NCBI GenBank assembly: GCA_016192705.1
Contig: JACPTQ010000015.1
Span: 1-64,000 of the forward strand
Length of the DNA: 64,000 bases
From: Deltaproteobacteria bacterium
GTDB taxonomy: Bacteria > Myxococcota > JACPTQ01
Direction of reading: 5' to 3'
Made by a program: the position numbers and the translations under genes. The notes beneath the pieces are model-generated. The model had not been told where the DNA came from and searched no databases. It was given only the letters and a program-made list of their open reading frames with translations. Shown piece by piece: positions 1 to 64,000 of the stretch. Positions within the stretch are counted from its first letter, which is position 1; each line of letters opens with the position of its first letter.

Positions 1-60
1 TGGCTTGCCGACGCGAACAGAATCGCGAAGGCGACGGAACGGAGCCGCAGCGCACCTTTG

Positions 61-226
61 CGCAGGGGATGAGGTGCCGATGGGGCGTGGAATTGCCGTT
101 CTCATGATGTTTGATTCATTTCGTGCAGACTCACATTTCATGTCAGACCCGAGGACTTTCGCGAGCCGGAGCGAGCCCAAACCCGACCGCCCCACGCAAA
201 TGTTGCCCGCTGTCCGGGAATCAGGG
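61..226 (+). repeat. Dispersed ~165-bp intergenic repeat, copy A
   Basis: This block recurs inverted at 12888-13052 and direct at 61504-61659. The core runs from GTGCCGATGGGGCG through TTCTCATGATGTTTGATT and TCAGACCCGAGGACTTT to a CCGGGAATCAGG end. Differences between copies are scattered single bases, and copy C has a stop where copies A and B read on, so it is probably not coding. No clear terminal inverted repeats or transposase are visible. It lies just upstream of ppdK, so it may be in that gene's leader or promoter region. Bases 1-60 show nothing recognisable. Confidence 0.85.
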
Positions 227-298
227 TACGAGATCCCTTTTCTTCGCGATCGACTTCGCGTACAGTCCGCGGCTGTTATGTGGGGGTCGGAGGCCACG

Positions 299-3001
299 AT
301 GGCGAAAAAATGGGTCTATTTTTTCGGCGCTGGTGAGGCGGAAGGCGGCGCATCGCAAAAGCCACTGCTCGGCTCGAAGGGCGCGGGGCTCGCCGAGATG
401 ACGCGCCTCGGCGTGCCGGTGCCGGCTGGATTCACGGTGTCGACGGAAGTTTGCGCGCACTACACGACGAACGGCCAGACTTACCCCGGCGATTTGCGCG
501 CACAGGTCGGCGAGGCGATGGCGAAGGTCGAGCGCGCGATGAATGCCAAGTTCGGCGACGCGGCGAATCCGCTCCTTGTGAGTGTGCGATCCGGCGCGAT
601 CATCTCGATGCCCGGAATGATGGACACGGTTTTGAACCTTGGGCTCAACGCAAAAACCGTTGAAGGGATGGCGAGGGCGACGCAAAATCCGCGATTCGCC
701 TGGGATTCGTATCGACGCTTTATTCAGATGTACGGCGATGTGGTGATGCGGCTCGGCAAAGAGAAGTTCGAGCACATTTTCTCGGCGCAGAAAAAGAAGC
801 GCGGCGTCGCGGCCGACACGGAACTTTCGGCCGACGACCTTCGCGAGGTCGCATCATTATATAAGGGTCTCGTACGGGACATGACGGGCACCGATTTTCC
901 AGAGGCGGTCGACGAGCAGCTCTGGGGCGCGATCGGCGCGGTGTTTCGCTCATGGAACAACGACCGTGCGGTCACCTACCGCAAGCTCAACAAGATTCCC
1001 GACGACCTCGGCACGGCCGTTTCGGTCGTCGCCATGGTTTACGGCAATATGGGGAACGATTCGGCGACCGGCGTTGCGTTCACGCGTGACCCGGCAACGG
1101 GCGAGCGGCGGTTTTTCGGCGAGTACCTTTTGAATGCGCAGGGCGAAGACGTCGTTGCGGGGATTCGCACGCCGATCGCCGTCGCGAAACTCGCGGATGC
1201 GCTGCCCGAGGCGTATCGGGCACTTGACGACACGCAAAAGAAGCTTGAGCGGCATTACCGCGACATGCAGGACATCGAGTTTACGATTCAACGCGGAAAG
1301 CTTTGGATGTTGCAGACGCGCACCGGGAAGCGGACCGGGTTCGCGGCGGTGCGAATCGCGGTCGAGATGGTCGACGAGGGGCTCATCTCGAAGGACGAAG
1401 CGCTCGCGCGGGTGCCGGCCGATACGCTTGTGCAGCTGCTCATGCCGGTGTTTGAGGGCGAGGCGAAGACGCGAGCGACGAAGGAGGGGCGGCAACTCAC
1501 GAAGGGGCTCGCGGCGGGTCCAGGCGCGGCGAACGGCAAGGCGGTTTTCTCGGCGGTCGAGGCGGAGCGACGGCACGCGGCGGGCGAGCAGGTGATTTTG
1601 GTGCGCGCGGAGACGAGCCCCGAGGATATTCGCGGGATGGCGGTCGCCGAGGCGATTGTGACGGGGCGCGGCGGGATGACGTCGCATGCGGCGGTCGTGG
1701 CGCGCGGGATGGGAAAGTGCTGCGTCGTGGGGTGCGGCGAGCTTGCGATCGACGAGGGCAAGCGGCAGTTTGCGACGGGCAAAGGAAATGCCGTTGTGCG
1801 GGAGGGCGACGCGATTTCGGTCGACGGAACGACGGGCGAAGTGTTCGCGGGCGGAATTCCAACGCATCCATCGGAAGTGATTCAGGTCGCGGTGGAAGGC
1901 AAGAAGGCGGCGAGCGATGCGCCGGCGTATCAACTTTACGCGAAGCTGATGGGTTGGGCGGACGAGGCGCGGCGACTCAAAGTGCGCGCGAACGCCGACA
2001 CGCCGCATGATGCGGAGGTCGCGCGGAAGTTGGGCGCCGAGGGGATCGGGCTTTGTCGCACGGAGCATATGTTTTTCGAGGGGACACGGATCGACGCGAT
2101 GCGCGAGCTGATTTTGTCGGACGACGAGGCGGGACAGCGGCGCGCGCTCGCAAAGCTCTTGCCGATGCAGCGCGGCGATTTCAAGGGGATTTTCGGCGCG
2201 ATGACGGGGTTGCCGGTCACGATTCGTCTCCTCGACCCGCCGCTTCATGAATTTCTGCCGCACACCGACGATGCGATCGCTGAGCTCGCGAAGGCGTCGG
2301 GAGTCCCCGTGCAAAAGATTAAAGATCGCGCCGCGGCGCTCGCCGAGTTCAATCCGATGCTCGGGCTGCGCGGATGCCGGCTCGGTCTCACGCAGCCGCT
2401 CATTTCAGAGATGCAAGTGCGCGCCATCATGGAGGCAGCCGTCACGGTCAAGCGCGACGGGCTCGAACCGATTCCAGAAATCATGATTCCGCTTGTGGGA
2501 CTCGCGACGGAGCTTGAGCGCGCGCGAACACAGGCGGTCGCGGTAGCGGAGGCGGTGCTCAAAGAGGCGAAATTGCGCGTCAACTACACCGTCGGCACGA
2601 TGATTGAGCTTCCGCGGGCATGTGTCGTAGCGGACAAAATCGCCGAGCAGGCCGATTTCTTCAGCTTCGGAACGAACGACCTCACGCAAACAACGTTTGG
2701 GCTGTCGCGCGACGACGCGGGGCGGTTCTTGCCGTGGTACGTCGACGCAAAGCTCTTGCCAGTCGACCCATTCGTGTCGATCGACCGGGCCGGCGTTGGC
2801 GGCCTTATGAAACTGGCCGCCGAGAAAGGGCGTAGCGTAAAACCAAACCTGAAGCTCGGCATCTGCGGCGAACACGGTGGCGATCCCGAGTCGGTTGAGT
2901 TTTGCCACACGCTCGGGCTCGACTATGTTTCGTGCTCGCCGTATCGTGTGCCGATTGCGCGCCTCGCCGCTGCGCGTGCGTGCGTCGCGGAGAAGAAGTA
3001 A
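299..3001 (+). CDS. ppdK: Pyruvate, phosphate dikinase
   Basis: This cytoplasmic enzyme interconverts pyruvate + ATP + Pi and PEP + AMP + PPi in glycolysis/gluconeogenesis. The product is about 900 aa, the usual PPDK length. Visible in order are the N-terminal nucleotide-binding domain, with the SVRSGA and SMPGMMDTVLNLG stretches. Next is the swivelling phosphohistidine domain with GGMTSHAAVVARGMG (catalytic His near residue 463). Last is the C-terminal PEP/pyruvate barrel, with GLCRTEHMF, FGTNDLTQ and the catalytic Cys in LGICGEHGG (near residue 856). The reading frame is open back to base 5, but the family N-terminus and a GGAGG ribosome site at 289-293 support the ATG at 299. The upstream extension would be translated repeat. 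The stop lies 6 bp before the next gene, so co-transcription is possible. Confidence 0.97.
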   Translation: MAKKWVYFFGAGEAEGGASQKPLLGSKGAGLAEMTRLGVPVPAGFTVSTEVCAHYTTNGQTYPGDLRAQVGEAMAKVERAMNAKFGDAANPLLVSVRSGAIISMPGMMDTVLNLGLNAKTVEGMARATQNPRFAWDSYRRFIQMYGDVVMRLGKEKFEHIFSAQKKKRGVAADTELSADDLREVASLYKGLVRDMTGTDFPEAVDEQLWGAIGAVFRSWNNDRAVTYRKLNKIPDDLGTAVSVVAMVYGNMGNDSATGVAFTRDPATGERRFFGEYLLNAQGEDVVAGIRTPIAVAKLADALPEAYRALDDTQKKLERHYRDMQDIEFTIQRGKLWMLQTRTGKRTGFAAVRIAVEMVDEGLISKDEALARVPADTLVQLLMPVFEGEAKTRATKEGRQLTKGLAAGPGAANGKAVFSAVEAERRHAAGEQVILVRAETSPEDIRGMAVAEAIVTGRGGMTSHAAVVARGMGKCCVVGCGELAIDEGKRQFATGKGNAVVREGDAISVDGTTGEVFAGGIPTHPSEVIQVAVEGKKAASDAPAYQLYAKLMGWADEARRLKVRANADTPHDAEVARKLGAEGIGLCRTEHMFFEGTRIDAMRELILSDDEAGQRRALAKLLPMQRGDFKGIFGAMTGLPVTIRLLDPPLHEFLPHTDDAIAELAKASGVPVQKIKDRAAALAEFNPMLGLRGCRLGLTQPLISEMQVRAIMEAAVTVKRDGLEPIPEIMIPLVGLATELERARTQAVAVAEAVLKEAKLRVNYTVGTMIELPRACVVADKIAEQADFFSFGTNDLTQTTFGLSRDDAGRFLPWYVDAKLLPVDPFVSIDRAGVGGLMKLAAEKGRSVKPNLKLGICGEHGGDPESVEFCHTLGLDYVSCSPYRVPIARLAAARACVAEKK

Positions 3002-3007
3002 GCGAAG

Positions 3008-4285
3008 ATGAAGACTGGAGAAACCACAAAGACACAGAGTTGGCGAGGCCGGAGGAGCAAAACAGCCTTTTTCTCGTCCAACCTCTGTGTACTCTGTGCC
3101 TCTGTGGTTTCTCTTTTCTTATCCTCCTGCGCGACGAACGTGGCCGGCATTGAGCCGAAAGACGGCGAAATCCGCTTCCCCGTTGGACTCGCGGTGCACC
3201 CCGGCGGCCGATACCTTTTCGTCGCGAGCTCGAATTTCGACTTGCTATACAACGGCAGCACCGTCGGCGTCGTCGACTTGACGACCAATGCGTACGTTCC
3301 CGGCCACACTGTGAAGGTCGGCTCGTTCGCGGCGGATCTCGTGGTGAACGACGCCGGTTCGACGATCTTTGTTCCCGACCGATCGAGCGCGCGCGTCAAT
3401 GTGATCGACGTCGACCTCACCGCGTCGCGCTTCCTAAGCTGCAGCGCAACGACGCCAGCCCCTGGGCTATTGCCGACCTGCGCGAGCTCAAACGCCATCG
3501 CGGTGTCCCAAGATCCGTTTAGCGTCGCGCTCCTCCCCCAAGAGTCGTTTGACGGCGGAACCGCCCCCGAGCGCCTCATCGTCTCGCACCTTCGAAACGG
3601 CGAAGTCTATGTGCTCGAAGCAGCCGACGGCGGGGCGGCGCGTTATAACGTTGTTGCAACGCAAGATTTCTCGGACGGCACGAACGCAATCGCCGTTCGC
3701 CCCGACAGTGACCCGTCTCGACGAACCGTTTACGTCAGCCATCGCTTCTCAAATTCGCTGTCGACCTTCCGCCTCATCGGCGACTTCTTGTCGCCACCCG
3801 CGCCGACGCGACTCGTGCAAACCGGAATCGTCTCCATCCGAAACCCAGCCGGCGGCCTCGACACGCGCGGAATCGCGTTCAACCCGAGCGGAACGCGCGC
3901 ATTTTTCGCCGATCGGAGCCCGTCTTCGATTGTTCGGCTCGACACGTCGCTTGACACGAACGGCTTCGAGACAAATCGCATCGTCGATGTGCTCGCGGTT
4001 GGGCTTGGGCCCGCAAGCGTCAACTACGTTGTCGGCACCGGCGGCGCGCGCGACTTGCTCTATGTCCCGTGTTTCTATTCGGACGAAGTCTGGGTGTTGG
4101 ACGCCGACCTCTTCACGGTCGCGACCGTCATTCAGGTTGGCGGCGGCCCGTACACGTTCGCGCTCGCGCCCGACAAGAAGCGCGCGTACGTGGCGAATTT
4201 CCGCGACTCAACAATCTCTGTGCTCGACCTCGACCCGACGAGCCAAACGTATCATCGGGCGATTTCCGTGATTCGCACGCCATGA
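3008..4285 (+). CDS. Beta-propeller (YVTN-type) lipoprotein
   Basis: The 425-aa product starts 6 bp after ppdK. It has a basic n-region (RGRRSK), a hydrophobic core and the lipobox LSSC, so it should be an exported lipoprotein. The mature part carries repeated propeller blades such as GLAVHPGGRYLFVASS, DLVVNDAGSTIFVPDRSS and FALAPDKKRAYVANF, typical of YVTN/lactonase-like seven-bladed propellers that act in binding or as scaffolds. The whole signal peptide is encoded by a family-1 repeat, which is unusual. The stop overlaps the start of the next gene (ATGA), implying translational coupling. The ligand is unknown. A start closer to the hydrophobic core cannot be excluded. Confidence 0.85.
   Translation: MKTGETTKTQSWRGRRSKTAFFSSNLCVLCASVVSLFLSSCATNVAGIEPKDGEIRFPVGLAVHPGGRYLFVASSNFDLLYNGSTVGVVDLTTNAYVPGHTVKVGSFAADLVVNDAGSTIFVPDRSSARVNVIDVDLTASRFLSCSATTPAPGLLPTCASSNAIAVSQDPFSVALLPQESFDGGTAPERLIVSHLRNGEVYVLEAADGGAARYNVVATQDFSDGTNAIAVRPDSDPSRRTVYVSHRFSNSLSTFRLIGDFLSPPAPTRLVQTGIVSIRNPAGGLDTRGIAFNPSGTRAFFADRSPSSIVRLDTSLDTNGFETNRIVDVLAVGLGPASVNYVVGTGGARDLLYVPCFYSDEVWVLDADLFTVATVIQVGGGPYTFALAPDKKRAYVANFRDSTISVLDLDPTSQTYHRAISVIRTP
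3021..3112 (+). repeat. Palindromic repeat element, family 1, inside a signal-peptide region
   Basis: The left arm AAACCACAAAGACACAGAG (3021-3039) is the near-perfect inverse complement of CTCTGTGCCTCTGTGGTTT (3094-3112), 17 of 19 matching. The middle is also partly self-complementary. The element forms codons 5 to 35 of the 3008 gene, and the right arm reads LCASVV in the signal-peptide core. Related right arms occur at 4305-4352, 7567-7617, 10308-10336 and 20935-20974, with a degraded copy at 57243-57292. Confidence 0.8.
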
Positions 4286-6066
4286 TGATGAAGAAAAACA
4301 GAAACCTCTCTGTGTTTCATCGCTCAGTGTTTCTCTGTGCCTCTGTGGTGCACGTCCTCTTTCTTACTTCCTGCCAAGATCCGCTCGTCATCCAAGCATC
4401 GCGAATCGACACACCCAAAGCGATTGCCGCAGCGTTTACGGACGGCGGAGTCGACGGTGACCTCTTTGTCGTGAGCGTGCAGCGCGGCGAAGTTGCCGTT
4501 ATCGACATATCCAACGCGGCGCTCGTCGATTTGGACGGCCACGTCCCGGGCCTGAGTTCGATTCAGGTTGGCCTCGGCGTCACCGATCTCGCGACAACAC
4601 CCGACGGAACGTTCGTTTACGCAGTGAACGGCGTTAAAGGCGAACTTGCCAAGATTTGCACGCGCGGCGCGACCGGCTGTACCGCACGAACGGTCACGAA
4701 GCGAATCGCACTCGGCTCGGGAATCGATCGCATCACGATGGCCGGCACACGCGCCTACATCACGCGGCCAACCGCGGGTACGGTGATTGTTTTGGACCTC
4801 ACGACCGATGCGGTGGTCACAACGATCGCGCTCGGCGGTTCGCCGCGCCATGTCGCCGTGAACGCGTCACAAACAATCGCCTACGTCACGGACAGCGCGG
4901 CAACCACGCTCGCACGTGTGACGCTCAACAGCCTCGTGGTGTCGCGCGTCGACGTGGGCGCACGAACCGGCACCATCGCGCTCACGCCTGACGACGCCTT
5001 TGTTTACGCGGTGAGCCTTGAGAAGCCGGAGATCCTCGTTGTCGCGACCGCTACCGACACGCAGGTTAACGTCAACGCGGCGGACCCGACGACAACCGAT
5101 AAGGGGATCAAGTTCTACTCGACGACGCTCGGCACCTTCGCAACGCCGTTCTCAATCGCCATGCGCGCGCTCTCGACACCTGACACCAACAGCGGCTCGT
5201 CCGTTCTCGCCTACGTTACAACGCTCGACGGTTTCGTTTACGTTGTCGCGCCCGGCGGGACAGCGCCACATGCGATTGTCGACGCCGACACCACATCAGG
5301 ACCGTCCGTGAGTGCCATCGCTTATTCGATTGCCGGAACGCTCGCTGTTGCGGGCGCCGACGCGCCGCGGCCCGCCGGGTTCGACGCGGGCACAACGGGG
5401 ATCACACTCACCTCGACGCCACGAATCTTAAAGCCCGAAACGTTCTCGTTGACCTTCGAGGGCGCGCTCGTTAGCTCGACCGTTTCTCGAAATTCGCCCC
5501 AGGCGACGATGCTCGACGGTGGCGTCCTTCTCGACGTTGGCCAGCATTTCGTTAAAGCCGGGGTCATCGTGGGAGACCACGTGACGTTTACCAGCACCGT
5601 TTCTCCCGCGTCGGGCGCCGACTGCACGGGCGTCGACGTCGATGGCAACGGGAACCGACTCGAGTGGCCCATCGCGTCCGTTGCCGCGGATCGCGTGACG
5701 TTACAGCCGACGCCGCCCACAGCCTGCTATACACAGGCGACGTCCTATGAAATTCGCGCGACCGGCTTCTGGAGCGTCGCGGGGTCGATCACAACACCGC
5801 TCGCGCGTTTGTCGGAGAATGTTCCATACGACAACAGCCTGTTTGCGCTCACCATGACGTCCGGAACGTCGCCGTCGCAGCGCGATGCGCGATGGGCGTT
5901 TTCGGTGTCAACCGGCGTCGTTCCCACCGCATTCAAACTTGGCACGCTGCTTCGCGGGATCGTCTTTGCGCCGACGCTCGCGCGGCTCTACGTCGTCGAC
6001 GAGGCTTCCCGAAGCGTCGTTGAGTTCGATGTCACCACGGGACTTGCTCTTCGGGTGTTCCGCTAA
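4282..6066 (+). CDS. Beta-propeller lipoprotein, paralogue-like partner of the preceding gene
   Basis: The product is 594 aa. The start is the first of three consecutive ATG codons and overlaps the preceding stop as ATGA. Because the frame is open further upstream, this overlap and the lipobox decide the start. The signal peptide ends in LTSC. The first two thirds holds YVTN-like blades (DLATTPDGTFVYAVNG, HVAVNASQTIAYVTDS, TIALTPDDAFVYAVS). The last third is a beta-rich region with no recognised domain (DGGVLLDVGQHFVKAGVIVG and onward). It is probably anchored on the periplasmic side or cell surface as a binding scaffold. The signal core is again repeat-derived. The next gene begins 25 bp downstream. 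Confidence 0.83.
   Translation: MMMKKNRNLSVFHRSVFLCASVVHVLFLTSCQDPLVIQASRIDTPKAIAAAFTDGGVDGDLFVVSVQRGEVAVIDISNAALVDLDGHVPGLSSIQVGLGVTDLATTPDGTFVYAVNGVKGELAKICTRGATGCTARTVTKRIALGSGIDRITMAGTRAYITRPTAGTVIVLDLTTDAVVTTIALGGSPRHVAVNASQTIAYVTDSAATTLARVTLNSLVVSRVDVGARTGTIALTPDDAFVYAVSLEKPEILVVATATDTQVNVNAADPTTTDKGIKFYSTTLGTFATPFSIAMRALSTPDTNSGSSVLAYVTTLDGFVYVVAPGGTAPHAIVDADTTSGPSVSAIAYSIAGTLAVAGADAPRPAGFDAGTTGITLTSTPRILKPETFSLTFEGALVSSTVSRNSPQATMLDGGVLLDVGQHFVKAGVIVGDHVTFTSTVSPASGADCTGVDVDGNGNRLEWPIASVAADRVTLQPTPPTACYTQATSYEIRATGFWSVAGSITTPLARLSENVPYDNSLFALTMTSGTSPSQRDARWAFSVSTGVVPTAFKLGTLLRGIVFAPTLARLYVVDEASRSVVEFDVTTGLALRVFR
4305..4352 (+). repeat. Family 1 repeat arm in signal peptide
   Basis: CTCTCTGTGTTTCATCGCTC followed by TTTCTCTGTGCCTCTGTGGT resembles the right arm at 3094-3112. 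It reads in the same frame (LCASVV) as the h-region of the 4282 gene. Confidence 0.7.
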
Positions 6067-6091
6067 ATGACGGACTCCAGGGTTCTTGCAC

Positions 6092-7339
6092 ATGCCGTAT
6101 GAGCTCACCGTCGGAATCCGCTATTTGCGCGGGCGACGCCGTTTTTTGTCGTCGGTCGTCCTCATTGCATCCGTGGGCATTGCTTTTGGCGTTGCCGCCC
6201 TTATCGATGTGCTCGGAATCACGCACGGCTTTGAACGCGTCTTTCGCGACAAAGTCCTGGGCGTAAAATCACACGCCGAAATCATGAAGCGCGGCACCGA
6301 TTTCGTTGAATACGACGAGATCGCCGCAGCCGTTCGCAAAGTTCCCGGCGTGCTGGGCGCAACGCCATACAAGCTCCGCGAGGGAATGGTCTCGGCGCCA
6401 GGCGGCATCGCCTGGGTTTCGGTCAAAGGCGTCGATCCAAAAACGGTCGGCGAGGTGCTCAACCTTCGCGAGTACCTGGCGCGCGGAAAAATTTCGGACC
6501 TCGCGACACAAGACGGCGCGGTGCCGGGCTGCCTACTCGGAACGCACCTCATGAAGAAACTCAAGGCGGACATCGGCAACGAGGTCGAGCTTTTGCTCGC
6601 GGGCGAGTCTTGGCGCGGAGGTTCGGGTGCGCCGCGGCACAAGCTCTTCCGCGTCGTTGGCGAGTTTTCGTCGGGCATGTACGAATTTGACAGCCATCTC
6701 GCAATCGTCGGGCTCCCTGAGCTCCAGGCGCTCGCGGCCGAGGGAGGCGTCGCGCAAGGGGTGGAGCTTCGCGTCGCCAACCCAATGAGCATCAAGGAAA
6801 CGACGCCGCTCATCGAAGAGGCACTCAAACCGTTTTGGGACGCGTCCAAGTTCGAGCGCCCGCTCTACACGGTTCGCGATTGGCAGGTCGCCAATTCCAA
6901 CCTCTTTCGCGCGCTGTTCATCCAGCGCATCGTTCTCACCATCATCTTGTGTTGCATCATCGTGGTCGCCGCTTGCAACATCGTCTGTACGCTGATCCTC
7001 ATCGTGCTTGAACGCCGACGCGAGATCGCGATTCTCATGACCATGGGCGCGACATCGGGCGGCGTGCTGAGGATTTTTGCCACAGAGGGACTCGGCATCG
7101 GGCTTCTTGGAACCGTCGGCGGTCTCGGCCTCGGCCTCGGGTTCCTCGTCCTGCTCAACACATTTGGATTCGGCCTCGATCCCAAAATCTATTTCGTGTC
7201 CGCGCTCCCCGTTGAAATCTCCGTCGCAGAAATCCTCTTCGTCGCGGGCGCGTCGATGCTCATCTCCCTCGGCGCGACGGTTTATCCGGCCGTCAGCGCC
7301 GCGAGCTTCCGCCCGGTGGATGGGCTTAGGGTCGACTGA
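6092..7339 (+). CDS. LolC/LolE-like ABC transporter permease (FtsX/MacB family)
   Basis: The 415-aa inner-membrane protein begins MPYELTVGIRYLRGRR, as LolC/E proteins do. A first membrane segment lies at about residues 21-43, followed by a large MacB-like periplasmic domain. Three membrane segments (about 270-405) form the FtsX domain, with the LERRREIAILMTMGATSGGVLRIF coupling-helix region split by a loop. In known Lol systems two such permeases and the ATPase LolD release lipoproteins from the inner membrane. No ATPase or chaperone gene is adjacent here. The TTG at 6086 is an alternative start two codons upstream. Its place among lipoprotein and barrel genes suggests envelope trafficking, which is inference. 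Confidence 0.88.
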   Translation: MPYELTVGIRYLRGRRRFLSSVVLIASVGIAFGVAALIDVLGITHGFERVFRDKVLGVKSHAEIMKRGTDFVEYDEIAAAVRKVPGVLGATPYKLREGMVSAPGGIAWVSVKGVDPKTVGEVLNLREYLARGKISDLATQDGAVPGCLLGTHLMKKLKADIGNEVELLLAGESWRGGSGAPRHKLFRVVGEFSSGMYEFDSHLAIVGLPELQALAAEGGVAQGVELRVANPMSIKETTPLIEEALKPFWDASKFERPLYTVRDWQVANSNLFRALFIQRIVLTIILCCIIVVAACNIVCTLILIVLERRREIAILMTMGATSGGVLRIFATEGLGIGLLGTVGGLGLGLGFLVLLNTFGFGLDPKIYFVSALPVEISVAEILFVAGASMLISLGATVYPAVSAASFRPVDGLRVD

Positions 7340-7341
7340 CG

Positions 7342-7560
7342 ATGCGCGCCCTCGCCATATCACTCGCCATATTCATCGGATTCTGGATCGTCGCCGGTGG
7401 CCTCGCAGCGGTCGTCAACGAGCTGATCCTCGCGCGCCGAAGCGTCTTCGCGGTTTACCTCCTCCTCGGGGTCGTTTTCGGCAGCCTGCCCGCCTTCCTG
7501 ACGTTCCTCGCCTACCTGCGTTCAATTCGTCAGCGTATGGGCCGCCCGAGGCTCATGTGA
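7342..7560 (+). CDS. Small two-helix membrane protein
   Basis: The 72-aa product starts 2 bp after the permease stop. Two hydrophobic segments, at about residues 4-30 and 38-60, surround a short charged turn (NELILARRS), and the tail is basic (RSIRQRMGRPR). No family was recognised. The spacing and membrane location make a partner of the permease plausible. Its stop overlaps the next start as GTGA. Confidence 0.75.
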   Translation: MRALAISLAIFIGFWIVAGGLAAVVNELILARRSVFAVYLLLGVVFGSLPAFLTFLAYLRSIRQRMGRPRLM

Positions 7561-8891
7561 AACTTTTCCTTTCGTCTCCGTGTCTTCCTCTGTGCTTCAG
7601 TGTTTCCGTGGTTTCGCCCCTCTTCTCATCCTCGCCCACCCGCGCCAGCACCGCTGACGTCTTCTCATGCGGCTCCCGTGCCGGCGGAATGTCGGGTGCT
7701 GTATCCGCCCTCGCCGACGACTTCTCCGCGGCGTTCTACAACCCCGGCGGGCTCGCCCTCGCAACGCGAACGAGTCTCTCGGCCGGTCTCTTCCTCGCCG
7801 TCTCGCAGCTGTCCGTCAACAAAACCGATCCGGACATTCGATCGGCGTTCGGCATTTGGTTTGGCGCCGCGCTCCCCATTCCACTCGGCGGCCCGCTCCG
7901 CGACCGCCTATTTGCCGGAATCGCCTATTACCACCCCGCGAAGAGCCTTCTTTACGAAATCGGTGGCGCCTACGACGACCTCTCGTTCGCGCTCTTCCAG
8001 AACCGCATCCAGCGCGACATCATTTTGCCCGCGCTCGCGTTTCGCTTCGCCGATGGCTGGGGACTCGGCGTCGGTGCGAACGCTTTCGCGGGCGCGAGTG
8101 GCGGCGGCGGCGCCATCGAGGGACCGTCACGTTCTCTCGAAGCCTCAACCGAGATCGCACTCACCACCGTTGTCGCGCCGGTCGTCGGTTTGCGCGGGCG
8201 CATCACAAGCGGATTCGACTTCAGCCTTTTCTACCGCGGCGAATTCAGCGTCCCCTTCGACATCACGATCGACAGCCGCATCGCGGATCGCGTCGTCAAA
8301 GTCCACGTTCAATCGCGCACGCTGTACACGCCGTCGGTTTGGGGAGCAGGCATCGCCGTCCGCCCATCGTCCCGCTTGCGCCTCGCGCTTGACGGAGCGT
8401 GGGAACAGTGGGGCCGCTTCTCGGGCAGCGTCGTCGTCATCGACGGCCAACTCCCAACGGTTGGCACACCACCGGTCGCCACGCTCAATCCGCCGCAATC
8501 GCTCGCGCGCTTCTTTGACATCATCACGGTTCGCGCAGGCGTCGAGTGGGATGTTTACCAGTCAACGCGTGCCGACACGCGGCTCTCCACGCGCTTTGGG
8601 CTTCGTGTCGAACCAACCCCGATCCCACCGCAACACGGCGCGACGAACCTCGCCGACGCCGACAAGCTCGGCGCGTCACTCGGCTTCGGCCTTGCGTGGG
8701 GTCCGCTTCGCATCGACCTCCACGTCGACGCCATCTGGCTCGGCACAATTCGCATCGACAAAGATCCGGCGCGCCTCATCGACGAAAGCACCGCGGCCGG
8801 CCTTCAAACAACAAACCCCGGCTACCCACAGCTTCACGCTGGTGGCTCCGTCTGGTCCGGCGGCCTTACCGTGACGGGCGTGCTGCCGTGA
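7557..8891 (+). CDS. FadL/OMPP1-like outer-membrane barrel protein, first copy
   Basis: The 444-aa product begins at a GTG overlapping the previous stop (GTGA). A signal peptide of about 36 residues, with a repeat-derived core, precedes SRAGGMSGAVSALADDFSAA and FYNPGGLAL. That pattern (small residues, then a YNPA/GGLA box) is the N-terminal signature of the FadL/TodX family of outer-membrane transporters for hydrophobic compounds. The rest is alternating beta strands ending in a hydrophobic C-terminus, and TPIPPQHG is shared with the next gene (TPVPPQRG). It is probably a long-chain fatty acid or hydrocarbon channel. The substrate is unknown. The frame is open upstream, but only the GTG places the signal peptide at the N-terminus. 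Confidence 0.85.
   Translation: MKLFLSSPCLPLCFSVSVVSPLFSSSPTRASTADVFSCGSRAGGMSGAVSALADDFSAAFYNPGGLALATRTSLSAGLFLAVSQLSVNKTDPDIRSAFGIWFGAALPIPLGGPLRDRLFAGIAYYHPAKSLLYEIGGAYDDLSFALFQNRIQRDIILPALAFRFADGWGLGVGANAFAGASGGGGAIEGPSRSLEASTEIALTTVVAPVVGLRGRITSGFDFSLFYRGEFSVPFDITIDSRIADRVVKVHVQSRTLYTPSVWGAGIAVRPSSRLRLALDGAWEQWGRFSGSVVVIDGQLPTVGTPPVATLNPPQSLARFFDIITVRAGVEWDVYQSTRADTRLSTRFGLRVEPTPIPPQHGATNLADADKLGASLGFGLAWGPLRIDLHVDAIWLGTIRIDKDPARLIDESTAAGLQTTNPGYPQLHAGGSVWSGGLTVTGVLP
7567..7617 (+). repeat. Family 1 repeat arm in signal peptide
   Basis: Diverged copy containing CCTCTGTGCTTCAGTG and TTTCCGTGGTTTCG. It encodes the hydrophobic segment PLCFSVSVVSPLFSS of the 7557 gene. Confidence 0.6.
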
Positions 8892-10282
8892 TCCGCGCCG
8901 CTGCTTCCGTATTCGAATATTTTCAACGCCAAGTCGCAAGGGCACATAAGCGCAACAAGAGACGCCTCTTCCCTTTGGGCCTTTGCGTCTTTGCGTTGCT
9001 CTCTCCCCCCGCCCACGCGAGTCTCCCCGACGCAGCCGGCTTCGGCGCCCGCGGCGTCGCACTCGCCAACGGCGGCTCCGCGGCGGCCATCGATTACACA
9101 GCGACCTTTTACAACCCGGCAGGCCTCGCGCTCTCCGAAACGACGTCACTCGGACTCGGCTACACCGCCTTCAACCCCGACGTCCGCGTCAACGGCCGCT
9201 CGCCCGACCTTAAGGCCGCGCGCGGCGCGACGTTCGGACTCGCCGTCCCCTTCGCGTTTTCAAAACCTCTTCCCGACTGGTCATTCGGCGCTGGACTCGG
9301 GCTGTTTCTCCCCGATTCACTGCTCGTTTCGGTTCGCCTCAAACCCCCATCGACGCCACGCTTCCCGGCTTTCGACCATCGCCTTCATCGCATCTGGATC
9401 ACCACCGCCCTCGCCGCATCCTACAAAAAAAGCGTCGCGCTCGGCCTCGGCACGTCGATCCTCGCCGATGTCGCTGGCACCGGCGCCGACCTCGATCTCT
9501 CTCTCGACCTCAACCAAATCGCCGACCCATCCGCGCAGCGGGCCCGCGCGCGCCTCGACGTTGACATCAAAACGCGCGTCGGTGTTGTCGCATCCGCGTG
9601 GTGGCGCGCCGCGAGCGCCTTCGACCTCGCCATCACCTATCGCGCCGCGCTCGCCATCGACAACGAATTCCGCACCTTCGCCAAGATTCAAACCGGCATC
9701 CTCAATGGCGACGTTTCGATCCTCTTCAAAGACGTCGAATACTACACACCGCACACGCTCACACTTGCGGCCGCGTGGCGGCCGACGTCATCCTTGACGC
9801 TCTTCGCCGATTTCGTCCTCTCGCTCTGGGGCCTCGCGCCAAAACCTGTTCCCGACGTCAGCCTCGCGGTCAACCTCGGCACACCCGATCCAACCGCGCC
9901 CCTCGTGCTTCAGCCCGGCGACGGTGATTACTGGAACACGATTTCGATTCGCCTCGCCGTCGAATGGACCGCTCGCTTCTCACGCACCATCACGCACACA
10001 CTGCGCGGCGGCATCGCCTACGAGCCAACGCCGGTCCCGCCGCAGCGCGGCCTTCTGACGCTCATCGACAGCGATCGTTACGCGTTCACTTTCGGCTCCG
10101 GTTTTCTATTCAGCGGTTTTTCCGAGATCTTCAAAGAGCCACTCAGCATCGACTGGGCTCTGCGCGTCGACTGGCTCACCGACCGCACCACCACCAAGGA
10201 CGACCCGACAACGCCCGTTCCACGCTTCACAGCCGGGGGTTTCATCGTCGGCGGCGCCATCACCACCACGGTGCGCTTTTGA
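8888..10282 (+). CDS. FadL/OMPP1-like outer-membrane barrel protein, second copy
   Basis: The 464-aa product starts at a GTG overlapping the previous stop (GTGA). The long basic n-region (HKRNKRR) and the core LGLCVFALL end in PPAHA, a good signal peptidase I site. The mature part begins GFGARGVALANGGSAAAIDY followed by FYNPAGLAL, the FadL-family box, and continues as an amphipathic beta barrel. It is a tandem paralogue of the 7557 product, and the pair may form different channels for the same route. Both arms of a family-2 repeat lie inside its signal-peptide coding region. The C-terminal Phe fits a barrel assembly signal. Confidence 0.85.
   Translation: MIRAAASVFEYFQRQVARAHKRNKRRLFPLGLCVFALLSPPAHASLPDAAGFGARGVALANGGSAAAIDYTATFYNPAGLALSETTSLGLGYTAFNPDVRVNGRSPDLKAARGATFGLAVPFAFSKPLPDWSFGAGLGLFLPDSLLVSVRLKPPSTPRFPAFDHRLHRIWITTALAASYKKSVALGLGTSILADVAGTGADLDLSLDLNQIADPSAQRARARLDVDIKTRVGVVASAWWRAASAFDLAITYRAALAIDNEFRTFAKIQTGILNGDVSILFKDVEYYTPHTLTLAAAWRPTSSLTLFADFVLSLWGLAPKPVPDVSLAVNLGTPDPTAPLVLQPGDGDYWNTISIRLAVEWTARFSRTITHTLRGGIAYEPTPVPPQRGLLTLIDSDRYAFTFGSGFLFSGFSEIFKEPLSIDWALRVDWLTDRTTTKDDPTTPVPRFTAGGFIVGGAITTTVRF
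8921..8999 (+). repeat. Palindromic repeat element, family 2, in signal peptide
   Basis: The left arm TTTCAACGCCAAGTCGCAAG and the right arm GGGCCTTTGCGTCTTTGCG are roughly inverse complements. The element resembles those at 58823-58893 and 60737-60812. Here it encodes the n- and h-regions of the 8888 signal peptide. Confidence 0.7.
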
Positions 10283-11688
10283 AATCCTTCTTCTCCCTCC
10301 GATCTCCCCACCTCTGTGTCTCTGTGGTTGCATTTTTCCTCTCTTCTTCTTGCTCCTCTCTCGGCGGCGACGCACCCACCACCCGCAACCTCCCCGAGCT
10401 CCCAACCCTCGCGTTCCGCACCGAGACGCTGACGATGTGCGAGGGTGCCGTCGAGCTTGCCGCCGCCGCAAACTCCGCAACCGGTGTCTGCGCCGCACCC
10501 GACGCGGGATTCGCCGCTTGTGCCGCCGATTCCGAATGTGCCGCGCGTGAGGCGTGCCGCTGCGGACGCTGTGTTCTCCCGCTCTGCTCCGAGCAAGCCG
10601 ACTGCCCACCCGGGCACACGTGCAACAAGGGCCGCTGCGACCTCACGAACGGCGTCGGCTTCGATTGTCCGTCCGGCACCGCGCTCTCAAGCGGCCTCTG
10701 CGTGCCGACATGCGCCAGCCCGGCCGATTGCCGCGTCGGCGAGGCGTGCGTGGGCGGCCTTTGCGACGTGCGGACCTGCCTCTCGGGCACTGGCTGTTCC
10801 GCAGGCGAATCGTGCCACGAGGCGCGCCGCGCGGTCTCACTCGGCTCGCCGGTCGCGCTCGTCGTCGACGGTGGCGTTCGCATCTGGTTCGAAGCCCGCG
10901 GATCGAGCGCCTCGTCAATCCGTTCCGCCACGAGCGCCGACGGACTCAAGTTCACGTCGTCCTCCAACGCGGCGCTCACTGCCACAAACGCGTGGGAAGG
11001 CACTCGCGTCGCAGCCCCAAGCGTCATCGCGGCCGACGGCGGCTTTCTCCTTTTCTACGAAGGCGGGTTAAACGCGGCCGGCATCGGCGTCAGCTGGTCG
11101 ACGTCGGGCGACACCTTCGTCTCGCAATCAACATCGGCGCCGCTCATCGCGGCCAGCGCCGCATGGGAATCGGGGCGCATCGGCGGGCCGTCTGTTGTGG
11201 CGTGGGACGGTCCCACAACGATCTACTACGAAGCCGGCCCAGCGAATGCGCGTGCCATCGGCGTCGCCACGACCAACAACGCGGGTAGTTTCGATCGCGC
11301 GGGCCCGATCCTTACCGCCACCTCGGTTTCGTCCGCTGCCGCGCGCGGCCCCGGATGGTCAAGCGTTCTCGAGGTCTACGCCCCATCCGCGATGCGACTC
11401 GGCTCGGCCGCCGCGCCCGGTGCAACGTGGCTCTGGTTTTCGGTGCGCGGCATTGAAAAAGGTGCCGCGATCATCAACGAATCGATCGGCTTCGCGGTCG
11501 CCCCCGACGGCGTTTCAGCGGTCGCGACCCCGTACAATCCCGCTTACCATCGATTCAACTCGTATTTGACCGCGATGGACGAAGGCGAGCCGAGCCTCAT
11601 CCCAGTTGGCGAAAACGGGCTTCGCCTCTACTTCACATCACGCGGTCCCAACGACGGCCTCGGTGTCGCGCGCTCGTTCGTCGAGTAA
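10279..11688 (+). CDS. Lipoprotein with Cys-rich repeats and a glycosidase-like propeller
   Basis: The 469-aa product starts at a TTG overlapping the previous stop (TTGA). The signal peptide ends LSSSC. Residues about 60-175 contain Dickkopf-like disulfide modules of the type CxxxxDCxxGxxCxxGxC (SEQADCPPGHTCNKGRC, ASPADCRVGEACVGGLC). Residues about 185-460 form repeated blades such as VRIWFEARG, FLLFYEGG and TTIYYEAG, each followed by I(G/R)xA/SxS, resembling five-bladed glycoside hydrolase-type propellers. No complete catalytic set was identified, so sugar or surface binding is as likely as hydrolysis. It is the last gene of the coupled series. A short T-run follows the stop. Confidence 0.8.
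   Translation: MKSFFSLRSPHLCVSVVAFFLSSSCSSLGGDAPTTRNLPELPTLAFRTETLTMCEGAVELAAAANSATGVCAAPDAGFAACAADSECAAREACRCGRCVLPLCSEQADCPPGHTCNKGRCDLTNGVGFDCPSGTALSSGLCVPTCASPADCRVGEACVGGLCDVRTCLSGTGCSAGESCHEARRAVSLGSPVALVVDGGVRIWFEARGSSASSIRSATSADGLKFTSSSNAALTATNAWEGTRVAAPSVIAADGGFLLFYEGGLNAAGIGVSWSTSGDTFVSQSTSAPLIAASAAWESGRIGGPSVVAWDGPTTIYYEAGPANARAIGVATTNNAGSFDRAGPILTATSVSSAAARGPGWSSVLEVYAPSAMRLGSAAAPGATWLWFSVRGIEKGAAIINESIGFAVAPDGVSAVATPYNPAYHRFNSYLTAMDEGEPSLIPVGENGLRLYFTSRGPNDGLGVARSFVE
10308..10336 (+). repeat. Family 1 repeat arm in signal peptide
   Basis: CCTCTGTGTCTCTGTGGTTG matches the right arm at 3094-3112 and reads LCVSVV in the h-region of the 10279 gene. Confidence 0.75.
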
Positions 11689-11754
11689 GTAATTTTTTTT
11701 CGCGCCAGCAATAAGGCGTTGCCGCAACTTGGCGGCCGGTTTAACCTGGAAGTC

Positions 11755-12885
11755 ATGATGGGAACCTCGGCCAAAAACAAAACGGTTCGTTATTCCGTCT
11801 TCTTTCTGGGCGGCCTCGTCGCGTGGAGTATCTCAGAAACGGCTTCAGCGAGTAACCCGGCTGCCCCGATCAACGGTTGGCCCACTGCGGCAGCGCCCAA
11901 TGGGCGTGTGCTCTCGCTGGATCTCGCGCGGATCAATGAGAAGAAGCTGTTGCGGCCGGGTCGAGCGGGGGCGCTCTATGCGATTGCCGCGAAGCCAAGC
12001 GAATTCCGGGCGGATCGCACGCCGCTCATTCTCATTCACGGCATCAAGGGCGATCCCAAAGACCTGCAACACGTTTTGAACCGTTTCAAGTCGCGACCGG
12101 TCCAGTTCTACGCATTCGCGTACGACGACTACCATCGCCGAACCAGTCTCAACGGCAATGACCTCGCCGAGCAGCTGGCTGCACTGAGCGAGCGTTATTG
12201 GGGACCGGAGCGCGAGGTGATCATCGTGGCGCACAGCATGGGCGGTCTCGTCGCGAGGTACGCCCTCAATCAGCTTGCGTTTGGCGTTTCGCCGCGCATC
12301 AACCGGTTCAAGATGGTTCGGCTCTTTACGGTCGACACCCCGTGGCACGGCTACGGTGGCCCGAGCGATCGCGGCGTCGAAGGGTTCTTCATGAAGGTTG
12401 CGGGCGCGTTTATGCCCGACGGACTCGAGGACATGCGCGCTGAGTCGGGCCTTTTTCAGGGCCGCCCCAACGGCCGAAGCGCCGCCGAACGGGCCGGGCT
12501 TCTCAACTTGATTCTTCCGGCGCACGTCAAAGTTAACGTCGTTTTTGCTCAAGATGGGAAGAACATCATGGATTACACCGAGGGCGACATCAAGGATCTC
12601 GTCCCGAAAATCGCCGCGCGCTTTGGAAGTAACACGCCGATCCGCGGAACGGCTCGGCAGATTAATTTCTGGAAGGCTCTCATTCAAGCGCGGACCGCGA
12701 TTTCCGCCTTCCGCAGCGAAATGGAAAGCGCCGCGACCGCCGGTCGTCTGACCGAGGCGACCGTCCGCGACGCGCTCGACCGCCACTACCCGCGTTTCCC
12801 CGGCGACCACACCGGCGTGTTGCGCGAACACCCTGGGAAGAGAAGTTTCTTGGACCACCTGAGTGATCAACTTGGTCAACCCTAA
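11755..12885 (+). CDS. Secreted lipase-like alpha/beta hydrolase
   Basis: The 376-aa product has an N-terminal export segment (YSVFFLGGLVAWSISETASA). It then shows an alpha/beta hydrolase fold with the oxyanion stretch LILIHGIKG (His95-Gly96) and the nucleophile elbow AHSMGG (Ser161). The stretch RLFTVDTPWHG after the elbow resembles PGAP1/lipase-class proteins. It probably hydrolyses an ester or lipid outside the cytoplasm. The first of two adjacent ATG codons is used; GGAAG lies just upstream and the second ATG (11758) is equally possible. The 66-bp gap from the preceding operon suggests either read-through or its own weak promoter. Repeat copy B begins 2 bp after the stop. Confidence 0.82.
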   Translation: MMGTSAKNKTVRYSVFFLGGLVAWSISETASASNPAAPINGWPTAAAPNGRVLSLDLARINEKKLLRPGRAGALYAIAAKPSEFRADRTPLILIHGIKGDPKDLQHVLNRFKSRPVQFYAFAYDDYHRRTSLNGNDLAEQLAALSERYWGPEREVIIVAHSMGGLVARYALNQLAFGVSPRINRFKMVRLFTVDTPWHGYGGPSDRGVEGFFMKVAGAFMPDGLEDMRAESGLFQGRPNGRSAAERAGLLNLILPAHVKVNVVFAQDGKNIMDYTEGDIKDLVPKIAARFGSNTPIRGTARQINFWKALIQARTAISAFRSEMESAATAGRLTEATVRDALDRHYPRFPGDHTGVLREHPGKRSFLDHLSDQLGQP

Positions 12886-12887
12886 CT

Positions 12888-13052
12888 CCTGATTCCCGGA
12901 AAACGGGCAAGATTTGCGTGGGACGGGCGGGGTCTGGGCGCGCTCCGGCTCGCGAAAGTCCTCGGGTCTGACATAAAATGTGAGTGTGCACGAAATGAAT
13001 CAAACATCATGAGAACGGCAATGCCACGCCCAATCGGCACCTCATCCCCTGC
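12888..13052 (-). repeat. Dispersed ~165-bp intergenic repeat, copy B
   Basis: This is the inverse of copy A at 61-226. Shared segments include GCAGGGGATGAGGTGCCGAT, TTCTCATGATGTTTGATTC and CAGACCCGAGGACTTTCGCG. It matches copy A over its full length, whereas copy C starts about 10 bases later. It abuts the hydrolase stop codon and could act on transcript ends. Confidence 0.85.
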
Positions 13053-13472
13053 GGACGCGAGCCTCCGCTTGCCCAATCCCCGCCCGCCCAACCAGAAACC
13101 AGCCGTTTCCCTGGAACGGCGGTTGAGAGACTTGGGGGTCGATCGATCGTTAGCCGACACCCAGCAGGTGAACTCTTCGAACCGCCCGCAAGCCTTAGAA
13201 AAATGTCCTCGGGCAGCGGTCAGCCCGGATTCGCGTAGGGTCGGCAGGGGCCCGCATAGGCGCGCCTCCGCAGGGTCTGCAGCGCGGTATCGGCTGGGAT
13301 TAGCGACTTTCGCTTGCCTCTGAACAGCGGCTCTGTCATGCGCGATAGTTTAGACCCGAGGACGTCGGCGCGCCGAAGCGGCACTTGCCGACCGTACGCA
13401 CGGACGAAAACTGGCTGCTTATCCGGGGATCTAAGGAAACCTAACCTGGTTTCGGCGTAAAATACTTGTGCG
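13053..13472. other. Gene-free stretch with a 30-bp repeat and a small palindrome
   Basis: No convincing gene is visible. Bases 13352-13381 (AGACCCGAGGACGTCGGCGC onward) recur inverted at 61384-61413, and the first 12 bases also occur within the 165-bp repeat. GAAACC at 13436-13441 and GGTTTC at 13448-13453 form a 6-bp inverted repeat 20 bp before the next gene, a possible operator. No strong promoter was seen. Confidence 0.5.
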
Positions 13473-15125
13473 GTGAAACGGTCTCCTACCTTTTCTTTCT
13501 TGGCTCTCGTTGCCGCACTGGCATGCTCGGACAGTAAAGATGTTCCGCGACCGCGCGCTCTTGCGCAGCCCCGTGATCTCGTCCCGAGAGCCGCTGTCCC
13601 GCTCGGGCCACCCAGCTCACATCCGGCGAAAGCTTCCGATATCGCAGCCCTTCGCGAGACGCTCCGCCAAAATCCGAAATCGGCCGCGACGCTCGTGACG
13701 CTCGCCGAACGGCTTCTCGCCGAAGGCTCGCGTGGATCACGCGATGAGGCCGAACGCCTCCTCGAACGCGCTCTGCTCATCGATCCAACCGAGCCGCGCG
13801 GCGCCGACGCGCTTCGTCGAATCCTTACGGCCAGCGGGCGCTCGAACGACTGGAGGGCGCTCCGCGCACGGCTTGTTCGCGTGAAAGCGTGTCCGCCGTC
13901 ACTCGTCCTTGAACACGCCCAAGACCTCCTCACGCATAAGCTCTATCAAGAGACCCGCGATCTTCTCGTTGCCCGACGCGACCTCACAAAAAAAGCGGCC
14001 GACCTCCTCATGGTTCTCGCGAGCGCGTACGAGGGTCTCTCTCAGAGCGCTGAAGCGGCCGCCACGCTCACGCGCGCCGCGAATCGCCTCGACCGCGGCG
14101 AGAATGCTGACAGCTTACGGCTCCGCGCCGCTCGCCTCTTCGTCGATGCGAACGACGCACGCGCCGCGATACGTCTCCTCGCGTACGTCGACTCACCACG
14201 CCTCAAATCCCTCGCCATGGCGGAGCGCGGCGACGCCTATCGAAAGATCGGTGAGTGGCGGGCCGCGGCAGCCGAGTACCGCGAAGCGCTGCGAGGCGAG
14301 CCCACGAACGGCGGTTGGTACGCGGCACTCGCGGACGCGCTTGGAAAATCCGGCGACACCAAAGGGATGCGCGCTGCCCTTCTGGCCGCGCAACGTGCCG
14401 GCACCGACTCGACCAACATCCGTCTCACGATCGGCCAGGAGGCGCTCCGCTCAGGCGACGCCGACCGTGCGATCGACGTCTTTCGAAAGGCGGCTCTGGC
14501 CGATCCCAAATCTGTCGACGCAGCAACCCTACTCGCGTATGCGCTTGAGAGCCGCGGCCGAACACGTGAAGCGGAAGAATCGTACCGCCGCGCGATTGCG
14601 AGCGGTGCCGCCGCGAAAGACGCGCGCGTCAACCTTGCGATTCTCCTCGGGAAGAGGGGCGACTTTGCCGCACAACGATCGGTCATCGAGGAGGGGCTCA
14701 ACGCGGGGGACAGCGGTCGTTTACGTTTTCTACTTGGCGCGAGTTTCATCGCCGACGGCCAGCGCGAGCGCGCGCGAGAGGAGTTCGCCCGCGCCGCGCG
14801 TCTCGACGAGAAGGACCCGAAGCCGATTATCGAAATGGCGCGTCTCGACCAGGCAGCCGGAAAGAACGACGAGGCTCGGCGCCATTGGGACGAAGCGCTG
14901 AAGCGAAACCCACGCGCGCCCGACGCTCTGACGGGCAAAGCATCTTCGCTTGAGAACGACGGCGAACGCGAGCAAGCCGTTCGCCTTTACCGCGAGGCGT
15001 TGGCCGCCGATCCGCACCAGTCGTTTGCCCGCGAGCGACTCATCAAGCTGCTTGAGGCGATGAAGGAACCCGACGAGGCGGCAAAACTGCGCGAGGCCGC
15101 GGAGAAACTCCAGGCGCCACGCTAG
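13473..15125 (+). CDS. TPR-repeat lipoprotein
   Basis: The 550-aa product begins at GTG with a short signal peptide and the lipobox-like ALAC, so it is probably a lipoprotein, though the lipobox is imperfect. The rest is nearly all tetratricopeptide helices, with units such as AAAEYREALRGEPTNGGWYA, EESYRRAIASGAAAKDARVN and ARREFA-like pairs, and A/G-x-A spacing. TPR arrays hold protein complexes together; no enzymatic domain is present. It is transcribed alone towards the convergent translation cluster. No clear ribosome site precedes the GTG, so the start rests on the signal peptide. Confidence 0.85.
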   Translation: MKRSPTFSFLALVAALACSDSKDVPRPRALAQPRDLVPRAAVPLGPPSSHPAKASDIAALRETLRQNPKSAATLVTLAERLLAEGSRGSRDEAERLLERALLIDPTEPRGADALRRILTASGRSNDWRALRARLVRVKACPPSLVLEHAQDLLTHKLYQETRDLLVARRDLTKKAADLLMVLASAYEGLSQSAEAAATLTRAANRLDRGENADSLRLRAARLFVDANDARAAIRLLAYVDSPRLKSLAMAERGDAYRKIGEWRAAAAEYREALRGEPTNGGWYAALADALGKSGDTKGMRAALLAAQRAGTDSTNIRLTIGQEALRSGDADRAIDVFRKAALADPKSVDAATLLAYALESRGRTREAEESYRRAIASGAAAKDARVNLAILLGKRGDFAAQRSVIEEGLNAGDSGRLRFLLGASFIADGQRERAREEFARAARLDEKDPKPIIEMARLDQAAGKNDEARRHWDEALKRNPRAPDALTGKASSLENDGEREQAVRLYREALAADPHQSFARERLIKLLEAMKEPDEAAKLREAAEKLQAPR

Positions 15126-15162
15126 CGAAACAACCCCTTGAAGCCATTGGGGGCGACCGAAA

Positions 15163-15226
15163 CGCCCGCTGCGCGCACGGTTGGCGCAGCAGCGACTCTG
15201 CGGGCGCATCTAAAACGGGCCGTTTT
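15163..15226. terminator. Possible bidirectional terminator hairpins
   Basis: The gap between two converging genes holds GCTGCGC...GCGCAGC (7-bp stem, 9-base loop) inside an outer CGCCCG/CGGGCG pairing. It also holds AAAACGGGCCGTTTT, an almost perfect palindrome at about 15212-15226. The position fits transcription termination in both directions. No long T-run follows the first hairpin. Confidence 0.4.
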
Positions 15227-15330
15227 CTCTTGGCTTATGGAAACGCCCGAAGAGCGAGCAGACCGAAGCGTCTGCGAGCGCGGAGCTGCGGAGCCAACCG
15301 GAGCGCGCGGCGGGTGATTTTCCGACCCTG

Positions 15331-15847
15331 CTAAATCTCCATGACCTCTTTTTCTTTTTTCGAGATCAGCTCATCAACCTTCTTCACGGCGTCGTCCGTC
15401 GCGACCTGAACACGCTCCAACGCCTTTTTGAGATCGTCTTCGGTGATATCGCCACCGCTCTCCGTCTCTTTGAGCATTTCGTTCGCATCACGCCGCAAAT
15501 TGCGAAGCGCGACCTTCGCGTCTTCCGCACGCACCTTGAGCTGCTTCGCCATCTCCTTGCGCCGCTCCTCGGACAGCGGCGGAATCGGCAAACGCCCGCG
15601 TGATCGCCTTTTCGACTTCGCGAATCTGCGACTTGTCCCACGGCTTCACGGTGATGAGATGCGGGTCGGGCACCGCAAGCGTCGCCATTTGGTTGAGCGG
15701 CGTCGCCGTTCCGTAATAATCAACGCGCACGCCGTCAAGCATCGCGATGCTCGCTCGCCCCGTCCGCACCTTCGTCAAATCGCGCTTCAGCGCTTCAAAC
15801 GCCTTCGCAAAATTCGCATTCAGTTCGGCCAGAATCTCCTCTTCCAT
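15331..15847 (-). pseudogene. frr: Ribosome recycling factor, frame-broken by an internal deletion
   Basis: RRF splits post-termination ribosomes together with EF-G and is normally essential. The N-terminal half reads well from 15847 (AELNANFAKAFEALKRDL, KVRTGRASIAMLDGVRVDYY, IREVEKAI). It then leaves the family sequence near 15600. The C-terminal half (LPIPPLSEERRKEMAKQLK to KKEKEVMEI) continues in another frame down to 15331. Family members carry about 20 residues between EKAI and PPL, including SDLGLNP. Here only 19 bases remain, so about 41 bases are missing. That is too much and of the wrong type for programmed frameshifting. Either the assembly is wrong or another frr exists. The ATG overlaps the pyrH stop (TGATG). 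Confidence 0.88.
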
Positions 15848-16572
15848 CAGACATTCTCCTCAACCCGCGTGCCGACGTTTTCGCCCAGCACGACTCGCCG
15901 GATATTCCCCGGCACGGTCAAATTGAAAACCACGATAGGCAACCGATTATCTCGACAAAGCGATATCGCCGTCGAATCCATGACCCTGAGATCCTTGTTT
16001 AACACATCGAGGTACGTCAACCGATCAAACCTCACGGCGCTCTTGTCCTGCATCGGGTCGCGGTCGTACACGCCGTCGACCTTCGTCGCCTTCAAGATCA
16101 CTTCCGCGCCAATCTCCATCGCACGCAGCGCCGCCGCCGTATCGGTCGTAAAGTACGGGTTCCCCGTCCCCGCGGCGAAAATCACAACGCGCCCCTTTTC
16201 AAGATGCCGCGTCGCACGCCGCCGAATGTACGGCTCCGCGAGCGCCTGCAGCTCGATCGCCGACAACACCCGCGTGTGAACGCCCGACTGTTCGAGTCGA
16301 TTCTGCAACGCGAGCGCATTCAGTACCGTCGCGAGCATCCCCATGTAATCGGCACTTGCGCGCTCCATGCCGAGCGACGCCCCTGACACCCCCCTAAAAA
16401 TATTCCCGCCCCCGACGACGAGCGCGACCTCAACGCCGAGCCGTTGAACGTCCGCGACTTCGCTTGCAAACCGGTTCAGCGTATCCGGGTCGATGCCGAA
16501 CGCAGCCGGCCCCATCAACGCTTCGCCCGAAATTTTCAGCAGAATTCGGCGATACCGCGCGCGCGCTTCCAC
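15847..16572 (-). CDS. pyrH: UMP kinase
   Basis: The 241-aa cytoplasmic enzyme phosphorylates UMP with ATP for pyrimidine nucleotide supply. It belongs to the amino acid kinase fold: KISGEALMG near the N-terminus, [10 protein letters not shown], the UMP-binding region [20 protein letters not shown], and [20 protein letters not shown]. The frame extends upstream to 16638, but the GTG 2 bp after the tsf stop gives the standard family length. It lies in the conserved order rpsB-tsf-pyrH-frr. Confidence 0.95.
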
Positions 16573-16574
16573 GG

Positions 16575-17183
16575 TCAATCGACCGATTCGCCAACCTGAA
16601 ACCGCGAAAACCGACGAATCGCGATCTTCTCGCCGCACTTCGCCGACTTCTCGTTGACGATGTCGCCGACCGATCGGTTCGTATCCTTAACGAACGCCTG
16701 CTCGGTCAAACAAACCTCCGAGTACCACTTCTTCAGCTTCCCCTCGACGATCTGATCGACAACGTTCGCTGGCTTTTTCGCATCGGCGACCTGCGCGCGA
16801 AAAATCTCTTTCTGCTTGTCGACCTCATCCACCGGAACCGCGGTCGGGTCGACGTACTGCGGGTTCGCCGCAGCCACATGCATCGCGACATCCCGAACGA
16901 GCTCCGCAAAATCGGGCGTCTTCGCGACAAAATCGGTCTCCGAATTCAACTCGATCAAAACGCCGATCTTTCCGCCCATATGAATGTACGCACCAACTTG
17001 CCCATCCGACGCCGTACGCGCAGCCCGCTTGAGCGCGCCCGCCAAATTCTTTTTTCGCAGGTAATCGATCGCCTTCGCAAAGTCCCCGGACGTCTCCGCG
17101 AGCGCCCGCTTGCAGTCCATAATCCCCGCGCCCGTGCGCTCTCGCAGGTTCTTCACCAAATCCGCATTGATTTCCGCCGCCAT
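16575..17183 (-). CDS. tsf: Elongation factor Ts, short form
   Basis: EF-Ts exchanges GDP on EF-Tu. The 202-aa product has the N-terminal UBA-like segment ([20 protein letters not shown]), the EF-Tu contact sequence ETDFVA (in [11 protein letters not shown]) and one core subdomain ending in [21 protein letters not shown]. It is of the short type, lacking the second core subdomain found in E. coli. The gene is 39 bp downstream of rpsB, with AAGGAG ahead of the ATG. Confidence 0.95.
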
Positions 17184-17222
17184 AGCTTTCTCCTTATTAA
17201 GGTCGTCGTCGTGAGCCGCGTT

Positions 17223-18206
17223 CTACTCAGCGGTCTTTCCATCCGTCTCCGGCACCGCGTCACCCGCCGCTTCACCGGTACCAGCTGCCGCCGCATCCGC
17301 CGCCGCCCCAACGCGCCGCCGCCCCGCCTTAAACTCCTCCTCGTCTTCTTCTCCGGCCGCTCCCCGCGCAAAGTATCCGCGCGGTCGCTTCACAATGACT
17401 TCCGGCCCCTCACCTGGGAACGCCGGTGCCGGCTTCGTCGCCGCTGCCGCCGTTTCCGCCGCCGCCGCAACGGCCTTCTCGCCCGCGCCAGCTCGGTCGC
17501 GCGCCGTGATGTGCTCGTCACGCTGCCGCGCACCTTCAAGACACGCCTCGGCAACGGAACTCGCGTACAGCTTAATCGCGCGAATCGAATCGTCATTACC
17601 CGGCACGAGGTAATCGATCGGACCCGGGTCGCAATTCGTGTCGACAACCGCAACCACCGGAATGCCGAGCCGATTCGCCTCATGCACCGCAATCGACTCT
17701 TTGATCGTGTCGATGACAAACACAACGCCCGGCAACTTCTCCATGTCCCGGATCCCCTCAAAATTGAAAATCAGTTTTTCGATCTCTTTTTCGATCCCCG
17801 ACAGCTCTTTCTTCGTGAGCCCCGCGCGCAGCTGTTCGTCGCCCATCAATTTCTCGAGCGACTTCAGCCGCGCGACGCTCGATTGGATCGTGCGAAAATT
17901 TGTCAGCGACCCCCCGAGCCAACGGTTCACGACGTACGGCATTCCGGCGCGTTTTGCTTCGTCGCGCATGACGTCTTTCGCCTGTTCCTTGGTCGCGACA
18001 AAAAGCACATCGCCGCCGCGCGCAACCGTCTGCACGATCACGTTGTACGCCTCGCGAAAAAGCCGCACGGTTTTCTGCAAATCGATGATGTAAATCCCGT
18101 TCCGCGCGCCATAAATGAACGGGCGCATCTTCGGGTTCCATCGCTTCGTCTGGTGACCAAAGTGGACACCGGACTCGAGTAACTGACGCATGGTGGCTGC
18201 TGGCAT
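17223..18206 (-). CDS. rpsB: 30S ribosomal protein S2 with a long C-terminal tail
   Basis: S2 helps assemble the small subunit and bind S1. The conserved body runs from MRQLLESGVHFGHQTKRWNP through IYIIDLQKTV, FVATKEQAKDV, VNRWLGGSLTNFRTI and DTNCDPGPIDYLVPGNDDSIRAI. At 327 aa it exceeds the usual 240-260. The extra C-terminal ~85 residues are Ala/Glu/Pro-rich and low complexity, with one basic patch (VIVKRPRGYFARG). Extended S2 tails occur in several phyla, and their role is unknown. It is the first gene of the cluster. Confidence 0.96.
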   Translation of the reverse strand: MPAATMRQLLESGVHFGHQTKRWNPKMRPFIYGARNGIYIIDLQKTVRLFREAYNVIVQTVARGGDVLFVATKEQAKDVMRDEAKRAGMPYVVNRWLGGSLTNFRTIQSSVARLKSLEKLMGDEQLRAGLTKKELSGIEKEIEKLIFNFEGIRDMEKLPGVVFVIDTIKESIAVHEANRLGIPVVAVVDTNCDPGPIDYLVPGNDDSIRAIKLYASSVAEACLEGARQRDEHITARDRAGAGEKAVAAAAETAAAATKPAPAFPGEGPEVIVKRPRGYFARGAAGEEDEEEFKAGRRRVGAAADAAAAGTGEAAGDAVPETDGKTAE

Positions 18207-18333
18207 GACCGGACTCCTCTGGGCGTTATTCCTCCGCCCCCTTCACCTTGCGCAGCACAAGCCTTTTACGGCCACACCCGGCGCGCAATCGAGGGGCGTG
18301 CGTTTTTGTTGGCCCCAAAATCAGGGCCGAAGA

Positions 18334-18363
18334 CTTATAGCAGGGGTCTTTCGCAAAATGCAA
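18334..18363 (-). promoter_or_regulatory. Candidate sigma-70 promoter for rpsB-tsf-pyrH-frr
   Basis: On the minus strand TTGCAT (18358-18363) and TATAAG (18334-18339) are separated by 18 bases, immediately past the end of the upstream gene. It would give a leader of about 120 nt. That leader contains a GGCCC/GGGCC inverted repeat near 18311-18328, which could serve S2 autoregulation (inference). Confidence 0.5.
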
Positions 18364-18373
18364 CAGCGCCCAG

Positions 18374-20347
18374 TTATGGCGCAGGAATCGTCGGCAGCCG
18401 ATCGGCAACCAGCGTCCGAAAAAACTCCTTTAACTGACGGCGCGCCGACGCGTCATTAAAGATGGGGAAGTGCCCCGCTGCCGGAAACTGTCGAAAAAGG
18501 GCGGTCACGGCGGGCTGCCCATCGGCAGCGGCGACGTTCGCACGAACCGGCCCGTCAATCGGCGCGAGTCCCGCAAGGGCAAACGCAGGCGAGCCGGTGT
18601 GCCCATCACGAAAGGGTGGAAGTGCGCCCGCGAGTGCAAGCGCCTCCGCCGTCTGCCACACCGTCTGCGGGTCTTTAAGGCCGCTCGTCAAAAAGACGCT
18701 CTTCCGCGTCGGGCGCGGTGCGCGGATCCAATAGCGCGCGTAATTGAGCGGGTCGGCGACTTCACCCATCATCTGAATAAAGGCGAGCGCTGGGTGAAAC
18801 TGGTTGAGCGACTCGACGCCCGCGATGTTGAGACCGAGCGGCCCCTCGGCCAGCCGACTCATCTGGCCGTCGTCGCGTAGAAGCGCGCTCGTCGTGAAAT
18901 GCCCGCCCGCGCCCGAGAGGAGCACTCCGGCGAGATTCGGTTCAATCGCCGCGTAGATCGCCCCCGTGAGCCCGCCCTGCGAATGCCCAAAGAACCCGAA
19001 GTTACGCAGGTCGAAGCGAATCGTTCGCGCCGCGGGGTCGATGGTTGCGGGGATTGTGAGCCCCTCAACCATGCGCCGAAGCGAAACATGGTCGAGCGCC
19101 GCTTGCCGGAGAAGATTCCGCGCGGCCGTCGGATTCATGACGTTCGCCCAGCACTCTTCAACGGCCTGACCAAGGCACGTTGTCGCGCCGCCTGCACGTG
19201 GGCCAGAAAGGACCTGGTCAATTCCGAAAGCCGCAATCCCAACACTCGCAAGCGCTTCGCACGTACGGTCTTCGACGACCGTCTGGTAATCGCCACCGGT
19301 CCCGTGGCTGTAAAACACAACCGGATAACCGTTCTCAGGCTGCGGCGATGTCGGAACGCAAACGGTCACGCGCATCGTCTCCGACAGCGCGACAATCGGT
19401 TTGCCGTCAGCACCAAATCGAAACTCGCCACCTGCAAGTTCGTACGGCGCTGTCCCATGAACGTAAGAGGGCGCGCTGTATTTTCCGGTAAAAACCGCTC
19501 CCAAATTCGCGCGGAGTTGCTGAACATAGACGACGTCCCTCATCGCGGGTGCCGGCTCTGAAAGCAGATGATCGCGCAGAAGAAGGAGCTCGTCGAGAAT
19601 CGGCTGTGTCGTAAAGACCGCGGCGCCCGCAATTGTGTCGCGTGGAATCCGCTCGGCGTCGAGTAACTCGGCGAGCGCCCTAACGCCTGCGCGCGCAATC
19701 GCGTCGTCGCTTGCACCCTGCGCAAGAGCCGACAAGAACGCCTCCTCGGCGCCAACCGGCGCACCGCTCGCATCGCGCACGCGCGTCGTCACAACGATCG
19801 CGTGGCGTGTGCTCGGCGCAAGCGGAAACCCAACGACGGGGCGAACGGCAAGAACATTCGCGGGCAAAAAAAGCGTCGCGGTCGGATGCCATTTCCATTC
19901 GATCGGAACACGACGCATGTCGGCGGGCGACGCACCATCGAGCGCAACGAGATAGAGGGACGCGTCCGGTTTCAGCGAGTCAGCGGGCGTTGGCAACGAC
20001 GCCGCGTCGATCGCGCCCGTAAACGGAATGTAGATGGGCGTCGACAAGCCCCACCCGCGCAAGACGTTCTTTGACGCGGCGCGAATCACGTCAAAGCCGA
20101 CGCCCGCACGCGGATTGGGAAACGACTCGGGGTCAAAGAATCCGTTCGCGTTTAAGCGGCGGTCGTCGGGCCAAATCGCGGCGAACGTGTTTTCGCGAGT
20201 CGCCTCCAGAGAGGTGCGAACCTGCGTCGCAGCGGGAACTTCGCGACCGGGGGGCGACGCGCCGTCGGATGGCTCCTTTGGCGCCGCACCGCACGCTGAA
20301 AGCGCCGCCAGAAACGCCCACAAACCCGCGAGATGACGTCCACTCAA
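18374..20347 (-). CDS. Secreted alpha/beta-hydrolase lipoprotein
   Basis: The 657-aa product has a signal peptide with lipobox LSAC. The N-terminal ~330 residues form a beta-rich region of unknown role (STPIYIPFTGAID, LYLVALDGA). The catalytic part shows the oxyanion stretch VVFYSHGTGG (about residue 350) and the nucleophile elbow FGHSQGG (about residue 457), with a later GHF stretch that could supply the His. It resembles large extracellular lipase/esterase-like lipoproteins. The substrate cannot be told. It is monocistronic. A CTCTC-GCAA-GAGAG hairpin lies upstream (about 20383-20396). Confidence 0.8.
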   Translation of the reverse strand: MSGRHLAGLWAFLAALSACGAAPKEPSDGASPPGREVPAATQVRTSLEATRENTFAAIWPDDRRLNANGFFDPESFPNPRAGVGFDVIRAASKNVLRGWGLSTPIYIPFTGAIDAASLPTPADSLKPDASLYLVALDGASPADMRRVPIEWKWHPTATLFLPANVLAVRPVVGFPLAPSTRHAIVVTTRVRDASGAPVGAEEAFLSALAQGASDDAIARAGVRALAELLDAERIPRDTIAGAAVFTTQPILDELLLLRDHLLSEPAPAMRDVVYVQQLRANLGAVFTGKYSAPSYVHGTAPYELAGGEFRFGADGKPIVALSETMRVTVCVPTSPQPENGYPVVFYSHGTGGDYQTVVEDRTCEALASVGIAAFGIDQVLSGPRAGGATTCLGQAVEECWANVMNPTAARNLLRQAALDHVSLRRMVEGLTIPATIDPAARTIRFDLRNFGFFGHSQGGLTGAIYAAIEPNLAGVLLSGAGGHFTTSALLRDDGQMSRLAEGPLGLNIAGVESLNQFHPALAFIQMMGEVADPLNYARYWIRAPRPTRKSVFLTSGLKDPQTVWQTAEALALAGALPPFRDGHTGSPAFALAGLAPIDGPVRANVAAADGQPAVTALFRQFPAAGHFPIFNDASARRQLKEFFRTLVADRLPTIPAP

Positions 20348-20427
20348 ACGCGCGTCCTCCGATCCAGAAAATAGATGAGTCTACTCTCTTGCGAGAGAAT
20401 CCGCCATTACAAACATTGGCTCTCGGA

Positions 20428-21426
20428 CTAACTGGTATACGAGGGCACCACAGAAAACCCGCTGACGACAGCGCCGTCGCGACCAATCGCATACGGCATT
20501 CGCGGCGTCGTGTGTGCAACACCAACGTCACCGCGCGGCGTGACAACGATGATCCCACCAACACCACCGGTGCGGTCGCGCATTCGGGCGAGCGCCTCGC
20601 GCGCCGCAGCCATCGCCGACGCTCCACCGCGAAATCGCTCAACAGCCGATCGCGTAAGCCCCGCGCGAATGATGTATTCGCCCGGCCCCGTCGCCGACGC
20701 CGCCCCAAGCTCGTTGTCGGCATACGTGCCCGCGCCCGCAATCGGCGTGTCCCCGACGCGTCCCGAGCGTTTCCCCGCGCGCCCGCCCGTCGACGTCGCC
20801 GCGGCAACATTTCCGCGCGCATCAACCGCGACCGCCCCGACTGTCCCCCCGCGCTTTTCTGCCCCCGCTCCCGCATCCTCTCCAGCGCCCGCTTCCGCCT
20901 GTTCTTTCCTAACCCCCTTTTTTTCCTCCTCCGATCTCTGTGCTCTCTGTGCCTCCGTGGTTACTCCCCTCTTCTCTTCTCTTTCCGCCGCCAACTCCCG
21001 CCGCGCGCGCTCCGTCTCAAGAGACTCTTGCGACACAACACCAACCCCGCACTCCTCCGCGAATCGCGCCGCGCCCGCCCCCACCAAGAAAACCGCTTCA
21101 TTCGCCTCGAGAACTTTCCGCGCGAGCCGCACCGCCGACGCAACCGGCGGCACCGCACCAACCGCCCCCACGCGCAACGTCGCGCCGTCCATAATCGCCG
21201 CATCAAGTTCGATTGTTCCCTCGCGCGTAAAACACGCCCCGCGCCCCGAGTTGTAGAGCGGGTCTTCTTCGAGCACTCGCACAGCCGCCTCCACCGCATC
21301 GATGGCCGCCCCGCCCGCCTCGAGCACACGCCACCCTTCGCGCGCCGAGCGCTCGCACCCCGCGCGGGCCTCCGCTTCCGCCACGTCGTCCCATCGCCCC
21401 GCTCCGCCGTGTACAACAATGACCAT
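20428..21426 (-). CDS. Isoaspartyl peptidase / plant-type L-asparaginase
   Basis: This Ntn hydrolase of 332 aa cleaves isoaspartyl dipeptides or asparagine after self-processing. It starts VIVVHGGAG, with the active-site surroundings DPLYNSGRGA and ELDAAIMDG. The autocleavage site with nucleophile GTVGAVA (Thr195) follows, then the beta-subunit motifs GRVGDTPIAGAGTYAD and ATGPGEYIIR. Directly before Thr195 sits an extra, highly charged stretch (about 148-192). It includes TTEAQRAQRSEEEKK, encoded by a family-1 repeat, in the linker that is normally lost or disordered after cleavage. The ATG at 21426 follows AAGGGAG by 8 bases. Confidence 0.92.
   Translation of the reverse strand: MVIVVHGGAGRWDDVAEAEARAGCERSAREGWRVLEAGGAAIDAVEAAVRVLEEDPLYNSGRGACFTREGTIELDAAIMDGATLRVGAVGAVPPVASAVRLARKVLEANEAVFLVGAGAARFAEECGVGVVSQESLETERARRELAAEREEKRGVTTEAQRAQRSEEEKKGVRKEQAEAGAGEDAGAGAEKRGGTVGAVAVDARGNVAAATSTGGRAGKRSGRVGDTPIAGAGTYADNELGAASATGPGEYIIRAGLTRSAVERFRGGASAMAAAREALARMRDRTGGVGGIIVVTPRGDVGVAHTTPRMPYAIGRDGAVVSGFSVVPSYTS
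20935..20974 (-). repeat. Family 1 repeat inside the isoaspartyl peptidase gene
   Basis: On the plus strand it reads CTCTGTGCTCTCTGTGCCTC then CGTGGTTACTCC. It is inverted relative to the gene's coding sense, so it encodes charged residues (TTEAQRAQRSEE) rather than a hydrophobic signal. Confidence 0.8.
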
Positions 21427-21563
21427 CGCCGCAACTCCCTTCGAAACAAAGAATGGTACCAGAAAACTCAACTCGCCATGCATCGACCTACGCACTTGCG
21501 GAATTTACCTGCGCGAGGTATGAGTGCCGGTTTCACAACTCGAGTAAAGATGGAGGAAAGACG

Positions 21564-22049
21564 ATGATACTTAAGAGAATGACAATGGGATTTGCAATGG
21601 CCCTGGTGGTCGGCAGCTTCTTGACGGCGTGCGGGGCGGACAGCGTTCAGACCAGCGACGAGCGCGTGAGCAGCGCGTCTCAAGATCTCGTACCTGCCAT
21701 ATGCGGCGGCATCGCGGCGTTGCCTTGCCCGTCAGGTCAGAAATGCCTGATTAAGGACAACTACCCCGATGCGACTGGCATATGCGTCGGGCAGAACGAA
21801 GCGAAAGGCCGGGGATCGCGGTGCGAATTGGTTCGGTGCGAGTACGTACTTTGCCCTCCTGGACAGCATCTCCTTGTAACGCCACGCGACTGCTGCGGCT
21901 TCTGCATTCCTGACAAATCAGCACCACCCGCCGACGGGCAGTGCAAGACGGCGCTCGACTGCCAAGGTCTCATTCACATCATGTGCGTGGGTGATTGGGC
22001 CTGCAACGCGGGCTCGTGCGTCTACACCTGCGCCAGCTCAATGCTTTAA
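21564..22049 (+). CDS. Small Cys-rich lipoprotein
   Basis: The 161-aa product follows GGAGG by 7 bases and has the lipobox LTAC. The mature part has about 15 cysteines. It begins with a module ICGGIAALPCPSGQKC seen in many myxobacterial secreted proteins, then CPPGQHLLVTPRDCCGFC and a last module CKTALDCQG...CNAGSC resembling Dickkopf-type repeats. It is likely a disulfide-stabilised surface or periplasmic protein. The function is unknown. Confidence 0.82.
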   Translation: MILKRMTMGFAMALVVGSFLTACGADSVQTSDERVSSASQDLVPAICGGIAALPCPSGQKCLIKDNYPDATGICVGQNEAKGRGSRCELVRCEYVLCPPGQHLLVTPRDCCGFCIPDKSAPPADGQCKTALDCQGLIHIMCVGDWACNAGSCVYTCASSML

Positions 22050-22069
22050 CAGGATAAGCTCCGGGGCGT

Positions 22070-24319
22070 TCACCGACGCGCGGCCGGGAGTGGCGCCGGC
22101 GTTTGGAATTCGAACAGGGGTTCGGCCTTCGCGAGCTGCGCCGCAAACACCTTCGGATCAGAAGTTGGGAGCTCGCAAATCTGGTCGCGACAGACGTACG
22201 CGGTCGCCTTGCCGCGTCGCGCATGCTTATCTCGCGCGAGTGGAACGATTTTCGCTTGTGCGTCGAGGTCGTTCCCCTCGGTTGCAACGACGAAGATTCG
22301 GTTCGGGACGAACGCACGATGAAACGTCGCCTCGAGTTCCTTCGCGGCGCCAGTCGTGGGCCCCACGATGATCACCTGAAGCGGCTTGTCGAGAAAAAAA
22401 TCCAACGCCGAAAGAATCTTGCCGGCGCTCCAGCCGCCCTTCATCTGGCCCGAAAAAACACGCAACGCCTTTTCGGCGAATTGGCGCGCGCGCGTTTCCT
22501 GAGTCAACTCGCCGAGGCGCAACAGATTCAAGATGGCGACTGAGTTTCCCGAAGGTTCGGCGCCGTCCGAGTCGGGCTTTTCCCGAACAAGCAACGCCTC
22601 GTGCCGATGCGGTGTTTGGAAAAAGCCACCGTGCTTGTCGTCCCAAAAATCCCGCTCCAAAACGGCGTGAAGTCGCTTCGCCTCGTTAAGCCATCTGATG
22701 TCGTGTGTCGCTTCGAAGAGGTCGAGCAAGCCTTGGACGACGAAGGCATAGTCGTCGAGGAGACCCTCGTGGCGCGCGCGACCCAATCGGAAAGTGCGAC
22801 GCAGCTTGTCGCCGTCCCGCATCGTGTCCAAGACAAACCGCGCGGCTCTTGCGGCCCGCTCGGCGTACGCGGGGTTCGCAAAAACCGCGGCCCCGCGAGC
22901 GAACGCGGAAATCGCGAGTCCGTTCCATGACGCGATGATCTTGTCGTCACGAATGGGTCGCGGTCGCCTCTCGCGCGCTTCGTACAAGATTCGCTTGGCA
23001 GCTCGAATCTCCGCCCCAAGAGCTTGCGCCGAAACGCCGACGGTGCGTGCCACGACCTCAAGCGCGGCCGGTTGGTAAAGCACGTTTCTCCCCTCGAAGT
23101 TCCCTTGGGCTGTGACACCGAACGTTGCCTCGACATGCCCTGCGCGCACGCGCCCGAGGAGTCGCCGCAACTCCGCGGCCGTCCACGTAAAGAACCAACC
23201 CTCCTCCTCGTGGTCTTTTTCGCCAACCCGGCTGTCGGCGTCCGTAGCGGAGTAAAACCCCCCTGCCGAATCCGACATCTCGCGCGCAAGGTAGTCGAGC
23301 GTCTCTCGGGCGATTTGCGCGAACGCGTCGCGCCTCGTGATCTGGTACCCCTCAAGGTAAACGATAACAAGCTGGGCGTTGTCGTACAGCATCTTCTCAA
23401 AGTGTGGCACGAGCCAGCGCGCATCGGTCGAATAGCGGTGAAACCCTCCACCCACATGGTCGCGAATGCCGCCGGCCGCCATTCCCGCGAGGGTGCGCTC
23501 GACCATCTGATGCGCCACCCTATCGCCCGTCCGGCGATGGTAACGTGCGATGAGTTCGATGTTGGATGGGGTCGGGAATTTTGGCGCGTTGCCGAAACCG
23601 CCGTGGACCGAATCAAACCTCTTCGCGAGTTGCACCGCACCCGCGCGAATCAAGTCCGGTCCCGGCGCGCCCGTCGCCGACGGTGTTTGCGCGGCCGCCC
23701 GAAGTCGCTCGGTGATCTGGCGAGAAAACGTGACAACGCGGTGCGGGTCGCCTTTATAAACATCGCTCAGTTCGCGAAGGATCGAGAGAAAGCCCTTTTG
23801 TGCCCCGCGGTCACCGTCGCGCGCTGGGAAATAGGTCCCGGCAAAGAAAGGCTCGCGCGCGTAAGTCAGGACGACGGTCATGGGCCAACCGCCGCGGCCC
23901 GTGAGCATTTGAACCGCGTTCATGTAAAGCGAGTCGACGTCGGGTCGCTCCTCGCGGTCCACCTTGATGGCGACGAAATGTTCGTTCAAAACGCGCGCAA
24001 TCTCCACATCCTCAAATGACTCGCGCTCCATCACGTGACACCAGTGACACGTTGAATAACCGATCGAAAGGAGCACAGGCTTCTTTTCGCTTTTTGCGCG
24101 TGCGAAAGCCTCGTCTCCCCACGGATGCCAGTTGACGGGGTTATGGGCGTGCTGGAGAAGATAGGGGCTTGTCTCCAGGAAAAGCCGATTGGTGTATTTC
24201 GGCGAGCCGTCAGGATTGAGATGACGGGTTCGTGGCGCCCCGAGCGCGCGACGGTGACCGCGGGGCACAAAAGGGCTTTCTGCGCGCGGTCCGGTTGCTT
24301 CCGGGCGTCCGCTTTGCAC
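22070..24319 (-). CDS. SPATA20/YyaL-like thioredoxin-domain protein (DUF255)
   Basis: The product is up to 749 aa. The family signature [23 protein letters not shown] lies near residue 45. The thioredoxin-like motif [10 protein letters not shown] (about residue 90) follows, and then [10 protein letters not shown]. The C-terminal two thirds form an alpha/alpha-toroid like N-acylglucosamine epimerases. The biochemical role of the family is unsettled (redox or carbohydrate-related). The start is uncertain: ATG 24319 is the most upstream, while GTG 24268 lies inside a 39-bp sequence repeated inverted within the gene. The stop lies 20 bp from the convergent lipoprotein gene. Confidence 0.88.
23787..23825 (+). 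repeat. 39-bp perfect inverted repeat, internal arm
   Basis: AGAAAGCCCTTTTGTGCCCC followed by GCGGTCACCGTCGCGCGCT is present here. The exact inverse complement is at 24243-24281. Here it encodes [12 protein letters not shown] of the SPATA20-like protein. Confidence 0.9.
24243..24281 (-). repeat. 39-bp perfect inverted repeat, N-terminal arm
   Basis: This is the exact inverse complement of 23787-23825. Here it encodes [12 protein letters not shown] upstream of the conserved part of the SPATA20-like protein, and contains the alternative GTG start. Confidence 0.9.
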
Positions 24320-24469
24320 GCGAAGAGCGTCTCAGTTAAAAGCAGCGTCCATCGAACCATCGCAGGTTTGAACCGCATCTCGACGGATATCATCGCACAG
24401 GAAACGATCAGCGGCGCGCACGAACCCTATTCCCGGAGGCGGCAGAGCGGCCTGTTCGTCAAGTGAGCT

Positions 24470-25180
24470 CTACAACCCTAAAACCTTGTCGCAGTCAGGA
24501 TCGCTCCCAAACTTAGCCCTGTACCACTCGCAAAAGACGCGGCGGTAATAGATGAGGGGACCCGCGGGATTGTACTTGCAGACCTTTTGCTCCGCGAAGA
24601 TTCGCTTGGGTTTCCATTTGTTAACAACCGCGCGATACCAACCGACGAGGGCTCCCGTGCGGTCCTTTCCGTGCAGGCATGAGACATAACAGGGGTGGTT
24701 CTGTTTGTTGCTCACGATCTCCATGAACTTATCGCGGGCGCGGGTTATCGCCGCAGTGTACGAGGCCGGCACCGCAGCGCCTGGCGCCATGTGACTCCAC
24801 GACGGCGATGGAACCGGGAGATGAAAGAGCTGGATTCCGCGATTCGCGAGCTCGATCTTCTCGTCGAGATGTTCCATGGTTTTCGTCGATTCGCGAAGCA
24901 GGATGCGGCATTTGATGCCAAGCGATTTGAGCGTGTCGAACCCATTCCCACGCTTGCCGCTCGCGCTTGTCTTTCCCTTCGTGAACGGTTGGCAGCCTCG
25001 GTAAAGAACCCCCGCCTCGACGACACCAAAGTTCGCGAGACCATCGAACTTGAGATCCCGCGTCGCGCGAGCGGCGTACGTATCGGCTGAGCACGCGACC
25101 GCCTCCGCCGCCTCTTCGCCCCAAAGCACACCGACCGCCGCGAGGATTGCAGCCATTCCCAATCGCCATACTCGACTCAT
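24470..25180 (-). CDS. Exported tyrosine/dual-specificity phosphatase-like protein
   Basis: The 236-aa product carries an N-terminal signal peptide (about 1-29). Its phosphatase loop is SCLHGKDRTGA, the CX5R pattern with Cys168 and Arg174. The upstream region GVVEAGVLYRGCQP and the loss-prone WPD-like loop area (VPSPSWSH) fit cysteine phosphatases of the DSP/PTP type. With a signal peptide it would act outside the cytoplasm, on phosphoproteins, phosphoinositides or other phosphoesters. It starts 29 bp after the upstream gene with a GGAGG site, so the two form an operon. Confidence 0.85.
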   Translation of the reverse strand: MSRVWRLGMAAILAAVGVLWGEEAAEAVACSADTYAARATRDLKFDGLANFGVVEAGVLYRGCQPFTKGKTSASGKRGNGFDTLKSLGIKCRILLRESTKTMEHLDEKIELANRGIQLFHLPVPSPSWSHMAPGAAVPASYTAAITRARDKFMEIVSNKQNHPCYVSCLHGKDRTGALVGWYRAVVNKWKPKRIFAEQKVCKYNPAGPLIYYRRVFCEWYRAKFGSDPDCDKVLGL

Positions 25181-25209
25181 CGCGTGACCTCCACGAATCT
25201 CTTGGGCCG

Positions 25210-26817
25210 TCAGGGGTCGACTTCACCATACGAGCTGATGTTATGGAGATACAGAATCGAATCGAGCTCCCCCTCGAGCGCCGTGCCAAGCCGGTCCCAA
25301 GCCTTTTCGCTCTTCGCGAGCCCGTTCGTCCCGAGCGACGTCTCGTCGAACCAGTTCTCGTCGAAGTTAACCGCTTTGTTGTCCTTCAGAGATTTCGAGT
25401 TGTACCAATTCGTTTTCTTCACCCGAAAAACGAACATCCAGTGTTTCTTACCGTCGGACGGCGAGCTGACGGTCGTCCCCGGAGACGTGAAGTTGTCCGA
25501 CTCGCTCATCTCATAGCTGCTCGCAACAAACGGCGAATAGGCCTGGCGCCGCTTCATCCCGATGCCGTCGTTAAAACCCGAATTGTACCAGTCCGTGTGG
25601 CGATTCACCGCGTCACGAAGCCGTTCGTACGCGAGGTTGACGTTGACGCCCGCTGTCCCGAGCTTCGTGAGTGCGTTGAAACCCATGTCCTTCTTGGTCC
25701 ACGCTCCGGTCAACGTCGTCCAGGCCGACATGAACTCCTCGAGCCACGTGGTCGCGTCGAGCGAAAAGGCGAACTTAAACGGGCGCTTCCGTCCATCGCG
25801 GTGCGGTCGAATGACGACGTCCTGCCCTTCCTCGCGGAACATCGCGTCGTGCTTTGTGTCGCGGAAGAGCCATGCGCCAAGCCCCGCGCGCGCCGCGTTC
25901 CATCGGCTCCGAAACGGGGCCTTGAAGTACGCTTCGCACTCCGCGTTCGTCACCTTCGTGTCTTTCGCGGTTGTCGTGTCCTTGCAATGGTTCGAGATGG
26001 AACTCGAGTACCAGATCATCCCGTTCGACTCCGGGCTGTTCGGCTTGAAATTCGAGTCGCCGCGAAAGTCGTAATAGTAATCCTTGTCGGTTTGCGTGCA
26101 GTTCCCGGCATCGCTGAAACTCTTGAGACCCGCGTTAAAACTCTGGAGGTTGTCGAACGGTTTATTCTTCGCGACATACTCCGCCATCATGTATTTCGTT
26201 TCGCAGATCGTCTGCGCTTCGACCGGCGCATCGACCGCGGCGTACGTATCGCTCAGCTTGATATCGGGGTTCCCCTGCTGCTTCGCGTAAAAGAGCGCGG
26301 ACGAGAGCCGAAGGTACGGGCGATACGAGTGCGCCGACATCTGCGACCAGACGTTTTTCGTCGTGTCGACCGGCCCCTGCGGCGTTGTTGGCAGCGTAAA
26401 CATATTGTTGACCCACCGAATCTTGGCCTCGACCATACCGGCCCGGTCGCGAAACTCGCCACACAGGAGCGCGAGAAATGCGTGGGCGAGCTTACCGGTC
26501 CCAGGGGGTGCGGACGCCGGAGGCGGATTGAGGTTCGAATCGGATGTCCCAAGCCCGTACGCCTTGATCGGTCCGCTGTAGAAATAGTAGCTGCGCGGCG
26601 AAACGCGCGTGAGGATTCCGGCCGCCTTTTTTACGTCGGCGTTCGCATAATTCACTTCGGGTTTCGACGTCGAATTCGCCGTCCCCACGCAGTATTTGGC
26701 CCACGTCGACTGGTTTCTCGTCGACGACAAGTAGCCTGCGGGCCCGTTGTATTCCGCCGCCTCCGCGGCATGCCCGAACATCAAGACCAGAGCAACGAGC
26801 GGCGTCTTTTTGAGCAT
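25210..26817 (-). CDS. Secreted protein of unknown function
   Basis: The 535-aa product starts at ATG 26817 behind GAGGAGGG. The longer frame to 26868 would bury the signal peptide (LVALVLMFGHAAEAA). The mature protein is rich in Tyr, Ser and Asn and has several spaced cysteines. It shows no recognised domain. FLALLCGEFRDRAGM and RPYLRLSSALFYAK look helical. It heads an operon with the exported phosphatase, so the two may act on the same extracytoplasmic substrate (inference). Confidence 0.75.
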   Translation of the reverse strand: MLKKTPLVALVLMFGHAAEAAEYNGPAGYLSSTRNQSTWAKYCVGTANSTSKPEVNYANADVKKAAGILTRVSPRSYYFYSGPIKAYGLGTSDSNLNPPPASAPPGTGKLAHAFLALLCGEFRDRAGMVEAKIRWVNNMFTLPTTPQGPVDTTKNVWSQMSAHSYRPYLRLSSALFYAKQQGNPDIKLSDTYAAVDAPVEAQTICETKYMMAEYVAKNKPFDNLQSFNAGLKSFSDAGNCTQTDKDYYYDFRGDSNFKPNSPESNGMIWYSSSISNHCKDTTTAKDTKVTNAECEAYFKAPFRSRWNAARAGLGAWLFRDTKHDAMFREEGQDVVIRPHRDGRKRPFKFAFSLDATTWLEEFMSAWTTLTGAWTKKDMGFNALTKLGTAGVNVNLAYERLRDAVNRHTDWYNSGFNDGIGMKRRQAYSPFVASSYEMSESDNFTSPGTTVSSPSDGKKHWMFVFRVKKTNWYNSKSLKDNKAVNFDENWFDETSLGTNGLAKSEKAWDRLGTALEGELDSILYLHNISSYGEVDP

Positions 26818-26873
26818 GGTCCCTCCTCGCATACCTTGGTAGACGTCGGGGGTCAAAGATTTATTCACGCCGT

Positions 26874-26903
26874 TTGAATATTCCGGTTTGGGGCCCGTCT
26901 AAA
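26874..26903 (+). promoter_or_regulatory. Candidate promoter TTGAAT-N18-TCTAAA
   Basis: TTGAAT at 26874-26879 and TCTAAA at 26898-26903 lie 53 bp before the ATG of the small secreted protein. The same two hexamers with the same spacing precede the giant secreted gene at 44620-44649. Confidence 0.45.
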
Positions 26904-26956
26904 GAAGAGACCGTTGCAATTCGCGCGGTTCGTCGGGCGTTGAAGGGAGAAGCGAA

Positions 26957-27376
26957 ATGAAGGTATCGATAGGTCTCGCCGCGGGGCTCTTGGTGTTCTC
27001 GTTTTCGGCTTCGGCTTCGGCCAAAACATGCTACGAGATTTTCAGCCGAACCGCCTCAGAGGATGATCAGAAGCCCGGGGTTTTATGCGTTAATCAATCC
27101 ACGGGCGGCGCGTACAACCTCACCCTGAAGAACGGGAACAAGGTGGTGGCTGAGTTTAAGGGGTGGGCGATGCTTCCTAAGCCGATGCTCATGCCCTGCC
27201 CGCCGAATGTGACGAACTGCTCGCCACCGATTTTTCCAGATACGTACCGTCCACAGATGAGTACGGACGATGCGGTCGGTGCGCTGACGATTTCGATCAA
27301 GCATGACAAGGGAAACGTAAACCGCGGCACTTGCGTGATCGGGAAGGTGAATTTTAGGTACAAACTGAAGCCGTAG
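26957..27376 (+). CDS. Small secreted protein
   Basis: The 139-aa product follows AAGGGAGAAG and has a clear signal peptide ending SASASA. The mature ~117 residues contain five or six cysteines and a Pro-rich loop (LPKPMLMPCPPN), and look beta-rich. No family was recognised. It is divergent from the 25210 gene. Confidence 0.75.
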   Translation: MKVSIGLAAGLLVFSFSASASAKTCYEIFSRTASEDDQKPGVLCVNQSTGGAYNLTLKNGNKVVAEFKGWAMLPKPMLMPCPPNVTNCSPPIFPDTYRPQMSTDDAVGALTISIKHDKGNVNRGTCVIGKVNFRYKLKP

Positions 27377-27395
27377 GGCGTGGTGGTTAGGGCGG

Positions 27396-27827
27396 CTATG
27401 CCGCAGCGACGCTCATGGCCGCGGAACGCGCGCCGAAGCGCACACGCTGCACGGCGTCGATCACGACGTAGACCCAAAGGTTATTGCTTTGCGGGTCGCA
27501 CGGAAACATAAAAAAACCGACGCCGTCGAGCGGGAGCCCCTGCGAATAGCCGCGCATCACTTCGCCGTCGACGAATTCAATGAGCGTCGGTCGTCCATAC
27601 CGCGCGCTGTAAGGCGCTTTTGCGTCGTCGCGGTAGAGCGGGTCGCCTTCGAACCGCTTGACGCCGAAGACCGCCTTCACGTCGCGTAAGTCGATCATTC
27701 GCGCCGCGGATTCGTCGTCCCCGTCGAGAATGAACGACATTCCGCGCGGCCCAAACGAATCGCAAAAACCGCAAACGCGCCGCCCGTCCCGCATTCGAAC
27801 AACAACCCGCTCTTTCCCGTCACGCAT
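27396..27827 (-). CDS. Conserved-looking small cytoplasmic protein
   Basis: The 143-aa product starts at ATG 27827, 7 bases after AGGAGG; the longer frame to 28049 has no such signal. The body (VVVRMRDGRRVCGFCDSFGP, MIDLRDVKAVFGVKRFEGD, GRPTLIEFVDGEVMRGYSQG) shows two similar short beta modules of the type R-x-x-D-G-x-x-x-x-G. This resembles small DUF6982-like proteins. The function is unknown. No signal peptide. Confidence 0.75.
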   Translation of the reverse strand: MRDGKERVVVRMRDGRRVCGFCDSFGPRGMSFILDGDDESAARMIDLRDVKAVFGVKRFEGDPLYRDDAKAPYSARYGRPTLIEFVDGEVMRGYSQGLPLDGVGFFMFPCDPQSNNLWVYVVIDAVQRVRFGARSAAMSVAAA

Positions 27828-27894
27828 CGACACGCCTCCTTGGGGCTTTATTGTAAGGAACCGTCGCGCGTTCCTCAAAAATTCCGATCGCCGC

Positions 27895-28938
27895 TCAGAG
27901 GCATGAATCACACGTCCCGACGGTCCCACCGTGCAAATGGCAGTGGAGTCCCGCCGCGCAGTTCGCATCGCTCGTGCAAAGTTCTCCCACCGCGCCGGCT
28001 CGACACTCGGCGGGCGCATACGCGCGGTTGCACGCGAGGCCCGCCGCACAGTTGGAACTTGTCACGCAAAATTCACCTGAAGACCCGCGTCGGCATTCGG
28101 CGGGCGTGTATCCGAAATTACACCGAAGCCCGGCCTGACAGTCGGCGCTCGACACGCAATACTCCTCTTCGTCACCGGGTCGGCACTCGGCCGGCGCGTA
28201 AGCAAAATTGCACCGGAGCCCCGCGGCGCAGTTCGCGCTCGACGCGCATCGCTCGCCGGCGGTTCCCCGTCGGCATTCGGCTGGCGCATATCCATAGTTG
28301 CACGCGAGACCCGATTGACAGTCACCGCTCGACACGCAAAGCGATCCGACGCCGCCACATCCTGAAGCACAGCGCCCAAACTCGCAACTCAGCCCGGATG
28401 CGCAATCGGCGTCGAATCCGCACGCGGAACCCGACGTCCCGGAGCGCGGCGCGCGGCATCGACTCGGCGCGGTGCCGTGGTTGCATGTCAGACCGCTCAC
28501 GCAATCGCTGTTCACGACGCACGTTTCGCCTTCAGCCCCCGCGCGGCGACACGTTTTTAAGTTGTTGGTGCCGTACGAACATGCGAGGCCGCTTTGGCAC
28601 TCGCTCGACTGAGAGCAGAAGGCGCCAGCAGCGCCGGGAGGCAAACACCTCGCCGGATACGACGACTTGTTGCAAACCAGGCCGTACGCGCAATTCAGGT
28701 TTTGGCTGCACAACCCTCCAATGCCGCGCGAGCGCTCCGTCTCGCACGCGTCCGCTGTCTCGTTTCGCGCAAACCCGTACGAGCACCCCCTCGACCCGTA
28801 ATACGTCGACGTCGAGCCGCCACTCGTCCCGCACCCCGACGCACACCACGGATTCTTGCCGCACCCCGCGACTGAAAAAACAATGGCGCCAGCCGCCAAC
28901 GCGCAAAGTGACACGACCCCGATCCGATGAATCTTCAT
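27895..28938 (-). CDS. Lipoprotein with nine Dickkopf-like Cys repeats
   Basis: The 347-aa product starts at ATG 28938 behind GGAGGGAAA and has a lipobox-like VAGC. After a short Ser/Gly region it consists of nine tandem modules of about 30 residues. The pattern is CxSxxxCxxGLxCNxGYAPAECRxG, so nearly all residues belong to the repeats. At DNA level the unit is about 90 bp, and the last units are the most alike, showing recent duplication. Such proteins are common in Myxococcota. They are presumably surface exposed and disulfide-rich, with unknown ligand. Confidence 0.85.
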   Translation of the reverse strand: MKIHRIGVVSLCALAAGAIVFSVAGCGKNPWCASGCGTSGGSTSTYYGSRGCSYGFARNETADACETERSRGIGGLCSQNLNCAYGLVCNKSSYPARCLPPGAAGAFCSQSSECQSGLACSYGTNNLKTCRRAGAEGETCVVNSDCVSGLTCNHGTAPSRCRAPRSGTSGSACGFDADCASGLSCEFGRCASGCGGVGSLCVSSGDCQSGLACNYGYAPAECRRGTAGERCASSANCAAGLRCNFAYAPAECRPGDEEEYCVSSADCQAGLRCNFGYTPAECRRGSSGEFCVTSSNCAAGLACNRAYAPAECRAGAVGELCTSDANCAAGLHCHLHGGTVGTCDSCL

Positions 28939-29188
28939 TCGGTTTCCCTCCACTTGGTTGTTCTCGGGGCTTGTCGCAATCCGCGTATTTTATGAGGGCT
29001 TATCGAGGGCTCGCCAACAGCAAGTGCAGATGCCGTGCCACGTCTTCGTCGTCGGAAACGTTCCGTCTGACCGCGTTTTGTAGCCGCGAATGATTCTTCG
29101 CAGCGCTAAATCCCTTCAGTCAGGTGCGAAAGCACTTCAGTGTGGTGCCGAAACGACACCGCGCGCCAAATCTGATAAGAAAGTCGCC

Positions 29189-29812
29189 ATGCGAATCGAT
29201 TTCGTGCGCCACGGCGAGACCGACTGGAATCGAATCCGACGCGTCCAAGGGCGCGGCCCGGTGCCGCTTAACGCGCACGGTGAGCGACAAGCCGATCGCC
29301 TCGGCGACCGATACCGCGGCGAAAAGATCGACGCGCTCTACGCGAGCGGGCTCGTGCGCGCGATGCAAACGGCGCGGCGAATTTCCGAGGCCACGGACAA
29401 AGAGGTGACGGTCGACGAGCGACTCGCCGAAATCGATCATGGCGAGGTCGAGGGGCTCATGCTCCCAGAACTCACCGCCCAGTTCCCCGAGATTTTGCGC
29501 CTCTGGTCAACGTCACCCGACCTCGTTGTTTACCCGGGTGGCGAAGCGATGATCGAAGTTCAAAAGCGCATGATCGCGGCGCTCGAAGGTTTTCGCGCGC
29601 GACATCGCGGCGAATGGATCGTCGTCGTGTCACACCAATTTGCACTTTCGACTCTGTTTGCGGCGATCCTCGAAGCGCCCCTGCGTCGCATGCGAACTTT
29701 TCGCCTCGCCGCCGGCTCCGTCACGCGCTTCGAGTGGAGCGACCTCGGCCCGCAGCTCGTCGGCTACAACATGATCGAACACCTCGCGGGGCTCGACCTA
29801 CGCGCCGTCTAA
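29189..29812 (+). CDS. Histidine phosphatase (phosphoglycerate mutase-like)
   Basis: The 207-aa product starts with the phosphohistidine motif FVRHGETDWN, followed by YASGLVRAMQTARRI, DERLAEIDHGEVEG and the second catalytic His in VVVSHQFAL. The fold covers cofactor-dependent mutases, alpha-ribazole phosphatases (CobC) and other small-molecule phosphatases; the substrate is not evident. No close ribosome site was seen. The stop codon directly abuts a MITE-like element. Confidence 0.9.
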   Translation: MRIDFVRHGETDWNRIRRVQGRGPVPLNAHGERQADRLGDRYRGEKIDALYASGLVRAMQTARRISEATDKEVTVDERLAEIDHGEVEGLMLPELTAQFPEILRLWSTSPDLVVYPGGEAMIEVQKRMIAALEGFRARHRGEWIVVVSHQFALSTLFAAILEAPLRRMRTFRLAAGSVTRFEWSDLGPQLVGYNMIEHLAGLDLRAV

Positions 29813-30015
29813 CAGGTTGCTGAAAAACGCCCATCTACGCGGCACTGCCGCGACACCAACTTCACTCGCGCAAGAAACTACCATGGGCCTCGCAAACTAT
29901 CGCTTCGTCTCGATGGCGTTGGCGCGTCGCCGCTCCCTTCCGCGTATATCTGAATACAGCGTCAGCTCGCGGCTTTCCGCGCCTGCCTTGCATCTGGACA
30001 TTTTTCAGCAACCTG
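29813..30015. mobile_element. MITE-like element with 15-bp terminal inverted repeats
   Basis: CAGGTTGCTGAAAAA at 29813-29827 is exactly inverted as TTTTTCAGCAACCTG at 30001-30015. The 203-bp interior encodes no transposase. It begins next to the TAA of the histidine phosphatase. An additional partial end (TTTTTCAGCAACC) lies at 30026-30038. No target duplication was evident. Confidence 0.8.
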
Positions 30016-30025
30016 CAAAACCGAC

Positions 30026-30038
30026 TTTTTCAGCAACC
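30026..30038. repeat. Solo terminal repeat forming the 3' end of the next gene
   Basis: TTTTTCAGCAACC repeats the right end of the MITE-like element 10 bp further on. On the minus strand it supplies the last two codons and the TGA stop of the 30030 gene. Confidence 0.75.
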
Positions 30039-30668
30039 GTCTAACCCTTCCGCGTAGATGCGGTCCCAGCCAACGTTGCGGTAGCGCTCCATGCGCAGCC
30101 GCAAAAACGCGAGGAGGTGCAGCAAATCGTTGCGCTCAGGAAACCCGTCGAGCTTCGCCTTTTTGACGCGCCTCAAGATGAGCGCCTCGGCTTCGCGCGG
30201 ATGAAAACAAAACCCCCGCGAAAAATGGAGCCGTTTTTCGAACGGTATCAGCCGCGCCTCAAAGATGTCCCCCTTCATGACGCCCGCGATCGCGCGGCGC
30301 CGGTCGACGTCAACCTTCTCATCGTCGATGATGTCGTAGAGACGCACGCCCGCGTCCGAAACCTTGAGCACACGAAACAAGCTGTGCCGCGTGTCGGCGA
30401 ACCCCCGAAAAACCTCCGCCTCTTCTTTGGTGAGCGCGTCGACGTGGTCCGCGAGAAACTTCATCGCCGGCGTGTGCGCGTTCTCGCCGAGCGGTCGGTC
30501 AAACAAATACCAGTCGACGAACGACGCCATGCGGTGCTCGAAACACTCGTCGTCATCGTGCACCTCGCCCGTGCGCTGGAAATACTCGAGCTTCGCACGC
30601 GTCACTTCGTCGAGGTGCGCTTCGTTCGTGTACTCGGCGACGAGCCGATCGAGGTAAAGCTCTATCAT
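30030..30668 (-). CDS. Unrecognised cytoplasmic protein
   Basis: The 212-aa product is acidic and helical (VTRAKLEYFQRTGEVHDDDE, YLFDRPLGE, HFSRGFCFHPREAEALILRR) with no signal peptide. It starts 2 bp after the Wza-like gene stop, so it is the last gene of that operon. The C-terminus (DGC and stop) is provided by a MITE end, so the original stop may have been replaced. No function is assigned. Confidence 0.75.
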   Translation of the reverse strand: MIELYLDRLVAEYTNEAHLDEVTRAKLEYFQRTGEVHDDDECFEHRMASFVDWYLFDRPLGENAHTPAMKFLADHVDALTKEEAEVFRGFADTRHSLFRVLKVSDAGVRLYDIIDDEKVDVDRRRAIAGVMKGDIFEARLIPFEKRLHFSRGFCFHPREAEALILRRVKKAKLDGFPERNDLLHLLAFLRLRMERYRNVGWDRIYAEGLDGC

Positions 30669-30670
30669 CG

Positions 30671-31282
30671 CTAAATCGGCGACTCCGCAACAAAAATGAT
30701 GTCGCCCGGCTTCAGATAAAAATTTTGCGCCCGGCCCTGACTCACCGCTTCGGCGGGGACTTCGATCCGCTTCTCGGTGCCATCGATTCGACGCGTCACA
30801 TACGTCAAGTTTTTTCGCGCGGTTTTCGTGAATCCGCCCGCCGCGGCGATCGCTTGCGTGATGGTCATATTGGGCACGAACGGAAAGTTCCCCGGCTTTT
30901 GAACTTCGCCGAGTACGCTCACCATCTTGGTTTGCGCCTCCTTTACAAACACGGAGACGTGCGGCTCACGAATATAGCCGTCCTTGAGACGCCGAATAAT
31001 TTCCTGCGATGCCTGGTTGGGCGTGAGCCCGGTGAGCTTCACCTTGCCGATGAGCGGAAAAAAGATCGTCCCCTCAGCGTCGATTTGGTACGCGTTCGAC
31101 AAATCCTTCTCGCCGAACACCCGCACCTCAACAACGTCGCCAACGGAAAGCTCATCGGACACCCGCGGCGCCGAGCCAACCGAGAGCGTTTTCGTGTCAC
31201 CCGTGTATGTCGGTGTCGCACAAGCGGCCGCCACGACACTCGCTAAAACGACAGCCCCCCTCCATCGCCCGCGCGTCTCCAT
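30671..31282 (-). CDS. Wza-like polysaccharide export lipoprotein
   Basis: The 203-aa product has lipobox VAAAC. The poly-export domain follows (VGDVVEVRVFGEKDLSNAYQ, GTIFFPLIGKVKLTGLT), then one SLBB-like domain (KMVSVLGEVQKPGNFPF, ITQAIAAAGGF, FYLKPGDIIFV). Wza-type proteins form the outer-membrane channel of capsule or exopolysaccharide export. This one is short and lacks the long C-terminal segment that crosses the outer membrane in E. coli Wza, so it may be a periplasmic ring protein. No other polysaccharide genes are adjacent. Confidence 0.9.
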   Translation of the reverse strand: METRGRWRGAVVLASVVAAACATPTYTGDTKTLSVGSAPRVSDELSVGDVVEVRVFGEKDLSNAYQIDAEGTIFFPLIGKVKLTGLTPNQASQEIIRRLKDGYIREPHVSVFVKEAQTKMVSVLGEVQKPGNFPFVPNMTITQAIAAAGGFTKTARKNLTYVTRRIDGTEKRIEVPAEAVSQGRAQNFYLKPGDIIFVAESPI

Positions 31283-31310
31283 CAGCCTCTAAGGTTAAAC
31301 GACAGCCCCC

Positions 31311-31813
31311 TCATTCGCAACCGGCGCGCGTCCATTCTCCGGATTTTCCCCCGCGCTTTTCGAGCAGCTCGACACAAGAGACCCGCGCGCCGCGATCGAC
31401 GCCCTTCACCATGTCGTACAGCGTGAGCGCCGCAATGGCCGCGCCCATGAGCGCTTCGTCCGATCGGTTGCGCGCGCCCGAACGCGTACCTCGACGCGAC
31501 CAGCTGCTGGTTGAGGCACGAAATCGACCGCAACCTGCGAGAGCGCAATCGGATGACAGAGCGGAATGAGGTCGCTCGTTCGCTTCGCCGCCGCGATGCC
31601 CGCGATTCGTGCCGTCGCAAACGCCTCGCCTTTTGGCAACTTCTCGGCAATGAGCAGCCCGAGAGTCGATCGCGACATCTCGACGACCGCCCGCGCGACG
31701 GCTTCGCGCGCCGTCGGGAGCTTCGCCGAAACGTCGACCATGGTCGCCTCCCCGCGCGCCGCGATGTGCGAGAGCCTGCGCTTAACCCCGCGTTGTCGCC
31801 GCTTTGCCGGCAT
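31311..31813 (-). pseudogene. moaC: Cyclic pyranopterin monophosphate synthase, frame-broken
   Basis: MoaC acts in molybdenum cofactor synthesis. The frame from ATG 31813 (TGATG overlap with the upstream gene) reads [35 protein letters not shown] and PLCHPIALS up to RATDRT. It then breaks near 31456. The family C-terminus resumes in another frame ([30 protein letters not shown]) and stops at 31311. Between them the conserved GVEME is absent. The bases present are two instead of fifteen, so 13 are missing. The lost glutamates are catalytic in known MoaC. It is either a sequence error or a real null allele. Confidence 0.9.
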
Positions 31814-33837
31814 CAGAACTCGAACGCGAGACCAGCATAGAACGACAGCGCCGAAAGGTTGAGGCCGCCACCGCCAAAATCGTTGACCCACGCGTAACCG
31901 AGCTCAACGAAGATGTACGTGTGATTCACCCCAACCTCGAGATCAAACGTCCGCGCCGCATCAGGGTCCATCCAATCGAGCTGCATCGACAATCCAAACG
32001 CGCCGTGAAGCCCAAAAACGCCGCCAAACGACTGATGCGAACGCCCCGCGGAATCCGTTGTCGTCGAGGTATCGCCACCGCCGTCGTTGACGACGAAAAC
32101 CGAGTAAGTGAGCCCGCCTTTTACGTACGGCACGACCGGAATCTTGGCCCGCTCCGACAAGACGTCGAATCGATAGATGAGCGAGAGTTGAAGCGGCACG
32201 ACCGTGAGAAGCGTGTTGTCCCCGCTTGGCGACCCCGATGCCGAAAAGACGCCTTTGCCGATCATCTGCCAATAACCCGCGGACGCACCAACCGCGAGCG
32301 AGCCGAACTTTTGAAAAAACTGGTAATCGAGCTCGAGCTGAAACATGAGTCCCGTCTTGTCCCCGAAAATCGTCTTGTAAGGTGGCGATGAAAACGATTT
32401 CTCACTGTCGATGCTCGGCTTGTACGGCCCAAAACGCAGCTCCAGCATAAAGTTGCGAGGCGATTCGTCGGCACGCGCCGAACCGACGGCGACAAGCGCG
32501 ACGACGGCCGCGACGGCGGGCACGAGGCGACGCCGCTTCGCAACAAAAGAAGGTCGGGTTCGCGCTCTGCAGGCAGGCGCTCCCCATTTTCGCCGCACGC
32601 TCAAGCCACTGGCTTTCGCGCCACTGCGGCGAAAATACAACTGAATTCGGTGGCCGAACCCGATGAAAACCAAAAGGAGCACCGCGAGCGGGAGCGTGAG
32701 GTTCGTCACGAACCAAGCGTACGCCACGGCGGGCCAAAGCACGATGCGCGTCGCCGCGCGGGCCGCATCGCTGTCGCGAATAAAATCGGCAACGGGCGGG
32801 GAGAGCGCGTAATAGAGCGCGACAAACGCGCGTCCCACGACGCTTTTCGCGAGAACCTCGTCGCGGTAGCGGCGCAGCACTTTGACCTGCGGATCGTCGT
32901 AGCGTCCAAACGCCGCCGTCGCGATGAAACAAAACCCGCCGCGCTCGCCTCCGCCCTGCTTCACGTAGAACTCAAAAAAATCGTCGACCGGCTGTGGCGT
33001 TCCCGTCCCAATATCCGACAAAACGCTTTTGTTCCCCGCTTTGTCGATCACCGCAACCGCCACGTACGCCGCCGTGTTGTTCGTGAGCCCCGAAATTTCG
33101 GCCGACGTTGTGCTCGACCCCAAGTCGCTCGAACAGGCGACGCCGGTTGTCGGATCGCTCCCGCACGTCGGAACCGCCGCACCGGCCGTGAGGGAGGCGC
33201 CAAGGTTCGTGTAATAGACTTTGTATCCGCCCACATCCGACGCCGTCGACGCGTTCCAGCTCACGGTCAGGCGCGATTCACCTTCGGCAACGCCCGACAT
33301 CGTCGTCGCGCCGGGCGCTTCGTTATCGAGCGTGAGCGTCACCGTGCCGCGCTTCGGGTTGTCGGTCGTTCCGTGCTGCGTCGTTGTGCCGGCCGACGTC
33401 AACCCGCCGTTTGGGTCTTCGACGAGCGCCTCGACGGTGATGGTGTTGGAGCCGCCCGTCGAGCACGCGTTGTTCGCGAGCTTCGCGAGTGTGACCGTCC
33501 CCGAGTTGATCGATGTCACGCTCGTCGTGAACGTCCCCGCCGCAAGGATTTCGTAGCAGCTGTCGGTCGTCGCGATGGTGCAGCTCGCGCTCGATGAATA
33601 CTTCGCCCGAATCGCGTACTTCGCATCTGACGCAACGGTCGCGCCCGACGTGAACGTCACAGGAAACGTGATCGTCGCGGTCTTCGACGAATCACTGCAC
33701 GTCGATGAATTGTACGCGAGCTGGCTCGCGCTCGACGACAACGAGCCCGTCACGGTGCCCGAACCGATCGAAACGTGATTCGCGAAAACGCGCGTCGGCA
33801 GCGCGGCGAAAACGAGAAGGAGCGGCAACGTGCGCAT
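31813..33837 (-). CDS. Fused FnIII/CFI-type secreted protein and outer-membrane barrel
   Basis: The 674-aa frame looks like two proteins. Residues 1-~415 have a signal peptide (ending VFA), a Ser/Thr-rich beta region and a fibronectin III domain (SWNASTASDVGGYKVYYTNL). They end with the C-terminal signature GFCFIATAAFG and a hydrophobic segment, as in myxobacterial surface-anchored proteins. A basic, non-conserved linker follows. A second signal-like segment (RRRLVPAVAAVVALVAVGSA) then precedes a barrel (LELRFGPYKPSIDSE, LELDYQFFQKFGSL) resembling MXAN_2562-family proteins. In Myxococcus comparable parts are separate neighbouring genes. A strong palindrome lies at the junction. The fusion may be real, or an internal GTG/TTG start may be used. 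Confidence 0.75.
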   Translation of the reverse strand: MRTLPLLLVFAALPTRVFANHVSIGSGTVTGSLSSSASQLAYNSSTCSDSSKTATITFPVTFTSGATVASDAKYAIRAKYSSSASCTIATTDSCYEILAAGTFTTSVTSINSGTVTLAKLANNACSTGGSNTITVEALVEDPNGGLTSAGTTTQHGTTDNPKRGTVTLTLDNEAPGATTMSGVAEGESRLTVSWNASTASDVGGYKVYYTNLGASLTAGAAVPTCGSDPTTGVACSSDLGSSTTSAEISGLTNNTAAYVAVAVIDKAGNKSVLSDIGTGTPQPVDDFFEFYVKQGGGERGGFCFIATAAFGRYDDPQVKVLRRYRDEVLAKSVVGRAFVALYYALSPPVADFIRDSDAARAATRIVLWPAVAYAWFVTNLTLPLAVLLLVFIGFGHRIQLYFRRSGAKASGLSVRRKWGAPACRARTRPSFVAKRRRLVPAVAAVVALVAVGSARADESPRNFMLELRFGPYKPSIDSEKSFSSPPYKTIFGDKTGLMFQLELDYQFFQKFGSLAVGASAGYWQMIGKGVFSASGSPSGDNTLLTVVPLQLSLIYRFDVLSERAKIPVVPYVKGGLTYSVFVVNDGGGDTSTTTDSAGRSHQSFGGVFGLHGAFGLSMQLDWMDPDAARTFDLEVGVNHTYIFVELGYAWVNDFGGGGLNLSALSFYAGLAFEF
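32587..32635. other. Large palindrome at the fusion junction
   Basis: TTTTCGCCGCA (32587-32597) is exactly inverted at 32625-32635. The loop itself contains AAGCCACTGGCTT, another palindrome. It lies between the two halves of the fused gene and looks like a leftover intergenic hairpin. Confidence 0.7.
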
Positions 33838-33913
33838 CGAGACCTCCGTGTGCGCGTCAGTCTAACAAGAGCCGCGCGGCAATGGAAACGCGAAGACGAA
33901 GAATTCCCCTCGA

Positions 33914-36900
33914 TTACGGAAGCTCGAACACCGGCGTCGCGGTGGCGCGGTCGCTGATTGTGTTGTCGCCCAGTTGGCCAAAGGCGTTGTCGCCCCAACA
34001 TCGCAGCGTTCCATCGCCAAGCAACGCGCACGAATGAAGTCCGCCCGCGCCCAAAAAACTGACGCCGCCGAGCCCCGTCACAACGGTCGCCGACGTCTTA
34101 TACGCGTCTGTCGTCGTCCCATCGCCAATCTGGCCGTCGCTCGCACGACCCCAGCACTTGGCGCCCCCCGTCGCGGTGCGAACACAGGTGTGCTGCCGAC
34201 CCGCGCGAATCCCGGTTGCTTCGCCCGCATCGAGCCCGCTCACGCTCGTCGCCAGTCCGCGCGCCGTAATCGTCCCGTCGCCGACCTGCCCCTCGGCATT
34301 CGCACCCCAGCATTGAACCGTCCCGTTCGCCAGCAGCGCGCAGCTGTGCCGCTCCCCGGCGGCAATCGCCTTCGCGTCGATGACGCCCAGCACGGCAATC
34401 GGCGTCGCGCGATACGCGCCCCCGTCGTTGTCACCGAGTTGCCCGTTCAGATTCCAGCCCCAGCACCATGGGATGCCGCCGTCGTTCACGACAAGCGCGC
34501 ACGCGTGGTGACTTCCAACGGCGAGCGCTGTTGCGTTCGCGAGCCCCGAGACCGCGACAGGCGTCGATTGGTCCGCAGTCGTACCGTCTCCGAGTTGCCC
34601 ATACGTATTGGCTCCCCAGCATCGCACGGTGCCATCTGACTTCCGCGCACAGCTAAATCCCGCACCGGCTCCAACGTCCGTCAAGAGCGCGAGCCCACCG
34701 CCCACATTGGTTGGTGAACGACGCTCGATGTTCGTCCCGTCGCCGAGCCCGCCGTCGCGGTTATCGCCCCAACAGATCGCGAAACCGCCGTCGAGCGTGA
34801 TCGCGCACGTGTGCTGGTTCCCCGCCGCGATATCGACAACGTTTGTGAGTCCCGCCACATCCACGGCTGTAAGCGAACTCAAAGCCGTTCCGTTTCCAAG
34901 CTGCCCCGCGTCGTTGTCGCCCCAGCACCGCACCGTCCCGTTTGAGATGAGCGCGCACGTGTGCCCGGCTCCGGCCGCAACCTGAATCGCCGCCTCCGTG
35001 CTCGCGAACCAATAGCGCGCATCGGGCGTTGCGACGGTGCCGCCCGCAAGGTCGTCCCCCCACCAAAGGAGATTCCCGGTCGAGGTCACCGCAAACGACT
35101 GGAGGCCCGTGTTAACAACGCCTTTCACGGTCGAAAGCGTGGTCGCCGCGACCGGCGCATATCGATCAATTGTTGTTGTGTCGCCAACCTGGCGCGACGC
35201 ATTCCAACCCCAACACGAAAGTCGCCCGTCCGCGCCGACCGCGCAAGCGTGTCCATTCGGCGCTGAAAGCTCGGAAACGCCGGATATCCCATAAACAGAG
35301 GCTGGCGTTGCCCATTGATTGAGGGCGCCGGCGTCAAGTCCCAGCATTCCGTAGTTGTTGTCGCCCCAACATCGTCCCGCGCCCGTCGTCGTCGTAACGC
35401 AATTCGCTGAACTCCCCGCAGCGATTCGCTTTGCGGCCCCACCCAGATTAACCACGTCGACCGGCGTTGCGGACTTGGACGACGCACCCCCCCCATCTCG
35501 TCCCAACTCTCCCGAGCTGTCGTTCCCCCAGCACCGAACGTTCCCGTTCGATAGGCGCGCGCACGTGTGAACTGTGCCGGCCGAAATCTCAACCGCCGAG
35601 GAAAGCCCGAGAACATCCGCAGCGGCGATCGCCGTCGCGGTTGCACCGCCGTCGCGCCCTATCTGCCCGTGCGAATCCGATCCCCAGCATCGCGCCCCGC
35701 CGTTCGAGAGAAGTGCGCACGCGTGCCACGCCCCCGCCGAAATGCCGATCGCGTTCGACACGCCCACAACCGGCGCCGGAATCGCCGTCGAGCCAACGCA
35801 ACCCGCGTCCCGTCCGAGCTGACAAAAGTTGTTGTAACCCCAGCACTGAACCGTTCCATCGACGAGGAGCGCACATCCAAATTCATTTCCGACCGAAACT
35901 TGCGTCGCGGCCAATGGCACCACGGGTGCGCCGCCTCCGGATTGGCCGTAAGAATTGTCGCCCGAGCACCGCACAGCGCCGTTCGCAAGCACGACGCAGC
36001 GGAAGTAGTAGAAACTCGCGGAGACGCCCGTCACAACGCCCGGTCCACCGGGGCGTGACGAAACCTCGACGACGTTGGTTTCTCGATTGCCCGCCAAATC
36101 GCGCGCGCGCACGACGAAGTAATAGCGCTGCCCGTACGCCAGGCCACCGTCGACCGCGAACGACGTGAGCGACGGCGCGCCCGCATCAATGCTCCACGTC
36201 GTTGTGAACGACGACACACATGCGTTGCGGGTCGTTGACTGGCAGATGTCGTACGCCAGCAAGGCCGAGCTCGCAAGATTATCCGCGCCAGCGTCCCACG
36301 AAATCGCAACCGTTCCCCCGTCGGTAAGCGCCGCCGCGACCGCTGCGCTCGCGCCCGCGAAAATCGGCGGCGTGCTGTCCTCCGTGTAGGTCTTGCCAAG
36401 CGCCATGCAAGACTGCGCATTCCCACGCGGGTCGATCGCCGTCGCGTAAAACGTCGTCACGGTGTCGCCCGGCACGGTCGTCGCGATCGCGAATTGCCCG
36501 CCGCCATCCGCACCGCCATCACCGATTTCGATTGCGCAGCTCACGTCGGAGAAAATGCGCACCGCCGAGTTCGGCTCAACGAGCCCGCTGACAACGGGGC
36601 TGTTGTTGTTCGCGGGGCCAGCCGGAGTCACGCTCGCGTCGCTCGTTTGGGGCATGACGACGCTATCCTCTATATAGGTGACGCTCGTCGTTGAGCAGGG
36701 CGACGTATTCCCCGCATCGTCGGTCACCGTCGCGTAGAAGTCGGTCATCGAGTTGTCGGCGACGCCGGCGTCGAGTCCGCCGGCTGCGAAAGCCGCGGCC
36801 GTTCCGGCGCCGACGGGCGTTCCGCCGCAGCCACCCGCGTAAAGCCGCACCCATCCGAGCGGCTCTGCGCTTCCCGTGATCAGTGGTTGATTGTTGTTCG

Positions 36901-38641
36901 CCGGACCCGCGGGGTTCGCTCCGAAAAGGACCGCCGCATCGGGAGCCACGTTGTCGTGGACGTATTCCACACCCGGCGAGCACGCGGACACGTTGCCGGC
37001 ATCGTCCGCCACGTCAACGAAAAACGTGTTCGTCGTGTTGGCGCCCACGATGAGCGAAATGCCCGACGAGCCGAATATCGCCGCGGACCCCGACGCGACA
37101 ATGCCGCCATCGCACCCCGCCGCCGAATAGACGCGCACGCCTGCGTTGGAATCGGCGACGCCCAGAAGCCTTACGGTGACGAGGTTTGACGGCGACGTCG
37201 GCTGCGTCGACAGCAGGACCGCAGCGTCGGGTCGCGCGCTGTCTTCGATGTACGGGATTGTACCGTTGAGCGCCGCGCACGAACCAACGTTCCCGGCGCG
37301 ATCAACGATGACGCCATAAAATACCGTCGCCGAGTCGTCGCCGACATTGACGATGATGCTGAACAGCCCACCGTCGTTGACGCTCCCTTCGGTCGGACCG
37401 CCGGTGCAAGTCGAGTCGCCCGCAAAGATACGGATCGTTGTGTTCCCCTCGGCCACGCCCGTAACGATCGGAGAATTATTATTGGCCGGACCCTGAGGCA
37501 CGACACCTGTGCCAACAGGCGCCGCCGGAAGAGTGCTGTCTTCGACAAACGTCACGCTCGACGAGCAGCCCGACACGTTACCGGCCAAATCGACGGCGTT
37601 CGCCGACACAACGACCGTCTCGTTTTCGCCAACGGGGACCACAATCCCGGCGTCGGTGAACGCCTCGACACTTCCACTCGCCAAACTGCCGCCATCGCAC
37701 AAGGAAACCCCGAAGACGCGAACCGTCGTCCCGGGATCGGCCGTTCCGCGCAGCTTCGGAGCATTGTTGTTGGCTGGCGACGCCGGCGAAAACGCGAGAG
37801 CACCCGGCGTTGACGGGATCTGGCTGTCGTGCGCGTAAGAAAGCGGCCCGACGCAGCTCGACGCGTTCGCGGCGGTGTCGGTCGCCTGCGCATAGAGCGT
37901 TGTCGTCTGATTGAGAGGCACGGTGACTTCAATCCCCGCACCCGCAAAAAACGAACCCGTCCCTTGGCCAAGCGGGGTCGACGAACAATCGTCGTTCGTG
38001 TGGATCTTCACTGACCATGTGGAATCCGCCGTCCCCTTAACCTTTGGGGTCGCGCTGTTCGATGGCGACGCCGGGTCGGTTCCCGAGATTGCGAACGCCG
38101 TCGTTCCACCGCCCGCGCACGAATACGCAAGGCGACACGCCATCGCAACGGTCGCCGTCTTCGAGGCGGCCGCCACAAATCGCAGCGTCGTCCCATCGTC
38201 GAACTTCTCGACGGTGGCCGTTTCCTTTTTGCCGCCCTGAAGATTGACGACAACGCCGAGCGACAGGGCAACCGACTCCGCCCAACTCCCAGAAAACACA
38301 AACGTGTACGCCCCGCTCGAAAACGGGTTCTCGCTGAAGGTCACGCAAAACTCCTTGCGCCCGTCGCCGTCGCAATCTTTCACCTCGAAGGTGTACGCGT
38401 GCCCCTTCGTTGATTTTTCTTGCGCCGCCTGGTCCGTGAGGCTCAGCCCCGCGTCACCCGGCGCGTCGAGATACAGCACGAGCCCCGTGATCGCCGTCGT
38501 GTCGAAACTCGCGGAAAGATTAATCGTAACGACAATTCGCCCTTCGCCCCCGGTCGTGGTGGAGCACGCAAAGGCCGCGAGTCCAACCGCCGCAAATAAA
38601 CGCCACAATGAGCCTGAATTGCTGGCTTGGCGTCGACGCAT
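33914..38641 (-). CDS. Large lipoprotein with Ig-like modules and two RCC1 propellers
   Basis: The 1575-aa product has an export signal with FAC as probable lipobox. Residues ~175-790 hold six modules of about 95 residues, each with SPxxPxNNNxPxxxGxAxxxxTVRIF and ending YxEDS or YxHDS, typical bacterial Ig-like stalks. One fibronectin-like module follows (~790-870). The remaining ~700 residues contain 14 RCC1 repeats (ISAGAWHACALLSNGGARCWG and similar), enough for two seven-bladed propellers. RCC1-rich lipoproteins are common in Myxococcota, probably as surface binding proteins. No catalytic domain was seen. It is monocistronic, 75 bp from the repeat-domain gene upstream. Confidence 0.9.
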   Translation of the reverse strand: MRRRQASNSGSLWRLFAAVGLAAFACSTTTGGEGRIVVTINLSASFDTTAITGLVLYLDAPGDAGLSLTDQAAQEKSTKGHAYTFEVKDCDGDGRKEFCVTFSENPFSSGAYTFVFSGSWAESVALSLGVVVNLQGGKKETATVEKFDDGTTLRFVAAASKTATVAMACRLAYSCAGGGTTAFAISGTDPASPSNSATPKVKGTADSTWSVKIHTNDDCSSTPLGQGTGSFFAGAGIEVTVPLNQTTTLYAQATDTAANASSCVGPLSYAHDSQIPSTPGALAFSPASPANNNAPKLRGTADPGTTVRVFGVSLCDGGSLASGSVEAFTDAGIVVPVGENETVVVSANAVDLAGNVSGCSSSVTFVEDSTLPAAPVGTGVVPQGPANNNSPIVTGVAEGNTTIRIFAGDSTCTGGPTEGSVNDGGLFSIIVNVGDDSATVFYGVIVDRAGNVGSCAALNGTIPYIEDSARPDAAVLLSTQPTSPSNLVTVRLLGVADSNAGVRVYSAAGCDGGIVASGSAAIFGSSGISLIVGANTTNTFFVDVADDAGNVSACSPGVEYVHDNVAPDAAVLFGANPAGPANNNQPLITGSAEPLGWVRLYAGGCGGTPVGAGTAAAFAAGGLDAGVADNSMTDFYATVTDDAGNTSPCSTTSVTYIEDSVVMPQTSDASVTPAGPANNNSPVVSGLVEPNSAVRIFSDVSCAIEIGDGGADGGGQFAIATTVPGDTVTTFYATAIDPRGNAQSCMALGKTYTEDSTPPIFAGASAAVAAALTDGGTVAISWDAGADNLASSALLAYDICQSTTRNACVSSFTTTWSIDAGAPSLTSFAVDGGLAYGQRYYFVVRARDLAGNRETNVVEVSSRPGGPGVVTGVSASFYYFRCVVLANGAVRCSGDNSYGQSGGGAPVVPLAATQVSVGNEFGCALLVDGTVQCWGYNNFCQLGRDAGCVGSTAIPAPVVGVSNAIGISAGAWHACALLSNGGARCWGSDSHGQIGRDGGATATAIAAADVLGLSSAVEISAGTVHTCARLSNGNVRCWGNDSSGELGRDGGGASSKSATPVDVVNLGGAAKRIAAGSSANCVTTTTGAGRCWGDNNYGMLGLDAGALNQWATPASVYGISGVSELSAPNGHACAVGADGRLSCWGWNASRQVGDTTTIDRYAPVAATTLSTVKGVVNTGLQSFAVTSTGNLLWWGDDLAGGTVATPDARYWFASTEAAIQVAAGAGHTCALISNGTVRCWGDNDAGQLGNGTALSSLTAVDVAGLTNVVDIAAGNQHTCAITLDGGFAICWGDNRDGGLGDGTNIERRSPTNVGGGLALLTDVGAGAGFSCARKSDGTVRCWGANTYGQLGDGTTADQSTPVAVSGLANATALAVGSHHACALVVNDGGIPWCWGWNLNGQLGDNDGGAYRATPIAVLGVIDAKAIAAGERHSCALLANGTVQCWGANAEGQVGDGTITARGLATSVSGLDAGEATGIRAGRQHTCVRTATGGAKCWGRASDGQIGDGTTTDAYKTSATVVTGLGGVSFLGAGGLHSCALLGDGTLRCWGDNAFGQLGDNTISDRATATPVFELP

Positions 38642-38735
38642 AGATTCCCTCGGCGGTAGACCGCGCGACCAACCGCGCTCAGTCTAAGAGTACCGATTGC
38701 GCCGACGCGTTTCCACTCGCGCGCGTGGGGAAAAG

Positions 38736-40343
38736 CTACTCGCGGATGAACGAACGGATGGTGCAGTACGGCGTCGCGGTCCGCGTCTTCTCGACGTCGT
38801 TCGCCGCGGTTCCTTGCGAACAGTTCTCGTCGTTTGAATACGCCTTCCACGTCACGCCCGTCGCGGCCGTCCGATAAAACGCGTAGTCGTTGTTAATCTT
38901 CTTGAACGCAAGCGGCTCCGCGCACGGGTTCTTCGCGCCTTGCGCCTTCGCGGTCGCAACGACACTCGCGCCCATCTGCGCCGTGCTCCCATTCCAGCAG
39001 CAGGTCGGCGACTTCGTGTAATCGAGCGGCCAAAACACGTAATCCTCAACCTTGCGATACGTCTTGTCGATCGCCAATCTGGTCATGTTAAATGTCGTCG
39101 AAATCGCGCCCAGCTCGTACAACTCCCCAAACGCATCCTCGCGCCGATCGCGCGCCGCGCACCCCGACGGTTTGTTTCGAAGCGACGACCGAGCCGCGTT
39201 GATCGCCGCGATGATCTCGTCGCGAAGCTCCGTCGCGGGAGGCAAGTAAAGCAAGTTCTCGAACTGCCCCGGCCGCTTGCCAAGCGTCACGTAATCCGTA
39301 CCGCTGATGGCGATTGACGCGTCCGCCGTTAACGCCTTCAATGTCCACTTTCCACCGACCTTCTTCGGCGCGCGCCAACGCTTGATGCCACCGCCAAACG
39401 CCGCATACGTCTTGTTCGGCGCGCAGCTCGACGAGTAATCGGTGCACTCACTCCCGCCCGTCGTCTCATCGGTGAGCAACTCGAATGTATCAAACGGCCC
39501 CTGCCATTTGAGTTGTCGCGGCGGCAACCAACCCGCGGCCGACTCGACGCGAATCTTCCCACCCGACGGTGTCACCGACTTCATGAGAATGGTGTGCCCG
39601 ATGCCCTGCGCCTGCCACCTTTCCAAAAGCACATCGCCCGCCTGAATCGCTTCGGGCTTGATGTCGTAAAGGTTCGTCGACCCCGCAAGGTTCATCGACC
39701 CGGCGCCCGTCAACAACGCGACAACGACGTAACCCACGCGCTTATTCAAAAGGAGCTGGTCCAAATAGCCCCCCAACGTAACGCCGCCGAGCGCCGGATT
39801 CGCGTCGCTGCCCACCGATTTCGACGCAAGCTTGCTGTAGGTTGGCCACGGCTTCGTCGCGATGTCTGTCGCCGTGTAGTGGCTAAAATCGCACAACGAC
39901 TTCGCGCAAATTGCGTCACTGGTTTTGGTGGCTGAACCCCGCTTGACCCCAAAATGCCCGTAGTAGTTACTCCCAGCCTTCACCAAAACCGGAAGCCCGT
40001 ACCACGACGCGAAAATAACCCGCATCGCCATCGCCCCATCCGCGCAATCGAGCACCGGCGCCGGCAACGTCTTGCCGTACGGCGTCGTCATCTCGAACGT
40101 CGACCCCTCCTCGCCGTACCGCGCTATCTTCTTCATGCTCTGGATCCACGCGGCGAACTTCTGCTGCCAGTTGAGCCCGCTGTTTGCCGCCCACGCGATC
40201 CCCGCCTCGGTCGACTTCTCATCCCAGTCCCGCGTCACCTTCCACGCTTCATTTGTATACGACGACGCCACGGGAACTTGGGCAACTGCCGGGACGGCAA
40301 CCAGCGTCACAGCCGCGATAAATCCTGCGTTCACCTTTTTCAT
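38736..40343 (-). CDS. Secreted protein, possible papain-like fold
   Basis: The 535-aa product has a clean signal peptide ending AVAQ. Residues ~85-260 contain PVLDCADGAMAMRVIFASWY and, further on, AGDVLLERWQAQGIGHTILM. A Cys followed by a later GH-T-hydrophobic segment fits the Cys/His pair of papain- or transglutaminase-like proteins, but this is inference. The C-terminal half (~350-535) is helical with several cysteines and no match known to me. An AAGGAGG site precedes the ATG. Confidence 0.7.
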   Translation of the reverse strand: MKKVNAGFIAAVTLVAVPAVAQVPVASSYTNEAWKVTRDWDEKSTEAGIAWAANSGLNWQQKFAAWIQSMKKIARYGEEGSTFEMTTPYGKTLPAPVLDCADGAMAMRVIFASWYGLPVLVKAGSNYYGHFGVKRGSATKTSDAICAKSLCDFSHYTATDIATKPWPTYSKLASKSVGSDANPALGGVTLGGYLDQLLLNKRVGYVVVALLTGAGSMNLAGSTNLYDIKPEAIQAGDVLLERWQAQGIGHTILMKSVTPSGGKIRVESAAGWLPPRQLKWQGPFDTFELLTDETTGGSECTDYSSSCAPNKTYAAFGGGIKRWRAPKKVGGKWTLKALTADASIAISGTDYVTLGKRPGQFENLLYLPPATELRDEIIAAINAARSSLRNKPSGCAARDRREDAFGELYELGAISTTFNMTRLAIDKTYRKVEDYVFWPLDYTKSPTCCWNGSTAQMGASVVATAKAQGAKNPCAEPLAFKKINNDYAFYRTAATGVTWKAYSNDENCSQGTAANDVEKTRTATPYCTIRSFIRE

Positions 40344-40373
40344 TGAGCCTCCTTGAAAAACAAACCGACACCT

Positions 40374-40404
40374 CTTAGACGGGGTGACAATGGAGTTTAT
40401 TCAT
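40374..40404 (-). promoter_or_regulatory. Weak candidate promoter ATGAAT-N19-TCTAAG
   Basis: Minus-strand ATGAAT (40399-40404) and TCTAAG (40374-40379) resemble the TTGAAT/TCTAAA pairs at 26874 and 44620. They would start transcription just before the 38736-40343 gene. Confidence 0.3.
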
Positions 40405-40509
40405 CAATAAAGAGCTTTTGCGTCAAGTGCTTCGCGTGACGACCGGGAGCGCCTGACAGAGGTTCGGGGTCAATGCAACTGTCAGTAAAGATTTAGGAAA
40501 ATGGTTTTG

Positions 40510-41613
40510 CTACCGCTCGGCGCCAAGGGCTTTTACGGCATCGTTGCCGACGAACGTATGCGGCGCGAATTTCTCTGCGATGGGACCGGCGCCATTCTCC
40601 GCGTCAACCAGACGCTGCGCGCAGATCTTCACAACGTCGAGCATCACGTAGACATGCGGCTTGAATTCGTCGAGGAGTCGCGCGAGTTGCAGACTCGTCA
40701 TGTATCTGTTGCCAAGGCTCGCACGAACGCGGTCCTTCATCGAAAAAACATGCGGACGCGCCGAGCTCACCGCCTTAAGGAAACTGCGAAACGCCGTCTG
40801 GTCCATGGGGAACTTCCCGTTCTTCATGCGCTTGCACCCGTCGTCATCGGCCGTCCAGCAGACGATCGTCGGAGCGGGCGCTGGCGTTGGGACCGGCGTC
40901 GCGTACGGGTCGTCGCGCTCGACGCTCGGGGACTCACCATCGCTCGCTTGAACCGTCGCGAAGCTCCGTCGCCACCAATTAATCGTGCCGTCATCGCTTA
41001 CCACACGCACACGATCCGGGTCGGTGCTGCTGAATCCCGCGACGTATCGATGGCCGTCAGCATCGTGGTACTGGAACCGCGACCCACGAAATCCGCGGAC
41101 CCAACTCCCACGCATCACCGATTTCCGCCCGTCCGTGAATGTCACGACGAGACTGAAACGTCCATCGTTGGTGTTGCGAATCTCGAACACATTCCCCGAA
41201 CCCGAGCGCCACGTCCCAAACAACTTGCTCGAACGCGGCGCAACCGCGGTCGCCCCGCGCTTCCACCAGCTGACTTGGCTGGCACCCGCAACGCGAACGC
41301 GGTTTGGATCGCGACCGCTAAACGTCCCCGAGTATCGGCGGCCGTCTGGGCCAAAATACTGGAACTGCGTACCGCGCAATCCGGCAATCCAGTGCCCGCG
41401 CATCACCGACTGCGTCCCGTTGGTCGTCAACATCGTCATGCGAAACGCGCCGTCATCGGTGCTGTGAATTTCAAATAGGTTGCCCGATGTCGAGTGCCAC
41501 GTCCCGTAAATAATCCGAGATGAAGGCGCGTAATCAGCACTCGCCACGAGCGGAGCGACCCCAAGCGCTCCAAGAATCCCCATGAGCCCAAGACTTCTCG
41601 TTGAATTCTTCAT
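40510..41613 (-). CDS. Secreted protein with a duplicated domain and DUF4476
   Basis: The 367-aa product starts at ATG 41613 behind AAGAGG and has a signal peptide ending VASA. Two tandem ~80-residue copies follow (YGTWHSTSGNLFEIHSTDDG and FGTWRSGSGNVFEIRNTNDG, each ending in WWKRG/WWRRS). A Pro-rich linker leads to a C-terminal DUF4476 helical domain (FRSFLKAVSSA, TSLQLARLLDEF, RLVDAENG). The duplicated part looks like a small beta fold. The function is unknown. DUF4476 occurs mainly in Myxococcota and Bacteroidota secreted proteins. Confidence 0.82.
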   Translation of the reverse strand: MKNSTRSLGLMGILGALGVAPLVASADYAPSSRIIYGTWHSTSGNLFEIHSTDDGAFRMTMLTTNGTQSVMRGHWIAGLRGTQFQYFGPDGRRYSGTFSGRDPNRVRVAGASQVSWWKRGATAVAPRSSKLFGTWRSGSGNVFEIRNTNDGRFSLVVTFTDGRKSVMRGSWVRGFRGSRFQYHDADGHRYVAGFSSTDPDRVRVVSDDGTINWWRRSFATVQASDGESPSVERDDPYATPVPTPAPAPTIVCWTADDDGCKRMKNGKFPMDQTAFRSFLKAVSSARPHVFSMKDRVRASLGNRYMTSLQLARLLDEFKPHVYVMLDVVKICAQRLVDAENGAGPIAEKFAPHTFVGNDAVKALGAER

Positions 41614-41662
41614 TCTGTTGCCTCTTAAGTTTGACGACTTCTCCCCGCAACTAAAGCCGAGC

Positions 41663-41692
41663 ATCCTACGCCGCCTGACTAGAAAATGTCAA
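41663..41692 (-). promoter_or_regulatory. Candidate sigma-70 promoter for the DUF4476 gene
   Basis: Consensus TTGACA (41687-41692), an 18-base spacer and TAGGAT (41663-41668) on the minus strand, about 50 bp before the ATG. It lies in the short divergent region shared with the enoyl-CoA hydratase gene. Confidence 0.6.
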
Positions 41693-41749
41693 CGCGGCTT
41701 CCCAATCCAACCTGCACAAGTTATGAAAAGGCCGGCGAGAGGAGACGGC

Positions 41750-42502
41750 ATGCGGTTGGAATTGCGGCAAGACGTTGCGATCGTACGGCTTGAGGCGGGA
41801 CGCGCGAACGCGATGGGGACGGCGTTTCTCACGAAGCTCGGTGATCTCGTCGACGCGTTTGAATCGGGCGATGCTAAAGCGGGCGTCGTCATCGGCTATG
41901 AAAAATTCTTTTCGGCGGGGCTCGATTTGACGGAAGTCGTTGGGTACGACCGCGACACAATGCGGCGGTTTATGGGCGCGTTTGAAGCGGTGATGTCGCG
42001 CGTTTTCGCCTGCCCAAAACCGCTCGTCGCCGCGATCAATGGCCACGCGCTCGCTGGGGGCTGTGTCCTCGCGGTGCAGGCCGATGTTCGCGTGATGACC
42101 GACGCGCCGGTGAAAATTGGGCTCAACGAAACACAGCTTGGGATTGGGATGCCGGCCGCCGTCGTTGAGAGCGCGCGAACGGCGTTGCCGCCCGCGAGTT
42201 TGCAGGCGCTCATCGCGGAGGGGCGTTTGTTTTCGCCGCACGAAGCGCTCGCGGCCGGGCTCGTCGACGAAGTCGCGCCCGCGGCGTCACTTGAATCGCG
42301 CGCCCTCGAACGCGCCGCGTTGCTCGCGAGCATCGCGGGCCCAGGGTACACGCAAGTCAAGGCGGCGATTCGGGCCCCCGCGCGTGAGCGAATGCGCGCG
42401 AATGCCGAAAGCGAACTCGAACGCTGGCTCGACACCTGGTTCTCCGATAACGCCCGCGCGAAAATCAGCGCGGCGGCCACGCGGGTTCGCAAAGGCGCGT
42501 AA
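41750..42502 (+). CDS. Enoyl-CoA hydratase/isomerase family protein
   Basis: The 250-aa cytoplasmic crotonase-fold protein starts at ATG 41750 after GAGGAG. Visible are the CoA/oxyanion segments YEKFFSAGLDL and AAINGHALAGGCVLAVQADV, plus IGLNETQLGIGMP. At the usual catalytic Glu positions it has NETQLGI (a Glu) and then MPAAVVESARTALP, so activity as hydratase or isomerase is uncertain. No fatty-acid genes are adjacent. Confidence 0.9.
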   Translation: MRLELRQDVAIVRLEAGRANAMGTAFLTKLGDLVDAFESGDAKAGVVIGYEKFFSAGLDLTEVVGYDRDTMRRFMGAFEAVMSRVFACPKPLVAAINGHALAGGCVLAVQADVRVMTDAPVKIGLNETQLGIGMPAAVVESARTALPPASLQALIAEGRLFSPHEALAAGLVDEVAPAASLESRALERAALLASIAGPGYTQVKAAIRAPARERMRANAESELERWLDTWFSDNARAKISAAATRVRKGA

Positions 42503-42724
42503 ACCGAGGCATCGGCGCGCGGTCGGAATGGACTTCGACGCCGTCAGGTTTTGACTTCATTTTCTGCCTGGTGACAAGAATCCTGGACAGGTCAGAGCCC
42601 GCACCCTGTGAAGTCATTGGTTTTATAGGTTATTTTTTGTGCCCGGTCAGCCTCATCGCAGGCAAGGCCATTGCAGTAGCTTCATTCTGTCCGGCAACGG
42701 AGAGAAAGAAAGGGAGGAACGACG

Positions 42725-43177
42725 ATGTTGACGATAACCGTGACGCAAATAGTCGTAACGTTCGCGATGGGCGCCACGGAACCGCCCGCGGCGTTCGAAG
42801 GACGATTCGCGACCGAGTCGATTGAGTCGTCACCGGCGCTCGTTCAAGGCTCGGCCACGCTCGCGATTGAGCGCGAGGCGGGTGGCCTTGCCTTTCGTGC
42901 GTCGCTCGTCGAAATGAAATCGTTCGGCTTTGAAATCCCTGAGCCGCCCGATGCCATCCGGCTTGCCGGCCAGCTCGCACCGCGAAACGGCGTGCTCCAA
43001 CTCATCGGTTCTTACAAGAACGCCGAACAACGCTGCTTCCTTCGCTTGAACGTCCGAACCACCGCGCGAAACTCGGTGCTCGCCGCCGGCTGGCTCGATT
43101 GCGGCAAGAAAAAGATCGAAATCGGATTTACCGCCGAACGTGTTTCTCCACAACTCTCGCCGTTCCAACAACTTTGA
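42725..43177 (+). CDS. Small probably exported protein
   Basis: The 150-aa product follows GGGAGG. The N-terminus is hydrophobic (LTITVTQIVVTFAMGATEPP) without basic residues, so export is uncertain. The body looks beta-rich (SATLAIEREAGGLAFRASLV, GVLQLIGSYKN). It overlaps the convergent aldolase gene by 50 bp. The 222-bp gap before it holds an AT-rich stretch (about 42616-42642) but no clear promoter. Confidence 0.6.
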   Translation: MLTITVTQIVVTFAMGATEPPAAFEGRFATESIESSPALVQGSATLAIEREAGGLAFRASLVEMKSFGFEIPEPPDAIRLAGQLAPRNGVLQLIGSYKNAEQRCFLRLNVRTTARNSVLAAGWLDCGKKKIEIGFTAERVSPQLSPFQQL

Positions 43178-44402
43178 GCTGCTCAAAGAGGTACGCGATC
43201 TTTTTCTCGATGGGCGCGAGGATCGCGTCGCGCGTCGCCTGCGGCAGGTTGCAGAGGTCGGCTTTGAACGGACCGAACCCCTTCTTCCGCGTCTTGTAAA
43301 AAAACTGCTCGTCGGAGTCGGTCGCTTTGCGTTCGTCGGCGCACGCCGTCCGCAAATAGTCGTAAACGCGTTTCTTCAAGTCGCTCGGGTACGCGCCGCC
43401 GTCGTACATCATGTTCTGAAACTCAGTCGCCAGATGGATTTCCGCCGTGCCGACCTCGGGAAACTTGTGGAAAAGCTCGGCCGGCAGCGTCGATGCGCCG
43501 TGCTGCACCGCGCCCGACATCCCCCACTTTTCGCGCGCGAGTTTCGACAGCCGCGCAAGCGTGTCGAAGTCGAGCTTCACCTCGGCGACGCTTCCGTCCG
43601 GCAGCGGAATACCGCCGTGACTCGTCCCCGTCTGCACGCTCACCTTCGAAATCCCAACGAGCCCCACGCCACGCCGTGAAAGCGCCTTCTGGTATTCGCC
43701 CATGTACGCCGTGAGTTCCTCGACCGTCGAATTCTTCTTACCCACTTCGCCGATCTCGCCGCCCACGCTGACCGTGACGCCCTTCGGCTCACACGCGCGA
43801 ATGACCGCCGTCATCTCGGCGCCGCGCTCACCGTTCACGCGTTGCTGCTCCTCGACCGTTGCGAACGACAAATCGACGAGCGTCGAGCTGTCGATGTCGA
43901 TGTTGCGAAAACCGCCTTCGATCGCCTCGCGCGTCAAATCCGCGACGGCCTTCGTCTCGGCAGCCGGGTCGTCGGCGTGTTTTTTCGCGCTGAACTGAAA
44001 ATGATCGCCCTGCAAGAAAACCGGCCCCGTCCAGCCTTCGCGCATCGCGCCCGCAAGCACCGCCGCCGAAAACTCAGCTGGCCGCTGAAACGTATACCCA
44101 ATCTCGCTTCGCGCGATTTCAAAAATGAAAGCGCCCACCTCGCGCGCCCGCGCCGCTCGAAAAACCGCGCGCGCAAAATCGTACGTGAGCCCGCGCACGT
44201 TGATCGCCGGCACCGTAAACCCCGAAACCTCGCCGCGCCCCATCGCCATATAAAGGTCGTGGATCGACGCCGACCACGCGCCCGCTTCAATCGCCCGCGC
44301 CCAAATCGTCGCCCGCGCCTTGTTTCGCGTTGCTTCGTCGGCGCCGAGCACCGCGTCGCGCACCCATCGGTCGATCTCTTGATTCGTCGGTCGCTGGCTC
44401 AT
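43128..44402 (-). CDS. Class II fructose-bisphosphate aldolase-type enzyme
   Basis: The 424-aa product starts at ATG 44402 behind GGAGG; the longer frame lacks support. Class II aldolase features are VPAINVRG, the zinc-binding QGDHFQ, GFRNIDIDSS, VGGEIGEVG and the second metal site VQHGAST. It is longer than classical enzymes (~350 aa), as in a broad class of ketose-bisphosphate aldolases. Fructose-1,6-bisphosphate is the likeliest substrate; tagatose-bisphosphate cannot be excluded. Confidence 0.88.
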   Translation of the reverse strand: MSQRPTNQEIDRWVRDAVLGADEATRNKARATIWARAIEAGAWSASIHDLYMAMGRGEVSGFTVPAINVRGLTYDFARAVFRAARAREVGAFIFEIARSEIGYTFQRPAEFSAAVLAGAMREGWTGPVFLQGDHFQFSAKKHADDPAAETKAVADLTREAIEGGFRNIDIDSSTLVDLSFATVEEQQRVNGERGAEMTAVIRACEPKGVTVSVGGEIGEVGKKNSTVEELTAYMGEYQKALSRRGVGLVGISKVSVQTGTSHGGIPLPDGSVAEVKLDFDTLARLSKLAREKWGMSGAVQHGASTLPAELFHKFPEVGTAEIHLATEFQNMMYDGGAYPSDLKKRVYDYLRTACADERKATDSDEQFFYKTRKKGFGPFKADLCNLPQATRDAILAPIEKKIAYLFEQLKVVGTARVVEKHVRR

Positions 44403-44714
44403 CGTTCGTCCTCCCAAGAAAACGAGGAATGAGCCTAGATCATTTCCGGCGTCCGCGTCGACCGCGCTTCGAGACGCGCGCAAACTTGCCGTCGGGCGAT
44501 AGCCGAAAGAGCCGCCCCGCCTTCGCATCGGCGAGCCCCTTCCGAAGAGACTTCATCAATGACCCTCGTTATAATGACCACTCCCGAGAATCACAAGATC
44601 ACGACAAAACTTATTCAGTTTGAATGAATGGAATGATGACACGTCTAAACGTTCGTGGAATAAAGCGATGATCGAAACGCCGCTGGTTTCGATGGGTGGT
44701 GGAGGAGGTTCGCT
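44403..44714. other. Gene-free stretch with one candidate promoter
   Basis: This is the divergent region between the aldolase and the giant secreted gene. No open frame looks real. The right half is AT-richer and holds the promoter candidate at 44620-44649. Confidence 0.6.
44620..44649 (+). promoter_or_regulatory. Candidate promoter TTGAAT-N18-TCTAAA
   Basis: TTGAAT at 44620-44625 and TCTAAA at 44644-44649 match both hexamers and spacing of the site at 26874-26903. It lies 65 bp before the ATG at 44715. Confidence 0.5.
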
Positions 44715-47700
44715 ATGCGGTTCTTGAAGGTTCTCCCAGTCGCTTTGGCTCTCTTCGGATGGTCAGCGCTCGCGGGCGCGCAGGGGCTCGAAACGGCGTA
44801 CAAGCTGCCGTGCGAATACCTCGTCACGCTGAAGACCGTCGAAAAAGGGAAGTTTGTCGTCGCCGAGTCGGGCGGCGCAGGCGCCGTCTGGGCGAATCGC
44901 GACAGCGCGGGCGCGTGGGAGATGTTTCGCATCGTCAAGCGCTCATGCGACGGCGTACCGATCCGCGACAAAGAGGGAATCTACCTCCAAGCGTACAACG
45001 GCGCTTACGTGAGTGCGCAGGGCGGTGGGGGCGCTGGCGTCGACGCGCATGCGACCGAACCGAAAGAGTGGGAGAGCTTCCAGATCCAAAACGTCTCGAA
45101 GCCGGGCGGACGGTTGCGAACGGCAATAAATTCTGGCTCGTCGCGGAGGGCGGGAACGGCAAGATTCGCGCGGACCGCACGAAGGTCGGCGATTGGGAAC
45201 AGTTTCGGATCGTCAAAACAAAGTGCGATGGGCATTTCAAGCCGGGCGACACGGTCAACATCGTCGGCGCGGGCGGGCAGTTCGTCGCGGCGGAAAATGG
45301 CGGCGGCAAGGAGCTGCGCGCAAATCGCTCGAGCGCGGGGGAATGGGAAAAGTTCACGATTCTCAATACCGAACCCGGAATAAATCTCGGCACCATGGTT
45401 GCGTTCAGGACGTCGAGCGGAAAGTACGTCTCGGCGATAAACGGCGGCGGCGGCGAGGTGATGGCGCAGGGCGCAAAGATCGATGCGTGGGAGAAGTTCG
45501 TGATGATCCACCAAAGCGTCGTTGCCATGTCGGGACGCGTGATGCGGTTTGAGTCCTGGGGAGTTATGACGGGCGCGCTTCACGGCGAGCGCACGAAGAT
45601 TCGGAGCCTCGCCGATCTCAAAAAGGAAATCCCAAGCCTCGGCGATGTCGTGCCGATCGCGGAAATTCAAAAGCGGATTGAGGAGCTGGTTCAGAAGGGG
45701 GAGCTGGTCGCGGGCGAAAAAGGGCTTTCGGATCTCTCGACCTGCCCGAACGAAATCGACACCGACCCGAAAAAGTGTATCCCGCCGATGGAGAGGTACC
45801 GGCCCATTTTGCCCGACATCGATTCGTTTATTCAGCTCGTTTGGGACCGCGTCATTCAGCGACAAAAGCTGCGCCCCATAGGTAGCGACAAGGACGCCGT
45901 CGATCTCCTATTCAACTTCGGCTGCCGTCAGGTCGCGCGCCGGATGCCGGGGTACGCGAAGATCAAAATCATTAAGCGAAAACCGGGCGTCGACACGAGT
46001 GGCAACTGGGACGACGAACTCACCGACAAGGATCGCGACGCGGTCGCAGAGGCGCTCGCGACGGGAGGGGCCAAGAAGGGTGCGAAGGGACCGGGGCAAC
46101 TGCCGGCGCCGTACAAGCCACCGCCCAAGGAAGAGACGATCGAGGTCTGCTCGGTCACGCACCCGCAGCTCGAAGAGACGCTCAAGAAAGACATTCGCCT
46201 TCTCGCGAAATCGCGCCTCGACAAGCCACATAAGTTCATCGCCGAAGATCCCGACCCGATCCAAGGCACCGGCGATCCAATGAAACTCGACTTCACGTCG
46301 GCCGAGCTCAACAAAGTCGCAATGCTCATTAAACTCAACGACGGTAAGGATTTGAACGCGTCACGCCCCGTCGACGCCGGCAAGGTCTGCGCAGCCGCCG
46401 GCGGTTCGCTCGTCCCAGATAAGAATGGGTACGCTGGCAAAGCGTGCCGTAAGGGTAAGGCGTCCGTCAACTTCCAGATGGCCCTCATCGACGCGTGCAA
46501 CAAGCAGTACCATCCCAAAGGCTGGGCCGTTTTGATGCCATACAATGGACCTTCCGGCAGCGTTCAATGCGAAGTCCCGGTCGACATCAAGAAGATTCTG
46601 ATCGCGCATTTCGCGCGCGACGTAGACATCGGCGTCGTGGGCGGCCTCGCGCACTTAAAGGGCGAGACGTTCAACACCATCACGAAGCGCTTGACCGGCT
46701 TTTACACGAAGGGCGGCAAGGCGCGTACGTTCGCGATCGGCAAAGACCGGCACGCGAAGCAGATCAAGATCAGCACGGCGGAAGCACCGAAGGACCTCGT
46801 TGAGGCGGCTGAAAAGCAGAACGAGTCGGGAGAAAAACGAGCCGCGCGCGAGGGATTGTCGAAACAGGTCGACCAGTGGACCGATGCGTGGGAGTACACG
46901 CAGATCACCGACCACATGAACACCAACCCGGCGTTCAAGAAGAAGGCAAATGTCCCTGAGTTTTATAAGCGCGCGGAGGATGTGACGGTTCACAACTACT
47001 GGACGCGCTGCGAGAACCTTTGGGAGATTTGTCAAAACCCGGCGCTTCCAGTCGAACGCGAGGCATGCGTGCGATGCGCGTGGGATGCGGTCTTGACGAA
47101 ATGCATCGACGGGCGAAAGCCGGGGAGCAATGGGTTGTGCCCCGAGGTGGCGCGGCCGCGGCCGTACCCGGGCGGCTGGTGCGACGACCAGACGAACGCA
47201 ATCAAGAACGGGGGGTACGATCGCAAGGCGCCGATCGCCGGCGAGAAGCTCACAAAAAAAGGGAACCTCGGCGCCGACTCAAGGAGCGCGGCCTTCTCGG
47301 TCGATGTGGTCGCAAAACAGGTCGAGACATTCGCGATTCCTGGAACCAACCGATCGATTGACGTCAAGATCCCGAACCGCAACGACTCGACGTTTTTCAA
47401 CTGGCTGCTCGTTAATGCGATGGCCGACACGTTCTGTTTTTCGTTTACACGCGGATTGACCCGAAGCGGCGCCGATCGGAACGCGGCGGCGGACATGATT
47501 GGACGCGGGACCGCAACGCGGCTCTTCTTGCCGTTCGGCTCGGGAAGCGCGGACCAGTTTCTGACGTCGATGGGGCGGCGCCACCTCGACGCACTTCCGC
47601 TCACGCCGTGGCAGCGGTGCTACCTCTGGACGGGCGAGGGGAACGTGTCGTGCGAAATCACGGAGTCGCCAAAGCTGCAAGGGCGCGACGAGGTGTGGGG

Positions 47701-50700
47701 GCGCGTCAAGGCGTGGTCGGAGGCGCCGCGCGCGAGTTCGCCGCTTCTCAAGCTCGTCATGAGCGACGGACAGTTTCAACGCGAAGTTGAATATATGCTC
47801 AGGTGGTTCGAGGGCGAGGACGCGGGGCGACTCGCGGGGCAGCGGAACGAGCGGCTCGGGTGGTGGGCGCAGCGGAACGCCGATTGGAGCAATCGACTCG
47901 CGGACGATCTTGGATTCCCGGCCGAGTCGAACCCCGATGAGATTGGGTCGAGCGCAGGGAATGCGGTCATGCCGATCATCGGCTACTTGCTCGGTATATT
48001 GCTGAATCAGGCCGGCATCAGCGACATGATGAAGACGCTCTCGACCGCGGCGGGTTTGACGCCCGAGCAGTCGGCCGACTGCGAAGACCCCGAGTACCGG
48101 CGCGACGTGATGAAACTTGCCGGCAAGGCGAACAACAAGCGCGGGTGTTTGACGAAGGTGTTCGCGAAAAATTTCGTCAACGTGCTCGAGTCGATCATCA
48201 TCATGCTCGGAAATCGGCTCGTCGACTGGGCGGTCGATTTGCTGAACGCGGCGCTCAAAGGCGCGAAATCGGCGCTCATCAGCGCGGCGGGATCGGTGCC
48301 GTTCGTGGGCGGCGTCTTGGCGGCGGCGGTCGATATCGCGTGGGACCTCATCTTTGAGTTCGGGATGAAGACGCTCATCAAGGCGCTCGTCGTCAACAAG
48401 CTGCCCGACTGGCTGCAGGTGAAAACGCTCGCGAATGCGAATTTCGACGAGCTGCTCGACAAGCACCCGCTCATCTCGGTCGTCGCGGGCGTGATTTTGC
48501 AGCTCATCGAGGCGGCCGTGCAGTATGGGAATATGGGTCCCGTCGGTGTCGCGTTCGCCGAGGTTCTGGAGGTGATTCAGGCGGCGCTCATGAACGACTA
48601 CCAGAAAAACAAGTTCTGGGTGCGCTCATTTATCTACGCGAAGCGGGCGCTCATCAAAGACGGCGCGAAGGGCGACATGCCGATCGGTGACCAGATCACA
48701 AAGCTTGTGCTGTCGATGATCGAAGGTTTCAAGACGTCGATCGGCTCTAAGATCCGTACAGATAAAGGGCGCGAGGCGTTTGAAGCCGCGGTCGACGCGG
48801 TCGCGGCGCTCGCGAAAGATCTGTCGATGGGCGCGTTCAAGGGGAACCCAGTCGACGCGATTGTCAACATTTTGAAACAAAAGCTGCTCCCGGCGGTCAT
48901 CCCGATCATCACGTCGTTCGTGTCGATGCCCGACTCGATTCGCGAGTTCTTGGATGCGCTCAGTGAGGCGATGTTCTCGAAGGACCAGCCGTTCAGTGCA
49001 ACGGCGCTCTTGATATCACTCAAGAAGCTCTTGATGACCGCGGTGTCTGACAACCCGCTCGCACGGACTTTTTTCGACAAAGCGTTTGACGGCGTCGCGT
49101 ACGTCTTCAAAGACCTCGACGGACTCGCGGAGCGCCTCAAGAATCCCGATGCACTCGCGAAGATGTTCATCGAACCGGTGCGAGGCGCGGTGATGGATTT
49201 CGTGAACCAGCGGCTCGGCAGCGCGAAAGCAAAAGCCGCGGTCGACTTCGTGAAGGGGATCGTGAACACGGCGTTCGATTTGCTCCTCGATGCGAAGAAG
49301 CGTGCCGAACTTTTGGGCGCCGGAAAGCCGGACATTAAGGCGTTCTTGCCGAAGGTCGTCGCGTTCTTGCGAACGTACGTTCCACCGTGGGTGAAGGAGA
49401 TGCTCGCAAACGCTGGGCTTCCGCAACTTGGTGTCATCGCGGACCTGCTGTTCGCGGAAAACGGGCCGCTCGCGCGTGGCGAAGCGTTCATCGCGGATCT
49501 GCAAAAATGGTTCGAAAAGGACGGAACCGAGGCGTTCAAGAAAATCCTGGGGCAGTTCATCGACCTCGTGAAAGCGAAGATTGGCGCCGCGAACGATTCC
49601 GTCTCCGCGCTCGCAAACGCCGCGCTCGCGACGTTGCAAAAGTTGTTTACGGCGCCGGGCGAGAAAGAAAAGCTCGGGAAGCTAAACGGTGCCGCGGTTG
49701 TGCAGTGGATTAAGGCGCAGCTTCAGCCGTTTATCGACCGGCTGTTCGCGATCGTTGAATCCTCAAAGGGGGCCGGCGTCGCGTGCATGGGCGGAAAACC
49801 GTTCGCGGACAATCTGCGCGCGGTCGTGAACAGCTTCCTCGCGCTCTTCGACAAGCCGGACGCGCTCAAGGCCGACCCAGCTAAGGCATGGAAGGGGTTC
49901 GTCGCAAGCGTCGATGCGAAACTCCGCGAGCTCGCGAAATGCGCGTTCAGCGGCCTCTCGGGCGACACCGACGTTGGCCAGTTCGTCGCGAAACTGACGT
50001 TCGAGCCGGTCGCCGTCGCGCGCTTGCTCATCCAAATCCTCGACCGATTCTGGGGGAGCGGCCCCGTCGTCGATCTCGTGCGCTTCCTCGTCGAAGGCGC
50101 GTTTAACTTGTTCGCAACGCCGGGAAAACTCCAAGCGCTTCTCGCGAAGGCCGCGTGTGCGATGTACGCCGACGACATCGGCCCATGGCTGAAAAAACTC
50201 TTCCCGCTCGTCGTCAACATCTACGTCAGCGAGAAGCCGCTCATCCCACTTGCGAGCAAGGCGTTCGGCCTTGTCGTCGACCTCGTCGGAAAACTATTTT
50301 GCATCACGGGCGGCGCCGGCGGAAGCAGCGGCGGCAGTTCCGATTGGTGGAAGTGGCTTCGCGATTTCTTCCTCGGCCTCTGGCCCGACTTCAATCTCTT
50401 CCTGAAATTAAATTTCGATTTGCGCTTCCCCGACTTCTCGTGGCTCTGGCCCGCGTGGGATAGCCTCTGGAATTTGTCGTTCGACTTTTTCGGCGGCGGC
50501 AAAGGCGGCAAATGGAAGGGCTTTACGTCTAACTTCGACTTCAAGCTCTTCTTCGGAAACCTGTTCGGCGGCTTCTGGGATTGGCTCATCGGCCTCTTCT
50601 CGGGCGGCGGCGGTGGCAGCGGCTGGTCGTGGGAATGGCCGAAGTGGTTTTTCGGCGGCTTCAAAGGTTGGTTCATCGACTGGCCGAACTTTTCGCTGTC

Positions 50701-51082
50701 GTGGGGATCGGGCGGCAGCTCTGGCAGCGGCGGTGGCTGCGGGGTCGGCGGCGTTAAAAAGGTTCTCAACCTCGTCGCCTCGACGATCGCGAAGGCGATG
50801 TCCGAAGGTGTCGCCAATATCGTTCCCGCAAACTACAAGTGGCTCGTCGTCGAGGTCGCAAAGGGGCTCCAATGGGCCGCGGACAACGTCGACAAGCTCT
50901 GCGCATTCGCGGTGAAAAACAAGTGCGACCGGCACGTCGAACTCGTGCGCTCAGTGACGAAACTTCTCCTCGGAAAACTCGCGTCGAACTTACCGGGCAC
51001 GCTGAAAGCCGTCGTCGAGCAGGCGGTGGGCTTCGCGGACAAGTTCGAGTTCAAGGGGAGCGCCGCAGCCTGCCCGAATTAG
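44715..51082 (+). CDS. Giant secreted protein with trefoil repeats and a Trp/Gly-rich tract, frame break near 45108
   Basis: The product is about 2120 aa if the frame is restored. It starts at ATG 44715 behind GGAGGAGG with a signal peptide (VALALFGWSALAGAQ). Residues 1-~270 hold five units ending in xWExF (GAWEMFRI, EWESFQI, DWEQFRI, EWEKFTI, AWEKFVM), like fascin/beta-trefoil repeats. The reading frame changes between units 2 and 3: 15-25 bases appear missing near 45104-45113. Then come a Cys-containing region (~300-1000) and long hydrophobic or amphipathic helices (~1150-1860). A tract of ~145 residues dominated by Trp, Phe and Gly (about 50316-50745) and a helical C-terminus follow. No known domain covers most of it. 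Adhesion, matrix or toxin roles are all guesses. Confidence 0.8.
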
Positions 51083-51249
51083 CTGTCTATAGATACCTGT
51101 CGCGTTGCTGGTCATCTGACAACGATTCCAAGCATGTGCGATAACACCCCACCTTGGATTCACGAGCGAATCGTCGGTCTGCGATTGGCGAACCATGTGC
51201 ATCAACTGTACATACGATTGCGCGTTGCGTTCGTCGCGAGGAGGGATCC

Positions 51250-52317
51250 GTGAAACAAATAACAAAGTCGTTTTTCGTCGTCGCCCTGTTCGGCTTCTCC
51301 GCGTGTAGCGGCGTTCCGACGCCGAGCACCACGGTCGACTACGACACCTCGTCGAGCGCGCTCACGACGACGAACCAAACCTATCGCGAGATCTCGATTT
51401 GGGGCGACCCCATCGCGAGCACCGAGGAAACCGACGGCGGCCAGCCGGCAAGCGGGTATGCGTGCGGCCAGGCAAGCGTCGGCACGTGCCCAACGAAAAC
51501 CGTCACCTGCGGACTCGGCGGCGCCGTCGCAACCATGACGCTCGTTTACAGCGGCGACGGGACCGGCAACGACTGCACCGACTCGACGGGAACGAAAGTT
51601 GCGGGCACGGTGGTTCTCACGCGTAACGGCTTCCGCGATTGGACGGTCACGTTCACGAGTTTGCTCCGCGGCGCGAACGCTTCCGCCGACGCTGGCGCAA
51701 ACGCGAATGGGCTCGCGCTGAACGGGAGCGTGGGATTTAAAAAATCGCTCGGCCAATCGGTTTGGTCGATCACACTCGACGCGCTCACGGCTTCCGGCAC
51801 GAAATCGGGTGGCAGCACCGATCAAAACTGCACCCGCAACTGCCTCAGCCGAAGCGCCTTCACGACGACACCGAGCTTGACGCTCACGACCGACGGCGGC
51901 GCGCTCACACTTGATGCGACGCTCACGGGGCAGAAGAAAATGGTCGTTGGCGGCACCGTCCTCATGAGCGGCGCCGTCACCGGCCAAATCGACGCGTGGT
52001 TCAAGGGCCCAGCCGGCAACGAAAGCGTCGTCTTGAGCCGCGTCATCGACGCCGGCGTCGTTAACCAATCGGTGACGCTTACCAACGTCACCTACAACCT
52101 ACCGTTTGCGTGCACCTGTCCCACGTCCGGCAGTGTCGCGACGTCGTCGTTCCTTGGCTGCGGCGTCACGACGGTCACGTTCGCCGCATCAACCTCGCCT
52201 GGCACCTGCGCCACTGCGACCGCGACCTACTCAGCCGCTGGAAACTCCGCGGTCTGCGAGTTCTCCGACGACCTCGTCTCGCAATCGGTGACGGAAGCGT
52301 GCCTCCCCATTCAATAG
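51250..52317 (+). CDS. Secreted lipoprotein of unknown function
   Basis: The 355-aa product starts at GTG 51250 behind GAGGAGGG, with lipobox FSAC. The mature protein is beta-rich and Thr/Ser/Gly-heavy, with several Cys pairs (CPTKTVTC, CTRNCLSRSA, CTCPTSG). No family was recognised. It lies 167 bp after the giant gene on the same strand and could be its partner. The upstream in-frame extension lacks an export signal at its start. Confidence 0.75.
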   Translation: MKQITKSFFVVALFGFSACSGVPTPSTTVDYDTSSSALTTTNQTYREISIWGDPIASTEETDGGQPASGYACGQASVGTCPTKTVTCGLGGAVATMTLVYSGDGTGNDCTDSTGTKVAGTVVLTRNGFRDWTVTFTSLLRGANASADAGANANGLALNGSVGFKKSLGQSVWSITLDALTASGTKSGGSTDQNCTRNCLSRSAFTTTPSLTLTTDGGALTLDATLTGQKKMVVGGTVLMSGAVTGQIDAWFKGPAGNESVVLSRVIDAGVVNQSVTLTNVTYNLPFACTCPTSGSVATSSFLGCGVTTVTFAASTSPGTCATATATYSAAGNSAVCEFSDDLVSQSVTEACLPIQ

Positions 52318-52362
52318 CCCCCGCTGTTTGATTTTCCAAATTGCGAGACCTACCATCCTCAC

Positions 52363-54246
52363 GTGAATCACAGCAAATTCTCGACAAATTTGGTCCTTTT
52401 CATGGTCCTCGGCGTTCAGGTCACAGCGTGCAAGTCAACGACGGTTTCGACGAGCAACTCGATTCAAGTCAACGTCCTATTGCCGTCGGGCTTCTCGGCG
52501 CGAAGCCAAGTCTTTAACCTTTACCTCGTCATCGACTCCACAAGCGACGCCGGCGTCTTCAATGCACCGGTTTCTCAACAAACAGGCATGACAGACGACG
52601 GTTACAGCACCACAACCGAGATTGCGAATATCGATGGTGACGCGCCGTACGAATGGCTCATGTCGGTTTCACCGAGCCCGTTCGGCGCCGGTGGCTCGTC
52701 GTGGCAAACGTACGTCGCGGGAAGCCGCACGGGCGCGCTCTTTCGAATCGTCGCGGGCGTACAAAACAACGGCACAACAAAAATGGCTGAAGGCGTCGCC
52801 GAGATCGATTCGACGGGTCAATCGATTCAGTTTGGACCGAGCGAGCGGATCGTGACCATTCAGCTCGTGTGCTTGGACGCAACCTATTGCGGCGGAGATG
52901 GCGGGACAGATGCGGGAACGGGTGATGACGCCGGGACCGATGCCGGTGTGGGCGTGGACGGCGGGACAGATGCGGGTGCGGACCCGAACACCGGTTACGA
53001 TGCCGGCCCGCTCAATGGCAATCCCATTGCGCTTGGCGATCCACAGACCGGCGACATCAACACCTTCGACCTCTCTGCCGATGTCGCGGGGAACGTGGCC
53101 GTCGCATGGACCGAGCGCCCGGGCGTTGGCGGCGGATCTGGTGTTGTGCGCGCGGCTTGGACTCGCGTCGATGCCGGGTGGTCCGCGCCTCTCCAGATTG
53201 CCAGCTGGGACGGCGGCCAGGAGTCGCTTTCAATCGCCGCCTTCGACGCGGGCGCCGCATGGATCGCGTGGGAAGACGTTGGTAGCGCGTGGGTACGGCG
53301 GGTGAACGGCTTCACCTCACTCGCCACATCTGCCGTTTTGATCGTCGACGGCGGTAACACAACGTCTCTCCGATTGGCCGCGTCGAAAACAAGCGGCCAA
53401 ACCGTCCTCGTGTACCGCACTTACAACGGCGCCGATAACAGCCTTTACGTGAAAAAGAACCCGCAAGATGGTGGCTCGTACGGGTGGGGCCCTCCGACTC
53501 TGCTTGAGCTCGACAACCAAGGGGACGCGCGTGACCCGAATGTCGCGATGAACAGCGGCGGAAACTACATCGTCGGGTGGCTGTCGTGGGCCACCGTCGA
53601 CAATGTTTGGGGCGCCTACTGTGGATTCGGGGGCGGGTGTAGCGGTGGAGACGGCGGCAAGTTGCTCGAATCAAGCGGCAACGCCGCGACCAACCCACGC
53701 GTCGGCATCCAAGACAACAATGAGTCGGTGGTTGTTTGGATTCAACCCGCAACTGGTACGCAGAGCATTTGGTCCGCGCGCTACTCAGGCGGCATGTTCG
53801 GGACATCGGCTCAGGCCTGGAGCGCGACTGGAATCAACAACCTTCGTTTCGCGCTCGGCACCTCGGGTGGGATGGGCTACGCCACCTGGGAACAAGGCGG
53901 CGGCGCTTACCGGCTCGTTTATTTTTTGGGCAGCGATCTATGGAGTGACGCGGGCGTCATCGCGGGGCCCAGTTCAGCCCCAACCACGCCGGACGTCGCC
54001 GTCGACACCAGCGGAAACACCCTCGGCCTGTTCGTGTGGGTCCAAGGCGGGGCCGTTCGGTTAACCCAGATAAACTCATCGGGATACGAATTGATATCAA
54101 ACGCTCGCGTCTCCGCGGAGACCGACGGCGGCGTCGCGTCGCCGCGCGTCATCGGAGGGCCAGCCGGAAAGGCGATTATCCTATGGCGCGGATTGGACGG
54201 CTCGCGGTGGAATCTCTACGGCAACGTTGTCGACATTAGCTTGTAG
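52363..54246 (+). CDS. Lipoprotein with Asp/Gly-Ala linker and propeller-like repeats
   Basis: The 627-aa product starts at GTG 52363, 45 bp after the previous gene, with lipobox VTAC. Residues 1-~175 are beta-rich. A low-complexity linker of DGGTDAG-type repeats (~180-220) follows, a hallmark of myxobacterial lipoproteins. The rest contains repeats of the type DxxGNVAVAWTE, QTVLVYRTYNGA, NYIVGWLSW and SVVVWIQ. These resemble blades of a surface propeller. The ligand is unknown. No clear ribosome site is seen. Confidence 0.78.
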   Translation: MNHSKFSTNLVLFMVLGVQVTACKSTTVSTSNSIQVNVLLPSGFSARSQVFNLYLVIDSTSDAGVFNAPVSQQTGMTDDGYSTTTEIANIDGDAPYEWLMSVSPSPFGAGGSSWQTYVAGSRTGALFRIVAGVQNNGTTKMAEGVAEIDSTGQSIQFGPSERIVTIQLVCLDATYCGGDGGTDAGTGDDAGTDAGVGVDGGTDAGADPNTGYDAGPLNGNPIALGDPQTGDINTFDLSADVAGNVAVAWTERPGVGGGSGVVRAAWTRVDAGWSAPLQIASWDGGQESLSIAAFDAGAAWIAWEDVGSAWVRRVNGFTSLATSAVLIVDGGNTTSLRLAASKTSGQTVLVYRTYNGADNSLYVKKNPQDGGSYGWGPPTLLELDNQGDARDPNVAMNSGGNYIVGWLSWATVDNVWGAYCGFGGGCSGGDGGKLLESSGNAATNPRVGIQDNNESVVVWIQPATGTQSIWSARYSGGMFGTSAQAWSATGINNLRFALGTSGGMGYATWEQGGGAYRLVYFLGSDLWSDAGVIAGPSSAPTTPDVAVDTSGNTLGLFVWVQGGAVRLTQINSSGYELISNARVSAETDGGVASPRVIGGPAGKAIILWRGLDGSRWNLYGNVVDISL

Positions 54247-54249
54247 GCG

Positions 54250-54750
54250 CTACTTCGGTGCCGCGTGTGATTCGGTCGGAACCCAAACCCCAGCGCCGCG
54301 GGCTCGCCGTTCGTCGTCGCCGACGAGTCGGTACACCCGCGCGTCGCAACGCGTCGCATCTTTCGCCACGGATCCCTCGAGCATCATTGCGCCGAGCACG
54401 TACTCAACGCAAAACGTCGGAATGCGGGTCTCACGTGCCAACGCGCTCACATCCACGACGCGGGCACGTCGCCCCGCGTGATGTCGAATGAGTCGCTCAA
54501 CGCGCCAGACTGTCCGAACGCGCGCGGCCCAATAAAGCGAGCCGGCCCACGCGATCGGAAAGAAAGCGATCACGACAAAATGCGGCAGCGGTCGATGGAG
54601 GATCGCACGGCCCACAAAAATTGGACCGAAGACGCAGACGGTCAAATAGAAAAGCGCGAGAAGCCCGAGCCGCGCTAAGTCGCGCCGCGCGAAATAACCC
54701 TCACAAAACGCCAAGCGCGCCGCCCCGAATCCCAAACGTCCGCCGTTCAT
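54250..54750 (-). CDS. Membrane protein with a possible winged-helix tail
   Basis: The 166-aa product starts with an ATGA overlap on the preceding regulator-like gene. Two hydrophobic segments (about 28-52 and 58-80) precede a soluble tail (VERLIRHHAGRRARVVDVSA to VYRLVGDDERR). The tail looks like a small helical or winged-helix domain. No family was recognised. The tight coupling suggests a functional pair with the upstream gene. Its stop is 4 bp from the convergent lipoprotein gene. Confidence 0.7.
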   Translation of the reverse strand: MNGGRLGFGAARLAFCEGYFARRDLARLGLLALFYLTVCVFGPIFVGRAILHRPLPHFVVIAFFPIAWAGSLYWAARVRTVWRVERLIRHHAGRRARVVDVSALARETRIPTFCVEYVLGAMMLEGSVAKDATRCDARVYRLVGDDERRARGAGVWVPTESHAAPK

Positions 54751-55742
54751 TTCATCAGCCCTTCTATAACAATAGCGTATCGCTTGACCTTCTGTCTAAA
54801 CCCTTCGCGCGAAATGCCAAGCAGTCGCGCAGCCGCCGCGCGATTCCCAGCGCACTGTCGAAGCGCCGCGCGAATCACCATCACCTCAGTCTCCGCGCGC
54901 GCCACGGCCAAATTGCCGACACCGCTTGCTTCGGCCGGTCCTCCCTCAGCGTCCGTCGACGCGTCAACAAATTCGATGACACGGTCACCGAGGCAGCGCG
55001 CAAGGTCGACGCGAACGCGCGCCGACTGGACAGCTGCGGCGAGCGCCTCCGACATTCCCAGCACCAGGCGAACATTCACCCGGACGGGCCGCGTCGCGCC
55101 AAGTGGAAGCAGATCGCGGTTCTTGAGAAACCGAACCAACCGCGCCTGCGAATTCAAATTGAGCTGCGACAACTCGTCAAGAAACAGCGTCCCCCCATCG
55201 GCGCGCTGCAGAGCGCCGAGGCTCCGCGAGCGCCCGCGCCGTCGCTCGACACCAAAAATCTCCTTATCGACATCGTTCGCCTCGGGCGAGCCCGCGAAAA
55301 ACGAAACGAGCTCGCCACGAGAGCGCCGGCTCTCCCGATGGATCATCCTTGCCACGCTGCTTCGTTCGTCCGAGCTCCCGCCCACCAGCAGAACATCAAC
55401 GCCCGTCCGTGCAAAAACGAGAATCCTTTCCCGCACACGCGCGGGAATCGCCAATTCGAACCGCTCTGGGCGCCGCGCGATCTCCGCTTTGAGCGCCGCG
55501 ATTTCGCGTTCGAGGCGTTTCGTTTCGCGCCGCGCGCCCCGCACAACTTGCTCACGCCGAGCCTCGCGCGCCTCGAGCTGAAACCCAAGCAGCGCCGCGG
55601 TCCGCACGAGTGGTATCAGATCTTCGGGGATGTCGGCTTCGGTGATCTTATCGGGGAACTCCCCATTTGCGAGGCGATGCAAGTAATCGACGAGCGCTTC
55701 AATGACGCCGCGAAAAGCCTCATCCTTCCTGCTTTCCTGCAT
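54747..55742 (-). CDS. Degenerate sigma-54-activator-like protein
   Basis: The 331-aa product keeps the layout of NtrC-type activators: an N-terminal helical part, a reduced AAA+ region and a C-terminal Fis-type helix-turn-helix (IRAALRQCAGNRAAAARLLG). The Walker B region GGTLFLDELS is intact. Walker A is degraded (VGGSSDERSS instead of GESGTGKE), the GAFTGA loop that contacts sigma-54 is absent and the lid domain is shortened. It probably cannot remodel RNA polymerase and may act as a DNA-binding regulator only. It is coupled to the membrane protein downstream. Confidence 0.85.
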   Translation of the reverse strand: MQESRKDEAFRGVIEALVDYLHRLANGEFPDKITEADIPEDLIPLVRTAALLGFQLEAREARREQVVRGARRETKRLEREIAALKAEIARRPERFELAIPARVRERILVFARTGVDVLLVGGSSDERSSVARMIHRESRRSRGELVSFFAGSPEANDVDKEIFGVERRRGRSRSLGALQRADGGTLFLDELSQLNLNSQARLVRFLKNRDLLPLGATRPVRVNVRLVLGMSEALAAAVQSARVRVDLARCLGDRVIEFVDASTDAEGGPAEASGVGNLAVARAETEVMVIRAALRQCAGNRAAAARLLGISREGFRQKVKRYAIVIEGLMK

Positions 55743-55772
55743 TCCTGATTGAAACTCTTCTCTTCCTCGTTG

Positions 55773-57182
55773 TCACCTCTTCGGCCGAAACTTGTTCTCG
55801 CGCACACCCGACACACCCCAAACCTCATGCGAATCGGTCTTGTGGTCCGCCTGCGCCTGAAGCGCCTGCCGATTCATTTGGTCAATGATGTTGCCCCAGT
55901 GGTAGTTGCGCGTTCCGTCTTTTCCGCCCGACTCCGCACCCGCGATGATGTTCATGAGCACAATGCGCGACGCCGGCGCGTCGTTGTGAAACCAAGTGAC
56001 TTCCGTGTTGTTTACGACATCCGCGAGCGCCCAACCGTTCGGGTCCGCCGCGCTCTTTTTGTTCTCGAAAATCTGCTTCGTGTAGTACTCGTACGACCAG
56101 CACGACGCGAACATGAAGACCTGGTATTTGCCCTCGGGGTAATTCTCTTTCTTGTCGAGCACATCGAGGCTCCCGTAAAACGAGTGGCCGTTGTAGAGAA
56201 TGATTTCGTGCGTCTTAATCGCCTGCGCAAAAATCCCGCTCGAATCGTGGTTCGCCGCCTGAAGGTCGCGCGGGCCGTAAACATCGACGATCACCTGAAC
56301 CCCGCGGTTCGTTCGCGTGTAGCGCCCGCCCGGATTCTGATCGCTCGCCTTCCGAAACCCACGCGACGTCAAATCGCGCGTAAACGTGCGCCAGTTGTAC
56401 ATCCCCCAGTCGGACTCCTTGACCACCTCGTCGTGATCGGCGGCGCCAAAAAACACGACGACTTCGATCTTCCCGTCCTCGGTGAGTTTGTTGTACTCAG
56501 GGTACGTTGTCTTCTTCGGCAAAAGCGACGACAGCTTCAGCGTTGCGTCGGTCATCGGCGCGTCGCAACCGGGCTTGTCGGGCTTCCAATAGTAAAAGTA
56601 ATTGTAATCTTGCGGCGTATCGCCCGCGTCCATTCCTTCCGCGCACCTTGTTCCGAGTTTCTGCGCGATGTTGCGAAGGTCCGCGGGAACCTTAACCGTC
56701 GTCGATTTGCCGTTCAACGAGCTGAGGGGAATACCGGCCTTCTTTAAGTCTTCCTTCTGAACGAGGACTTCCGTTTTCGCGACGTATTTGAACGTCACGG
56801 TGCGGCCGCTCACGGAGACATCCTTGCTCGATAGGCTGTTCCCGTTCAGATTCATGTGAAGCTTGTCCGACTTGACTTTGTTCATCGCGAACTTCGCGTG
56901 GTTGTCGACGAGACTCGCAACGGTCCACGATTCGGTCGTGCTCCGAAGCGATTCCGCGCGCGCGTTCGCGGCAGCCGGGCTCTCATGTTCTTCGCGAATC
57001 TCGCCCACGAACTCCGCGGCAAGCTCCATCGCGAGCGTTGAGTAATACGGCGTGTCCATCTTGTCGTCGCCAACGACAAGGTCGTCATCGGCGGGGTCAT
57101 CTGACTCCAGCATCGTGCTGCACGCGATCGAGAGGGGAAGCGCAGCGGCCAGGACGCGAAACGTCTTAAAGGATTTCATCAT
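55773..57182 (-). CDS. Lipoprotein with caspase-like His/Cys motifs
   Basis: The 469-aa product starts at the first of two ATG codons at 57182 and has lipobox SIAC. After an acidic linker (DDPADDDLVVGDDK) and a ~200-residue N-terminal domain, the C-terminal half reads like a caspase-hemoglobinase fold. A strand leads into LYNGHSFYG (His333), then VFMFASCWSYEYY (Cys361), with strands and a WALADVVNNT segment after. The His and Cys lie about 28 residues apart, shorter than in typical caspases, so peptidase activity is a hypothesis. The nearest gene on the same strand upstream is 150 bp away. Confidence 0.75.
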   Translation of the reverse strand: MMKSFKTFRVLAAALPLSIACSTMLESDDPADDDLVVGDDKMDTPYYSTLAMELAAEFVGEIREEHESPAAANARAESLRSTTESWTVASLVDNHAKFAMNKVKSDKLHMNLNGNSLSSKDVSVSGRTVTFKYVAKTEVLVQKEDLKKAGIPLSSLNGKSTTVKVPADLRNIAQKLGTRCAEGMDAGDTPQDYNYFYYWKPDKPGCDAPMTDATLKLSSLLPKKTTYPEYNKLTEDGKIEVVVFFGAADHDEVVKESDWGMYNWRTFTRDLTSRGFRKASDQNPGGRYTRTNRGVQVIVDVYGPRDLQAANHDSSGIFAQAIKTHEIILYNGHSFYGSLDVLDKKENYPEGKYQVFMFASCWSYEYYTKQIFENKKSAADPNGWALADVVNNTEVTWFHNDAPASRIVLMNIIAGAESGGKDGTRNYHWGNIIDQMNRQALQAQADHKTDSHEVWGVSGVRENKFRPKR

Positions 57183-57242
57183 TGTCTCCGTTGGTACGCG
57201 GTACATGAAAAGCAATCGCGGTGCCAAGCGGGGAGAAACGAG

Positions 57243-57292
57243 GAGCAACCACGGTGGCACCGAAGTACTGAGAATCTCACGGAGGGGGAGAA
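57243..57292 (-). repeat. Degraded family 1 repeat, intergenic
   Basis: CAACCACGGTGGCACCGAAG followed by TACTGAGAATCTCACGGAGG resembles the inverse of 20935-20974 with many changes. It is the only family-1 copy here lying outside a gene. Confidence 0.5.
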
Positions 57293-57334
57293 GGTGCGAA
57301 AAGAACCGCGCGTTGCGGAATCAAAAGGATGGGG

Positions 57335-58435
57335 TCACTTAGCCCCAGGACAATCGGGACATTTCTTGTCCGACGCGCGCCCAAACGTGTACGCGACGTT
57401 GGCGACAAGGCTCCAAGGGAGCTGTCCGGGCACACCGACGTAACTCGCAAACCGGCCCCCGTTGAAACCAAAGTCGAGCGCTCCGCCGAGGGTGAGCGCC
57501 CGATCGCGCGTGATGAAAGCGCGCGCACCAACGACGAGGTGCTGCGGATGATCGCCCGCCTTGAGGTCCGACGATCGGTACGGGGGCAAGGCACTCGCAC
57601 TCAAGAGGTCGAGCGAGTACTCAACCCACGGGACGATGTTCTTGAGCGGCAACTCGACCCCAACCCGAAAGAGGTAGACGGGGCTGTACGCCGAGATTCC
57701 GTACGACGAAACCGCGGCGCCGTCGACGCGCGCATAAAGGTCGCTCAGCGTGCTGAGCGAGTCTCCCGAGGTTCGAAACCCTTCGAGCAGATTGCGCGAA
57801 CGATCGACGAGAACACCGAAATTCACGTGAACCTTGAGCGGAATCGCCTCGCGAAAAACGTACGTCGCGCCGGCAAGAACGCCGATCGAAAATGCGTCTG
57901 GTTCAAAGTTTGACCGCGAACCCGACGCAAAGCGAACCTGCGGACCGAGCGAGAGCCCGAGCCTTCCGCCAGCAAGCGGGAAGTCGAGCGCGGCTCGGAC
58001 ATCGAAGGCAACGTCGCCCAGGAGTTGGAGCGTTCCTTCCGAACCAGACGCGGGTTTGCTGTTCGAGTTAAGGAGCATGTTGTAGGTCGCCGAGACCTCA
58101 AGAAACTCAAACGGAATAAAGAGTAGCCCATAGCGCCCAACGAACCGCGAATTCTGATCTTTGCCTACGAGCGCATCGTAAACGATTGAGTATTCGAGAT
58201 TCCCGCTCGCCGTTAGCGTCATCGCGTGCCCCTTGAGGTCGGAGCTGCAGGTTCGATAGAGGCCGTGTTGCCCCCAAAGCCCAACCGAGGGCGGCGTCGG
58301 CGCACGCTCCGAACGTGCCGTGTCGGTCGGCTTCCCAGTCGCGCGCACCGTTGCGTCACCCTCTGCGGAAGCGAGGGCGGCAACCATTTGCACGAGGCCC
58401 GCCGCGATGAACCCCGGAAGTCGCTTGACTTGCAT
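57335..58435 (-). CDS. Probable outer-membrane barrel protein
   Basis: The 366-aa product follows a GGAGGGG site and has a signal peptide ending ALASA. The mature part alternates polar and hydrophobic residues in beta strands (NLEYSIVYDALV, LGLSLGPQVRFASG, WVEYSLDLL) and ends in VANVAYTFGRA plus a short Cys-containing tail (KKCPDCPGAK). It is likely an integral outer-membrane or surface protein. It is the nearest gene downstream of the FecR-like anti-sigma gene (51 bp) and may belong to its regulon. Confidence 0.75.
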   Translation of the reverse strand: MQVKRLPGFIAAGLVQMVAALASAEGDATVRATGKPTDTARSERAPTPPSVGLWGQHGLYRTCSSDLKGHAMTLTASGNLEYSIVYDALVGKDQNSRFVGRYGLLFIPFEFLEVSATYNMLLNSNSKPASGSEGTLQLLGDVAFDVRAALDFPLAGGRLGLSLGPQVRFASGSRSNFEPDAFSIGVLAGATYVFREAIPLKVHVNFGVLVDRSRNLLEGFRTSGDSLSTLSDLYARVDGAAVSSYGISAYSPVYLFRVGVELPLKNIVPWVEYSLDLLSASALPPYRSSDLKAGDHPQHLVVGARAFITRDRALTLGGALDFGFNGGRFASYVGVPGQLPWSLVANVAYTFGRASDKKCPDCPGAK

Positions 58436-58486
58436 TTTGACCCCTCCTTCGCCCTTCTCGGGCGATTCTGTCTCTGCTCCCGATTT

Positions 58487-59548
58487 CTATTGCACTTTGA
58501 CCGACGTCATTTTGAGGGACTCGACCTCTGCGGCCGTCCGCTCCGCAGCAAGCGCTCCCGCGGGGAATCGACGCGCCATTTCGGCGAGCACTTGGAGCGC
58601 TCGATCCGGGCGCTTCCGATGCGTCGCTTCAAGGCGCGCAAGCATCAAGAGCGCGGTTTCGGCGTCCGAGTCGCGACGGTTTGCGAGGCGCCGATATTCG
58701 GATGCCGCAGCATCGACTTCGCCCGCCGCGAGTCGCGAAAGTGCGCGAGCAAACGTCGGAGGATCGGCACGGCGCGCTGGATTCGCACGGCGCGTCTTCG
58801 TGGTTGCCGGAACTTGACGCCATGGCGTGGAGACGCCAACCGAAGTGGTCTCAGGCTTTGCGTCTTTGCGGCTTGGCGCCTCTACGTTGAAATCCCCAGC
58901 GTGAGTCGCGTCGCCCCTAACGCTTCGTCGCCAAGTCTGACCCCCCGAAACCGACACCGCCCCGCGGCCGCCATCCGTCACCCGCACGGCGCCTTCGACG
59001 ACCTTCACCTCCACGTCGTCGGCGCCGACGTGACCCACCGAAAAAACAGTTCCGACAACCTCGACTTCGACCGACCCCGCCCGAACCACGAACCGCTCAC
59101 CGGCCGCCCGCTTCGCGACTCGAAACCACGCGACGCCCCGCAAAACCTCGATCGCATTCTCACCCACAACGCGCACGCCACTTTGTGGCATCACGGTTCC
59201 GGTCGCTCTTGACGAAAAGACAACATTCACCGGCTCGTTCGACGCGCTGACCTCGCGAATGCCGCCAACGTCGGTCGCGGGTTGTGTCGCGAAAACGACA
59301 GCCACCGCAAGCGCGCACGCCGCAACCACACCGAATGCCCATCTCGGACGCACACTTGGCCAAAAAAACCTGGACGCGTCACCATCCGAGACGACCGACT
59401 GTCGCCGCGCCGCAATCGCCTGCGCGATTCGCTCCCCCATCGCGTCGGACAACTGCGCGTCTCCAGCCCTGTCGACACGCCGAAGCGCCTCGACGGCCCA
59501 CTCGGACGGCGCATCCGTCACCAGCGTCTCCCGTTGATCGACCGTCAC
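58487..59548 (-). CDS. FecR-like anti-sigma factor with a repeat-derived insert
   Basis: The 353-aa product overlaps the sigma gene as ATGA. Residues ~1-75 form the cytoplasmic anti-sigma part, and one membrane segment lies at about 75-92 (WAFGVVAACALAVAVVF). A periplasmic FecR domain follows (VRVVGENAIEVLRGVAWFRV, VEVVGTVFSV, VKVVEGAVRVTDG). Residues ~218-245 (FNVEAPSRKDAKPETTSVGV) are encoded by a family-2 repeat. The C-terminal ~100 residues are helical and TPR-like (AASEYRRLANRRDSDAETAL). It should hold the sigma factor inactive until a periplasmic signal arrives. Confidence 0.85.
   Translation of the reverse strand: MTVDQRETLVTDAPSEWAVEALRRVDRAGDAQLSDAMGERIAQAIAARRQSVVSDGDASRFFWPSVRPRWAFGVVAACALAVAVVFATQPATDVGGIREVSASNEPVNVVFSSRATGTVMPQSGVRVVGENAIEVLRGVAWFRVAKRAAGERFVVRAGSVEVEVVGTVFSVGHVGADDVEVKVVEGAVRVTDGGRGAVSVSGGQTWRRSVRGDATHAGDFNVEAPSRKDAKPETTSVGVSTPWRQVPATTKTRRANPARRADPPTFARALSRLAAGEVDAAASEYRRLANRRDSDAETALLMLARLEATHRKRPDRALQVLAEMARRFPAGALAAERTAAEVESLKMTSVKVQ
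58823..58893 (-). repeat. Family 2 repeat inside the anti-sigma gene
   Basis: GGTCTCAGGCTTTGCGTC and TTTGCGGCTTGGCGCCTC then TACGTTGAAATC, related to 60737-60812 and to 8921-8999. It reads through the gene in frame. Confidence 0.8.
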
Positions 59549-60156
59549 GGCGCGTCCCCCTCTTTCATCAGCCGCTTCGCGAAGGCCCGACGCGCATAAA
59601 AAAGCCGCGTGCGAACCGTCGAGATGGGAATCTCCAAAACCCGCGCGACTTCGTCGGCCGATAGCCCTTCGAGCTCACAAAGCACTAGAATTTCACGCTT
59701 TTTCGCCTTCATCCGCGCGAGGGCCCGCCCCACTTTCATCGCCTCATCACGGCTTTCCATTTGAGCGTCCGGCGCCTTCGGCCTTTCAAAGAACTCGACG
59801 GCGGCCTTCCACGCGTCGGCCAATCTTCCAACCCGCCCCAATCGGCGGCGATGTTCGCTCGCTACGTTGAAACAGATTCGGTAGATCCAAGTTCTCATTT
59901 CGGCATCACCACGGAATTCGCTCATTCGCTCAGCCAGCACCAAAAACACATCTTGCGTCGCCTCTTCGACGTCGATTTGAGAGCCACCAAGACGCCGCAA
60001 GAAGCGCGCAATCGACCGCCAGTTCGCGCTGTAGAACGCCCTCCAATCGCTGACGTGGCTGTTGGCGGCGATCGACCGTTCACGCGCATCTTTGGGTGCG
60101 ACGGCTGAACTGCCAAGCCCGAAGGCGTCAGCGACCAACCGCTCCATTTCAATCAA
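59545..60156 (-). CDS. ECF-type RNA polymerase sigma factor
   Basis: The product is 203 aa (or 200 from ATG 60147; the TTG at 60156 is closer to GGAG). The region 2 core is WRAFYSANWRSIARFLRRL, IDVEEATQDVFLVL and MRTWIYRICFNVASEHRRR. Region 4 is REILVLCELEGLSADEVARV then ISTVRTRLFYARRAF. It directs transcription of an envelope or stress regulon under control of the coupled FecR-like protein. The gene upstream (60208-61257) ends 51 bp before it, so the three or four genes are probably one unit. Confidence 0.93.
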   Translation of the reverse strand: MIEMERLVADAFGLGSSAVAPKDARERSIAANSHVSDWRAFYSANWRSIARFLRRLGGSQIDVEEATQDVFLVLAERMSEFRGDAEMRTWIYRICFNVASEHRRRLGRVGRLADAWKAAVEFFERPKAPDAQMESRDEAMKVGRALARMKAKKREILVLCELEGLSADEVARVLEIPISTVRTRLFYARRAFAKRLMKEGDAP

Positions 60157-60207
60157 AGGCTCCAGAATGACGTCCTACCTTGTTAGTGACCCGCCGCCGC
60201 AGTTCAT

Positions 60208-61257
60208 TCAAAAACTGAAATAGACCCCGGCCCCAACATCCAATTCGAACCGGCGCACCGTGACCGGCGTCCCTCCCGATCCCAAGAATTCCGCTTCGGC
60301 AAACGCGAAGTTGAACCTGACGCCCAGATCGAGACCCACAGACCCGAATCGTGGGCGCGCGCGAAGCCCCAAGCCCGCAAACGGCACCCACCGCGTGTCG
60401 GATTCGGTGAGGGAAGCATCGGCGACGCTCGCCATCAACAACTTCACAGCCAATGTGGCGTCCAGCCTCAACCCCCAGCGATCCTTCGGGCCAAATGGGC
60501 GAAAACCCGCGGTCGCTCCCGAACGAAAATCCGAAATCGAAACAGAAACCGGTGCGATGTGCGCCCGTCGTCTCCATCCGAAATGAGGCTCCAATATGAA
60601 CTGGTCGGTGAGCGCGCGTGCCGCAAACACGTCAATCCCAACTTGCGTTATCTCCGCGGAAATCGACGTCGCGGCTGAAACGCCGACCCACCTGCGCGCG
60701 GGTGCGTGTGCGGATGCGGAAGCGGGAATTTGACGCAAAGGCGCCGAGGCGCCAAGGGAAGAGGTCTCACTCCTTGCGTCTTTGCTCCTTTGCGCCTTGG
60801 CGTTGAAATCTTCTGCGGGCGCGGTTGCGGGGGCGGGTGCGGTTGCGGGGGCGGGTGCGGGAGCGGGAGCGGTTGCGGGTGCGGTTGCGGACGCAGCCTT
60901 TCGTGCGATTCGTTCAACCACGAGCGCAAGCCGCAACGATTCGGCATCGCACGCGTCGCGGCCGTTCGAAACCGCACGAACCACGCGAATGGCGCCACCC
61001 GCCGCGACCCGAATGTTCCACGTGCGCTCCCCAGCGGCGAGTTCGACGATGACCCGCTGAACGCCGGGGCAGTTGGTCGTTACGCGAATCCCAAGCGAAC
61101 CGAGAACACGCGCCACGCGAGCGAAGTTCGCGCACGACTTTTTGCCCAAGAATCGAAGTTCGACCGCCAGCGCCGCGTCACTGCCGCTTGGGCACGGAAC
61201 CACGTCACCGAATGCCGCCACAACGGTCAATACGTTCATCAACATTGTTCGGCTCAC
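60208..61257 (-). CDS. Secreted or membrane protein with Pro-Ala linker and barrel-like C-terminus
   Basis: The 349-aa product has a weakly hydrophobic N-terminus (MLMNVLTVVAAFGDVVP). A small alpha/beta region (~20-120) follows, with CANFARVARVLGSLGIRV and CPGVQRVIVEL and two possible disulfide cysteines. An AP/AT-repeat linker (~120-147) and the family-2 repeat peptide (~148-175, FNAKAQRSKDARSETSSLGA) come next. The last ~175 residues look like an outer-membrane barrel ending in a terminal Phe (VGAGVYFSF). Its position before the sigma gene suggests a signal-sensing or regulated envelope role (inference). Confidence 0.7.
   Translation of the reverse strand: MSRTMLMNVLTVVAAFGDVVPCPSGSDAALAVELRFLGKKSCANFARVARVLGSLGIRVTTNCPGVQRVIVELAAGERTWNIRVAAGGAIRVVRAVSNGRDACDAESLRLALVVERIARKAASATAPATAPAPAPAPATAPAPATAPAEDFNAKAQRSKDARSETSSLGASAPLRQIPASASAHAPARRWVGVSAATSISAEITQVGIDVFAARALTDQFILEPHFGWRRRAHIAPVSVSISDFRSGATAGFRPFGPKDRWGLRLDATLAVKLLMASVADASLTESDTRWVPFAGLGLRARPRFGSVGLDLGVRFNFAFAEAEFLGSGGTPVTVRRFELDVGAGVYFSF
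60737..60812 (-). repeat. Family 2 repeat inside a coding region
   Basis: The left arm AGGCGCCGAGGCGCCAAGG and the right arm TTTGCGCCTTGGCGTTGAAA are imperfectly inverted around GGTCTCACTCCTTGCGTC. It reads in the same frame as the copy in the anti-sigma gene. Confidence 0.85.
60817..60898 (-). repeat. GC-rich minisatellite encoding an Ala-Pro linker
   Basis: Tandem GCGGGTGCGGTTGCGGGGG-type 6- and 12-base units encode alternating Ala-Pro and Ala-Thr. It lies directly next to the family-2 repeat. Confidence 0.85.
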
Positions 61258-61503
61258 CCCCCAGCGGAAAGAGATCGGGGATGATTAGCATTTTTCTGAG
61301 GAATTTGGAACGCTTGATCTGTGCCCTCCCCAATCCCCGGTTAAGCGGTTCGTTCGCTCGTGAGCGTGAGGGTCGACAGGAGCCCGCTTCGGCGCGCCGA
61401 CGTCCTCGGGTCTGATTTGAGGCGTTCGCACTCTTGTCCAAAATAGCCTTCGAGAACGATTTCATTGCCACGACTCTCGGACAGCCGACGACCTATCAAA
61501 CGA
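61258..61503. other. Gene-free stretch with a 30-bp repeat
   Basis: No gene is visible. Bases 61384-61413 (CCGCTTCGGCGCGCCGACGT onward to GGGTCT) are the exact inverse of 13352-13381. The segment lies between the 60208-61257 gene and repeat copy C. Confidence 0.6.
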
Positions 61504-61659
61504 CGTGCCGATGGGGCGTGGAATTGCCGTTCTCATGATGTTTGATTGATTTCGTGCAGACTCACATTTAATGTCAGACCCGAGGACTTTTGCGAGCCGG
61601 AGCGAGCCCAGCGCCCGCCCGCCCCACGCAAATGTTGCCCGTTATCCGGGGAATCAGGG
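61504..61659 (+). repeat. Dispersed ~165-bp intergenic repeat, copy C
   Basis: It matches copy A (61-226) with scattered changes, for example TTGATTGATTT for TTGATTCATTT and ACATTTAATG for ACATTTCATG. It begins about 10 bases later than copies A and B and ends GGGGAATCAGGG. It lies 29 bp from the end of the ARPP-1 gene. Confidence 0.85.
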
Positions 61660-61688
61660 TGTGCCCTGGGCTTAGAGGCGAGCTGGAT

Positions 61689-62660
61689 TTAGTATTTCTT
61701 ATAGATACTCTTGTGCAGCCACTTGCCGTCCTTCGCCTTGCGCTCCGTCCCTTTGACCTTGTCGTCGTCGTACTTCGCGTTCGAACCCGACGCGTCGAGA
61801 GCCGCGGGCGCCGCCACCGGCTTCGCGGTCATCGCATCCCGAAAGAATCCGCCGGCATCGCTACGCGACGGTTCGGCGGACGCGACGCCACCCGCCTCGA
61901 TCGCTTGAATCGCGTACGACCGAATCATCTTGTCGCGCGTGCGCGCAAAGAGGCGCGGCGACTGGAAAACGTCGACTGCGATGAGGCGCCCCCCAACCGC
62001 GACGATCATCCCGACGGTGCGTGCCGAGGAGAGCAGAGGCGCGAGTGCCCGAACGTATTCGCTGGATTTCGCCCCAACGTTTCGATCGTCGATGACACCC
62101 CGGTAACTGCCGCCGCCCGAAAGCGTGGTTTTGAGCTTTCGCGCGCTCATCGCGACGCCGCGCCATACGTCGCCCTGTGTGCCGAGCGCCGCCTCCTCGC
62201 GAATCTTGCCGTGAATCATTTGGTCCGACGCGCGAAACGCCATCGAGCGCCCATTCCAGCGCCCCTGCTCGACGCAAAACACTTTCACGCGAAAGTTCTG
62301 CGACAGCGGCGGTACAACGACGTCCTCGCGAATAACGCGATCCTGCTTGCCACCCAAAATCACTTCGCCGCCCACAAGGTAGAGCGGCCGCGACGACGCA
62401 TTCGACACAAAAACCTCCTCAACCTGTGCCGACTCGCTCTTGTTGCCCCGCTCGGTCACGCTCACCTTTCCAGCCTTCTGCGCCTCGTCAAACGAAACGT
62501 AGTTCGTCGTGTCGATCGCACCCCGGTTTGTGATAGGAAAAATGGTGAGCCCTTTATACGACGCCGCATCACCAACCCTGATGTCGCCGTCCGCGGCGCC
62601 AGCTTGAAATGCGCCAAAGCCAATCATTGCCGTGAAACCGGCCGCACTCAACTTCTTCAT
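61689..62660 (-). CDS. Secreted ARPP-1 domain protein
   Basis: The 323-aa product follows GGAGG and has a signal peptide ending QAGAA. Residues ~30-290 match the ARPP-1 domain pattern: YKGLTIFPITN, YVSFDEAQKAGKVSVTE, PLYLVGGEVILGGKQDRVI, VVVPPLSQ, VKVFCVEQGRW, later GRLIAVDVFQSP. ARPP-1 is a widespread domain of unknown activity named for its association with ARG and rhodanese-phosphatase proteins. The C-terminus is a charged, low-complexity tail (KYDDDKVKGTERKAKDGK). It is transcribed alone. Confidence 0.85.
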   Translation of the reverse strand: MKKLSAAGFTAMIGFGAFQAGAADGDIRVGDAASYKGLTIFPITNRGAIDTTNYVSFDEAQKAGKVSVTERGNKSESAQVEEVFVSNASSRPLYLVGGEVILGGKQDRVIREDVVVPPLSQNFRVKVFCVEQGRWNGRSMAFRASDQMIHGKIREEAALGTQGDVWRGVAMSARKLKTTLSGGGSYRGVIDDRNVGAKSSEYVRALAPLLSSARTVGMIVAVGGRLIAVDVFQSPRLFARTRDKMIRSYAIQAIEAGGVASAEPSRSDAGGFFRDAMTAKPVAAPAALDASGSNAKYDDDKVKGTERKAKDGKWLHKSIYKKY

Positions 62661-62850
62661 GATGGTTCCTCCAACCCATCACGACGCACGATCGCAGGGA
62701 AGGATCTGCTCAATTCGACCACCCGCGTCGCGCTCGTCGGCCGCTTCAAGATCTGATTCGCGATGATCGAATTTCGACTGAATAAAACCTGAGTTGATTC
62801 GTCTAAATGGGTGCGACGCTCGTGCCGCAAAACCGTGGAGGGATTTCCGA

Positions 62851-64000
62851 ATGAATTCGTGGCTTAGGGCCCTTTCCGTAACCCCCCTCGTTCTCGCAAA
62901 TTCACCCGCGCGCGCCGACGCGCCGCTCTTCGACCCGAGTGCCATCGTGCGCGAAGTGCCGCTCTGCAAGCTCGTCGCGGGGTTCGTTAAGGCGCCTTGC
63001 GCGTCGAAACTCGTCGGCGAAACGATCCTTCCCGAGCTCTTGCCGATCCGCATTGAGGGCTTGCGGGCGTCGCAAACCATCGTCGACCTCGACACCGGCG
63101 ATTGGAAGTCGAAGCTGCGCGGCTGGATTAACGATGGCCTCGACTGGCTGGGCGTCCCGGAGCGCTACACAATTCCAAAGAAAATCGGCGTTGAATTCTT
63201 GATCGACATCGCGATGACCGAGGCCTCGCTTCGCGTCCCGAGCGGCCGCACGCTCGTGAATCCTGAGTTTGACGCGCGCATCGCGGTTAAAACAAAGGTT
63301 GTCTCGCGCGGCCCATTCCACAACATGACGTTCAACGCCGCTGGGCGCGTCTCGGGCCGAATGTACCTGACCGTCGCGCCGCACGGCACCGCCTGCACCG
63401 ACAAGAAACCCGATTGGGCGATGTTCATCGTTAACATGGAGCTGACGCGCCTCGACCTCGACAAGATTCCCGACTTCATCGACGGGAGCGGCCTCTTCAT
63501 GTCGATCATCAACTGGGGTCTCAGCAAAGCGTACGTCGACTTCCCGGCTTACAAGACACGCGGACTCGCGGTTTGCTTGAGCGGCAAATGCCCGCTCCCA
63601 CCGACCGCACCGACATCGTTCAAGGTGCGCCTCGGCGGCCAAGGTTCCGCGGATCGCGCGATTGAAATCGCCATGGCCGAGGGAAAAGCGCCGGCGCTCA
63701 AATTCAAAGACCACACGGTTCTTTGTCGCATCACCGACAAAGCCCTCACAGCGCCCTGCACCGACGACTTCGTGAACCACATGGCGCGTCTGCTTCTCCC
63801 CTTGCGCGTGCCCGTGCCCTCGGCGTTGGTTGGCACCGACGGCGTGACGGTCGAGGCGTCGAGCCTCATCGTCGACGTCGAGAAGCCACGCGAACTCCAC
63901 GTCGCCGCGGCGGCCAATCTCATGAAGACGGGGCGCTCTGACAAGATGTCGCTCAAGCTCGGGGCCGGGCTGGAGCTCAAATCGGCCTGCGACAAAAAAA
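62851..64000 (+). CDS. Secreted protein of unknown function, cut by the window edge
   Basis: The frame is open for 383 codons from ATG 62851 (behind GGAGGG) to the right edge without a stop. A signal peptide (LRALSVTPLVLANSPARA) precedes a beta-rich protein with repeated paired motifs (VEFLIDIAMTEASLRVPSG, GRMYLTVAPHGTACTDKKP). Cysteines are spaced as possible disulfides (CLSGKCPLPP). No domain was recognised. Sequence beyond the window is needed for the C-terminus. Confidence 0.85.
   Translation, partial: MNSWLRALSVTPLVLANSPARADAPLFDPSAIVREVPLCKLVAGFVKAPCASKLVGETILPELLPIRIEGLRASQTIVDLDTGDWKSKLRGWINDGLDWLGVPERYTIPKKIGVEFLIDIAMTEASLRVPSGRTLVNPEFDARIAVKTKVVSRGPFHNMTFNAAGRVSGRMYLTVAPHGTACTDKKPDWAMFIVNMELTRLDLDKIPDFIDGSGLFMSIINWGLSKAYVDFPAYKTRGLAVCLSGKCPLPPTAPTSFKVRLGGQGSADRAIEIAMAEGKAPALKFKDHTVLCRITDKALTAPCTDDFVNHMARLLLPLRVPVPSALVGTDGVTVEASSLIVDVEKPRELHVAAAANLMKTGRSDKMSLKLGAGLELKSACDKK

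Follow-up and report, generated by a model that had tools for sequence, protein, structure and literature searches.

Two dispersed palindromic repeat families have probably entered genes in frame in a bacterium of the Myxococcota, where the strand appears to set signal-peptide or linker use

The closest precedents for the repeats described here are the palindromic elements of Rickettsia and one predicted case in Yersinia. In the portion of the literature drawn on here, Rickettsia palindromic elements (RPE; Ogata 2000, 2002; reviewed in PMC10969869) are characterized as short, palindromic and dispersed sequences, many of which lie in frame, and their host genes are unrelated and often housekeeping protein genes (PMC10969869). 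Among the enterobacterial RU/ERIC repeat units with open reading frames, one predicted Yersinia case concerns a putative exported protein (Delihas 2007, PMC2759123). Palindromic amphipathic repeat coding elements (PARCELs) are dyad-symmetric coding DNA that has spread horizontally and has been linked to membrane-targeted proteins (PMC2996958), and REP sequences with RAYT transposases (GTAG/CGTC families) constitute high-copy, dispersed short palindromes (PMC3733652).

We analysed a stretch of 64,000 nucleotides (the window; contig JACPTQ010000015.1 of assembly GCA_016192705.1, Deltaproteobacteria bacterium) together with the genome to which it belongs. The data point with a probability of roughly 0.85 to a scenario in which two dispersed repeat families, CTCTGTG and CTTTGCG, entered genes in frame and in which the strand sets whether a copy is used as signal peptide or as linker. 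In their full form, the repeats of both families are palindromes of about 75-110 bp. Similar to RPE, the full copies are short and palindromic (3010-3118 and 8915-8998, fold z of -5.6 and -4.8), with the half copies lacking a significant fold, and in-frame copies are present in unrelated genes (DnaE, CarB, asparaginase, ProRS, Der, UvrA and others). This likeness refers to behaviour only. Unlike RPE, two unrelated repeat families are involved here, their use depends on the strand, one of them is also found in many other phyla, and the host appears to lie outside the Rickettsiales. The sampled relatives of the same phylum have largely 5-13 Mb genomes, unlike Rickettsiales, so membership in this order looks excluded. 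The RU/ERIC units offer a single predicted case, whereas the genome studied here contains about 28 such genes, among them the sole BamA gene with a full score, and both an orientation rule and a lipobox control are at hand. In PARCELs, domains of 25 residues are arranged in tandem within the mature protein, whereas the present repeats are single dispersed leaders or linkers. Unlike REP/RAYT systems, most of the sampled copies are intragenic or located at gene starts, and no Y1 transposase (TnpA_REP/RAYT, IS200 type) was detected in the source genome with the PF01797 profile, which was positive in 5 of 14 control genomes. The GTAG or CGTC tag at the palindrome foot is absent from the arm consensus. 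Terminal inverted repeats, as in MITEs, are represented by the paired arms of the full copies, and we infer that the repeats spread by a trans-acting activity. When the exact arm and the CTTTGCG sequences were searched in the part of the literature covered here, two matches were obtained, both of them unrelated. New aspects of the present system are its scale, the strand rule, the lipobox control, the replaced leader of a core protein (BamA) and a second family that mainly forms linkers. Core exported proteins would have drawn their targeting signals, on a genome scale, from dispersed repeat DNA, and a second lineage with massive entry of palindromic repeats into coding sequence would become available. 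The strand rule (hydrophobic signal versus hydrophilic linker) is simple, physical and directly testable, and it provides a concrete system for the question of how signal peptides evolve fast despite conserved mature proteins.

A first-pass annotation of the window had reported that the signal-peptide regions of five genes of one operon, which start at 3008, 4282, 7557, 8888 and 10279, are built from dispersed repeats. We re-located these repeats and confirmed all of their positions. The CTCTGTG family is present in four of the leaders (3008, 4282, 7557, 10279) and the CTTTGCG family in one (8888), and all five copies are in frame and lie within the first ~35 codons of their ORFs; these positions and frames are direct observations. 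The first gene (3008-4285, + strand) encodes a Lactonase-type propeller lipoprotein (ORF, Pfam Lactonase, lipobox cysteine of the homologues) with the leader MKTGETTKTQSWRGRRSKTAFFSSNLCVLCASVVSLFLSSC, the leader segment of the product being MKTGETTKTQSWRGR. This leader contains a full CTCTGTG palindrome (3010-3118, + strand; DNA fold z = -5.6; profile matches on both strands with E 5e-10 and 7e-9). As described before, both palindrome arms lie within the gene: the left arm (3023-3039, - strand, one mismatch) encodes the charged n-region and the right arm (3092-3108, + strand, exact) the hydrophobic core. In its middle, the palindrome is rich in purines and resembles a Shine-Dalgarno sequence (e.g. 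GGAGGAG at about 3055), and start codons are close by. The second gene (4282-6066, + strand; ORF, Pfam Lactonase) also encodes a Lactonase-type propeller lipoprotein with the leader MMMKKNRNLSVFHRSVFLCASVVHVLFLTSC and carries a CTCTGTG half element at 4308-4368 (+ strand; profile match E 0.005; exact arm 4333-4349).

A FadL/OmpP1-type outer membrane protein with the leader VKLFLSSPCLPLCFSVSVVSPLFSSSPTRASTA is encoded at 7557-8891 (+ strand; Pfam Toluene_X E 3e-8). Its leader includes a diverged CTCTGTG half element of the subfamily CTCTGTGTCTTCCTCTGTG at 7571-7612 (+ strand; 7575-7612 in the arm search), which was matched at E 1.1e-4 by a subfamily profile built without this copy; the reversed sequence gave no match below E = 0.1. 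The neighbouring FadL/OmpP1-type gene (8888-10282, + strand; Pfam Toluene_X E 3e-14; leader MIRAAASVFEYFQRQVARAHKRNKRRLFPLGLCVFALLSPPAHA) is a paralogue of the 7557 gene (30% identity). Its leader had correctly been assigned to a separate repeat family. This family is CTTTGCG, of which the leader carries an exact copy at 8981-8995 and a full palindrome at 8923-8998 (+ strand; 8915-8998 in the fold test, DNA fold z = -4.8; family profile on both strands with E 2e-7 and 1e-6). The fifth gene (10279-11688, + strand; ORF and leader sequence) encodes a lipoprotein with the leader LKSFFSLRSPHLCVSVVAFFLSSSC; its TTG start overlaps the upstream stop, and a CTCTGTG half element extends over 10272-10347 (+ strand; profile match E 1.5e-10; exact arm 10312-10328). 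The description of the leader repeats as palindromes holds for 3008 and 8888, where the whole palindrome is present, but not for 4282, 7557 and 10279, which carry one half and for which the DNA fold test indicated no significant fold. An Rfam search of the region 2900-10600 yielded no match. The statement that the mature proteins differ in fold was not correct, since 3008 and 4282 both encode Lactonase propellers and 7557 and 8888 are FadL/Toluene_X paralogues. The conclusion that common descent is not the source of the shared leaders stands, because these paralogues bear leaders from different repeat families. For the same reason fold similarity is ruled out as cause of the shared leaders, and the leaders must have been acquired independently of the mature proteins.

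In the complete 5.21 Mb genome (88 contigs), we counted 41 exact CTCTGTG arms and about 92 arms with at most one mismatch, and the arm pattern read backwards gave no exact match in the same 5.21 Mb. Similarly, the CTCTGTG profile yielded 114 matches with E<0.01 in 1.6 Mb and none in the reversed sequence. This excess over the controls indicates that the repeats are not due to chance. The 1.6 Mb consisted of tiles picked around repeat copies, so that the intragenic fractions hold for this sample, and the copies recovered by the profiles had themselves served to build them. Genes were called with a simple codon-usage caller and signal peptides were assigned by eye and by motif. When the copies were classified against these gene calls, 31 N-terminal sense fusions of the CTCTGTG element were found. 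The genome-wide arm search proposed in the first-pass annotation therefore bore out that the repeats encode signal peptides at gene starts, mostly in one frame. In about 28 signal peptides the hydrophobic core is formed by the element; this number equals the 31 fusions minus two or three doubtful ones (L068 without signal, L083 as cytosolic HemW, and L071:13178-13735, where the GspD gene is duplicated in truncated form). The frame had been described as always the same, which is true for the four CTCTGTG genes of the window but not genome-wide, where f0 was used 21 times, f1 eight times and f2 twice; the constant frame of the window is thus not a rule. Half elements are mostly read in f0 and full palindromes mostly in f1.

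Nearly all of the 31 sense fusions continue into a lipobox or an A-x-A-type site, so that the parts of a leader (charged n-region, hydrophobic core, lipobox or AxA site) are present, cleavage being predicted only. A lipobox followed the arm in the gene frame in 16 of 31 fusions and in the two other frames in 3 of 62 cases (P 4e-7); for other arms, the corresponding number was 13 of 252. This enrichment was observed directly, and judged from such sequence features the repeat leaders are presumably translated and exported. The fused proteins are members of families that are exported anyway, including Omp85/BamA, ZnuA, FadL, GspD secretin, 5'-nucleotidase, M16 peptidase and multihaem cytochrome as well as PilO/PilP-like proteins, BatD and DsbD. 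Codon position 2 was least diverged in the N-terminal f0 copies (0.23 vs 0.36 and 0.32) and not so elsewhere, which is suggestive only because neither sites nor copies are independent. In the HemW-like gene (L083:6649-7905, - strand), the likely GTG start is located inside the repeat arm, and thus the element may also supply start codons.

The two strands of the element differ strongly in the peptides they encode. When the consensus was translated, mean hydropathy lay between +1.1 and +2.1 for the sense frames and between -2.7 and -3.1 for the antisense frames (three frames each). The sense (pyrimidine-rich, CTCTGTG) frames are hydrophobic (LCVSVV, SVSLW, LCLCG) and the antisense (purine-rich) frames hydrophilic and charged (TTETQR, NHRDTE, PQRHR). 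This opposition follows from the genetic code, since pyrimidine-rich codons with a central T specify hydrophobic residues and their complements hydrophilic ones, and it accounts for sense copies at N-termini and antisense copies at internal or C-terminal sites. Here, we found a sense:antisense ratio of 23:15 for half elements at N-termini and of 1:38 for internal plus C-terminal ones (P = 1e-8), and for most of the antisense "N-terminal" copies a plausible start is located downstream. The orientation bias is a direct observation, and selection is its probable cause. The antisense half elements encode linkers of the ETTETQRSEGEEKGG..GAGAG type, which occupy loops or interdomain positions in DnaE (where the finger domain starts), CarB (oligomerisation region, where the copy takes the place of sequence found in E. 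coli), asparaginase, ProRS (directly before the editing domain) and Der (between the two GTPase domains). The asparaginase case is part of the window: the asparaginase/isoaspartyl peptidase gene (20428-21483, - strand) carries an antisense CTCTGTG half element at 20902-20978 (+ strand; profile E 8e-6). The resulting linker directly precedes the autocleavage threonine segment GTVGAVAVD, and when the protein is aligned with its PDB homologue 4pvp, residues 180 and 209 of the query fall on neighbouring positions of the latter.

For the CTTTGCG family, 43 of 57 loci were intragenic. A single hydrophilic frame (AEDFNAKAQRSKDARNETSSLGVSAPLRQIPAPAP) is read in about 28 of the intragenic copies, a second frame (KRKDAETPREE..SRLGVLALN) is used by about a dozen, and gene 8888 reads the third one, in which the right arm is hydrophobic. 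Within the window, the family search detected a copy at 58856-58878 (+ strand) in a FecR-domain gene (58487-59548, - strand) and a palindrome at 60732-60802 (+ strand) in the gene 60208-61245 (- strand), where it encodes the peptide APAEDFNAKAQRSKDARSETSSLGASAPLRQIP. Linker use by the opposite strand and by most copies of this second family is the larger pattern, which had been missed before. Elsewhere in the genome, a UvrA-like protein of 1836 aa (L061:7750-13257, - strand), which is about twice the usual length, contains linkers of both repeat families at about residues 520 and 930. In the gene for the large subunit of glutamate synthase (L064:5837-10579, - strand), the central domain has a CTTTGCG palindrome on either side, the first separating it from GATase_2 and the second following it. 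GC-rich arrays (GCGGGTGCGGGAGC type, GAGAGA or APAPAP tracts) adjoin many linker copies at loci with antisense CTCTGTG elements, e.g. at L045:15021 and L046:10576, and these arrays may belong to a larger composite element.

The scenario that we favour would start with copies of CTCTGTG and CTTTGCG entering genes in frame and being retained where the encoded peptide is harmless or useful. A sense half element placed directly after the native start codon would serve as hydrophobic core of a Sec signal peptide, and the lipobox or AxA site behind it would be the one native to the gene. The entire signal could be supplied by a full palindrome, with the left arm as charged n-region and the right arm as hydrophobic core; since it reads charged-then-hydrophobic in both orientations, it would always have the polarity of a signal peptide. 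Inside proteins, an antisense half element or a hydrophilic CTTTGCG frame would give rise to a soluble linker or tail, and at gene starts the repeat would have replaced pre-existing signal peptides. Selection may suffice for this sorting if hydrophobic inserts persist at exported N-termini and hydrophilic ones in loops and linkers. A further-reaching version regards the palindrome, with the Shine-Dalgarno-like stretch and start codons of its middle part, as a self-contained portable export module, whose function would be explained by its symmetry and the genetic code and which, spread by a trans-acting activity, could repeatedly overwrite the signals of core proteins, BamA included; we consider this version tentative and rather doubtful.

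Homologues without the repeat allowed a comparison, as had been suggested in the first-pass annotation. The 3008 homologues of the same phylum (24-36% identity, at least 20 genomes) have kept the lipobox cysteine at the aligned position and their leaders are unrelated. In several genomes the 4282 homologue adjoins the 3008 homologue, and in at least two a lipoprotein leader is readable. Direct inspection of the same-phylum homologues of 3008, 4282 and BamA indicated that they lack the repeat and mostly carry ordinary signal peptides, i.e. these relatives are mostly exported by unrelated leaders. From this comparison of sequences the repeat is judged to have displaced an earlier signal in the three cases accessible to comparison. 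Among the relatives, none with an empty site was close enough to show the insertion event. For BamA, a single match above the cutoff (TIGR03303) was found in the genome at C80:12232-14502. Its leader MKKRRVTTETQSMGGWKRKSLTLFSSVLCGSVTLWFLLFFSPLARA consists of two palindrome arms joined to the mature protein, the leader segment being MKKRRVTTETQSMGG. None of the 29 BamA leaders of the same phylum matched the repeat, and most of them look like ordinary signal peptides. Since BamA is essential in well-studied Gram-negative bacteria, the repeat-made leader is, by analogy, very probably functional.

These comparisons also bear on other explanations. The repeats might be intergenic elements in 5' untranslated regions, through which the ORFs happen to extend, with the true starts located downstream. 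Such an arrangement would be consistent with a repeat that is almost without stops in all six frames, with several antisense copies upstream of genes that have a good native start downstream, and with the many apparent N-terminal fusions in other phyla that look alike. However, downstream starts would leave the sense fusions without a signal peptide, yet their families are exported (BamA, GspD), and the lipobox follows the arm in the gene frame only. For 3008 and 4282, downstream starts, which the first-pass annotation had named as an argument against its proposal, are rejected because the homologues, which are lipoproteins, have their lipobox cysteine at the corresponding site, and for BamA they are rejected because this protein must be exported. 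We therefore consider untranslated repeats very improbable. Recombination among signal-peptide genes would turn the repeat into a copied signal peptide rather than an independent element, and both the similar leaders of unrelated genes and the half elements that often start directly after the start codon and stop directly before the lipobox would fit with it. The same element, however, occurs in reverse orientation within soluble proteins and as a palindrome between genes, it is also palindromic across many phyla, and different frames yield different peptides, which makes leader swapping very improbable.

The proposal that insertions create or replace export signals is supported for replacement (3008, 4282, BamA) but not for creation. 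In its stronger form, proteins formerly not exported would have gained export by insertion, and candidates for such a history could be the family of 10279 and some of the fused genes that lack a characterised homologue. The homologues that were found (3008, 4282, BamA) mostly bear ordinary export signals, which argues against it; such a gain of export is very improbable, and the idea of a path towards new secreted proteins finds no support. In-frame entry with replacement of existing signals remains the reading that we prefer.

Outside the source genome, the distribution of the arm and its use in genes diverge. Among 195 genomes of the phylum searched, more than nine exact arms were present in the source genome only, and three others contained 9, 2 and 1. 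The arm is common across distant phyla, with at least 28 named genomes carrying 3 to 553 copies. Inspection of 80 loci from many phyla (102 arms) revealed no antisense internal copies, and an N-terminal fusion in sense direction was apparent in 13 cases, of which many have a downstream start and few a convincing leader. This sample argues against genes making general use of the arm in all genomes that have it, and because it contains no comparable coding use, the entry into genes looks special to the present lineage. The repeat itself is widespread; its large-scale entry into coding sequence seems to be specific to this lineage. The highest number of exact CTCTGTG arms among the matches listed (553) was counted in a genome of the Acidobacteriota (G158, via L161), where many of them are arranged as closely spaced palindrome pairs.
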